39,488 nt of DNA from Agathobacter sp. (GTDB lineage Bacteria; Bacillota; Clostridia; Lachnospirales; Lachnospiraceae): assembly GCA_022767075.1 (NCBI GenBank), contig JALEPP010000144.1, positions 1 to 39,488 of the forward strand, given 5' to 3'. The notes below the pieces were generated by a model that worked only from the letters and a program-made list of their open reading frames with translations, searched no databases and was not told where the DNA came from. Each line of letters begins with the position of its first letter. Within the stretch, counting starts at the first letter, position 1. The position numbers and the translations under genes were made by a program. Positions 1 to 39,488 of the stretch are shown here, in pieces.

Positions 1-188
1 CCGGATTCTTTTAATTTCATCTTCTTTTTATCGATAATGAGCATAGATACCTGCTGTGCTGTTGCGGCCAGCTGTGCATCCTGTTCCTCCTTCTTTTTCT
101 GAGCCTTCTTTGAAAAGAAATATAATCCAATGGTCGCTGCCACAAGGACAACGGTAATAATTAATAATGCGATGGTCCATCCGTTCAT
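1..188 (-). CDS. Partial membrane-anchored protein of unknown function
   Basis: The gene runs off the left edge, so only the first 62 codons are present. The start is the ATG at 186-188, preceded by AAGGAGG about eight bases upstream. The N-terminus (MNGWTIALLIITVVLVAATI) is a single hydrophobic helix, followed by a Lys/Glu/Gln-rich stretch (SKKAQKKKEEQDAQ) and then SMLIIDKKKMKLKES. This suggests a bitopic protein with a cytoplasmic domain. The layout resembles small anchored proteins such as YajC, but the sequence is not YajC. I recognise it only as a type conserved in Lachnospiraceae and assign no function. Confidence 0.75.
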   Translation of the reverse strand, partial: MNGWTIALLIITVVLVAATIGLYFFSKKAQKKKEEQDAQLAATAQQVSMLIIDKKKMKLKES

Positions 189-235
189 GTCTCGCATCCT
201 CCTTCATTTTCATCTGCGTAATCAAACTGCATATG

Positions 236-264
236 ATTGTATCATTGATTTATGGAAAAATCAA
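236..264 (-). promoter_or_regulatory. SigA-type promoter of the left-edge membrane protein gene
   Basis: Read on the minus strand there is TTGATT (259-264), a 17-base spacer and TACAAT (236-241). It lies about 50 bases before the start codon at 188, so this gene probably has its own transcript, separate from the DUF1934 gene upstream. Confidence 0.55.
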
Positions 265-283
265 CGAAAACTGCAAGGGAAAA

Positions 284-727
284 CTATAAGGTTACCCTGC
301 TTCCCTTTGGTTGCACCATCAGTTGCAGGGAGCAGTCTGCCACATGCTGGCTGTTGAGCTCCATGCCATATTCCACCTTTGCCAAGATAAGCTCCTCCTT
401 CTCCTCTATCCGGACCCATCTTGCATCCACCCCGATTTCTAGACTTCCATATGGAGTGCGGTAATAGCTTACATTTTTCTTGTCCTTTTCAAAAAGGAGA
501 TGGGTGGTGGTCATTCCGGTTCGGTTTAGCTCTAAAAAGTTCTCGCAGAATTTCACACGGTTCTTGTCAGGCTCCTCTCCGTGTTCATTTTGCTCCTCAT
601 AAAGTACATAATGCTTTCCGTTCTTATAATAATACTGTCCAAATACAATGGTTTCTACCGGTTCCGGTTTCTCATCCCCAGGCTGTGCCTGAAGCCCCGA
701 TATGGTAATCAATACTTCTTTTGTCAT
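284..727 (-). CDS. DUF1934 (YwiB-like) beta-barrel protein
   Basis: The 147-residue protein has the features of the DUF1934 family, small calycin-like beta-barrel proteins of Firmicutes with unknown biochemical role. It opens with VLITISGLQ, has the YYYKNGKHYVLYEE segment, and then alternating beta strands (VSYYRTPYGSLEIGVDA) to the C-terminus. The length is normal for the family. The ATG at 727 is preceded by GGAGATAGATT. It lies 33 bases after spoIIR and is probably the last gene of the gerAA-gerAB/C-spoIIR transcript. No signal peptide is visible, so it is probably cytoplasmic. Confidence 0.75.
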   Translation of the reverse strand: MTKEVLITISGLQAQPGDEKPEPVETIVFGQYYYKNGKHYVLYEEQNEHGEEPDKNRVKFCENFLELNRTGMTTTHLLFEKDKKNVSYYRTPYGSLEIGVDARWVRIEEKEELILAKVEYGMELNSQHVADCSLQLMVQPKGSRVTL

Positions 728-760
728 AATCTATCTCCAAAATCCGTGATAGAATGCATT

Positions 761-1474
761 CTAACGTGTTTTCTCCAAGAAATCAAGGCACTTCCTGCCA
801 AGCTTCCACTGTAGCTTGACTTTTCCCGGCTGAAACACACTCTCATATTCCTCTTCGTCAAGCACTTCCTTGAGTTCCTGTCTCTCTTCCTCCTCAACCA
901 CCTCATACACCGCATTTTTAAAACACATATTGGGATAGAGCACGCACCACCAATTATGTCCTTTTCCCTGGCCGATGGTTACCTCCAGAGCCTGGTACTC
1001 CCCTGCCGGAAAACAATACGGACCATACTCCTTTTCCGGGAAATGTACCCTGGCAATTTGGGCGGTCACCTCATAATCGTACCCCTGCTGCTCAATGGTC
1101 TCCTTTGCCACAGCGGTCAGCTCCGGAATGGACTCTAGCACCACCTTTTTACATTCCTCCAGATTCGTCACCTCTGACATTTTCGGTGCAAGGTAGTTCC
1201 CTATGGCGTCTCTCACCTGTTCCTTCAGTTGCTGATCCTCGTTTCCATCGCTATTGGCAAGCACATGAAACCGAAGTACCTTTCGCGCGATTGCAGGCTG
1301 CAAATCCTCACTTGTTCTCACATTCTCCGCTATTTGAGGAACAAGCCCCAGAAAAAAGAAGAAAAGTACACAAAGTATCATCCTCTTTTCTCTTTTTCTC
1401 TCATTGCAATTTTTCCGGCTCATTTTCACAGGACCATCCTTTCCATTTCCTTTTCTAGTCCCATGATTTCCCAT
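761..1474 (-). CDS. spoIIR: Stage II sporulation protein R (SpoIIR)
   Basis: SpoIIR is the forespore-made signal that triggers SpoIIGA-dependent processing of pro-sigma-E in the mother cell. The protein has a basic N-terminus, one hydrophobic export segment (MILCVLFFFFLGLVP), and then the family core (RKVLRFHVLANSDGNEDQQL, VRDAIGNYL) and the conserved C-terminal stretch around GHNWWCVLYPNMCF. The length, 237 residues, is normal. The start is uncertain: the ATG at 1474 has a GGAAGTGA some 16 bases upstream, while an ATG 17 codons later also lacks an ideal site. It starts 10 bases after the germination fusion gene, indicating co-transcription. Confidence 0.9.
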   Translation of the reverse strand: MGNHGTRKGNGKDGPVKMSRKNCNERKREKRMILCVLFFFFLGLVPQIAENVRTSEDLQPAIARKVLRFHVLANSDGNEDQQLKEQVRDAIGNYLAPKMSEVTNLEECKKVVLESIPELTAVAKETIEQQGYDYEVTAQIARVHFPEKEYGPYCFPAGEYQALEVTIGQGKGHNWWCVLYPNMCFKNAVYEVVEEEERQELKEVLDEEEYESVFQPGKVKLQWKLGRKCLDFLEKTR

Positions 1475-1484
1475 TTTTTAGATT

Positions 1485-3068
1485 CTATTCACTTCCTATC
1501 CCATTTTCCTTCCAGTATCCTTGTTTCCGAAAAAGCCCGTTTGCTTCCCGGACCGGGATAAGTGTTCTTTCTTTCCATTTTTCCATTTTGATATAATGAG
1601 TAATAACAGGGATATCATCTTCGCTCTCCAAATACGGGAATAATAACGTCTTGTCCTGATTATCTGCCTCTGCAAGAAATCCTCCAATTGTAGGGAAGCC
1701 TTCTGGATTAATCTCCGGGTGATTCTCGAGCAAAAGCTCAATTCCCTCCGCTTCATCCAGATACTCTTTGGGCTCCTCTGCCACAAGGATATAGGTATTC
1801 CACGGCATATCCTTAAGCTTCGCCAGCTGCTCCGCCAGATAATCTAATTTCTCCGTGTCCGCAAACACATCCTGCTGGACCAATAAAATCTTTGTGTGAT
1901 TATAATCCGGAGTTTTTCCCAGATTTTCTCTTTTCTGTTCCTCCGAAAAAAAGAAATCTCCCTCCTCATTCACCCCAAGGCTCATAGGGAAAAAACGCTT
2001 CTCCAGTTCCACCGCTCCACATCCCGTACACAAAAGCAACACCAATGGTACCAACAATAAAAATGGTCCTGTGAGTATACGACCAGCTTCTCTCACCACA
2101 CTCTCCATCCTTTCATCTGCATACATCCAATACACAAGCAACAAAATCGATAGGCTCACGATTCCGGTGCCCTTTGGTTTTCCAAGCTTCTCATTGACCA
2201 GCATCACTGCCACATGGGACTGCAGCATCAATCGCATCAAAAGAGCAAAAAACCAGATTGCCATCAAAAGGGCATCTGTTCTCTTAAAGAACCCTCCCGT
2301 AATTTGAACGGAACTCATAATTTCAATGATGGGATCTCCAATCTCGTTCATGGCCTTTCTGCCAAAGCTTCCCAAAAGCACTCCATACGCCAAAACCACC
2401 AAAACCATGGATAACAGCAACGCATTTCTGGAAGCCTTCCTCATGCTGTCCTTCCCGGAAAAAGGAACCCACAGCATCCATATGGTGCTACCATATGTCA
2501 GAAAGATAAAAAAAGCCCTCTGTATGGTCTCTTTTAGATATCCCGTGGTGTGATTTGCTTCTGATACCGGTTGAAAAAGCGAAAAGTTATCCACATTTAT
2601 CCCTTTAATACTATAGATAAGAGCCAGTACAAAGGGGATAATCACCACCCAAAACAAAACCTCTGCCGCTCTTGCAAAAGGCTCCGCTCCTCCGGAGACT
2701 CCATAGGCTGCAATGCCCAGAATTAGCAGGATTACAACAATAATTGGCTCTCCCGCAATCAAGTGCTCCACCATCAGATTCGAGAAACTGAACAGTGTTA
2801 AACTTGACACCAGAACACTCTGAAGGATTATCCACATAAAAAGTGGAAAACTATGTGTATGATCTAAGGATATTCTTTTTTGAATCTGAGACAATCCCCA
2901 AAGATACAACCCCGTTGCTCCATATCCAAGGCCCAGTGCCAATAGATCAAAGCCCCCCGGAAGAGTCCCCACGGCCTTTGGTACCCACATGGTCGCACTT
3001 CCAAAGTATGCCAAAAACAATAATCGATATCCCTGTCTTTGGGATATCCTTTCATTGTTGGAAAACAT
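1485..3068 (-). CDS. GerAB-type germination permease fused to a GerAC N-terminal domain
   Basis: Residues 1 to about 345 form a multi-helix permease of the GerAB family (APC-like), the membrane subunit of nutrient germinant receptors. It keeps a family-like first helix (YFGSATMWVPKAVG) and the LMLQSHVAVMLV region. At about residues 335-351 the last helix runs into LLLCTGCG, which looks like a lipoprotein signal. It is followed by VELEKRFFPMSLGVN and KILLVQQDVFADTEKL, matching the start of GerAC lipoproteins. The C-terminal GerAC domain is absent: 527 residues here against about 365 plus 370 for separate proteins. The ATG at 3068 has AGAGGTGAG upstream, overlapping the gerAA stop; an in-frame start at 3092 is less likely. 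Confidence 0.85.
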   Translation of the reverse strand: MFSNNERISQRQGYRLLFLAYFGSATMWVPKAVGTLPGGFDLLALGLGYGATGLYLWGLSQIQKRISLDHTHSFPLFMWIILQSVLVSSLTLFSFSNLMVEHLIAGEPIIVVILLILGIAAYGVSGGAEPFARAAEVLFWVVIIPFVLALIYSIKGINVDNFSLFQPVSEANHTTGYLKETIQRAFFIFLTYGSTIWMLWVPFSGKDSMRKASRNALLLSMVLVVLAYGVLLGSFGRKAMNEIGDPIIEIMSSVQITGGFFKRTDALLMAIWFFALLMRLMLQSHVAVMLVNEKLGKPKGTGIVSLSILLLVYWMYADERMESVVREAGRILTGPFLLLVPLVLLLCTGCGAVELEKRFFPMSLGVNEEGDFFFSEEQKRENLGKTPDYNHTKILLVQQDVFADTEKLDYLAEQLAKLKDMPWNTYILVAEEPKEYLDEAEGIELLLENHPEINPEGFPTIGGFLAEADNQDKTLLFPYLESEDDIPVITHYIKMEKWKERTLIPVREANGLFRKQGYWKENGIGSE

Positions 3069-3075
3069 TAATTTC

Positions 3076-4593
3076 TCACCTCTTGCTATCAACTATTTTT
3101 TTCTTCTTTCGTCTCAACCGTACTCTTTGATTCCTTCTTGCGTAAATAGGCCTTACGGTATTTTTCTGAAGGGGATATCTCCACAGCGCATCCCTTTTAT
3201 CCAAGTCTCCGTTGATATCTCCTCCGGAAAAAGGAGTAAGGTATGGAATTCCAAAGCTTTTCAGTCCGGCTAAATGAAACAAAATAACCGTAATACACAC
3301 CAAAAAGCCGAAATAACCAAGCCATGCACTGGCAAAAATCACAAGAAATTTCAATACACGAAATGCATAGGCAAACTCTTCACTTGGTATGGCAAAGGAG
3401 CACAGTGCCGTAAAGGACACCAGAATCACCACAATGGGAGACACCAGATGCGCATCCACCGCAGCCTGGCCGATAATTAGGCCGCCTACAATACCAATGG
3501 TGCTCCCCATGGCGCCTGGCAATCTCACCCCAGCCTCACGCAATAATTCAAAGGATAACTCCATTAATAGCACCTCAAGAACGGTGGGAAATGGCACGCC
3601 CTCCCTTGCCTCCTGAAACGCCAAAAGCAAAGATGTGGGCAATATCTGGGTATGAAAATTGGTCAAGGCCAGGTAAAGCCCCGGCAATGTCATTGCAAAA
3701 AAGCTGCTGAAAAATCTAAGAATCCTGGCAAAGGTCGCCATATCCCACCGATTATAGTAGTCATCGGTGGTCTTTAAAAAGGAATTGTAATCGCAGGGAA
3801 GTATCAGTGCCACCGGAGAATTGTCCGACAGCACCACCACCCGTCCCTCCAGCAGGGAAAACGCCGCCTTATCCGGTCTCTGGGTAGTCTGAAACTGCGG
3901 AAACGGAGAGAGCCAGGATTCTTCTGCAAGCTGTTCGATGACACCGCTATCCAGCACCCCATCCACAAGGTACTCCTTCATTCTGCGGTCCAACTCTCTC
4001 ACCACAGACGGATAGGCCAAATCCTCAATGTAGAGCACATTGACCAGGGTATGGCTTCTCACGCCCATGGTATAGCTCTTCACCTTTACTCTGGTGGATC
4101 GCACCCTCTTTCTAACAAGCGCAACGTTTGTCTTCACCGATTCGCTAAAGCCCTCATTGGAGCCTCTCACCACCTTTTCCGATTCGCAGGAGGACACTCC
4201 GATTCCGGGAAAACCCTTATCGGATATTTTGATTCCGTAAGGAACTCCGTCCACAAACAAAATGGAATCCCCTGTAAGCATTCCCTGGGCAGCCTCTTCT
4301 ATATTGTCGTAGATACGGTAGTCCGAAATTCTTCCTTCATTTTCAAGGATGGCCTCAGATAGCTCCTGATTGGTGCCCTCCTTCTTCTCCAGCCACTCTA
4401 AAAACACGCCCACTGCGGTAGCTCCTAGATTGCCGGAGGCCAGCGTTACCTCCTCGTAAGCCAGAAATACCTTTCTGCCTCCTGACAGAGTGATATCTAT
4501 TTTCTTGATATCATCGCAGTTTTCATAGATTGCCTCGTATCTTTTCTTATTCTCTTCCAGCTTTTCGCTTACCGGATGAAAGTCGTCCTGCAT
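3076..4593 (-). CDS. GerAA-family spore germination protein
   Basis: This is the A subunit of a nutrient germinant receptor in the inner spore membrane (GerA/SpoVAF family). The N-terminal soluble half contains NKKRYEAIYENCDDIKKIDI and the conserved GVPYGIKIS/VVRGSNEGFSESVKTNVALVRKR block. The C-terminal half has several membrane helices, including PGLYLALTNFHTQILPTSLL and the conserved VPFPTVLEVLLMELSFELLREAGVRLP loop. I chose the ATG at 4593, with GGGAGGAATT before it, over an upstream in-frame TTG at 4665 with no usable ribosome site. It is the first gene of the operon with the gerAB/C fusion and spoIIR. The protein is 505 residues, a normal length. Confidence 0.92.
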   Translation of the reverse strand: MQDDFHPVSEKLEENKKRYEAIYENCDDIKKIDITLSGGRKVFLAYEEVTLASGNLGATAVGVFLEWLEKKEGTNQELSEAILENEGRISDYRIYDNIEEAAQGMLTGDSILFVDGVPYGIKISDKGFPGIGVSSCESEKVVRGSNEGFSESVKTNVALVRKRVRSTRVKVKSYTMGVRSHTLVNVLYIEDLAYPSVVRELDRRMKEYLVDGVLDSGVIEQLAEESWLSPFPQFQTTQRPDKAAFSLLEGRVVVLSDNSPVALILPCDYNSFLKTTDDYYNRWDMATFARILRFFSSFFAMTLPGLYLALTNFHTQILPTSLLLAFQEAREGVPFPTVLEVLLMELSFELLREAGVRLPGAMGSTIGIVGGLIIGQAAVDAHLVSPIVVILVSFTALCSFAIPSEEFAYAFRVLKFLVIFASAWLGYFGFLVCITVILFHLAGLKSFGIPYLTPFSGGDINGDLDKRDALWRYPLQKNTVRPIYARRNQRVRLRRKKKKIVDSKR

Positions 4594-4737
4594 AATTCCT
4601 CCCACTTGCATCATATCCTTTATTTGTTTCACACATTCCCATTCATTCGTTTTGTTTTGTGACAATTCCTATCAGACATCTGCCACTCCTTGCCCCTGTC
4701 CCACCAAGGCTTTTGCCTTTTTGATTCCTCCATGCAC

Positions 4738-4787
4738 AAAAAATGCACATAATAAAGTCAGACATACTGTCTGAATTTACTATGTGC
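4738..4787 (-). terminator. Intrinsic terminator after the GntR regulator
   Basis: A 20-base arm at 4768-4787 and its partner at 4745-4764 pair at 18 of 20 positions around a 3-base loop; one of the two exceptions is a G-U wobble on the minus transcript. On that strand the stem is followed by a run of six T (4738-4743). It separates the ispE-gntR transcript from gerAA. Confidence 0.8.
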
Positions 4788-4825
4788 AAACTTTTTCACA
4801 TCTATTCGATTTTTCCCGGGAATCT

Positions 4826-5500
4826 TTACTGCTGGGTGCGAATAATCTGGGTAACCGCCGTAGCCTGATTCTCCACGTGATCCCTCATTGCTTCTACCAC
4901 AAGCTCCTGATTGCGATCCTGTAGCGCCTTTAAGATTGTCTCATGCTCTTCAATCAGTCTCGGATATACCTCCACATTCTTCAGATATTCTACACGATAT
5001 CGATAAATCTGCTCTCTGAGGTTGTTGAGAAGGTTTACCAGTCTCACATTTCCGGTGGACTCATAGATTACATCGTGGAACTTCTCATCGTACATGGCAA
5101 TCTGTTTGATATCTGTGGTTTTGGTGCTTTCCTCGAAGGCATCCTTTACCTTGCTGAGAGTCTGAAGCTGTTCCTCCGTTATTTTGTTGCAGGCAATTTT
5201 TGCAGCAAGCTCATCCAACGCCTCTCGAACCTCAAGCACATCCTCCATATCCTTCACCGTCATCTTTGCCACTTCCGCACCCTTTCTCGGTATGGTAACA
5301 GCAAGTCCCTCTAACTCCAGCATTCGGATAGCCTCTCTGATCGGAGTACGGCTTACCCCAAGCTTAGATGCCAGCTGAAGCTCCATCAGTCTCTCTCCCG
5401 GCTTTAATTCTCCCTTTAAAATTGCTTCGCGAAGAGTATTATAAACCACATCTCTAAGTGGCAAATACGCATTTACTTCTAACTGTAAATCGTCTCTCAT
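4826..5500 (-). CDS. GntR-family transcriptional regulator with FCD (FadR-type) domain
   Basis: The N-terminal winged helix-turn-helix is clear (LREAILKGELKPGERL, LGVSRTPIREAIRML). The C-terminal FCD domain is all-helical and carries family metal/ligand histidines in EKFHDVIYE, HETILKAL and MRDHVEN. FCD regulators typically sense small carboxylates or sugar acids, but no catabolic gene is adjacent, so the ligand cannot be named. The gene follows ispE by 15 bases with AAAGGAG before its ATG. It is likely co-transcribed with ispE and may repress that promoter through the palindrome at 6444-6453. The length of 224 residues is normal. Confidence 0.92.
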   Translation of the reverse strand: MRDDLQLEVNAYLPLRDVVYNTLREAILKGELKPGERLMELQLASKLGVSRTPIREAIRMLELEGLAVTIPRKGAEVAKMTVKDMEDVLEVREALDELAAKIACNKITEEQLQTLSKVKDAFEESTKTTDIKQIAMYDEKFHDVIYESTGNVRLVNLLNNLREQIYRYRVEYLKNVEVYPRLIEEHETILKALQDRNQELVVEAMRDHVENQATAVTQIIRTQQ

Positions 5501-5515
5501 TTGTTGCAGACTCCT

Positions 5516-6391
5516 TTATTTTCTACGATTGTTGTAAATAGAGGTCAAGTAAACCTGACCCGCAAGACCTGACTTCTTCATAGCCTTGTAGGCTTCCTTT
5601 GCCACCGCTTCCTCCCGGAAAAGTCCAAACACAGTGGGTCCACTTCCGCTCATCATAGAGCCGGCAGCTCCATGCTCCATCATAAATTCCTTGATCTGTG
5701 CAATCACCGGATAATTTGGAATGGTCACTGTCTCTAAGACATTTCCCATTTTGTCACATACCCCTTTCAGATTCTTGGACTTAATCTCCGTAATCAATCC
5801 GTCGATGTCCGGATGGATGGTATTCTCATCCAATACCAGATTCTCATAGACAAATTTGGTGGATACAGAAATGGAAGGCTTTGCAATTAGCACCGGACAC
5901 TTAATCATAGGCGACAGGGAATGAAGCTCTTCCCCGATTCCCTCTGCCAGTGCAGTTCCTCTCATCAGGCAATACGGCACGTCGGCTCCAATCTTCACGC
6001 CTCGTTCCATCAGCTGCCCTCTGGAAAGTCCCAGTTCAAACAGCTGGTTCATCCCATAAAGCATGGCTGCCGCATCCGTACTTCCGCCGGCCATACCGGC
6101 TGCCACCGGAATCCGCTTCTGAAGATTCACAGACACACCAGTATCGATGCCAAACTCATCCATCAGAAGTTTACCCGCCTTGTACACCAGATTATTCTCG
6201 TTTACAGGCAAAAATGACAAATTGGTCTTCATGGATATCCCCGGTGTATGTGTCTTTTCAATTTTCAGTCGGTCATATAGATGGATGGTCTGCATAATCA
6301 TTCGAACCTCGTGATAACCATCCTCTCTTCTTCTTACTACGTCCAACCCTAAATTAATCTTGGCAAGGGCCTTCAGAGAAATCTCGTCCAT
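5516..6391 (-). CDS. ispE: 4-diphosphocytidyl-2-C-methyl-D-erythritol kinase (IspE)
   Basis: IspE phosphorylates CDP-methylerythritol in the MEP isoprenoid pathway. This is a GHMP kinase with the substrate-binding LKALAKINLGLDV at the N-terminus, the glycine-rich ATP loop VAAGMAGGSTDAAAML in the middle and SGSGPTVFGLF near the C-terminus. From the ATG at 6391 the protein has 291 residues, normal for the family, and GGGGA lies upstream. Two in-frame ATGs further upstream (6433, 6415) have no ribosome site. It is the first gene of a two-gene transcript with the GntR regulator. Confidence 0.93.
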   Translation of the reverse strand: MDEISLKALAKINLGLDVVRRREDGYHEVRMIMQTIHLYDRLKIEKTHTPGISMKTNLSFLPVNENNLVYKAGKLLMDEFGIDTGVSVNLQKRIPVAAGMAGGSTDAAAMLYGMNQLFELGLSRGQLMERGVKIGADVPYCLMRGTALAEGIGEELHSLSPMIKCPVLIAKPSISVSTKFVYENLVLDENTIHPDIDGLITEIKSKNLKGVCDKMGNVLETVTIPNYPVIAQIKEFMMEHGAAGSMMSGSGPTVFGLFREEAVAKEAYKAMKKSGLAGQVYLTSIYNNRRK

Positions 6392-6443
6392 ACCATATCC
6401 CCGTTTCACTTTCATTGGTGTCACATTGTACACACTCTGTATT

Positions 6444-6453
6444 TTGTATACAA
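6444..6453. promoter_or_regulatory. Candidate GntR-type operator at the ispE transcription start
   Basis: TTGTATACAA is a perfect 10-base palindrome of the kind bound by FadR-subfamily GntR regulators. It lies just downstream of the ispE -10 box, over the expected start site. A related half-symmetric TTGTACAC occurs about 19 bases further into the leader (6426-6433). Since the second gene of the transcript is itself a GntR/FCD regulator, autoregulation is a reasonable inference. Confidence 0.5.
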
Positions 6454-6454
6454 T

Positions 6455-6483
6455 ATTATATTAGAATCCTACCCAAAAATCAA
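6455..6483 (-). promoter_or_regulatory. SigA-type promoter of ispE-gntR
   Basis: On the minus strand there is TTGATT (6478-6483), a 17-base spacer and a perfect TATAAT (6455-6460). The leader to the ispE start codon is about 55 bases and contains the palindrome at 6444-6453. Confidence 0.65.
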
Positions 6484-6558
6484 TGTTCCCATGAGCCTAC
6501 GTGCAAAATAAAGGGAATTTTCTTCAAATAGGGCTTTATTTTTCCTAGGAAGTGGCGA

Positions 6559-6564
6559 TATAAT
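6559..6564 (+). promoter_or_regulatory. -10 box of the plus-strand gene at 6616
   Basis: A perfect TATAAT lies 51 bases before the start codon. The -35 region at 6536-6541 (TTATTT) is poor, so this promoter may need an activator. The overlapping GGCGATAT resembles a SigD -10 box, but no SigD -35 is present at the right distance. Confidence 0.45.
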
Positions 6565-6615
6565 TAATGTAACAATAGCACAGAAGGGATTCATAGCGTA
6601 CCAAGGAGGGTTATT

Positions 6616-7233
6616 ATGAGTACAAGTACTGTAAATGGCATTGGTGCTTATCAGGCAGCCAATACCTATGAGACCAAGAAAAAAGAGACAGACACCATAG
6701 TAGAAAGCCAAAAGGCCCAGTCCACTGCAACGTCCCAGAATTCATCCAGCGGATTTTCCGACACTGCAGCGGTATATGAGCCATCTTCCAAAATCGACCG
6801 TGTGGCCTTAGTGAGGCAGTTAAAGGCTGACAATCAGGCACAGATTGATTCCATGAAAAAAATGGCCATGGAAATGATCCAGGGCCAGGGGAATACTCTC
6901 GCTCAAAGCGACCAGATTTGGCGATTCTTAGCAGACGGTAAATTTACCGTGACAGAGGCCGCCAAAAAACAAGCCAAAGAAGCCATCTCCGAGGATGGAT
7001 ATTGGGGCGTCAAGCAGACCTCTGACCGTATTGTAGAGTTTGCAAAAGCATTGTCTGGTGGAGATGTATCCAAGGCCGATATGCTGTTTGAAGCCTTTAA
7101 AAAGGGTTATGCTCAGGCTACCAAGGCCTGGGGCAAGGAGCTGCCGGATATCTCCAGCCAGACCTATAAGGCCGTGGAGGAGAAATTCGCCGCTTGGAAG
7201 GAAGAGGCAGGCACCGATACCGTTACTGCTTAA
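6616..7233 (+). CDS. Conserved hypothetical protein, largely helical
   Basis: The 205-residue protein has no signal peptide or membrane segment. Residues 1-60 are low-complexity and Ser/Thr/Gln-rich. The remainder is predicted helical, with SDQIWRFLADGKFTVTEAAK, EDGYWGVKQTSDRIVEFAKAL and AFKKGYAQATKAWGKELPDI. The C-terminal pattern is reminiscent of bacterial proteins with AFKKG..A...WGG.LP.IS motifs, whose function I do not know. The ATG has a strong AAGGAGG ten bases upstream. It stands alone on the plus strand, divergent from ispE, and its last 11 bases overlap the end of the convergent zinc permease gene. Confidence 0.8.
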   Translation: MSTSTVNGIGAYQAANTYETKKKETDTIVESQKAQSTATSQNSSSGFSDTAAVYEPSSKIDRVALVRQLKADNQAQIDSMKKMAMEMIQGQGNTLAQSDQIWRFLADGKFTVTEAAKKQAKEAISEDGYWGVKQTSDRIVEFAKALSGGDVSKADMLFEAFKKGYAQATKAWGKELPDISSQTYKAVEEKFAAWKEEAGTDTVTA

Positions 7234-8035
7234 ATCTGCTTCCAAATAGATAGGTTGTAAAGAAAATCACCGACGCTAAGATAATAATCATGGGCCCTGT
7301 TGCCACATTGGTGTAGTAAGACACAAACAGTCCAAGGACACCTGAGAACATCGAGAAAATCACGCTGTACAGATGGTACTCCCGCATGTTCGTGGCAATA
7401 TTCCTACTGGAAGCCGCCGGCAAAATTAATAGTGCATTGATAATGAGAATTCCTACCCATTTGATGGAAAGCATTACCGTCAGTGCCACCAGCACTGCGA
7501 ATATGTTTTCATAGAATGCTACAGGAATTCTCTTACTTTTTGCCAAAGCTCTGTGAATGCTCATAGCATTGAGCTGATTAAAGGCCAACACCCAAAAGAG
7601 AAAGGTCACCGCAAAAATAATCACCAGAAAAATAATTTCTTTTCTGCTGATGCTTAACACATCGCCCACTAAGATACCTGAATACTTTCCGAAGTTTCCA
7701 TCCTTAGATAAAATTGCAAGTCCAATGGCAATGGAGCAGGAGGAAAATACCGAAATCAAAGTGTCGGTAGATAGTGTATTTTTGCTGGCAATATAATTCA
7801 AAAGCAGTGCAAACACAATAGCAAAAATAATCATAGACCAGGTGGTATCCCCAAGGCCGCACACCACACCCACTGCAATTCCGGTAAGGGCAGAGTGTCC
7901 AAGGGCATCCGAAAAGAATGCCATCTTTTTATTCACTACCATGGTTCCCATCATACCAAAAAGAGGGGTCATAATCAGAATGGCCACAAGGGCATTTCTC
8001 ATAAAACCAAAGCTCAACCAGTCCGTAAAGTTCAT
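7223..8035 (-). CDS. Zinc/manganese ABC transporter permease (ABC-3 family)
   Basis: This is the membrane subunit of a TroC/ZnuB/AdcB-type importer. It has about eight hydrophobic helices and family motifs: the N-terminal MRNALVAILIMTPLFGMMGT, the conserved FFSDALGHSALTGIAVG loop, and VAFYENIFAVLVALTVMLSIKWVGILIINALLILPAASSR in several helices. I chose the ATG at 8035 (AAGGAGG nine bases upstream), giving 270 residues, normal length. It starts five bases after the ATPase gene stop. Its C-terminal codons overlap the end of the convergent gene at 6616-7233 by 11 bases. Confidence 0.9.
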   Translation of the reverse strand: MNFTDWLSFGFMRNALVAILIMTPLFGMMGTMVVNKKMAFFSDALGHSALTGIAVGVVCGLGDTTWSMIIFAIVFALLLNYIASKNTLSTDTLISVFSSCSIAIGLAILSKDGNFGKYSGILVGDVLSISRKEIIFLVIIFAVTFLFWVLAFNQLNAMSIHRALAKSKRIPVAFYENIFAVLVALTVMLSIKWVGILIINALLILPAASSRNIATNMREYHLYSVIFSMFSGVLGLFVSYYTNVATGPMIIILASVIFFTTYLFGSRFKQ

Positions 8036-8040
8036 GCCTA

Positions 8041-8856
8041 TCATCCCTCCTTCTTCACCTTTGTTCCATCCCACTCTTTCGTTCCGCGGTTTCTCTTTCC
8101 TTCCTGAAACCACTTCTCTTCTCTTCCCGTAGCAAAGACTTCCTTAAACTCCGGGCTTTCAAATACTTCCTTTGGATTCCCCTGTTTGGATACCGTCTCA
8201 TCCAATAGAATCACATGATCCGCATATTTTGCTACATAGTCCAAATCATGAGATACCAGAATAATCGCAAGATCATAGTGCTCCTTTAGATACACCATGG
8301 TCTTATAAAAAAGCTCCATTCCATTTTGGTCAATGCCGGATACCGGCTCATCCAAAAGCAGGAGATTGGGCTCATCCATAATTGCCATGGACAACAGTAC
8401 CCTTTGCAGCTGCCCTCCGGAAAGATTACATACCTGCTGGTCAATGAAATCCTTTGCTTCAAATACCTCCAAGGCTTTTTCGATTTCCTTGTACAGGGAT
8501 TTCTTTTTCCACAGGAACGCCGGCACTCTTGACTGGTAGCTTGCAATGAGATCATATACGGTAACCGGATTGTTCTTCTCAATATTGATGGACTGAGGCA
8601 CATATCCGATTTTCAATTTTTGAAGGGTGCCATTGTGGGTATCCTTGAACTCAATGGTGCCACTGTGTGGAATATCCCCCAGGATGGCACGAATCAAGGT
8701 GGATTTTCCCGCTCCGTTTTTTCCAATGACAGCGTTTAAAGTGCCACAATGCAAATGGAGATTGACATCTGTAAGTACAACCTCCTCCCCGAAATTCACA
8801 CCAAGATGATTGATTTTAATACAGTGAAATCCACATGGATTAATAATTTTCTTCAC
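8041..8856 (-). CDS. Zinc/manganese ABC transporter ATP-binding protein
   Basis: The nucleotide-binding subunit of the metal importer. It has Walker A GKNGAGKST, a Q-loop in IGYVPQSINIEK, signature LSGGQLQRVLL, Walker B LLLLDEPVSGID and the switch histidine in ILVSHDLDYV. The start is probably a GTG at 8856, six bases after the binding-protein stop, so the three genes are tightly coupled. The last 30 or so residues are charged (EEKWFQEGKRNRGTKEWDG) and extend past the usual ATPase end. Metal specificity is inferred from the adjacent His-rich binding protein. Confidence 0.92.
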   Translation of the reverse strand: MKKIINPCGFHCIKINHLGVNFGEEVVLTDVNLHLHCGTLNAVIGKNGAGKSTLIRAILGDIPHSGTIEFKDTHNGTLQKLKIGYVPQSINIEKNNPVTVYDLIASYQSRVPAFLWKKKSLYKEIEKALEVFEAKDFIDQQVCNLSGGQLQRVLLSMAIMDEPNLLLLDEPVSGIDQNGMELFYKTMVYLKEHYDLAIILVSHDLDYVAKYADHVILLDETVSKQGNPKEVFESPEFKEVFATGREEKWFQEGKRNRGTKEWDGTKVKKEG

Positions 8857-8862
8857 GTTCTC

Positions 8863-9900
8863 TTATTCCTCTATTTCCAATGCTTCATACAACAGGTCAA
8901 TGTTGTGATTCATGCTGACCAGATAACTATCCAGGGAAAAATCTCCTCTGTTGCAGGTATCCAGATATACCACCTTTGCGTCTGTCTCCTGCTCCAGGCT
9001 CTCCGCCACCGAGGCTCCATAGGTCTCCTCTGCCAATATGACACGGATTCCTTTCTCATTGATTTCAGACACTGCCAAAGCCAAATCTCCTGCACTTAAT
9101 GCGGCCACCTGATCTTCTTCGTCCAGATCCATAAGCACCGACACTTCCCATCCATAATCCTTTGCCACATAGGCATAGGCACTGTGGAGAAGAACCACGT
9201 CGGTTCCCCCTGTCTTTGCTGTCAGCTTTTCCTGGCGCTGGGCCAAAGCCTCCAACTGGCTGTCATAAGCCTTGGCATTGTCCACAATCTGTGTGGCATA
9301 CATCGGATACTGTTCACACAAGCGCTCTGCCAGATACTCCACCTGACCTCGGTAGGACGCCACGCTCATCCACATATGTCCGTTGCTTTCGTGGGCATGG
9401 TCATGAGCCTCTTCATGGACGTGTTCCTCCTCATGGTCCACATCCTCCTGCTCGTAATCGTGCTCCTCTTCATGGTCCACATCCTCCTGCTCGTGATCGT
9501 GGTCCTCCCCTTGGATGGGAGTCTGACCACTTGTGGTCTCCACAATGGTGAGGTCTTGATATTCTTCCATGACGTTGTCCAAAAAGCTTTCCATATCACA
9601 GCCGTTGATTACAAACAAATCTGCCTTGGACAAAAGCTTCAGATCCGCCGGTGTCAGCTGATAATCGTGAAGGCAGCCCGTCTTTGGCTCGCTAAGGTTT
9701 GTGACCTGAAGCTCAGATATTCCATCGATAAGATTGGCTGTCATCACATACATGGGATAAAAGGAGGTCACAATATACTTTTTTTCTTCCGGTTGCTCAT
9801 CCGAATTCAGGGTTACGTAGATTCCCGTCAATCCCAGGGAAACTGCCAGAATCACGGATAGCATCACTGCTACAAATAAATTCTTACTTTTCATTTTCAA
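8863..9900 (-). CDS. Zinc ABC transporter substrate-binding protein with His/Glu-rich loop
   Basis: This is a cluster A-I (TroA/ZnuA/AdcA) metal-binding protein. Expected ligand positions are visible: His in GCLHDYQLTPADL, His in NGHMWMSVAS, His in VVLLHSAYAYVAKDYG, and an acidic residue in LAEETYGASVAESL. Between the first two lies a long loop of alternating His, Asp and Glu, about residues 133-175, typical of zinc proteins. The N-terminus is hydrophobic (LFVAVMLSVILAVSLGLTG) but has no lipobox cysteine, so the protein may stay anchored by an uncleaved helix. No good ribosome site precedes the ATG at 9900. It is the first gene of the importer. Confidence 0.9.
   Translation of the reverse strand: MKMKSKNLFVAVMLSVILAVSLGLTGIYVTLNSDEQPEEKKYIVTSFYPMYVMTANLIDGISELQVTNLSEPKTGCLHDYQLTPADLKLLSKADLFVINGCDMESFLDNVMEEYQDLTIVETTSGQTPIQGEDHDHEQEDVDHEEEHDYEQEDVDHEEEHVHEEAHDHAHESNGHMWMSVASYRGQVEYLAERLCEQYPMYATQIVDNAKAYDSQLEALAQRQEKLTAKTGGTDVVLLHSAYAYVAKDYGWEVSVLMDLDEEDQVAALSAGDLALAVSEINEKGIRVILAEETYGASVAESLEQETDAKVVYLDTCNRGDFSLDSYLVSMNHNIDLLYEALEIEE
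9427..9504 (-). repeat. Two tandem 39-bp repeats coding the metal-binding loop
   Basis: Copies at 9427-9465 and 9466-9504 match at 36 of 39 positions and encode EQEDVDHEEEHDY and EQEDVDHEEEHVH. The period is exactly 13 codons, so unit gain or loss would change the loop length without breaking the frame. Confidence 0.85.
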
Positions 9901-9958
9901 TTATCGTTCAAACTGCCTATTCTTAAACTGCTTACTTCTAATACAACTTATCCCAAAG

Positions 9959-10753
9959 TTACTTATTCTTATTCTTTCTGGATTTCTTTCCATGTTTTGG
10001 TGGCTTTTTATTCTCGTTGGCCTTGCGCTTTCCCGTCTCTTTTCCGATGGCCTTCCATCTTGGCTTTTTGCCGGATTCTGCCACAGGAGCTTTCTGTTGT
10101 TGCTCTTTCTTCTTGTTTCCAAGCAGCTCATCGATTGCCTCCTTAGACAAAGGCTCCCCTTCCTCATCCACCAACACCAAAGAATCAATCAATTCCCAGA
10201 TCTCTTCTCTGCCCTGTTTGGTCTCTGCTGAAAAAGGAATTACGATGGTGCCCGGCTCCACGTCAAGCACTCGTTTTATCTGTTCCACATGAGCTGCCAC
10301 CGCACCACGGCTCAGCTTATCTGCTTTCGTTGCGATAATAATCGGGGCAAATCCCATATTGACCATCCACTCATACATGAGCTGATCATTTTCAGAAGGC
10401 TCATGACGAATATCGATTAGCAGGAACACTCCTCTTAGCTTCTTGGATTGGTGAAGATAGTCCTCTATCATTTTGCCCCACTGTGCCTTAATCTCAATAT
10501 TGGCATTTGCATAGCCATATCCCGGAAGGTCTACCAGGTACATGGCATCATTGATATTGTAAAAGTTCACAGTCTGGGTTTTTCCCGGCTGAGCGGAAGT
10601 TCTTGCCAGCGCCTTGCGGTTCATCAGCGCATTGATCAGCGAAGACTTTCCAACGTTTGATTTTCCCGCAAAAGCCACCTCGTAGCGGGTATTCTCCGGG
10701 AATGTACTGGTGATTCCGCATACGGTTTCCAGCGTAACGTTCTTAATAACCAT
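9959..10753 (-). CDS. engB: Ribosome biogenesis GTP-binding protein EngB (YsxC/YihA)
   Basis: EngB is a TRAFAC-class GTPase needed for 50S ribosomal subunit assembly. It shows G1 GKSNVGKSS, the G2 region QPGKTQTVNFY, G3 DLPGYG and G4 ATKADKL. The ATG at 10753 has AAGGAGG upstream; an in-frame TTG start at 10813 is less likely. The 264-residue protein is about 65 residues longer than usual because of a Lys/Gln-rich tail ending KPPKHGKKSRKNKNK, which may bind rRNA. It follows lon by 53 bases, the usual Firmicutes arrangement. Confidence 0.93.
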   Translation of the reverse strand: MVIKNVTLETVCGITSTFPENTRYEVAFAGKSNVGKSSLINALMNRKALARTSAQPGKTQTVNFYNINDAMYLVDLPGYGYANANIEIKAQWGKMIEDYLHQSKKLRGVFLLIDIRHEPSENDQLMYEWMVNMGFAPIIIATKADKLSRGAVAAHVEQIKRVLDVEPGTIVIPFSAETKQGREEIWELIDSLVLVDEEGEPLSKEAIDELLGNKKKEQQQKAPVAESGKKPRWKAIGKETGKRKANENKKPPKHGKKSRKNKNK

Positions 10754-10806
10754 ACTAGGCCTCCTTTTTGCCTGGCAGCTGTAAAACCTGCCACCAATCC
10801 TGTCTC

Positions 10807-13122
10807 TTAACAAAATGCTACATCAATCACTTGATCCAGATGGTCCACATAGACAATCTCTAGTCCCGCCGTAATCTCCTGTGAGATTTCCAGTACATCC
10901 TTCTCATTTTTTGCCGGAACACATACGGTCTTGATTCCTGCATTCCTGGCCGCAAGAAGCTTCTCCTTTAGGCCTCCGATTGGAAGCACCCTGCCCCTTA
11001 AGGTAATCTCTCCTGTCATGGCAACATCTGCCCGAACCTTTTTACCCGTAATGGCTGACAGCATTGCCGTTGCCATAGTAATGCCCGCAGATGGTCCATC
11101 CTTTGGCACTGCACCTTCCGGTATATGGATATGGATGTCGTGCTCCTTGAAATACTCCGGTGCAATATTATATCGTTCACTGATGGAGCGTATGTAGCTA
11201 ATGCCGGCCTGGGCTGATTCCTTCATCACATCCCCCAGCTGTCCTGTAAGAGAGAATTCCCCCTTTCCGGGCATTACATTCACTTCAATCTCCAAGGTGT
11301 CTCCACCTACGCTGGTCCATGCCAGCCCTCGCACGATTCCCACCTCATCAGTGGCATTAATCCGATCATACTGATAGCGTTCCTTGCCCAGATACTTTAC
11401 AAGATTCTTCTCTGTAATCCGAACCTTCCCGGTCTCCTGTAGATACACCGCTTTGGCAGTCTTTCTGCAGATTTCACCAATCTTACGTTCTAGTCCACGG
11501 ACACCGGCCTCCTTGGTATAGCAACGAATCATCATTGCCATGGCCTTATCCGTAATAGTGAGCTGTGCCTTGGTAAGACCATTCTTTTCCAGCTGTTTTG
11601 GCACAAGATGTTCCTTTGCAATGTGCAGCTTCTCGTTTTCCGTGTAGCTGCTCACCTCTATGATTTCCATTCGATCCAAAAGAGGCTTTGGAATATCCGC
11701 AAGGTTGTTGGCAGTTGCAAGGAATAAGACGTTGGATAAATCCACAGGGATCTCGATATAGTGGTCCCTAAACTTATCATTTTGAGCCGAATCCAGCACC
11801 TCCAAGAGCGCCGATGCACAGTCGCCCTTGTGACTGTCTCCGCTTACCTTATCAATCTCATCCAATAGCATCAGAGGATTGTTGACCCCTGCGGTCTTTA
11901 ATCCATTGACAATGCGTCCGGGCATTGCTCCTACGTAGGTGCGTCTGTGTCCGCGAATCTCAGCCTCGTCCTTGACACCACCCAGGCAGATGCGTACATA
12001 TTCCTTTCCAAGAGCCCTTGCCACAGACTGAGCGATACTGGTCTTTCCTGTTCCCGGAGGTCCCACCAGACAAATAATCGGAGCCTCTCCCTTTTGGGTA
12101 AGGTTTCTTACTGCAAGGAACTCTACCATGCGCTCTTTTACTTTTTCCAAGCCGTAGTGGTCTGCATCCAAAATTTCCATTGCATGCTTCAAATCATTAT
12201 TGTCTTCCGTAGATTTCATCCATGGAAGCTCCAAAAGAGTCTCAATATAGCCCCTTACCACGGCGCTCTCTGAGGAATGACCTCCCAGATTACGGAAACG
12301 ATTGATTTCCTTTTGGATTTTTTCCTTTACCTTTTGTGGTGCCTCCAGCTCCTTTAGCTGATTCTCAAAGGTCTCGGACTCCGATTCTGAATCCTCACCA
12401 AGCTCCTCTCTGATGAGTCCCATCTGTTCTCTCAGGATGTACTCCTTCTGATGCTTGTCCACACGTTCCTTTACCTTCTGCTGGAACTCATTTTTCAGTG
12501 CCGTCACTTCGATTTCCTGAAACAATATGGACAGAAGTATTTCGTAGCGGGCGGTCAGATCCAACGCATCCAGCACCTTCTGCTTTTCAGTGTAGTGAAT
12601 AGGCAGATTGTTGGCCACATAATCAATTACTGCAGAAAGGGAGCGAAGATAGCCCACCTGCTTCTTGGTATCCTTACTGATTCGATTGTTCACGGAAGCG
12701 TATCGCGAGAAGGTCTCCTTGACGCTTTCCACCATTGCCGTCTTTGCTTCCTTCGACAGGTCCTGAGTGTCCACGTCAGAGCATACTTCCACCTCAAACT
12801 CCAGATAGATATCGTTTTTCACCTGGCCTGATAGCTTCGCTCTGGTTTTTCCTTCCACCAGAATGCGGACGATATCATTTTGCATTTTCATCACCTGCTT
12901 AATCTCGGCAAGCACTCCCATGGAGTACAAATCCTCAAAACAAGGCTCTGAAATCTCTTCATCCAACTGGGCAGTGAGGAATACCATCTGGTCTGCGGAC
13001 ATCGCCTCCTCGATTGCCTTAATGGATTTTTTTCTACTTATATCAAAATGGGCGATCATTCCAGGGAGTATGGTCATTCCCCGAAGTGCAACCCCAGGTA
13101 TTTTCAAAATCTGTTGGGACAT
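10807..13122 (-). CDS. lon: ATP-dependent protease Lon (LonA)
   Basis: Lon is a soluble AAA+ serine protease that removes misfolded and regulatory proteins. The N-terminal substrate domain starts at SQQILKIPGVALRGMTILPG. The ATPase domain has Walker A GPPGTGKTS and Walker B PLMLLDEIDK, and the C-terminal protease domain has the catalytic Ser in KDGPSAGITMA and Lys in GGLKEKLLAARNAG. From the ATG at 13122 (AGGAGATTTT upstream) it has 771 residues, normal length; the longer reading frame to 13242 is unsupported. It lies between clpX and engB in the proteostasis cluster. Confidence 0.96.
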   Translation of the reverse strand: MSQQILKIPGVALRGMTILPGMIAHFDISRKKSIKAIEEAMSADQMVFLTAQLDEEISEPCFEDLYSMGVLAEIKQVMKMQNDIVRILVEGKTRAKLSGQVKNDIYLEFEVEVCSDVDTQDLSKEAKTAMVESVKETFSRYASVNNRISKDTKKQVGYLRSLSAVIDYVANNLPIHYTEKQKVLDALDLTARYEILLSILFQEIEVTALKNEFQQKVKERVDKHQKEYILREQMGLIREELGEDSESESETFENQLKELEAPQKVKEKIQKEINRFRNLGGHSSESAVVRGYIETLLELPWMKSTEDNNDLKHAMEILDADHYGLEKVKERMVEFLAVRNLTQKGEAPIICLVGPPGTGKTSIAQSVARALGKEYVRICLGGVKDEAEIRGHRRTYVGAMPGRIVNGLKTAGVNNPLMLLDEIDKVSGDSHKGDCASALLEVLDSAQNDKFRDHYIEIPVDLSNVLFLATANNLADIPKPLLDRMEIIEVSSYTENEKLHIAKEHLVPKQLEKNGLTKAQLTITDKAMAMMIRCYTKEAGVRGLERKIGEICRKTAKAVYLQETGKVRITEKNLVKYLGKERYQYDRINATDEVGIVRGLAWTSVGGDTLEIEVNVMPGKGEFSLTGQLGDVMKESAQAGISYIRSISERYNIAPEYFKEHDIHIHIPEGAVPKDGPSAGITMATAMLSAITGKKVRADVAMTGEITLRGRVLPIGGLKEKLLAARNAGIKTVCVPAKNEKDVLEISQEITAGLEIVYVDHLDQVIDVAFC

Positions 13123-13159
13123 AAAATCTCCTAGTATCTGTTCTTTCCAAAATAATAGC

Positions 13160-13187
13160 AAGAAGGGACTCAAAAGAATCCCTTCTT
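13160..13187 (-). terminator. Hairpin between clpX and lon
   Basis: A perfect 9-bp stem, AAGAAGGGA (13160-13168) with TCCCTTCTT (13179-13187). The T-tract on the minus strand is interrupted (GCTATTATTTT), so this is probably a partial terminator or processing site that lowers lon expression relative to clpX. Confidence 0.5.
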
Positions 13188-13201
13188 TTCTTATACCTTT
13201 A

Positions 13202-14464
13202 TTAGTCCTCAAGCAATGGCTGTGTATTTCCATCCAATGCAAGATTTTTCTCTACAAGGTCTGCAGTAATGCTGCATGTACTGATGGTATCATCCGAAGG
13301 GATACGATACATCAAATCTAACATCACTGCTTCCATAATGGCTCTCAAGCCTCTGGCTCCGGTCTTTCTCTCCAAAGCCTTGTCTGCAATGCGCTCAATG
13401 GCATCTTCTTCAAAGGATAAGCCTACTCCATCTAACTCAAACAGCTTGGTATACTGTTTGATCAGGGAGTTCTTCGGCTCCTTCAAAATGCGAATCAATG
13501 CGGCCCGATCCAGATTGTCCAGTGATACCGTAATTGGCACACGTCCGATAAACTCCGGAATCAGTCCAAATTTCACAAAATCCTGTGGAAGAGCATGCTT
13601 AAAGCTCTCTCCTACATTCATCTGTTGTTTGTCCTTAACCACACCATTAAATCCGATGGATTTGCTATCCATACGGCTCTCTACGATTTTCTCCAATCCA
13701 TCAAAGGCTCCACCGCAGATAAATAAAATATTGGTGGTATCGATAGGAATCAGTTCCTGCTGAGGATGCTTTCTTCCGCCCTGTGGTGGGACAGAAGCAA
13801 CCGTTCCCTCTAAAATCTTCAGAAGGGCCTGCTGTACACCCTCACCGGATACATCTCTTGTGATAGAGACATTCTCGGACTTTTTGGTAATCTTATCAAT
13901 CTCGTCGATATAGATAATACCGTGCTCTGCGCGTTTCACATCATAGTCCGCCGCCTGAATGAGCTTTAGCAAAATGTTCTCAACATCCTCACCTACATAA
14001 CCTGCCTCTGTTAATGTGGTGGCATCTGCAATGGCAAAGGGAACATTAATAATACGGGCTAAGGTCTGCGCCAAAAGAGTCTTACCGGATCCGGTTGGTC
14101 CCAGCATCAAAATATTGCTCTTCTGAAGCTCCACATCTCCCAGATCATTTCCTGCAAGCACTCGTTTGTAGTGGTTATACACTGCCACCGAGAGTACCTT
14201 TTTGGCCTGATCCTGTCCAATTACATACTCATCCAGAAAACCCTTCAGCTCCTCCGGTTTCAACAAATTGATGGAAGCTGCCGGATCATCCTCCTCCGGT
14301 TCCCCGGATACCCCTGCTCCAAGCTCCTCCTCAATAATTTCGGCACAGATGTCCACGCATTCATCACAGATAAATGCGCCATTTGGTCCGGAAATCAGTC
14401 GATGCACCGCATCCTGTGGTTTTCCACAGAAGGAGCAACGAACTACATCTTTCTTTCCTGCCAT
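13202..14464 (-). CDS. clpX: ATP-dependent Clp protease ATP-binding subunit ClpX
   Basis: ClpX is the AAA+ unfoldase that feeds substrates to ClpP. The N-terminal zinc-binding domain has two CxxC pairs (CSFCGKP and CDECVD). The ATPase domain carries Walker A GPTGSGKT, Walker [11 protein letters not shown], the pore-loop GYVGEDVEN and the ClpP-contacting IGF-type loop in SIGFNGVV. The 420-residue length is normal. The ATG at 14464 has AGGAGA upstream, and the gene follows clpP by 10 bases, so the two are made together. Confidence 0.97.
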
Positions 14465-14474
14465 ACTATTTCTC

Positions 14475-15059
14475 CTACTGTCTGTTCGTGATTACTTCGT
14501 CGATAAGTCCATAGGCTTTTGCCTCTTCTGCACTGAGATAGTGATCTCTCTCCGTGTCAAGAGTAACCTGCTCTACAGATTTTCCGGTGTTCGCAGCAAG
14601 AATTTCATTTAATTTCTTTTTGGTTTTTAAGATATTCTCAGCTGCAATTTCAATCTCTGTTGCCTGACCCTTTGCTCCGCCTGATGGCTGATGAATCATA
14701 ATCTCAGAGTTAGGAAGTGCGAAACGTTTGCCCTTTGTTCCACCTGCTAAAAGGAATGCACCCATGGAAGCTGCCATTCCAAGACAAATGGTAGACACAT
14801 CACACTTGATATACTGCATGGTATCATAGATAGCAAGACCTGCAGTTACCATTCCACCCGGAGAGTTGATGTAAAGCTGAATATCCTTGCTTGGATCCTC
14901 AGACTCTAAGAAAAGAAGCTGTGCAATAACAAGACTTGCAGTTGTTTCATTTACTTCTTCTCCCAGGAAAATGATACGGTCCTTTAATAAGCGGGAATAA
15001 ATATCGTAATTGCGCTCCCCGCGACTGGTTTGTTCTACGACATAAGGTACTAAGCTCAT
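14475..15059 (-). CDS. clpP: ATP-dependent Clp protease proteolytic subunit ClpP
   Basis: ClpP is the tetradecameric serine peptidase chamber. The full catalytic triad is visible: Ser98 in GMAASMGAF, His123 in MIHQPSGG and Asp172 in TERDHYLS. At 194 residues the length is normal. The N-terminal segment [20 protein letters not shown] is typical and includes the processed leader. The ATG has AAGGAGG upstream. The gene lies between tig and clpX. Confidence 0.97.
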
Positions 15060-15084
15060 GATATATCCTCCTTATACACTGAAT

Positions 15085-15118
15085 AAAGGAAAGACCGGTC
15101 TGTACTTGCAGACCAGTC
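15085..15118 (-). terminator. Hairpin between tig and clpP
   Basis: GACTGGTCTG (minus, 15109-15118) pairs with CAGACCGGTC (15093-15102) with one G-U pair. The downstream minus-strand sequence is TTTCCTTTATT. It may act as a leaky terminator between tig and clpPX. Confidence 0.5.
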
Positions 15119-15143
15119 TCCTCTCTTTTGCTTACGCTTTATC

Positions 15144-16481
15144 TTAAGCCTCTTCTGTTTCTGCCTCGGAATCAGCTTTTTTCTTTGTGGTGGCTTTGCG
15201 CTCTTTTGCATTGTCCATAATGAGTGCTACGGCTTTCTGAATCTCTAAGTCTCTCTTCATAGAGTTCTTCTCAGCATCTCCCATGTAACCTTTCAGCTTA
15301 TCAGCTTCCATACCGTACATAGATGCCATCTTCTCGATCTCAGCATCGATATCCTCATCTGTTACTTCGATGTTCTCAGCTTTCGCAATTGCCTCTAATA
15401 CAAGGCTGCTCTGGATGCGAGAAACTGCTTCCGGACGCACCTGCTCTTTTAATGCATCCAAGGTAAGTCCTGAGAACTGCATGTACTGCTCCATTGAAAG
15501 ACCTGACTGTGCGATTCTCTGAGCGAACTCTTCGATCATGTTCTCACACTGAGTATCTACCATTGCATCCGGAAGCTCCATCTTAGATTTGTCGATGATC
15601 TTCTGGATTGCTTCGTCTTCCTTGGTACGCTTTGCTTCGTTTTCTTTCTGCTCTTCCAGACGTTTCTTTAAGTCCTCCTTGTACTCTGCAAGGGTATCGA
15701 ACTCTGAAACATCCTGTGCAAACTCATCATCAAGTTCAGGAAGCTCTTTTGCTTTGATCTCGTTAATCTTTACTTTGAACATTGCAGGCTTTCCGGCAAG
15801 GTCAGCTGCATGGTACTGCTCTGGGAATGTAACGTTAACCTCTACTTCATCCCCAACATTCTTTCCTACTAACTGGTCTTCGAAGGTGTCGATGAAGCTG
15901 TGTGAACCGATCTCTAAGCTATGGTTCTCACCTTTTCCCCCTTCGAATGCAACACCGTCTACAAATCCTTCGTAGTCGATTACTGCTGTATCGCCTTCCT
16001 GTACAGGACGGTCAGTTACAGAGATTGTTCTGCTGTTGTTGTTTCTTTCTTTCTCTAACGCTTCTGCTACTTCCTCATCGCTTACCGTGCAATCGATCTT
16101 AGTAACGGTAACACCCATGTATTTTCCAAGTGTAACTTCTGGACGAACTGCAACCTCTGCAGTAAAGATAAATGGCTTACCTTTCTCGATCTGTACGATA
16201 TCGATAGTAGGACGAGAAACGATATCTGCACCACTTTCCTCTACTGCTGCAGGATAGTTCTGCTGCATAAGAATATTGGCTGCCTCTTCATAGAACACTG
16301 CTGCACCGTACATTTTCTCAACCATAGCTCTTGGAACCTTTCCTTTACGGAATCCAGGAATGCTGATCTTGTTTTTCTCTTTCTGGTAAGCAGCCTCTAA
16401 GGCTTTCTCCAAATCTTCTGCAGAAACTTCGATGGTGAGTTTCGCCATGTTCTTTTCTAAATTTTCAACCTGTACACTCAT
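15144..16481 (-). CDS. tig: Trigger factor, ribosome-associated chaperone
   Basis: Trigger factor binds the ribosome exit tunnel and folds nascent chains. The N-terminal ribosome-binding domain has the signature KISIPGFRKGKVPRAMVEK. The middle PPIase (FKBP-like) domain begins near GDTAVIDYEGFVDGVAFEGG, and the C-terminal domain is helical. The C-terminus ends in a Lys/Glu-rich tail. At 445 residues the length is usual. The ATG has AAGGAGG about 13 bases upstream. It heads the tig-clpP-clpX-lon-engB cluster. Confidence 0.96.
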   Translation of the reverse strand: MSVQVENLEKNMAKLTIEVSAEDLEKALEAAYQKEKNKISIPGFRKGKVPRAMVEKMYGAAVFYEEAANILMQQNYPAAVEESGADIVSRPTIDIVQIEKGKPFIFTAEVAVRPEVTLGKYMGVTVTKIDCTVSDEEVAEALEKERNNNSRTISVTDRPVQEGDTAVIDYEGFVDGVAFEGGKGENHSLEIGSHSFIDTFEDQLVGKNVGDEVEVNVTFPEQYHAADLAGKPAMFKVKINEIKAKELPELDDEFAQDVSEFDTLAEYKEDLKKRLEEQKENEAKRTKEDEAIQKIIDKSKMELPDAMVDTQCENMIEEFAQRIAQSGLSMEQYMQFSGLTLDALKEQVRPEAVSRIQSSLVLEAIAKAENIEVTDEDIDAEIEKMASMYGMEADKLKGYMGDAEKNSMKRDLEIQKAVALIMDNAKERKATTKKKADSEAETEEA

Positions 16482-16602
16482 TATTTATTGTATCCTCCTT
16501 GTATATATGAATATCTCATGTACATCACATTTGTGATTGGGCCACCATGGGCACCAATCTGCCCGTAAATGGGCATAGTGCGACCATTGCAGTCACTGTA
16601 GC

Positions 16603-16632
16603 ATTATAGCACATGGATTCTAGTTATTTCAA
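16603..16632 (-). promoter_or_regulatory. SigA-type promoter of tig
   Basis: Read on the minus strand: TTGAAA (16627-16632), an 18-base spacer and TATAAT (16603-16608) preceded by TGC, an extended -10. The -35 box overlaps the stop codon of the ABC exporter gene. The leader of about 115 bases has short G/C hairpins (GCCCATTTACGGGC). Confidence 0.65.
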
Positions 16633-18419
16633 GAGGTTTCTGCAAATTGTGCCATATACAGATTGTAGTAAGCTCCCTTCTTTGCAAGAAGCTCCATTGG
16701 ACTACCCTGCTCCTTGATACCGCCCTCATCAATGACAAAAATGCGGTCTGCATTCTGTATCGTAGAAAGTCTGTGGGCAATAACAAAACTGGTGCGTCCC
16801 TTCAGCAACGCCTCTATACCCTTTTGTACCATCAATTCCGTATGGGTATCAATGCTTGAGGTTGCCTCATCCAGAATTAAAATCTTTGGCTCTGAAATCA
16901 TGGTTCTTGCAAATGCAATCAGCTGACGCTGGCCGATGGAAAGACCGGCTCCCTGTTCTTTTAGCTCCGTATCATACCCTTTTTCCATCTTCATAATGAA
17001 GTCATGGGCATCTACCGCTTTTGCAGCACGGATAATCTCCTCGTCGGTGGCATCCAGCTTGCCGTAGGCAATATTTTCTCTCACGGTTCCGTGGAAGATA
17101 AAGTTATCCTGCGTCATGACTCCCATCTGTTTTCTCAGAGAGTTCATAGTTACCTTCTTCAGGTCGTATCCATCAATGGTAATGTTTCCCTTTTGGATAT
17201 CATAGAATCTGCTGATCAGGTTTACAATGGTCGTCTTTCCTGCTCCGGTAGGTCCCACTAAGGCAATGGTCTCTCCCGGTTTAGCTGTAAAGCTGACATT
17301 CTCCAGAACCTTAGTCTCACTCTCTGTTCCTTCATCATAGGTAAAGGAAACGTTCTGAAAGCTTACTGTTCCCTCGATATCAGGAAGCTCCACTGCATCC
17401 TGATCATCCACAAGGTCTGATTCGGTATCCAGAATATCGAATACTCGCTCTGCTGCCGAAAGGTTTGTAACCAGCTGATTGAAGAACGTGCTTAAGTTCA
17501 TAATCGGATTCCAGAACATACCGGTGTAGGTTCCAAATGCCACCAAAAGACCCAGAGTAATTTCAGGGGCACCAATCACCTTAACACCGATGAGATAGAG
17601 CATCATCATACCCATGCCCCAGGACATGTCAATAATAGGAAAGAACATGTCTGCCACACGGCAAGCATAGATGAAGCTGTCTCTATGCTCATTGGTCAAT
17701 TCTTCAAACTGGTTTCTGGTCTCCTCCTGAGCATTTAAGCTCTGTACCACACGCATTCCCGCAATACTCTCGTGTACGTATGCGTTTACGTTGGAGCCCT
17801 TTTTACGAACCACCTGCCAGCGGGAATGATTGCTTTTTTCTACCCAGTAGATTGCTGCCGCCATAAACGGAAGCGTCGTCATGGATGCCAGGGCCAGTCT
17901 CCAGTCCTTCATCAGCATAATCGCTACTACACCAATAATGGTAATGGTGTTTGGAATAATGTTGGTAACTGCCTTTGCCAATACATCCTTTAAGGAATTC
18001 ACATCTCCCATGATTCTCGCAAGAATCTTACCATTTGGTCTGCTGTCGAAAAAGCGGAAGGAAAGTGTCTGAATGTGCTCATACACTTCATTTCGAACCT
18101 TTAAGATAATGCTGTTGGAAATCTGTGACATTACATAGATTCGAACCTTAACCATGATTACATATAGTAGGTTAATCCCCAATGCAAAGACAACCAGCTT
18201 TACCAGACCATTAAAATCCCCGTCTGCTACATAGTGGTCAATTGCCTCCTCTATAAGAAGCGGGTTTATCAGGCTTACACCTACGGTTATGGCCATAGCT
18301 AAAAGTACAATAGCTACTTCCTTTTTGTAAAATCTAAGATATCCGAACAGTCTTGCTACAACCTTGCCGGTCTCTCCGGCTTTCATCTGTTCGTCTTCAC
18401 GGAAGGAGTTCACTGCCAT
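16629..18419 (-). CDS. Heterodimeric ABC exporter, second subunit (membrane plus ATPase)
   Basis: The N-terminal half is an exporter-type six-helix domain and the C-terminal half a nucleotide-binding domain. It has Walker A GPTGAGKTT, Walker B ILILDEATSSID with the catalytic Glu, but a non-standard signature LSIGQRQ instead of LSGGQ. Pairing this with the partner subunit, whose Walker B is degenerate, gives the asymmetric site arrangement of the BmrCD/LmrCD/TM287-288 class. Substrates are probably drugs or lipophilic compounds; this is inference. The ATG at 18419 directly abuts the partner's stop codon and has AAAGGAGG upstream. The length is 596 residues. Confidence 0.9.
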   Translation of the reverse strand: MAVNSFREDEQMKAGETGKVVARLFGYLRFYKKEVAIVLLAMAITVGVSLINPLLIEEAIDHYVADGDFNGLVKLVVFALGINLLYVIMVKVRIYVMSQISNSIILKVRNEVYEHIQTLSFRFFDSRPNGKILARIMGDVNSLKDVLAKAVTNIIPNTITIIGVVAIMLMKDWRLALASMTTLPFMAAAIYWVEKSNHSRWQVVRKKGSNVNAYVHESIAGMRVVQSLNAQEETRNQFEELTNEHRDSFIYACRVADMFFPIIDMSWGMGMMMLYLIGVKVIGAPEITLGLLVAFGTYTGMFWNPIMNLSTFFNQLVTNLSAAERVFDILDTESDLVDDQDAVELPDIEGTVSFQNVSFTYDEGTESETKVLENVSFTAKPGETIALVGPTGAGKTTIVNLISRFYDIQKGNITIDGYDLKKVTMNSLRKQMGVMTQDNFIFHGTVRENIAYGKLDATDEEIIRAAKAVDAHDFIMKMEKGYDTELKEQGAGLSIGQRQLIAFARTMISEPKILILDEATSSIDTHTELMVQKGIEALLKGRTSFVIAHRLSTIQNADRIFVIDEGGIKEQGSPMELLAKKGAYYNLYMAQFAETS

Positions 18420-20147
18420 TTATACCACCTCCTTTGTAAGTTCCGGGTACTGCGCCATGTAGGTCTCATAGTAAAGCCCCTTCTTTGCAAGAAGCTCCTG
18501 GTGTGTTCCACGCTCAGCCACCCGTCCATTCTGTAAGTAAATAATCTCGTCTGCACTGCGCACCGCTGAGATTCGGTGTGCAATGATAATTTTAGAGGAT
18601 TCTGTAATGCTTCTAAGCACCTTTTGAATCTCCTGCTCTGTCTCCATATCAAGAGCGGAGGTGGAATCATCAAATACCAGCACAGGGCTCTTTTTGGCCA
18701 GAGCTCTTGCAATACTGATTCGCTGCTTCTGTCCTCCTGAAAGTCCTACGCCCTTTTCACCGATGACAGTCTCATACTGTTCTTCCATCTCCTCGATGAA
18801 GCCGCTTGCCTGAGCCATTTTCGCCGACATACGAACGAGCTCCGGATCCATCTCCTGACGTTTTCCCATCATAATGTTCTCTGCAATGGTATCAGAGAAC
18901 AGGAACACATCCTGCATAACTACCGCACAGCAGGTACGAACCTGTGCCAAAGGAAGCTTTTTGATATCCACTCCGTCAATGGTAATCTCTCCTGATGTAG
19001 GGTCATAGAATCTCTGCAACAGGTTGATGATGGAGGTCTTTCCGGATCCCGTCGCCCCCATGATTCCAAGGGTCTTTCCCCTCTCCAGTTCAAAGCTGAT
19101 ATCCTTTAAAATCTGGTGTCCTTCCAGAGATAAATCCACATGTGAAAACTCAATATCTCCGTGAAGGGAAGGGATTCTGCGGGCGTTTTCTTTCTCTGTG
19201 AGAGTGGTCTCCTCATTGAAAATTGCTTTAATTTTCTTGTAGGAGGCAATGGATGAGGAAAGCTCATTTGCAAGCTCAGCAAGCATATCCAGGGGCCAGG
19301 TACAGTTGCTTGAATACTCTACATAGGCAACCAGAGAGCCCAGGTCCATCTGTCCTTGAATAACACGGAGTCCTCCAATCATAGCACATACAACAGGGAG
19401 CACCGCTCCAATAAAATGATAGATTGGATAGAACTGAGACAATACCTTTGCCTGCTCCATATTAAGGTCACAGTACTTTTTATTATGCTTACGGAACTTC
19501 TCGATTTCAAAGCGCTCTCTTGCAAAAGCTTTCACAGTACGAACTCCCGCAAGGTTTTCCTCTGCGATGGTAGTAAGCTCTGCGTTCTCCTCACTGATGT
19601 CAGAGTAAACCTTTACAAATTTTTTCTCTAAGTAAAAACTCAATGCTCCTCCAAATACCATGACACCAAATGGCAAAATGGTCAAAAGTGGATCCAGCAT
19701 AAACATACAATAGATAACGGACACCATGTAGAATGCAATCTGAACAATCAACATCCCTGTCATACCAAAGGCATCCTTTACTTTGTCTACATCATCCTTT
19801 ACACGAGCCATAAGCTCACCGGTATTGGTGTTATCAAAATAGTCCATGGATAAAGACTGAATATGACGATATAGATCATGGCGAAGATTATTTCCAATCA
19901 TCTGGCTGTTTTTGTCAAAGGTGAATTCCTTCCAGTATCCTGCAAAGGCTCTACCAATACCAATGACCACAAGAGCCACCAAAAGCCATCCAAATCTATG
20001 GAAATCTCCCGCTACAAACACTTCGTTTACAATCAGCTTTGACACCTGTGGCGACAGCATTTCCAGCCCAATGGCCGTAAATAGACAAACGACTGCAAAC
20101 AAATAGCTCTTCCAGTACGGAACAACATAACTACTTAACTTTTTCAA
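18420..20147 (-). CDS. Heterodimeric ABC exporter, first subunit with degenerate ATP site
   Basis: An exporter-type transmembrane domain is followed by an ATPase domain. Walker A is GATGSGKTS and the signature is the canonical LSGGQKQRISIARAL. Walker B reads VLVFDDSTSALD, with Asp where the catalytic Glu should be. This marks the non-hydrolysing site expected in one half of a heterodimer. The likely start is a TTG at 20147 with AAAGGAGG eight bases upstream (575 residues); an in-frame ATG at 20192 has a poorly spaced site. It is preceded by a leader ORF and terminator that probably control both genes. Confidence 0.88.
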   Translation of the reverse strand: MKKLSSYVVPYWKSYLFAVVCLFTAIGLEMLSPQVSKLIVNEVFVAGDFHRFGWLLVALVVIGIGRAFAGYWKEFTFDKNSQMIGNNLRHDLYRHIQSLSMDYFDNTNTGELMARVKDDVDKVKDAFGMTGMLIVQIAFYMVSVIYCMFMLDPLLTILPFGVMVFGGALSFYLEKKFVKVYSDISEENAELTTIAEENLAGVRTVKAFARERFEIEKFRKHNKKYCDLNMEQAKVLSQFYPIYHFIGAVLPVVCAMIGGLRVIQGQMDLGSLVAYVEYSSNCTWPLDMLAELANELSSSIASYKKIKAIFNEETTLTEKENARRIPSLHGDIEFSHVDLSLEGHQILKDISFELERGKTLGIMGATGSGKTSIINLLQRFYDPTSGEITIDGVDIKKLPLAQVRTCCAVVMQDVFLFSDTIAENIMMGKRQEMDPELVRMSAKMAQASGFIEEMEEQYETVIGEKGVGLSGGQKQRISIARALAKKSPVLVFDDSTSALDMETEQEIQKVLRSITESSKIIIAHRISAVRSADEIIYLQNGRVAERGTHQELLAKKGLYYETYMAQYPELTKEVV

Positions 20148-20241
20148 AACTAGTCCTCCTTTCAAGCTTTTCCCCGTTTTCGAGTCCCTCATACTCCGCG
20201 ATTTTCTTCGCGACCCTCAAAACATCACTGCTTCTATGGGC

Positions 20242-20274
20242 AAAAAGAAAAGCCAAGGCAATTGTGCCTTGGCT
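20242..20274 (-). terminator. Attenuator terminator in the exporter leader
   Basis: A perfect 10-bp stem, AGCCAAGGCA with TGCCTTGGCT, has a 4-base loop and is followed on the minus strand by TTTTCTTTTTG. It lies between the leader ORF and the exporter genes, about 95 bases before the first start codon, so it must be bypassed for their expression. Bases 20258-20268 can instead pair with the leader ORF segment 20362-20372. Confidence 0.88.
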
Positions 20275-20328
20275 CATAAATCGCTTTCATCTGTTAATAA
20301 GATAACAAAACGCAAAAAAACATCCTGC

Positions 20329-20427
20329 CTATCCCTCTGATGGACTCGAAATCGAGGTAACAACACAATTGCATTTCAAAAATTTCACATTATGATACTG
20401 TTTCACGACATTAATCATGTTAGTCAT
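20329..20427 (-). CDS. 32-codon leader peptide of the ABC exporter operon
   Basis: The small ORF starts at an ATG at 20425-20427, with GTGAGGT about nine bases upstream, and ends at a TAG (20329-20331). It begins MTNMINVVKQYHNVKF and continues LKCNCVVTSISSPSEG. It sits between a near-consensus promoter and an intrinsic terminator, directly upstream of a heterodimeric exporter. This matches bmrB of Bacillus subtilis, whose translation controls bmrCD by ribosome-mediated attenuation. No homology to BmrB is claimed. The codons for CNCV contain the stretch that can pair with the terminator, which supports a regulatory rather than a protein role. Confidence 0.7.
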   Translation of the reverse strand: MTNMINVVKQYHNVKFLKCNCVVTSISSPSEG

Positions 20428-20485
20428 AGTTTATTACCTCACTTTCTTAAATATTTTGTCGGTTGACTAATCCGACGATAAGTAC

Positions 20486-20514
20486 ATCTAATCACACTTG
20501 CCATTTATTGTCAA
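20486..20514 (-). promoter_or_regulatory. SigA-type promoter of the exporter leader
   Basis: A consensus TTGACA (20509-20514), a 17-base spacer and TTAGAT (20486-20491) on the minus strand. Transcription should start near 20479. The first transcribed bases can form a small hairpin, GTCGG with CCGAC (20458-20475). Confidence 0.75.
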
Positions 20515-20577
20515 CACTTCTTATAAATAAATTTATCTTCTAGTGGCAACAATAGATTCTGTAAGGAGGTGAAAGAC

Positions 20578-20775
20578 ATGACAAACAACACTAATTCAAA
20601 GTCTTCTTCAGAATCAAAAGCAGCTTTAAAACGTTTTAAAGAAGAAGTAGCCAGTGAAATCGGAGTCCCTTTAAAGGAAGGTTACAACGGAGATCTTACT
20701 TCAAAGCAGGCAGGCTCCATTGGCGGCGAGATGGTCAAACAGATGATCAAGAGACAGGAGGAGCAGATGCAGTAA
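20578..20775 (+). CDS. Small acid-soluble spore protein, alpha/beta type
   Basis: SASPs coat spore DNA and protect it from UV and other damage, and are degraded at germination. The 65-residue protein has the germination-protease region FKEEVASEIGVPL and the conserved C-terminal block GDLTSKQAGSIGGEMVKQMI. The ATG at 20578 is eight bases after AAGGAGG; an in-frame GTG at 20569 overlaps that site and is rejected. The N-terminus is Asn/Ser-rich. A forespore (SigG) promoter is expected, but only a weak CAATAGA-like -10 is visible at about 20550. Confidence 0.93.
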   Translation: MTNNTNSKSSSESKAALKRFKEEVASEIGVPLKEGYNGDLTSKQAGSIGGEMVKQMIKRQEEQMQ

Positions 20776-20827
20776 CATTTCCTGATCTTTGATCAGTAAT
20801 CTGCATTCATGCACGCAATCTTCCAAA

Positions 20828-20876
20828 AAAAGAACGGAAAGGATGCCCCTTTTTGGTGTATCCTTTCCGTTCTTTT
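20828..20876. terminator. Bidirectional terminator between the SASP and DJ-1 genes
   Basis: Two perfect 17-base arms (20828-20844 and 20860-20876, core AGAACGGAAAGGAT) are flanked by A and T runs, so they can end transcription in both directions. The right arm covers the last bases of the convergent DJ-1 gene. Confidence 0.9.
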
Positions 20877-21426
20877 ATCCTTTATACAACAGCGACTTTC
20901 TCATTTCCTGAGCCGCTTCCTTACCCTTTCCATATGCCAGAATCTCAAGTGCAAAATTGGTGGCAGTACCCATGGCTCTGCTGGTAATCACATTGCCATC
21001 AACTACAACCGGCTCTTCCATCCATTCTGCTCCAAGAAGCTTGTCCTCAAATCCCGGATGGCAGGTCGCTTTCTTTCCCTCCAGTAAGCCTGCTTCTCCA
21101 AACACGCTTGGGGCTGCACAGATTGCTGCAATAAGCTTCCCTTCTTCCTTAAACTCACCAATTATCTTCTGTACTCTCTCATCATCTCTCAGGTTGTAGG
21201 TGCCCGGAAGTCCTCCCGGCAATACCACTCCATCAAATTCCTCCGGGTTCATCTCCGATACATCCATATCGGTCAGGAAGGTAATTTTGTGGGATCCCTC
21301 CACCTGCTTCTTTCCGTTGATGGAAATCATCTGAATCTCAACTCCGGCTCTTCTTAACACATCCACTACCGTAAGTCCTTCAATTTCCTCGCATCCATCT
21401 GCCATAAAAATTCCAATTTTCTTCAT
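20875..21426 (-). CDS. DJ-1/PfpI family protein
   Basis: The 183-residue protein is a complete DJ-1/ThiJ/PfpI domain. It starts MKKIGIFMADGCEEIE, with the conserved acidic residue near the N-terminus, and carries the nucleophile-elbow cysteine in LIAAICAAPSVFGEAGLL. Family members include glyoxalase III, deglycase-like and chaperone proteins; sequence alone does not decide the activity. It is the last gene of a run with the CYTH, DUF1653 and two unknown genes, 12 bases after the CYTH gene. AGAGGT precedes the ATG. Confidence 0.9.
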   Translation of the reverse strand: MKKIGIFMADGCEEIEGLTVVDVLRRAGVEIQMISINGKKQVEGSHKITFLTDMDVSEMNPEEFDGVVLPGGLPGTYNLRDDERVQKIIGEFKEEGKLIAAICAAPSVFGEAGLLEGKKATCHPGFEDKLLGAEWMEEPVVVDGNVITSRAMGTATNFALEILAYGKGKEAAQEMRKSLLYKG

Positions 21427-21438
21427 TGCATCTACCTC

Positions 21439-21900
21439 TTATTCTTTTCTCTGACTCAATACACTGTTGTGATATTTGTTGGAAAATGTCACATCCTCCC
21501 CGAACCATTCCGGTGGCACAAACTCATTGGCGTCCTTTTCGTCCTTGAATTCCACCTCCACCAGGCGAAGTGGTGTAAGCCTTCCTTTAAAAATATCAAG
21601 CTCTGCCGTATATCCACCTTCCACAGGAATCTCGTATCTTACCTTCTCGATTAAAATACCATCGATTTTGGGAAGCATGTGTTCAAACGCCTGCTGAGTA
21701 AGGGGAAGATTGTACTCCTCTCTCACCATGAGCCCTTTACCCTTGTAGGTAAGATAATACTCGTCGTCACTCTTTCGGATACGGACTACCGGATCTGTGT
21801 TTAAATATCCCTGTGCCATATGCCTGCAAGGATACTTTTCATAATCCCTTGGCAGCTCCTTTACCAGATATTTCTTTTCAATCTCAAAGCTCTTGGCCAT
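21439..21900 (-). CDS. CYTH-domain protein (triphosphate tunnel metalloenzyme)
   Basis: The N-terminal ExExK motif (FEIEKKYLV) defines the CYTH family. Basic and acidic tunnel residues follow on successive strands: VRIRKSDDEYYLTYKGKG, EKVRYEIP, ELDIFKG and LVEVEFKDEKDANEFVPP. Members hydrolyse tripolyphosphate or thiamine triphosphate, or act as class IV adenylate cyclases. A short, stand-alone bacterial form of 153 residues more often has triphosphatase activity. It lies 15 bases after the DUF1653 gene. Confidence 0.88.
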   Translation of the reverse strand: MAKSFEIEKKYLVKELPRDYEKYPCRHMAQGYLNTDPVVRIRKSDDEYYLTYKGKGLMVREEYNLPLTQQAFEHMLPKIDGILIEKVRYEIPVEGGYTAELDIFKGRLTPLRLVEVEFKDEKDANEFVPPEWFGEDVTFSNKYHNSVLSQRKE

Positions 21901-21915
21901 CTTTTCCTCCCAATA

Positions 21916-22506
21916 CTAGCGTAATCTGTTGGCAAACTCGTACTGCTGTCTGGTTCGAATCACCTGCTTCAAATCGTCATAACGCCTGCTTAATTCCCCT
22001 TCCGGAATCACAGTATCGATGGTTACCGCCATAGTATCTATCATCTGATCGGTAATATCCTCCCGAAGGGAAACCAAAATGTTGTATTTTTTTTCAAAAT
22101 CATCTGTATCCAAAAACTCCATCAAAAGCGGATGAATTCCGGAGACGTCTGCAGCCTCTTCCAAAGCTTCTTTCACATCCGATGCTTCTGACTCTTGCGG
22201 CTTCCCTGTAACCGGCCACTGAGGACCTAAAAATCCCGCATCCTCCTCCGGGTAGGAACGATGTTCCCTTTCATCAATCTCCACTCTGGTAAAACGGTAT
22301 TTCTGTTGTACCCCCGGGTATTTTTCATGATCTACAGGACTAAGGAACATATCCAACGGCCGCACATAGGTATCATAGGTTCCATACAAAGCCTGATACA
22401 CAACCATTGGCTCCTTAGTCTCCGAATGATACGCAATGCCCTTTACCTGATATAACTTGTTTTTGAAATGGCAATACAAGCTGCCTTGCACTAACTGTCT
22501 TTGCAT
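21916..22506 (-). CDS. DUF1653-containing protein
   Basis: Residues 1 to about 75 form a DUF1653 domain: GSLYCHFKNKLYQVKGIAYH, then EPMVVYQALYGTYDTYVRPL and an SPVDHEKYP-like end. The family's function is unknown. The C-terminal 110 or so residues are an acidic, helical extension (EEAADVSGIHPLLMEFLDTD) that resembles nothing I can name. It belongs to the run of five short-spaced minus-strand genes ending at DJ-1. Confidence 0.8.
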   Translation of the reverse strand: MQRQLVQGSLYCHFKNKLYQVKGIAYHSETKEPMVVYQALYGTYDTYVRPLDMFLSPVDHEKYPGVQQKYRFTRVEIDEREHRSYPEEDAGFLGPQWPVTGKPQESEASDVKEALEEAADVSGIHPLLMEFLDTDDFEKKYNILVSLREDITDQMIDTMAVTIDTVIPEGELSRRYDDLKQVIRTRQQYEFANRLR

Positions 22507-22551
22507 AATTGATTCCTCAGTTCCTACTTCCTATTATTTCCATCAAGTGGA

Positions 22552-23061
22552 TTACATCTGATAACTGTTCAGCAATTCAATGGCTTCTCCCAGAAAATCT
22601 CTTTCAAACTCCATGTTGCCGGAGTAGCCACAGATCATAAGATCCTGAATTTCCCCTAAAATACTTTCGCTGTCCCCGTGTAGCTCGCAGTCCGGCTCGT
22701 GCAAATCATCCTCTGCGTATTTGTCGGTATTGCGATTGGCCCGCACCAGGATATCGTCTGCCTTTTCTTTGACCAGGCGTTCCTGAATCGGATTCACATT
22801 ATTGAGATGCTTTGTCTCAGCCTTCTTTGTATCAGCCTTCTTCTCCGTCATCATGACAGATCCACTGCCGGTCATATCCACCGTCCGGGTTTCCTGATTT
22901 ACGGATAGCATCACAGGATTATTCATCGGATTATTGATCGGTCTGTTCACCGGTTCCTGTGGTGTCCTGCTTTGCATACTCTTTCTGGTCTGTTCCTGAT
23001 TCTTCTTTGCAACCTTTAATAAAATGATCACAATCACAAGAAATGGTATTAATGCACCCAT
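22552..23061 (-). CDS. Membrane-anchored hypothetical protein
   Basis: The 169-residue protein begins with one hydrophobic helix (ALIPFLVIVIILLKVA) followed by a basic Lys/Gln/Arg stretch, so it is probably N-in anchored with a cytoplasmic tail. Residues 33-50 are Pro/Asn-rich (NRPINNPMNNPV). The C-terminal third is acidic, with two Cys (PDCELHGDSE and MICGYSGNMEFERDFLGEAI). GGAGAGAGCT precedes the ATG. I do not recognise the family. Confidence 0.7.
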   Translation of the reverse strand: MGALIPFLVIVIILLKVAKKNQEQTRKSMQSRTPQEPVNRPINNPMNNPVMLSVNQETRTVDMTGSGSVMMTEKKADTKKAETKHLNNVNPIQERLVKEKADDILVRANRNTDKYAEDDLHEPDCELHGDSESILGEIQDLMICGYSGNMEFERDFLGEAIELLNSYQM

Positions 23062-23097
23062 AGCTCTCTCCTTTTCCCTGTTATTATATTGAATTTC

Positions 23098-23859
23098 CTA
23101 ACGAACCTCTTTTAATAATACGCTGACTCTCTCTCCCACAGTACTGTCAACATCCAACTCCCAGATTCCTAAAGCCTCCTGCTTTTTGGCTGCTCCAAAG
23201 CCTGTGATTCCGAGCTCCAGCATTTCTCCAGCCCTCTCACCTTCCGCAATCAGGATGCGTTCAATGGGTTCATAAAAATCAGAAAGATACACCTGTTGCA
23301 GATGCTGCAATTTATCCTGGTAGGGAAGCTCCTTCAGATTTTTCACCTTGCCATAAGTATACTGATAGGCCAGATGATTGAGATTGGGTCTTCTGCGCCC
23401 CTTGATTTCCCGTATCATAGCGAGCAGGTTCTCCACCTCACTCAAAAGCATAATCCGTCTGGAAGCCTCTCCCTGAAAGGTATTGCTCTCAGATACAATG
23501 CACTGATAGATGCTATGGTATTCACTATTCTCCTCATCCACCAGAAAATCATGTGTCTGCCTTCCAAGTCGCTGCTTCAACTGTTTTCCCAGTTCATGGA
23601 CTCTGTTCCTCTGCTCCTTATCCCATGCGCTCTCATCCTTAGATGCGTATTCCTTCAGAAGTGCTTCAAGTTCAACCAAAAGCTGCTCCACCTCCAAGAG
23701 GCTGCTTTTGGCGTGGGTATAACTGTCATAGGTGCCATTCATCTGTTTCGACACCCTTTCGTAATCCTTTACCCATGCCTTAAACCCATCGGGATTCACA
23801 GCAGTAACAGATACCGCCTTTTTTATTTCTTTTAACGTCTCAGAAAAACTAAATAGCAT
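23098..23859 (-). CDS. Helical hypothetical protein
   Basis: The ATG at 23859 (AAAGGAAG eight bases upstream) gives 253 residues. The N-terminal two thirds look helical with heptad-like spacing (LLEVEQLLVELEALLKEYAS, RVHELGKQLKQRLGRQTHDF, LSEVENLLAMIREIKGRRR), so a helical bundle or coiled coil is likely. No signal peptide or catalytic motif is visible. The C-terminus ends in beta-like segments (ALGIWELDVDSTVGERVSVLL). I do not recognise it. It is the first gene of the five-gene run. Confidence 0.7.
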   Translation of the reverse strand: MLFSFSETLKEIKKAVSVTAVNPDGFKAWVKDYERVSKQMNGTYDSYTHAKSSLLEVEQLLVELEALLKEYASKDESAWDKEQRNRVHELGKQLKQRLGRQTHDFLVDEENSEYHSIYQCIVSESNTFQGEASRRIMLLSEVENLLAMIREIKGRRRPNLNHLAYQYTYGKVKNLKELPYQDKLQHLQQVYLSDFYEPIERILIAEGERAGEMLELGITGFGAAKKQEALGIWELDVDSTVGERVSVLLKEVR

Positions 23860-23890
23860 AACCAAAGCTTCCTTTACCTGTTATGAGTTT

Positions 23891-23919
23891 ATTCTAGCAC
23901 AACGGTGGATTTCAGTCCA
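23891..23919 (-). promoter_or_regulatory. Candidate promoter of the five-gene run
   Basis: On the minus strand TGGACT (23914-23919), a 17-base spacer and TAGAAT (23891-23896) with an upstream TGC. The -35 box is part of a small hairpin (GTGGA and TCCAC). Confidence 0.45.
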
Positions 23920-23951
23920 CGAAAAAGGACACCTGAAAATAAAACCATTGG

Positions 23952-23980
23952 TTGAAACATTCCTTCCCCCTTGCTAAAAT
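23952..23980 (+). promoter_or_regulatory. SigA-type promoter of the plus-strand gene at 24015
   Basis: TTGAAA (23952-23957), a 17-base spacer and TAAAAT (23975-23980). The start codon is 35 bases downstream with AAAGGAGG between. Confidence 0.7.
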
Positions 23981-24014
23981 GTAAAGTAACACAATACCCC
24001 CAAAGGAGGAACCC

Positions 24015-24311
24015 ATGCTTTCTACCGATGATTTGCTGAACCTGGAATATTACAAGAAGGATACCTTTAGCGGCTGGATCAATGGTATGAGATTTCTGGT
24101 CAAAAAGGAATCCCAAGAAGATACAGGCGACAGCTTCCACGCCTGGCTATGGCCGGGACCGTTTATCTTCGACTTGACGGAAGATGAGAAAAAAATCGAT
24201 TTCACAGCCCCTTTCACCGAGGAAGGAAAGGCTCAGGTGGTAGACTGGATAAACGAACAGTACAAGACCAGGGGAGACCTCTGGAATCAAGAAAAGAAGG
24301 TTCTCCTGTAG
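24015..24311 (+). CDS. Small conserved hypothetical protein
   Basis: The 98-residue protein is acidic and aromatic-rich with no membrane segment. Recognisable blocks are YYKKDTFSGWINGMRFLVKK, HAWLWPGPFIFDLTEDEK and FTEEGKAQVVDWINEQY. The last two look like a family I have seen annotated only as hypothetical in Lachnospiraceae. It has its own promoter and AAAGGAGG before the ATG, so it is very likely expressed. Its stop codon lies in the loop of the hairpin at 24297-24321. Confidence 0.8.
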   Translation: MLSTDDLLNLEYYKKDTFSGWINGMRFLVKKESQEDTGDSFHAWLWPGPFIFDLTEDEKKIDFTAPFTEEGKAQVVDWINEQYKTRGDLWNQEKKVLL

Positions 24312-24321
24312 GGAGAACCTT
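24291..24321 (-). terminator. Terminator of the flavoprotein gene, overlapping the convergent gene end
   Basis: AAGGTTCTCC (24297-24306) pairs with the GGAGAACCTT ending at 24321. On the minus strand the stem is followed by CTTTTCTTG, so it best serves the gene ending at 24338. On the plus strand the tail has no T-run. Confidence 0.65.
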
Positions 24322-24337
24322 AAGACGCATATTTTAC

Positions 24338-25183
24338 TTATTTATCTTCCACTATACTATGGGCAGCAATATTGCCTTCCCCAACAGCTTTCGCTATCTG
24401 ATAAGGACGACCGGTACAATCCCCTGCAGCGTAACATCCGGGAATATTGGTCTCCATTTTGCGATTTACCGCAATATGATTGCCATCAACCTCCAGATTA
24501 TTCATCAGACTGGTTGGTGCAACAGCGGTTCTAAGGATAAACACCCCATCAACCGGATATTCCTCCCCAGACAGTGTGGTTATATGTTCCACACGCTCCT
24601 GTCCTTTTATCTCCCTTATGGAAGATCCAAGCAGTTCTACATTAGGGAGGTTAATCTCACAATCCGAATAGGCTGCATACAGGTATACCTTTTTTGCAAG
24701 CTCCGCCAAATACTTCACCTCGTGCTCGTATCTCTTGGCTGAGCATAATACGGCGATAGACTTTTGCTTATAGAGAAATCCATCACAGGTTGCACAGTAG
24801 CTTACTCCCTTACCCAAAAGCTCCTGTTCTCCCGGCAGGCTTTTGGCAGCAATCGTTCCGGTAGCAAGAAGAATCTGGTCTGCTTCATAGATATCATTGT
24901 CTCCTAAAATCATAAAGCCCTGCCTTGTTGTGGTAATACTTGTCACCATCTTATCCGTGATTTCAAGCCCGGCATCCTCAATTTGCCGCTTGAATATATC
25001 ATTAAGGCTCTGTCCTCCCACCATTGGGACACCTGGGTAATTGGCAATTTTCTCAGATTTTTCTACCTTCATGCTCAAATCAGACGAACCGAACCAAATG
25101 ATACTCTTGTTATGTAATTTCAAATTCAATGCCGCAGAAATACCTGCAGGTCCTGTACCAATAATTGCTACGTCGTATCTCAT
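24338..25183 (-). CDS. Thioredoxin-reductase-like flavoprotein lacking the NADPH motif
   Basis: The 281-residue protein has the thioredoxin reductase layout: FAD loop IIGTGPAGISAALN at residues 7-20, redox pair Cys130 and Cys133 in YCATCDGF, and C-terminal FAD motif AAGDCTGRPYQIAKAVGEG. Between them the usual GxGxxA nucleotide loop is replaced by IAVLCSAKRYEHEV and the HRR motif is absent, so NADPH is unlikely to be the donor. This matches ferredoxin-dependent flavin thioredoxin reductases (FFTR) of clostridia, or the related DDOR group with other partners. The ATG at 25183 has GGAGG close upstream. No thioredoxin gene is adjacent. Confidence 0.85.
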   Translation of the reverse strand: MRYDVAIIGTGPAGISAALNLKLHNKSIIWFGSSDLSMKVEKSEKIANYPGVPMVGGQSLNDIFKRQIEDAGLEITDKMVTSITTTRQGFMILGDNDIYEADQILLATGTIAAKSLPGEQELLGKGVSYCATCDGFLYKQKSIAVLCSAKRYEHEVKYLAELAKKVYLYAAYSDCEINLPNVELLGSSIREIKGQERVEHITTLSGEEYPVDGVFILRTAVAPTSLMNNLEVDGNHIAVNRKMETNIPGCYAAGDCTGRPYQIAKAVGEGNIAAHSIVEDK

Positions 25184-25242
25184 GTTTCCTCCATCTATGA
25201 CCAATGACGTTGTCTGGTTACTTTGCAGCTCTTAGCATATAC

Positions 25243-25269
25243 AAAAAAAACTGTTGATTTCTCAACAGT
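25243..25269 (-). terminator. Terminator of tRNA-Ile
   Basis: ACTGTTGA and TCAACAGT form an 8-bp stem followed on the minus strand by eight T. It begins seven bases after the tRNA 3' end. Confidence 0.92.
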
Positions 25270-25275
25270 CTTAAG

Positions 25276-25349
<74 letters not shown>

Positions 25350-25369
25350 GTGTTTGTGACACGCATATT

Positions 25370-25398
25370 ATATTACCCTATGAATACTCATTCGTCAA
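25370..25398 (-). promoter_or_regulatory. Promoter of tRNA-Ile
   Basis: TTGACG (25393-25398), a 17-base spacer and TAATAT (25370-25375) on the minus strand, about 20 bases before the tRNA 5' end. Confidence 0.7.
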
Positions 25399-25731
25399 CT
25401 GTTTTTTATGATTTTTTACCTCTTTTTCATCTTTTTGTATTCACTCTTCTATCCGCCAATTCCAAACACCCCATGTTTATGACCTAAGTACCATCTATAG
25501 GCCATCTCCGAAACCGATTAAGGATATTTTATAGAGCATTATAACTAATTATTTTTAAAGTTTTTTCTGATTTGTTGCGTTTTTGTTATTGTTTTGTTGT
25601 ACTTTTGTTGTACTTTCAATGCTACTATTAGCTTACAAAATCAATCTGAATTTCAGACAAGGCGAAAAAGCCTTTTAATATATCGTTTTTTCTTTTCCCC
25701 TATGTGTAGCCGCACGTACGCGTGCTACTAG
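25399..25731. other. AT-rich spacer between tRNA-Ile and an orphan terminator
   Basis: No convincing gene lies here. It contains an 11-bp tandem repeat, TTTTGTTGTAC twice (25592-25613), then TGC-TACTAT, which could serve as an extended -10 on the plus strand (near 25622-25630). Small stems follow (TCTGA/TCAGA; AAGGC/GCCTT at about 25660-25675; GTAGC/GCTAC at about 25706-25728). Together with the terminator at 25732 these could be a short plus-strand RNA. Confidence 0.4.
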
Positions 25732-25772
25732 GCTCCGTGGTCTCCCCCCTCATAAGCCACGGAGCTTTTTTT
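25732..25772 (+). terminator. Strong orphan plus-strand terminator
   Basis: GCTCCGTGG (25732-25740) pairs with CCACGGAGC (25757-25765), followed by seven T. No plus-strand coding gene lies upstream for more than 1.4 kb, so it either ends an unannotated small RNA or blocks read-through into tRNA-Leu. Confidence 0.85.
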
Positions 25773-25950
25773 GTGTGTACCAGGGCCATAATCCCCAGCT
25801 CAACTTTATGCTTGCATAAAAGTTGAGCTGGGGATTCATGGCCCGCCCCCATCATGAGCATAAAAGCGAAGCGTCAGCTTCGCGATATGCGAATGGTGGG
25901 CTCAGATTGCGGGAGTGCTTTGCACGGAGCAATCTGATGGGTACACACAA
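25771..25950. other. 180-bp element folding into a closed four-way junction
   Basis: The ends form an 11-bp perfect stem: TTGTGTGTACC (25771-25781) with GGTACACACAA (25940-25950). Inside are three hairpins placed almost end to end: 25783-25844 (about 28 bp with single-base bulges, loop CTTG), 25845-25901 (GCCC..CCAT, GCATA and GCGAAGC stems, loop GTCA) and 25903-25936 (CAGATTGC/GCAATCTG and GTGC/GCAC, loop TTT). Almost every base is paired. It could be a structured RNA, a MITE-like mobile repeat with 11-bp terminal inverted repeats, or a DNA cruciform. No coding frame fits and no target duplication is visible. Confidence 0.75.
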
Positions 25951-25959
25951 CAGTTGTTG

Positions 25960-25988
25960 TTGACAAACGCTCTCTCATAGGATAGAAT
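25960..25988 (+). promoter_or_regulatory. Promoter of tRNA-Leu
   Basis: Consensus TTGACA (25960-25965), a 17-base spacer and TAGAAT (25983-25988), ending 11 bases before the tRNA. The -35 box starts 10 bases after the four-way-junction element. Confidence 0.85.
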
Positions 25989-25999
25989 TTTAGAAGTCA

Positions 26000-26081
26000 G
26001 CGGGATTGTCGGAATTGGCAGACGAGCGAGATTTAGGTTCTCGTGTCCTATGGCGTGTGGGTTCAAGTCCCACATCCCGCA
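26000..26081 (+). tRNA. tRNA-Leu (TAG anticodon)
   Basis: An 82-base class II tRNA: acceptor GCGGGAT with ATCCCGC, anticodon stem CGAGA/TCTCG around TTTAGGT (anticodon TAG), a short variable arm (TGTCCTATGGCG) and T-loop TTCAAGT. The 3' CCA is not encoded. Confidence 0.96.
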
Positions 26082-26084
26082 CTT

Positions 26085-26116
26085 TAGGGAATCTAATCCA
26101 GATTCCCTATTTTTTT
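26085..26116 (+). terminator. Terminator of tRNA-Leu
   Basis: TAGGGAATCT and AGATTCCCTA form a perfect 10-bp stem followed by seven T. Confidence 0.93.
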
Positions 26117-26136
26117 GCTCTTTTTTCCGGGAAGTC

Positions 26137-26166
26137 TTGAAATAATATTCCCGAAAGGGGTAAATT
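26137..26166 (+). promoter_or_regulatory. Candidate promoter of the YeiH-family gene
   Basis: TTGAAA (26137-26142), an 18-base spacer and TAAATT (26161-26166), with TATAAG overlapping just downstream. The spacer holds a small CCC/GGG hairpin. Confidence 0.45.
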
Positions 26167-26202
26167 ATAAGTATAAAATCAATAGAGAAACGAGGTACGT
26201 GA

Positions 26203-27240
26203 ATGAAAACCGTAAAGAAATTCGCTCCGGGTCTTGTGGTATGCCTGGCCATTGCCATTCCTTCCTGGTTCCTAGGTAAGCTTTTTCCAATCATAGGTGG
26301 ACCGGTCATTGCCATTCTGGCGGGCATGCTGGTGGCATTATTCTGGACTCCTAATGATACCTTCAAGCCGGGTGTCACCTTTACATCCAAAAAGATTTTG
26401 CAGTATGCTGTGATTCTCCTGGGATTTGGATTGAACCTGTCCGTTATTCTGGAAACAGGAAAGCAATCTCTTCCTATCATCATCTGCACCATTGCCACAT
26501 CCCTTCTAATCGCCTATGTGCTCCACAAGGTCATGCACATTGATTCCAATATCAGCACACTAATCGGTGTGGGCTCTTCCATCTGTGGTGGCTCTGCCGT
26601 TGCAGCAACGGCTCCGGTTATTGAAGCAGACGATGAAGAGGTCGCTCAGGCAATCTCCGTTATCTTCTTTTTCAATGTCATCGCGGCTTTGATCTTCCCG
26701 GTAATGGGTCGTTTCCTCGGGTTTGATACCACAAGCGGAGAAGCCTTCGGAATCTTTGCCGGCACCGCCGTCAATGACACCTCCTCCGTTACCGCGACCG
26801 CATCCACCTGGGATAGCATGTGGAATCTCGGAAGCCAGACCCTGGACAAGGCTGTAACCGTAAAGCTTACCAGAACCCTTGCCATTATTCCAATCACTCT
26901 GGTTCTTGCGTTGATTCAGGCTAAGAAAAAGAAAACAGAGGACAAAACCGGAAATAGCTTTTCTTTAAAAAGCGTATTCCCAATGTTCATCCTCTGGTTT
27001 ATCGTTGCATCTATTATTACCACCGTTTGCATTTCCCTCGGGGTGGAAGCATCTGTCTTCTCTCCATTGAAAGATTTAAGCAAATTCTTTATCATTATGG
27101 CTATGGCCGCAATCGGTCTTGGGACCAATGTGGTGAAGCTCATTAAAAACGGCGGAAAGCCAATTCTCCTGGGTGCCTGCTGTTGGGCCGGCGTTACCGG
27201 AGTTAGTCTTGTGATGCAGCATCTTCTTCATCTGTGGTAG
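26203..27240 (+). CDS. YeiH/UPF0324 family membrane protein (putative sulfate exporter)
   Basis: The 345-residue protein has about ten hydrophobic helices and the conserved blocks of the family: [28 protein letters not shown] with the following acidic [11 protein letters not shown], and [15 protein letters not shown]. Members are annotated as putative sulfate exporters (PSE family), but the substrate is not established for this protein. The ATG is preceded by GAGG eight bases upstream. Its last 38 bases overlap the convergent GNAT gene, and its terminator lies wholly within that gene. Confidence 0.88.
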
Positions 27241-27934
27241 AATCCATAGAATCAGCTTCTGATTTTTCAGAAGCTGATTTTTTTGTCACTCTCTCTTCCT
27301 TCAGCTTCCTTCGTTCCTCCTTAGCATTGGCATCCAGTGCAGCCCCTACCAAGAGACCGCCACAGATTCCCAGACACATTCCGATTCCCATGTGGTCATT
27401 TGCCATTCCAATGGACATACCAATACTCATACCAAACAGCCAATAGATCATCATCCACTGTGAAAGAGGCTTTTCCAGAACATATCTTGGTCCTTCCTCA
27501 CCCTCTCCGTCCGGTTGAAAGCCACATTTTGTAAGAAGCTTTCGGGATGCTTCGTTGTCTGATTCGGTCTCGGCCTCCACAAAGACTACCTTATCGTCCC
27601 CAAATGCCCACTGAAGCATCTGAGACACGGCCTCAGTCCCATAGCCCTGGCCATGATAAGCCTCGTCAATTCCGTATCCGATTTCCACCGCATATTCCTT
27701 TGGAGCACCCTTAAAACACAAATCTCCGATTTCTGTCCCTTCCTTTTTCAGAGAAATCTTCCATGGAGCACTCCACTGTCTCTGCTTCGGATCCCGGAGT
27801 GCCCCAGCTAACATCTCCTGATAGGCCTTCTTCAGTTCCTCGTCTTGCGTATCTGAAATCTTGTTTTGGATTTCCACATCCGTCATAAGCTCTATTACAA
27901 GACGCTTTGTGGTCAATTTCAAATTCTTCTTCAT
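27203..27934 (-). CDS. GNAT acetyltransferase with C-terminal membrane segment
   Basis: Residues 1 to about 165 form a GNAT domain of the RimJ-like type: [13 protein letters not shown] at the start, [25 protein letters not shown] carrying the acetyl-CoA loop, and [21 protein letters not shown]. After a [11 protein letters not shown] helix come Gly/Met-rich hydrophobic stretches ([28 protein letters not shown]), which are probably one or two membrane segments, and then a charged tail. The substrate is unknown. The ATG at 27934 has AAGGGAGG upstream. The tail is encoded across the terminator of the convergent YeiH-type gene. Confidence 0.85.
27250..27284 (+). terminator. Terminator of the YeiH-family gene inside the GNAT coding region
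   Basis: A perfect 13-bp stem (27250-27262 with 27267-27279, core AATCAGCTTCTGA) with a 4-base loop is followed by TTTTT. It starts 10 bases after the plus-strand stop and lies entirely in the last 90 bases of the minus-strand GNAT gene, where it encodes a KSEAD-type charged tail. Confidence 0.9.
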
Positions 27935-27981
27935 AAGTCCTCCCTTGATTGGCACATAGCTTTGAGCTATCTGACTCCCTC

Positions 27982-29247
27982 TTATTCTTTTGTAGAAGTA
28001 TAGCAGATTCCATCCTTCTCATATAGGTCTGATATTTTCAGAGAATCATCGCTGTAGTGGATTACATAATCCTGTCCATAGACGTATTGGATTCCCTGGC
28101 TCTTCATGGTGGCAAGGTTTTCTACTGTCAAGGAATCCGTAAGAAAGCAATCCGCAGTGGCTAGCATAACATCTGCGCAGCTTTGGGAATCTGTATAGCA
28201 GACCAAAAGAGGAACTGCAGCCTTACACTGGCCAGTCTCAAAGCTGATATAACGGCTTAGGATACGATCCTTGTTGATTCCCACGTATTTGGTGCCATCG
28301 CTCTTATTTACCGGAAAATCACGGTATACAACCATACTTACCGGTGCTTGGTATCGCATTACCCCGGCTCCATAGATATTGGTATCCACACGGTCAAACA
28401 GATTCATGGAGTACTCCTGTACCCCTCTTGTATCCAGATTTCTGGTATATCCGTCATCACTTGAAATAATACCCTTTGTGAAACCTTTTTCCGCGATGGT
28501 ATCTGCAAGATAATCTGTAATAAACGCATTTTTCATCCAATAGAAGTGAATAAAGGAATGAAGCTCCTCTTCCTTGCAAAAGTCCAGATACTCCTTTGCA
28601 ACCTTAAGCATCACCCTGTTCTCCCCCAGAAGCTCAAGGTCAATCATTTCCGGATTAGAACCATAAGCTACAATATCCCTGTAAAGTCCTTGTATCTCCT
28701 CATTGTTTACCGGATCATACTCTACTGTTTGTGACAGATCGTCGCAACGGAATATGGAATCGTAATACTCATATAAGGTTCCAAGATACAGATAACGGTT
28801 CCCCGCCTTCTCCAGCTTCTCAAAGGCGGTGTACAACACAGGATCCACCTCAATTTCCTCGTTGGGATGCTGATTGATGTATGCCACATTGTGCACATCA
28901 TCGAAACGGGCGCTTTCCTGAAAAAGCTGATATGCAGTTTCTGTTGCCTGGGAATAAATCTGAATCAGAGCCTTCTTCTCTACGGACGCACTTTTTTCTC
29001 CGGTTCCTACTTCATATTGAAAAACAAACTCGTCACTGCAATTTGTTTGCGATGACGAGCTTGCATCAATTTCTGTCCAACCAGCATTGCCGGCAAGTAA
29101 ACCATTTACTCCAAAGTAAATCGCCACGCCTGCAACGGTTATCAAAACCAGTACCAGAATCAAACGTACCAATAGATTCTTCTCTGATAATTCGATTTTT
29201 TCCACAGGTCTTAGATTGGGTCTTTTATCCCTGGCTTCTCGGTTCAT
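27982..29247 (-). CDS. Membrane-anchored ApbE-like protein without the usual catalytic motifs
   Basis: One N-terminal helix (LLVRLILVLVLITVAGVAIYF) anchors an external domain of about 360 residues. The region SQATETAYQLFQES, NVAYINQHPNEEIEVDPVLY and LYLGTLYEYYDSIF matches the layout of the ApbE (FAD:protein FMN transferase) N-terminal half, and FITDYLADTIAEKGFTKGII the later helix-strand unit. The conserved DLGGIAKG and GGD-type metal residues of ApbE are not visible, so flavin transfer is unlikely. The assignment is by fold impression only. It follows oppF by 38 bases with AGGAGG before the ATG, so it is probably co-transcribed with the peptide transporter. Confidence 0.6.
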   Translation of the reverse strand: MNREARDKRPNLRPVEKIELSEKNLLVRLILVLVLITVAGVAIYFGVNGLLAGNAGWTEIDASSSSQTNCSDEFVFQYEVGTGEKSASVEKKALIQIYSQATETAYQLFQESARFDDVHNVAYINQHPNEEIEVDPVLYTAFEKLEKAGNRYLYLGTLYEYYDSIFRCDDLSQTVEYDPVNNEEIQGLYRDIVAYGSNPEMIDLELLGENRVMLKVAKEYLDFCKEEELHSFIHFYWMKNAFITDYLADTIAEKGFTKGIISSDDGYTRNLDTRGVQEYSMNLFDRVDTNIYGAGVMRYQAPVSMVVYRDFPVNKSDGTKYVGINKDRILSRYISFETGQCKAAVPLLVCYTDSQSCADVMLATADCFLTDSLTVENLATMKSQGIQYVYGQDYVIHYSDDSLKISDLYEKDGICYTSTKE

Positions 29248-29285
29248 GTCATAACCTCCTAAGACACATGGTTGGTGTTCTATTT

Positions 29286-30590
29286 TTATATAACTACAAG
29301 AATCAGTCCAATGAGCAGGATGGCAATTAACACGCCAATTACAATAAGACCGGCAACCGCACCCTTAATACACTTCTTGTAGTTTCGAATATGATTCTTT
29401 TTGCGGAAAATGAATCCCAAAATTAAGCCCACAATTGGAAGGAAGAATGAGAGTACTGTGTACCACATGCTTCCGGTATCATGGATTGGTGTTGCAAGGA
29501 ACTCTTCCTCGGCTTTGGTATCCACGATGTTCTCAATATTGTTGGAAAGGTGCTCCTCTCCCGGCTTGCGAATCTTGATAGATTTCAGTGGCTCTCCCTT
29601 TTCGCGGATTGCCTTATATTCTTCTATCTCCTTCTTGTTACCATATACCCAATGGTCATGTCCGATACATACAAACTCAGGCTTGTCAGTCTCATAATCA
29701 TGGATAGATGGATCATAGGTATAAAGGATCTTATTCTTCTCTAACTGAGGATCCGGAATTGGAATCGCTGAAATCAGAGAATGGGTATATGGATGAAGTG
29801 GGAAGTCGAACAACTCCTCTGCATCTGCTACCTCTACAATATGACCCTTGTAAATTACACCGATACGATCTGAAATGAAACGTACGATGGATAAATCATG
29901 AGCGATAAATAAGTAGGTAACGCCCTTTTCCTTCTGGAATTTCTTCATAAGGTTCAGAACCTGTGCACGAATGGAAACATCCAATGCAGAAATAGGCTCA
30001 TCCGCTACTACGAGCTCAGGCTCCATAACCATCGCACGGGCGATACCGATACGCTGGCGCTGTCCACCTGAGAATTCATGAGGGTAACGGGTCAGATGCT
30101 CAGGCAAAAGACCTACCTCATTAATCATATGTTCTACTTTTCTTACTCGATCTGCTTCGTTCTCATAGAGATGGAAGTTGTATAGTCCCTCGGAAATACT
30201 GTAATCTACAGTAGCACGCTCATTTAAGGAAGCGGCAGGATCCTGGAACACCATCTGAATGTTACGGATAACCTCGCGGTCAAGAGCTTTGGAAATCTTA
30301 CCGCTGATAGGTACTCCTTTGTATAAAATCCTACCTTTTGAAAGTGGGTTGACACGGATTACCGCACGACCGATGGTGGTCTTGCCGGATCCCGACTCAC
30401 CTACCAGAGAAAAGGTCTCTCCCTTGTAAATATCAAAGGAAGCGTCCTGAACTGCTTTTACCGTGTTATCTCCATTTCCAAAGGTGATATCAATATCCTG
30501 GATAGAAAGTAATACTTCTTTTCCATTTTCTGCAATAGGACCGTGCTCTGGAAATTGAGACGCACGCCCTTTTGTATCTTTATTTGCCAC
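29286..30590 (-). CDS. oppF: Oligopeptide ABC transporter ATPase OppF with C-terminal membrane hairpin
   Basis: The ATPase domain is complete: Walker [16 protein letters not shown]-loop [15 protein letters not shown], signature [15 protein letters not shown], Walker [13 protein letters not shown] and switch His in [10 protein letters not shown]. The usual OppF end ([20 protein letters not shown]) is followed by about 75 extra residues with two hydrophobic segments: [20 protein letters not shown], a basic linker, then [20 protein letters not shown]. This is unusual for an ATPase subunit and would tether it to the membrane. The start is a GTG at 30590 with AGGAG upstream. The length is 434 residues against about 320 usually. 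Confidence 0.92.
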
Positions 30591-30601
30591 GATTGAATCT
30601 C

Positions 30602-32350
30602 CTATATGTTAAATGCTTTTATCAGTTTCTCATGGATATTGTCGATAGCCTCAGGCTTCTCAATCTTAGGAGCACGAGGATCCAACAGCCATGTCTTTGC
30701 ATAATGTGTATCGGTTACCTTGAACATTGGTGGCTCCTTGAGCGTATCAATCTTAAGGCAATATGGGTTACGAGGTGCAAAAGCATCTCCAACGATATCA
30801 TTGTACAAAGAAGGTGGTGTACCAGTAATGGAATACAGAGTAGTATTTCTCTGAGCCAGCTGTGGCAGAGAAGAAAGAAGTGCCCAGGTATATGGATGAC
30901 GAGGGTCATAGAACACCTCTTCAACCTCACCTACCTCTACAATCTGTCCACCGTAAAGTACTGCTACACGATCTGCGATATTAGCAACTACACCAAGATC
31001 GTGGGTAATGAAAACAATGGTAAAGCCAAGCTCCTTCTGAAGGTCCTTCAACAGCTGAAGAATCTGTGCCTGAATGGTAACATCCAAAGCGGTGGTTGGC
31101 TCATCACAAATCAAAATCTTTGGCTGGCAAGACAGTGCGATAGCGATAACAATACGCTGTCTCATACCACCGGAATACTGGAACGGATAATCGTCAAAAC
31201 GCTGCTCCGGATGTGGAATACCAACCTTGTACATAAGATCAATGGCCTTTCTGCGAGCCTCTGACTCTGTGCAGCCCTGATGCTTGATAATGATGGAGGT
31301 AATCTGTTTACCAATGGTGATAATTGGGTTCAAGGAGGTCATTGGATCCTGGAATACGGTAGCAATCTTCTTACCACGAATCTGTGACCAATCCTTTCCG
31401 TCCTGAATCTTTGCGAGATTCAGAATACAGGTACCATGGTAACGTTCCTCGTTTTCATCTAAGTAGCGAACGCGGAAGGTAACCGGATCAAACACCTGAT
31501 TTCTCTGGTTCTCATCGTTTAAATCCACACCCATCTGCATTGCTTTTTTAAACTGCTTCTCAAGATTGTTGATGCATTTTCTACGTTTGGAATAGCTGAA
31601 ACGTCCAACAGAAAGGAAAATCTCCTTTGCAAGAATCTCGTTTCTCTCCATGGTCTCCTTGGAGATCTCAGCCTTAATCTCCTGCTCATGTTTCGCTTTG
31701 AGCTCTGCCATCTTCTTGTTGTAGGCTTCCAGATAAGCATGATCCTTAGCAAGGGCATCTTTTCTTGCTTTATCCCTGCCGGCAAACTCCTTTTCTTTTG
31801 CCTTGATCAATGCATCATACTCTTTTTCTTTTGTTTCGCAGGCTTTAATCTTATCCTTTTCTTTCTTTGGATCGTAAAGCTGCTTCTCGTTAAAGCACTC
31901 TGTCTTTTTGTGGCGAAGCTCCTTTAGCTCCTCTTCCTCTGCAGCCTTCTCCTCCGCAGACACAACCTCTTTTGCCTTTTTCTCAGCTTCCAGCTCCAAC
32001 ATCTGGCGATAGGTTGCAGCGCCAAACTCCAGCTTAGAATACTCATTGAGCTTCTGGGTCATGTGCTGGATTTCCTTCTCAGAATTAGAATCCTTCTTTA
32101 CAACCGTATCAGAAAGCTCTTCATCATTAAAAATAATATTTCCATTTCCAATGAAACCGTTGCTGTCAAGCATTCCTGCAAAGGTCTTGGTAAATACTGA
32201 TTTACCGGAACCGGACTCACCTACGATAGCGATAGACTCGTTCTCATAGATATCCAGTGATACACCACGAATAGCGGTAAGGACACGTCCGCGCACATGG
32301 AACTGTACCTTTAAATCGTCAATTGATAATAAAACCTTCTTGTTTTCCAT
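30602..32350 (-). CDS. oppD: Oligopeptide ABC transporter ATPase OppD with coiled-coil insertion
   Basis: This is a peptide-importer ATPase with a large insertion. Walker A GESGSGKS is at residues 44-51, but the Q-loop ([11 protein letters not shown]) starts only at 332. In ordinary OppD these are about 55 residues apart. Residues about 85-315 are a Lys/Glu/Ala-rich, helical insertion with heptad-like spacing ([36 protein letters not shown]). The rest is canonical: [36 protein letters not shown] and the C-terminal peptide-family region [15 protein letters not shown]. The ATG has AGGAGG upstream, nine bases after oppC. The length is 582 residues against about 330-350. Confidence 0.93.
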
Positions 32351-32359
32351 GATTGCCTC

Positions 32360-33328
32360 CTACATATGTGTTCTTGGATCTGATGCATCACCAAGGTTCT
32401 GTCCTACTACATAGAGAACAACCGTGATAATTGCAGAAATAACTACAGGGCTCCAGAACTCAAACTGCCAACCAGGAGTAACCATGGCACTTTCTGCCTC
32501 GAAAATCAAACGTCCAAGAGAACGCTCAGAAATACCCATACCGATGTAAGCTAAGAATACCTCATAAGAAATGTAAGAAGGAATCTCAGTAGCAAGCAGG
32601 GTTACGATTACCGAGGTCATAAACGGAAGAATATTCTTCATGGCAATCTTAATCGTAGATGTACCCAGACACTTGGATGCAAGGTTATACTCACGGTCAC
32701 GGATAATGATTACCTGAGTACGAATGAAGTATGCAATGGCAAGCCATCCCGTAATGGTAAGTGCAAGAACCATGGTCCAGAAGCTAGCCTTGAAAAGCAT
32801 AACCATTACGGACATGAATACCAGCTGTGGTACATTGGCAATAATGTTGTAGACTTCGGTCATTACAATATCGACCTTTTTTGAAAATCCCCAGACGGAA
32901 CCTACCACAACACCAACGGTCATATTGATAAGAGCACACATAAATGCCAGTGAAATAGAAATGCGGGATCCATTCCAGATTGCGTCAAAGGTAGATTCTC
33001 CGGACTTACCGGTTCCTAAGATATACTTCAAATGGAAACCATATTTGTCAATCGCCTTCGATGGTGTCAAATGCTTCGCTGTTGCATCAAGCAAGGAACC
33101 ATACTGATCGAACTCTGTCACCATTGGATAGATGTAAGCAAATGCAATTACAAAAATCAAGAGAGACAGAATAATAATATTGATTTTTTTCTTAAAGAAC
33201 ACACGGAACACTGACTGCCAGTAGGAATAACGTGGAGCAGTAATACGCTCAGACTCCAAATCGTTATGATCCACCTTGGCGAACAGTTCCTCTTCCGACA
33301 TGTTGAATTCGTCTAAATTAGTATTCAT
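32360..33328 (-). CDS. oppC: Oligopeptide ABC transporter permease OppC
   Basis: A standard 322-residue binding-protein-dependent permease. It has an N-terminal cytoplasmic tail, one helix (IIILSLLIFVIAFAYIYPMV), an external loop, then five more helices. The ATPase-contacting EAA loop reads REYNLASKCLGTSTIKIAMK with NILPFM. The C-terminus (VGQNLGDASDPR) is typical of OppC/DppC, including the GD.LRDALDPR-like end. It lies seven bases after oppB and uses AAAGGATAGG. It is the only Opp subunit here of ordinary size. Confidence 0.94.
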   Translation of the reverse strand: MNTNLDEFNMSEEELFAKVDHNDLESERITAPRYSYWQSVFRVFFKKKINIIILSLLIFVIAFAYIYPMVTEFDQYGSLLDATAKHLTPSKAIDKYGFHLKYILGTGKSGESTFDAIWNGSRISISLAFMCALINMTVGVVVGSVWGFSKKVDIVMTEVYNIIANVPQLVFMSVMVMLFKASFWTMVLALTITGWLAIAYFIRTQVIIIRDREYNLASKCLGTSTIKIAMKNILPFMTSVIVTLLATEIPSYISYEVFLAYIGMGISERSLGRLIFEAESAMVTPGWQFEFWSPVVISAIITVVLYVVGQNLGDASDPRTHM

Positions 33329-33335
33329 AAATTAA

Positions 33336-34907
33336 TTACCTATCCTTTGATGAGAATGAGATACGTGGATCTACCATTGAGATTAAAATGTCTCCTAAAA
33401 TTACTGATAAAACAGAAATCACTGCATAGAACAAAGTAACACCAATGATAACACCATTGTCGTATGTATTAATTGCCTTGGTAAGCAGGTTACCGGCACC
33501 AGGAACTACGTATACACGCTCTGTGATAATCGCACCGGTCAAGGCTACTAAAAGGCTGCCCGGAATACCATGCACAATTGGAATAATGGCATTCTTTAAT
33601 ACATGCTTTGTAAAAATCTCGTTTTCAGAAAGACCACCGGAACGAGCAAATTTCACGTAGTCGGAATTCATCTGGTCAATCATATAACGGCGCATCCACT
33701 TCATTAAATCTGCAATAGAACGCAATGCAAGTGATACCACCGGAAGCACAAATACAAGCTTCGTTGCAGCATCCATATCAAAGGTGGTTGGAAGTCCCAG
33801 CTCTCCACCGATTGCCTTGAAAAGGAAAATATAAGCTAAGGATGGCACTGCGATAATAAATACGATGTAACAGGTAAGTATCTTGTCTACTAATTTATCC
33901 TTATTTCTTGCCATTACAATTCCAAGGGGAACCCCAAGGAAGTACGCAAGTAAAATCGACATAATACCGATTACAAAGGAGTATCCAACCTTAGAAAAAC
34001 CGCTTTTCGATGTAGATACATTGGTGTAATCATCCACATAACGATCCTGTAGCACAAGAAGACTGTCTCTTGATCCCTCCACATAAGTTGCAGTATGAAG
34101 GTTGTCTGCCGAGTCTGCTACAAGTCCGGTAGGATAAGTAATGGTAGATTTCTTAAAGGAGCCCTGTGACTGGTTCATTGTATCAAATACATCTACACCA
34201 AGGTTTACAGAGTAGGAAGTACCAAGACTAATTTTGATAATATTCTGATGGAAATATGGGAACTGATCATCAAAGTACAGTAAGTATCGATTGGTGGTTC
34301 CATTTCCCATAATAGCCGGCGAAAATTTTTCCCCACCGTATGCAGGATCATGAAGAGTAAAGGTAATTCCCCTCTCTCCCACAATATTCTCTACATTGTG
34401 AATGCTGTCTACCTGCACCAGGTTACGAAGATATGCTCCAAGTCTTGTAAAAAGAGGAACATCTCTGTATGCAAACAAGGCCTGGTTACCACCGGAAGCA
34501 ACTTTTCTAGGAGATGCCATAACAGCATCCAGTCTCTTGACGGTGTAACCCTGACTCTTGTAATATTCGTTGAATTTTTGTACATACTCCTTAGTAAGGT
34601 CTGAGTCGTTCTCAGCTTTTCTACTAAGAGTAACTGCTTTCGACATGGTCTCTTCGTCAATCTCACCCTCTGCAAGAAGCATCTGTAAATACTCCGAGAA
34701 GGTTACGTAATCCAAATAACCATAGTTCTCCCATGTCTGATATTTGTATGTTATTTTCTGATTGTTATTGGTCTTTGTGTACTGAGAATCTTTCGCAAAA
34801 ATAAGGTTTCTGTCCATGATTCCATAAATCATCATCATAACGATTCCGATAACGATGATAATCGAACAGATACCTCTTAGAATTCGATTAACTAAATATT
34901 TTGTCAT
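33336..34907 (-). CDS. oppB: Oligopeptide ABC transporter permease OppB with large external insertion
   Basis: The first helix (ILRGICSIIIVIGIVMMMIY) is followed by about 290 residues of soluble sequence before the second helix (VGYSFVIGIMSILLAYFLGV). The remaining helices and the EAA loop (YVKFARSGGLSENEIFTKHV) are normal, ending in LGDILISMVDPRI. OppB is usually near 306 residues with a short loop here; this one has 523. The added domain should face outward and could contact the binding protein. The ATG at 34907 (GAGTGAT upstream) is preferred to upstream starts without a ribosome site. Confidence 0.9.
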   Translation of the reverse strand: MTKYLVNRILRGICSIIIVIGIVMMMIYGIMDRNLIFAKDSQYTKTNNNQKITYKYQTWENYGYLDYVTFSEYLQMLLAEGEIDEETMSKAVTLSRKAENDSDLTKEYVQKFNEYYKSQGYTVKRLDAVMASPRKVASGGNQALFAYRDVPLFTRLGAYLRNLVQVDSIHNVENIVGERGITFTLHDPAYGGEKFSPAIMGNGTTNRYLLYFDDQFPYFHQNIIKISLGTSYSVNLGVDVFDTMNQSQGSFKKSTITYPTGLVADSADNLHTATYVEGSRDSLLVLQDRYVDDYTNVSTSKSGFSKVGYSFVIGIMSILLAYFLGVPLGIVMARNKDKLVDKILTCYIVFIIAVPSLAYIFLFKAIGGELGLPTTFDMDAATKLVFVLPVVSLALRSIADLMKWMRRYMIDQMNSDYVKFARSGGLSENEIFTKHVLKNAIIPIVHGIPGSLLVALTGAIITERVYVVPGAGNLLTKAINTYDNGVIIGVTLFYAVISVLSVILGDILISMVDPRISFSSKDR

Positions 34908-34923
34908 AATTTTATCACTCATG

Positions 34924-34963
34924 AAAATGTTGCAAGAGAGTAGTCTCCCACTCCCTTGCAGCA
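34924..34963 (-). terminator. Leaky hairpin between oppA and oppB
   Basis: Two 14-base arms (34928-34941 and 34950-34963, core TTGCAAG) pair at 12 positions plus one G-U. Only TTTT follows on the minus strand. Such hairpins after binding-protein genes usually let part of the transcription continue and stabilise the upstream mRNA, giving more binding protein than permease. Confidence 0.6.
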
Positions 34964-34994
34964 TCGTTAATAGTTTATTTTTTTGGTACGTTTT

Positions 34995-37160
34995 TTAGTA
35001 GATACCGATGCATTTAATCATGTATCCGCTGTATTCTGGTAAGAATGTATTTAAGTAGGTTGAAGGATCTCCGTAGTCTGGACCCCATCCTGAAAGGTCA
35101 TATACATCGTAGTTAGCTTCCCATCCATAGTTGGTGAAGTATCCAGCATAGTACCACTCGTTTTCATTTGCACATGATACAAGGTTCACCTTTACGCAAT
35201 CTCCAAGAGAGTTCTCAACAGACTGTTTGAAAGCGTTTGCAAGGTTAGAGTAGGTTGGTAAGTTAGAAGCATATGGAAGGTCGAAGGTAATTGGGTTCTC
35301 TGCTGAGATTTCTACGCCTTCTGCCTTAAGCTCCTCGATACCTTTTGCAAGTTCAGCTGCTGCGAACTCTGGGTTGTACCATCCATCAAAGCCTGAGCAA
35401 GAATCAACTGCTGCTGCCTGGCCATCTCTCCATACGGTGATATCCATTCCATCAGCATCTAACTGGGCCTGAACAACCTGTCCGTAGTATGTTCCAGCTG
35501 GGAACTCTCCAAGTCCGTCAACAGTAACAGCTTCCTCTAATGATACAAAGTGTCCCGGTGTGTATGTATTGATTAAGTTCTTCTCTGCAAGATCATCACC
35601 GTTCTTCTGAGCGTTCCAAGCTTTACGATCCAATGCTGTACAGATTGCTCTACGGACATGTACATTCTGGAATGCTTTTGTTGTCTGCTCAATATCAGCT
35701 GCATCTCTTCCACTTACTACAGTAGTGGTATCGTTGGTGTTTGCAGTTGCATAACGATTTACGTTTAAGAATGCCATGTAAGAGGTAGCATCGGTTGATG
35801 AAGTAATAACTTCGTCATTGTCAAATAAGCCTTCGCTCTTAGCGATTTCTACTGTCTCAGTAGTAAGTGCACAGCTTGAAACAAGTCCTGATTTTACGTC
35901 CTCGTATACCTTTGTTGGGTCCTCACCACTTTCGTAGATGAAGTTAATGTTTGATACATTGATCTTTGAAGGATCATAGTAATGCTCGTTCTTAACAAAT
36001 TTGATTTCTTTTTCTACAGTAGCGCTTGAAACTGTGTATGGTCCACAGTAAGCGATATCATCCTTGGTCTGTCCGTACTGGCAGGTTGCATCGTACTCAG
36101 CACCGAATTTACCACCCTTTGACTCGTAGAATGAAGTACAAAGTGGCTGATAAGCGCTGTACTCAAGAGTAGTTAAGTAGTATGAGCATGGCTGAACTAA
36201 AGTGTATTCTACAGTGTAGTCATCTACAGCCTTTACTCCAACCTGATCCATTCCAACTTCACCTGCAAGGTACTCAGATACACCAACTACAACGCCGGCT
36301 TCAAGATCTCCAAGACCACTCTGAGTATCCATCATGTGCTGGAATCCGTTTACAAAGTCTTCTGCTTTAAGCTCTGCAAGTGGCTGTCCCTGTGAGTCAA
36401 CCCACTGTACACCCTCACGAAGCTTGAAGGTATAGGTAAGTCCATCATCAGATACTGTGTAGCTCTCAGCAAGTGCTGGCTGAAGCTGTCCTTCGCCGTC
36501 ATATTCCAAAAGTCCGTCTACACACTGGCTAAGTGGCTCGTTTGTGGTAGCACGTGAAGAAGCAAGTACATCCCAGGTCTCTGGATCTCCAGTGTATGGG
36601 TATGAGTAGGTATCAGCAAAGGTATATCCCTGATCGGTTAAGTACTGTTTCGCCCAATCATGGTAAGTTCCAGTACCTTTTAACTCTTCCCATTTAGCCT
36701 TCATAGCCTGAATGTCTGCGTTTTTGATTAATTCATTACATACGATTGCGCTGTGGAATCTAGTCTGATCTGTTCCCCAAAGAACGTAATCAAAAGAATA
36801 TGGAGCTACGTGAGTGATTCCGTAACGTCCTCCCTTTGAGGTCGTTGGAAGCATAACACCTGCCTCAAGCAATTTAGCTTCTGCTACAGCCATAAGAGCA
36901 TATCTCTCTGATACGGTCTCTGCTGCAAGTGCCTTGTCATACTCTGCCTTGAATTCACCTAATACCTTGTCATATAACTCTGCTGACTCAGCGCTATATG
37001 CTTCCATATCAGGTCCTTCATTTACAGCACCTTCTTCTGTTCCTACAGCTTGTTCTGTTCCTGCTGGTGCTTCTTCACCGGCTTCTTTTCCGCCGCCGCA
37101 AGCACACAGGCTGACACTCATAGCTGCCACGAGCATCAAACTTACGATTTTCTTCTTCAT
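34995..37160 (-). CDS. oppA: Peptide-binding lipoprotein OppA, apparently circularly permuted
   Basis: This is a family 5 extracellular solute-binding protein. The signal peptide ends in SLCAC with Cys21 as the lipid-modified residue, followed by a Glu/Gly/Ala-rich linker. The usual N-lobe (TYSYPYTGDPETWDVL, then LQPALAESYTVSDDGLTYTF) begins only near residue 183. The chain stops at residue 721, right after DYGDPSTYLNTFLPEYSGYM, where family members normally have about 100 more residues. Residues about 58-145 (SAELYDKVLGEF, SERYALMAVAEAKLLEAGVM, YGITHVAPYS) look like exactly that missing C-terminal part. The ATG at 37160 has AGGAGG upstream. The cluster position fixes its role as the peptide receptor. 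Confidence 0.9.
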   Translation of the reverse strand: MKKKIVSLMLVAAMSVSLCACGGGKEAGEEAPAGTEQAVGTEEGAVNEGPDMEAYSAESAELYDKVLGEFKAEYDKALAAETVSERYALMAVAEAKLLEAGVMLPTTSKGGRYGITHVAPYSFDYVLWGTDQTRFHSAIVCNELIKNADIQAMKAKWEELKGTGTYHDWAKQYLTDQGYTFADTYSYPYTGDPETWDVLASSRATTNEPLSQCVDGLLEYDGEGQLQPALAESYTVSDDGLTYTFKLREGVQWVDSQGQPLAELKAEDFVNGFQHMMDTQSGLGDLEAGVVVGVSEYLAGEVGMDQVGVKAVDDYTVEYTLVQPCSYYLTTLEYSAYQPLCTSFYESKGGKFGAEYDATCQYGQTKDDIAYCGPYTVSSATVEKEIKFVKNEHYYDPSKINVSNINFIYESGEDPTKVYEDVKSGLVSSCALTTETVEIAKSEGLFDNDEVITSSTDATSYMAFLNVNRYATANTNDTTTVVSGRDAADIEQTTKAFQNVHVRRAICTALDRKAWNAQKNGDDLAEKNLINTYTPGHFVSLEEAVTVDGLGEFPAGTYYGQVVQAQLDADGMDITVWRDGQAAAVDSCSGFDGWYNPEFAAAELAKGIEELKAEGVEISAENPITFDLPYASNLPTYSNLANAFKQSVENSLGDCVKVNLVSCANENEWYYAGYFTNYGWEANYDVYDLSGWGPDYGDPSTYLNTFLPEYSGYMIKCIGIY

Positions 37161-37246
37161 AAGAATTCCTCCTAAAAATTTATCTTTAACAAAAGATCCA
37201 AGGACCTTTTTGCTAAATTCCTTTTTGTCCCCATTATAAACGAATA

Positions 37247-37284
37247 GTGAAAGCCACCGAACACCTTTGTTCATGAACTTTCAC
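37247..37284 (-). promoter_or_regulatory. Hairpin in the oppA leader over an alternative start
   Basis: GTGAAAG/CTTTCAC (37247-37253, 37278-37284) encloses GAACA/TGTTC. The outer and inner stems hold a GGGGTGA and an ATG (37272-37274) that is in frame with oppA, 38 codons upstream of its normal start. It could control leader translation or an extended product. Confidence 0.45.
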
Positions 37285-37352
37285 CCCACAACCCAAACGC
37301 GGAATATTCTGTTTAAAAAGACAAGTGTCTGTATCTCTCGGACACATTAAAC

Positions 37353-37380
37353 ATTATACACAGATTTTCACGGTTGTCAA
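37353..37380 (-). promoter_or_regulatory. SigA-type promoter of the opp operon
   Basis: Consensus TTGACA (37375-37380), a 16-base spacer and perfect TATAAT (37353-37358) on the minus strand. The oppA leader is about 185 bases. No other strong promoter was seen between here and the end of oppF. Confidence 0.8.
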
Positions 37381-37470
37381 TGGAGAACTTTTGTACTAAT
37401 TAAGAATATTTATACCATCATTTTTCACAGTATTTTCAAGTTTTCCTGCACGCATTTGAATAATATTAGA

Positions 37471-37496
37471 ATTTATACACGTATACATGTATAAAT
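37471..37496. repeat. 26-bp near-perfect palindrome upstream of the opp promoter
   Basis: The two 13-base halves (half-sequence ATTTATACACGTA) differ from perfect symmetry at one base-pair position on each side. It lies about 90 bases before the opp -35 box and 42 bases after the pepF stop. It has no T-run, so an operator is more likely than a terminator. The rest of 37381-37537 is AT-rich and shows no gene. Confidence 0.6.
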
Positions 37497-37537
37497 ATTC
37501 ATTATATAATATTATCCAAATGCTTATTTTTCAATAG

Positions 37538-39211
37538 TTATAATGCCTTTTTCGAAAGCTCCCTAACCAGGTTTTCAATGCAGCCATCCTCAAACGGACT
37601 CATTAATCCCGATTCCTTGATCACGTTTACAAAGAAGTCCTTGGCTGACGCACAACAAAGCTTCAGATAGTTATCCCATGCCATCTCAAAGTCTTTGTCC
37701 ATCATCACCTTAAACTGCATTGCACAGATGCTTGCCAGCACGTAATCAATATAGTAGAAAGGTGTCTGGAAGATATGACCCTGTCTCTGCCAGAAGCCTC
37801 CGTTTCCAAAGAACGGATCGTTGTCGTAGTCCAGATGTGGTCTGTAGGTTTCCTCCAGTTTCTTCCACACCTCCTTGCGCTCTGCAGGGGTGTAGTCCGG
37901 ATTTGCATATACAATGTGCTGGAACTCATCTACCATACATCCGTACGGAACAAAGATGCAGGCATCTGCCATGTGCATTTTTAGGTAATCCCCACTTCTA
38001 TCTCCAAAGAATTTATCCATCCACTGATAAGTAAAGTATTCCATGGACATAGAATGAATCTCCGCAGTCTCCATGGTGATGTCCTGATGCTCCAAAATCT
38101 CCGCATTGCGCACAAGGTATCCCTGAAACGCATGTCCGCACTCATGGGTAATCACATCCACATCGGCATTGGTTCCGTTAAAATTGGCAAAAATAAACGG
38201 CGATTTGTAGTTTGGAATATAGGTCATATATCCACCCTGCTGTTTGGTCTTTCTGCCCAATACGTCAAAGAGCTCATTCTCCATCATAAAGTCAAAAAAT
38301 TCAGCCGTCTCCACAGACAATTGGTGATACATATCCTGTCCGGCCTTTAAGATTTCGTCCGGAGTACCTATTGGAGCCGGATTTCCGTTGTTAAAGTACA
38401 CATCATTGTCGTAGTATTTGAGAGAATCCAATCCAAGCTCCTGTTTTCTGGCCTCATGAAGCTTGGTGGCAAAAGGAACAAAGCTCTCTTTTACCTGGGT
38501 ACGGAATTTTTCTACCATGGCCTGATCATAGCAGTTTCTTCCCATTCTATAGTAAGCAAGCGGAATATAGTTCTCATATCCCATCTCCTTTGCCTGCTTA
38601 GTACGGTTTGCTACCATCCTGTCATAAATCTCATCAATCTCATCTGTTACCGACAAGAAATAATCACTTACTGCCTTCCATGCTGCCTTTCTCACTTCTC
38701 TGTCATTGTTTCGCAAAAACGGAGTCATAAGCGAAAGATTGTATTCACCGCCCTGGAATGGAATTTTTGCTGTGGCAATCAGCTTGTCATAACGGCTAAC
38801 AAGGGCATTCTCTTCCTGCATCAGCGGAATAATCTTTGGATCAAAGGCTTTCAGGCTAATCTCAATATTCTTGAATGCCACCTTTCCAATCTTCTCCTCA
38901 AGCACATCCCTGTAAGGAGATTCAAAAAGGAGCTTGTGATACTCATTGTCCAAGCCTGTGATAACCGGAAGAACCTCATCGTAGAAATCATTCTCTTTCT
39001 CATAGAAGGGATCTGTGGTGTCAATAGAATGGCGAACCTGCGCTAAGGTAATATTGGTCTTAACATCCTCAATCAGCTTGTAGTAATCCTTGTGTACTTC
39101 AAACTGCTCCTCGCCCGACGAAGCCGCCTTTACGCGTTCCATAAGCTTTGAATAAGCCTCTTTTACCTCTTCCAGATCTACTCTGGTGTATGGCATCTCT
39201 GTAAATTTCAT
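37538..39211 (-). CDS. pepF: M3-family oligoendopeptidase F
   Basis: This cytoplasmic zinc metallopeptidase cleaves short peptides. The M3 motif is intact: VITHECGHAFQGYL with the HExxH zinc ligands, and the third ligand Glu in the following helix TMETAEIHSMSMEYF. The substrate-binding C-terminal segments YIDYVLASICAMQF and NYLKLCCASAKDFF match the PepF family. From the ATG at 39211 (GGGAAGAGGA upstream) it has 557 residues, normal for clostridial forms. A GTG at 39244 would add 11 basic residues. It sits directly before the opp operon, so it probably degrades imported peptides. Confidence 0.93.
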   Translation of the reverse strand: MKFTEMPYTRVDLEEVKEAYSKLMERVKAASSGEEQFEVHKDYYKLIEDVKTNITLAQVRHSIDTTDPFYEKENDFYDEVLPVITGLDNEYHKLLFESPYRDVLEEKIGKVAFKNIEISLKAFDPKIIPLMQEENALVSRYDKLIATAKIPFQGGEYNLSLMTPFLRNNDREVRKAAWKAVSDYFLSVTDEIDEIYDRMVANRTKQAKEMGYENYIPLAYYRMGRNCYDQAMVEKFRTQVKESFVPFATKLHEARKQELGLDSLKYYDNDVYFNNGNPAPIGTPDEILKAGQDMYHQLSVETAEFFDFMMENELFDVLGRKTKQQGGYMTYIPNYKSPFIFANFNGTNADVDVITHECGHAFQGYLVRNAEILEHQDITMETAEIHSMSMEYFTYQWMDKFFGDRSGDYLKMHMADACIFVPYGCMVDEFQHIVYANPDYTPAERKEVWKKLEETYRPHLDYDNDPFFGNGGFWQRQGHIFQTPFYYIDYVLASICAMQFKVMMDKDFEMAWDNYLKLCCASAKDFFVNVIKESGLMSPFEDGCIENLVRELSKKAL

Positions 39212-39240
39212 TCCTCTTCCCTCTTTCCTGCGTTGCTTTA

Positions 39241-39260
39241 GCACTTTAGTACTCTAGTGC
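39241..39260. promoter_or_regulatory. Imperfect palindrome before pepF
   Basis: A 20-base inverted repeat with GCACT and AGTGC ends and a central AGTACT; 8 of 10 positions are symmetric. It lies 30 bases before the pepF start codon, a likely operator or leader hairpin. A clear -35/-10 pair was not found beside it. Confidence 0.4.
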
Positions 39261-39294
39261 AACTTTACAACGCTAAATTATTATTTCTTAATGT

Positions 39295-39330
39295 AAAAGA
39301 AGTCCAACTGCGCCATTGCAGTTGAACTTC
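39295..39330 (-). terminator. Terminator of tRNA-Gln
   Basis: A 13-bp stem (39299-39311 with 39318-39330, one G-U pair) is followed on the minus strand by TTTTACATT. It is 34 bases after the tRNA 3' end and separates it from pepF. Confidence 0.8.
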
Positions 39331-39364
39331 ATATATTCATCCTAATCCTATTCCTGTACGTTAA

Positions 39365-39436
39365 CAGGGCTAGTTGGATTCGAACCAACGAATGCAGGAA
39401 TCAAAATCCTGTGCCTTACCGCTTGGCGATAGCCCT
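39365..39436 (-). tRNA. tRNA-Gln (TTG anticodon)
   Basis: A 72-base cloverleaf on the minus strand: acceptor AGGGCTA with TAGCCCT, anticodon stem CAGGA/TCCTG around TTTTGAT (anticodon TTG), T-loop TTCGAAT and discriminator G. The 3' CCA is not encoded. Confidence 0.95.
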
Positions 39437-39488
39437 TGAGTAATACTCGTGCGCCGCACGGATACGCATATAATGCGCACGACACTTT
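39437..39488. other. GC-rich hairpin spacer upstream of tRNA-Gln
   Basis: The last 52 bases hold small nested stems (CGCAT/ATGCG; CGTGC/GCACG; GAGT/ACTC) and no visible promoter. The tRNA may belong to a longer tRNA transcript that starts beyond the window. Confidence 0.4.

Follow-up and report, generated by a model that had tools for sequence, protein, structure and literature searches.

The closest described systems are the Streptococcus peptide receptors AmiA, AliB, AliC and AliD (PF00496, cluster C). As given in the structural report on these receptors, AliD is divided into domain I (residues 29-63, 191-296 and 583-617), domain II (64-190) and domain III (297-582), its helix alpha19 spans residues 622-652, and its W498 and D501 contact the amino end of the peptide (PMC11192437). 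In the pneumococcal AlphaFold model of the same report, one extracellular domain of AmiC is wedged between the lobes and the other touches lobe 1 only, and AmiD contacts lobe 2 (PMC11192437).

A lipid-anchored ABC binding protein with a natural circular permutation has been described in Treponema pallidum. Tp0684 (MglB-2) is a lipid-anchored glucose receptor whose chain is circularly permuted; it still binds its sugar and changes shape, and relatives occur in many Gram-positive and gut bacteria (PMC4990184). For this form the name cluster Bc ('Type Ic / cluster Bc') was put forward, and tethering was considered as a possible reason (PMC4990184).

The gene examined here lies in a window of 39,488 nucleotides, which is the whole stretch of DNA that was analysed. 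Its product shares with the Ami/Ali receptors whole-length homology, a lipobox, the Trp/Asp motif, an operon for an AmiCDEF-type importer and, by position, a helix at the place of alpha19. It differs from them in the order of its segments, in the position of the lipid anchor and in a C-terminus that follows DYGDP, and the alpha19 equivalent has been turned into an internal linker. Natural circular permutation in a lipid-anchored ABC binding protein is common to it and Tp0684, whereas Tp0684 is a cluster B sugar binder of another sequence family, and the shift of its first three N-lobe strands to the C-terminus runs in the opposite direction (PMC4990184).

Segment order of the window protein

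Translation of the minus-strand gene at 34995-37160 gave a lipoprotein of 721 residues in a single clean frame that opens with the ATG at 37160. The initial annotation had called the frame clean and the ribosome-binding site good, and both descriptions hold. The gene is laid out as follows:

37168..37173, minus strand: ribosome-binding site AGGAGG, 7 bases before the ATG (direct reading)
37098..37160, minus strand: signal peptide and lipobox (LCAC), residues 1-21, with Cys21 as the predicted lipid anchor (sequence)
37002..37097, minus strand: low-complexity spacer, residues 22-53 (sequence)
36834..37001, minus strand: moved segment part 1, residues ~54-109, equivalent to the C-terminal end of AliD domain III, lobe 2 (alignment to AliD 529-609, profile match)
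36732..36833, minus strand: moved segment part 2, residues ~110-143, equivalent to the last domain I piece, AliD 583-617 (AliD alignment)
36615..36731, minus strand: helix alpha19 equivalent and linker LKGTGTYxxWxKxYLxxxGYTxxD, residues ~144-182 (position, alignments)
34998..36614, minus strand: core, residues 183-721 (PF00496 at 226-708; matches to AliD, AliC, AmiA and AliB)

In the translation, Cys21 of the lipobox, which is invariant in a ten-sequence alignment (A1), is followed by the segment SAELYDKVLGEF...VAPYS at residues 59-122, by an N-lobe from about residue 183 and by DYGDPSTYLNTFL at 695-707. The start of the N-lobe near residue 183 had been proposed beforehand, and the match to AliD begins at this residue. 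The chain was also correctly noted to end soon after DYGDPSTYLNTFL; the distance, put at 13 residues, is 14 in the translation (end at 721), and the stop codon occupies 34995-34997.

The core matched PF00496 (SBP_bac_5) over residues 226-708 with 163.7 bits against a cut-off of 32.4 (E 8.6e-48), which places the protein in this family. In a phmmer search of PDB sequences, the best solved relatives were AliD, AliC, AmiA and AliB (E 6.4e-73 to 3.2e-71), and the fifth of the 49 sequences stood at 3.1e-28. Window residues 183-720 paired with residues 6-500 of the AliD chain (the E value of 6.4e-73 being that of the whole sequence), where the chain index plus 25 gives AliD numbering, as the tryptophan at chain position 473 is W498. 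The core comprises the first piece of domain I, domain II, the second piece of domain I and most of domain III. The four Streptococcus chains, of 626-638 residues, extend more than 100 residues beyond the point at which the window protein ends.

The closing C-terminal segment that returns to domain I, a mark of cluster C, is absent from the C-terminus and was located at residues ~54-182. The initial annotation had put a matching segment right behind the lipobox linker, and the segment indeed follows the spacer of residues 22-53 and matches the C-termini of AliB, AliC and AliD. A second, out-of-order stretch appeared in phmmer between residues 81-159 and AliD 529-609 and between residues 67-161 and AliC 520-617, with i-E values of only 0.2 and 0.085, respectively, when taken alone. 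When the segment alone (117 residues) was searched against 177,635 PDB sequences up to E 10, three matches were obtained, all to Ali C-termini (AliB, AliC and AliD, with E 0.0027, 0.0036 and 0.0081). It also matched positions 784-886 of 896 in the OppA model NF043077 (E 3.5e-5). Part 2 of the segment covers the region equivalent to the AliD pocket residues I603 and N608, and G129 and D131 of the segment are present in all 31 permuted sequences. The linker ties the old C-terminus to the old N-terminus, with G162 and G164 present in 28 of 31; its equivalence to alpha19 is drawn by position more than by sequence.

Profile comparisons gave the same placement. A profile of 31 segments aligned with columns 475-573 of 590 in a profile of 42 ordinary Ami-type receptors (98.5%, E 2.5e-15), which bears out the expected profile match between the front segment and the missing C-terminal part, and more weakly with columns 438-486 of 512 in ordinary OppA-type receptors (57%, E 1e-4), each E value being for one single comparison. 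No second copy of the segment was found in the permuted cores by profile-profile comparison (1% probability). The ordinary Ami set was recognised partly through a segment placed after the core; because of this selection, the PDB searches provide the unbiased test. BLAST of the window protein against five ordinary relatives yielded two out-of-order stretches in 5 of 5, and the second stretch had E values from 0.002 (the weakest, in L099) to 5e-9. L099 gave an additional third stretch at chance level (E 0.068).

Pairwise identity between the moved segment and ordinary receptors is low (22-34%), so the strength of the case lies in the profiles, the position and the number of cases. Collinear hhalign of the window protein against ordinary receptors aligned the core alone, an outcome that permutation predicts. 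Against Pfam, the segment alone gave no SBP_bac_5 match; PF00496 is a 'Middle' model, which was reached to position 362 of 368. Pfam matches of the segment to the unrelated families Glyco_hydro_12 (E 0.12) and TSNAXIP1_N (E 0.15) were taken as chance. Since PF00496 stops short of the moved segment, domain annotation would give permuted and ordinary forms the same label, and Pfam annotation of this family thus has a blind spot for segment order.

All parts of an ordinary homologue are present once in the window protein, in rotated order. The proposed order of C-part, N-lobe and C-lobe, a circular permutation, is thereby upheld by sequence, by profiles, by 32 distinct proteins and by relatives in the ordinary order. 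By sequence, the protein is assigned to PF00496 and cluster C through homology and not through order. Being PF00496 and Ami-like in sequence, it falls outside cluster Bc of the Tp0684 type.

Permuted and ordinary forms among relatives

The survey of homologues for both orders, foreseen in the initial annotation, returned both among the classified loci. HMMs of segment and core placed the segment before the core in 33 loci, which represent 32 distinct proteins including that of the window (L011 and L033 are one gene, and L044 is cut by a contig end), and the core before the segment in 43 loci. In 38 others the segment was unmatched by the first model. A second segment model placed it at the C-terminus in 27 of these (six seeds of that model and the weakly matched L094 included) and near the N-terminus in 3 and 2; the remaining 6 frames were partial or broken. 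Among the classified proteins, each of which had one segment, none carried it at both ends as an intermediate would.

The 32 permuted proteins span three family-level groups. Full-length matches to the window protein were found in 11 of 62 genomes of the genus, its own genome included, and a twelfth (G048) contained fragments only. The nine other members of A1 are 46-57% identical to the window protein and have the same order. Matches to A1 over most of the permuted length were found in 14 of 397 genomes of the family sample (in G136 over two contigs), 12 of 392 of the order sample, 5 of 391 of the class sample and 2 of 348 of the phylum sample; these counts are rough lower bounds, because the nested samples share genomes, that of the window among them, and no more than two or three candidates were scored per genome. 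In its own genome, 83.7% complete, the single match at E 0.001 or better was the gene itself. A search of genome contigs also returned one distant ordinary OppA (L031). Matches were found in 1003 plasmid records, none of which covered 80% of the protein in one place, and the best places among the matches listed were 24-25% identical. Two scans of viral contigs found no relative.

Two further permuted forms were distinguished from the form in the window (type I). Type II (L086, L087 and L088) occurs in three genomes of two family-level groups and has the order lipobox, second half of domain III (including WGPDYNDPMTF) with the C-segment, then N-lobe, ending in KELGLDK. In BLAST against the ordinary L085, residues 211-557 of L088 aligned with 32-398, and 35-211 with 381-556. 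A search of three genomes of one order for more type II forms recovered only two that were already known. Type III (L023 in G008 and L024 in G039) belongs to the window's own genus. Residues 127-565 of L023 aligned with 44-489 of the ordinary L021 at 72% identity, and residues 45-118 with 492-565 at 73%.

Ordinary OppA-type receptors of the genus (L021, L026 and L019) are the nearest relatives of type III; they belong to the same family and carry the C-segment at the C-terminus. These relatives, found in G034, G045 and G026, share 71-73% identity with type III over the common core. Of 17 genomes of the genus with a match at 1e-80 or better, two matched over the full permuted length. Comparison of ORF lists by eye revealed that the region of L019 in G045 and the type III region have upstream transporter genes and several downstream genes in common. 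No leftover ordinary copy of the C-segment was detected by tblastn in the 1.5 kb past the type III gene. Type III, with two genomes and ordinary relatives this close, is recent.

In a tree of sequences rearranged to the ordinary order (105 rows, after exclusion of eight loci that were partial, broken or duplicates), type I formed one clade of 31 rows with SH-aLRT 100, and types II and III lay apart from it, inside the OppA-like receptors. A tree from the first 330 residues, which are contiguous in nature, supported type I with 100/98, type II with 98/93 and type III with 100/98; its 59 rows, chosen by hand, were 24 of 31 type I, 5 of 5 type II and III and 30 of 69 ordinary sequences. Segment order requires 3 changes on the tree. 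Forcing all permuted forms into one clade was 361 log units worse, with a p-AU of 1.65e-50 that is only nominal because the group was named once a tree had been viewed. On these sequence trees a single origin of the permuted forms is rejected, and at least three independent permutations appear to have taken place in the family.

Lipid anchor, importer genes and competing explanations

Alignment to AliD indicated that the window protein ends at about AliD 525 and that the front segment picks up at about 540-554, so that both new ends fall in domain III, in lobe 2. Because the cut is in lobe 2, the lipidated cysteine now leads into that lobe instead of lobe 1. Reasoned from the alignment in the same way, types II and III would also be cut within domain III, and in all three types the lipid anchor should have moved from lobe 1 to lobe 2. 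The spacer has a median length of 45 in permuted receptors (28 of 31 measured) against 17 in ordinary Ami-type receptors (40 of 42), with p 1e-6 uncorrected for kinship. The longer spacer may be compatible with ordinary docking: by analogy with the pneumococcal model, an anchor on lobe 2 combined with a long spacer could leave docking of that type as it is, and transport probably proceeds as in Ami. W692 and D695, the equivalents of AliD W498 and D501, are present in all 31 permuted sequences. AlphaFold prediction of the window protein from its single sequence gave a low-confidence model (mean pLDDT 36, pTM 0.25).

The receptor gene is accompanied on the same strand by the genes of a complete importer and by two others:

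37538..39244, minus strand: M3-family peptidase, upstream of the receptor gene (PF01432)
33336..34964, minus strand: AmiC/OppB-like permease, its transporter domain preceded by a large insert (PF00528 only at 344-536 of 542)
32360..33328, minus strand: AmiD/OppC-like permease (PF00528, OppC_N)
30602..32350, minus strand: AmiE/OppD-like ATPase with an insert of ~220 residues (PF00005 in two stretches)
29286..30590, minus strand: AmiF/OppF-like ATPase with a C-terminal hydrophobic tail
27982..29247, minus strand: accessory gene recurrent in these operons (present in 12 of 17 permuted regions)

The accessory gene product has a single hydrophobic stretch near its N-terminus, judged by eye, and gave no Pfam or NCBIfam match. 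We compared 17 permuted regions from 16 genomes with 6 ordinary regions, taking gene lengths from stop to stop. An AmiC-like gene adjoins the permuted receptor in 16 of the 17 and measures 525-582 aa in each case. AmiE in permuted regions is 584-630 aa long in all 15 where it is present, and AmiF is 434-459 aa long with the hydrophobic tail in 14 of the 15 where it is present. One permuted region (L138) has no importer genes in view and another (L156) stops ahead of AmiE. In the ordinary regions, AmiC is 317-346 aa long in five, AmiE is 348-368 aa in five and 261 aa in L162, where the contig ends, and AmiF is 314-342 aa without a tail in the five where it was seen. The window's AmiE matched the OppD model NF043079 over nearly its full length (717 bits, cut-off 740). 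In the system described by NF043077 and NF043079, which we take to be Mollicutes models from their MMSYN1 names, OppD has an insert like that of the window's AmiE, and the segment stands at the C-terminus of OppA, in the ordinary order. Since the insert also fits this OppD model, it is not tied to permutation.

We are highly confident that the gene, taken as a whole, codes for an Ami/Opp-type peptide-binding lipoprotein with a natural circular permutation. This could be mimicked by a wrongly joined contig or by two adjacent genes read as one, and the window is a single contig out of the 180 in a genome 83.7% complete. Such an artefact is refuted by conservation of the order in the nine other A1 members and in 32 distinct proteins, and its probability is negligible; the frame is also single and clean, with its own ribosome-binding site. 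The order is also conserved on long contigs (C1 of G010, 3.1 Mb, and C1 of G683, 4.1 Mb) and therefore does not stem from assembly error. A frameshift or truncation was discarded on the clean frame and the conserved order, and two fused genes on the single occurrence of the segment. It is very improbable that the front segment was added as a domain of its own, with a regulatory or spacer role, and that the core is a receptor truncated at its C-terminus and functional without the lost part. The core by itself does match Ami receptors very strongly, and the AlphaFold model is too poor to speak against a separate domain; however, the segment is homologous to exactly the missing part, occurs once per classified protein, spans the equivalents of domain I pocket residues and, in type III, is 73% identical to an ordinary C-terminus. 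Slightly less improbable is a dimer formed by domain swapping, with each chain completed by the N-terminal segment of its neighbour. AliC is reported as a domain-swapped dimer in crystals and dimeric in solution (PMC11192437), and new termini could favour swapping, but the conserved direct linker from segment to N-lobe suits an intramolecular fold, and no sign of dimers emerged in this analysis.

A further possibility concerns consequences for the importer, namely that the new anchor position alters the seating of the receptor, the reorientation proposed in the initial annotation, and that the AmiC insert, the AmiE insert and the AmiF tail co-evolved with it. In its favour, permuted regions have long AmiC (16/16), long AmiE (15/15) and tailed AmiF (14/15), whereas the ordinary regions lack long AmiE (6 seen) and tailed AmiF (5 seen) and have short AmiC in 5 of 6. 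On the other hand, a long AmiC of 500 aa stands beside an ordinary receptor in G1429, and pneumococcal AmiC is given as 498 residues (PMC11192437). The AmiE insert fits NF043079, and the deepest-branching receptor of type I (G306) has an AmiF of 342 aa without the tail. Association by descent accounts for the data equally well. We consider altered seating with such co-evolution unlikely.

Proposed origin and significance

Returning to the circularly permuted receptor, we suggest that its ancestor had the ordinary order of anchor, domain I/II lobe, domain III, C-terminal segment to domain I and helix alpha19. The last ~130 residues would then have been transferred to the front, with the conserved linker joining the old C-terminus to the old N-terminus. 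The permuted chain very probably folds as the same bilobed receptor, and the retained Trp/Asp pair would grip the amino end of peptides. A likely route is tandem duplication of the gene with fusion of the copies, copy 1 losing its front and copy 2 its tail; the recent, two-genome case of type III fits this.

Circular permutation in nature is considered uncommon, and its rise and persistence have mostly been inferred. A literature search by titles and opening lines of abstracts, conducted mostly outside subscription journals, recognised no earlier report of a permuted OppA/Ami-type receptor; Tp0684 was the single naturally permuted ABC binding protein that it brought up. By analogy with cluster Bc, the present case would be the corresponding form for cluster C, with the anchor on the other lobe and three origins. 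Within this single receptor family there is an old permutation that has persisted in three family-level groups, another that was cut elsewhere and a young third whose ordinary relatives, 71-73% identical, lie in what seems to be a shared gene neighbourhood. This opens two questions to direct tests: how a permutation comes to be fixed, and whether the choice of lobe by which an ABC receptor is anchored to the membrane makes a difference. We tentatively raise the possibility, while leaning against it, that peptide-binding lipoproteins of Clostridia-type bacteria have been repeatedly re-threaded, in at least three independent permutations that each put the anchor on lobe 2, because anchoring there is lastingly advantageous, and that the importer was rebuilt alongside in the window's lineage. 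Such an advantage might lie, for instance, in a clam-shell that opens and closes more easily or in an altered hand-over to the importer.

From the operon, peptides would be handed to the adjoining AmiCDEF-type importer. Once imported, they might be used by the neighbouring M3 peptidase, a relative of which is present in 4 of the 17 permuted regions.

ATPases and possible accessory gene of the permuted-receptor operon

Three genes encoded with the permuted receptor carry features of their own:

30602-32350, minus strand: AmiE-like ATPase, with an insert of about 220 residues dividing the ATPase domain into two stretches
29286-30590, minus strand: AmiF-like ATPase, whose C-terminus extends into a tail, about 100-120 residues long, with two hydrophobic stretches
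27982-29247, minus strand: protein of 421 residues, with a single hydrophobic stretch close to the N-terminus

The hydrophobic tail was found in 14 of the 15 permuted-receptor operons that have AmiF, the exception being G306, the deepest branch of the type I clade, and it was absent from all five ordinary operons having AmiF. With such a tail, the AmiF-like protein looks as if it were itself held in the membrane. The AmiE insert appeared charged and coiled-coil-like by eye, and the insert-bearing protein gave a nearly full-length fit to the OppD model NF043079. The 421-residue protein had no match in Pfam or NCBIfam. Its relatives are present in 12 of the 17 permuted-receptor regions, and it is possibly an accessory component of the importer.

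Two further circular permutations

A second permutation was found in OppA-type lipoproteins from three genomes, G809, G863 and G915 (L086, L087 and L088). The cut lies within domain III (lobe 2), ahead of the LPTxKxL strand, and the chain terminates in KELGLDK. In G809 the receptor is followed by putative OppBCDF genes (L140), as judged by eye.

The third permutation, found in L023 (G008), L024 (G039) and also L136, belongs to the same genus as the window. This permutation is recent; ordinary relatives of the L023/L024 form are 71-73% identical to it, and it occurs in two of the 17 genus genomes having a strong match (1e-80 or better).

Unusual receptors

G010 has two permuted receptors: one lies within a full operon (L139), and the 16 kb region fetched for the other (L138, 10256-12469) contains no importer genes. 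This arrangement resembles that of AliA and AliB, paralogues with one common permease. The permuted receptor of G259 (L039, 1426-3633) differs from the others compared in having a Tat-like signal (SRRDFMKG) preceding the lipobox. Four Ami-type receptors of ordinary order, L102 (G1163), L104 (G1426), L105 (G1279) and L107 (G1332), have an N-terminal extra region of about 130 residues, which looks similar to a copper-amine-oxidase-type domain.
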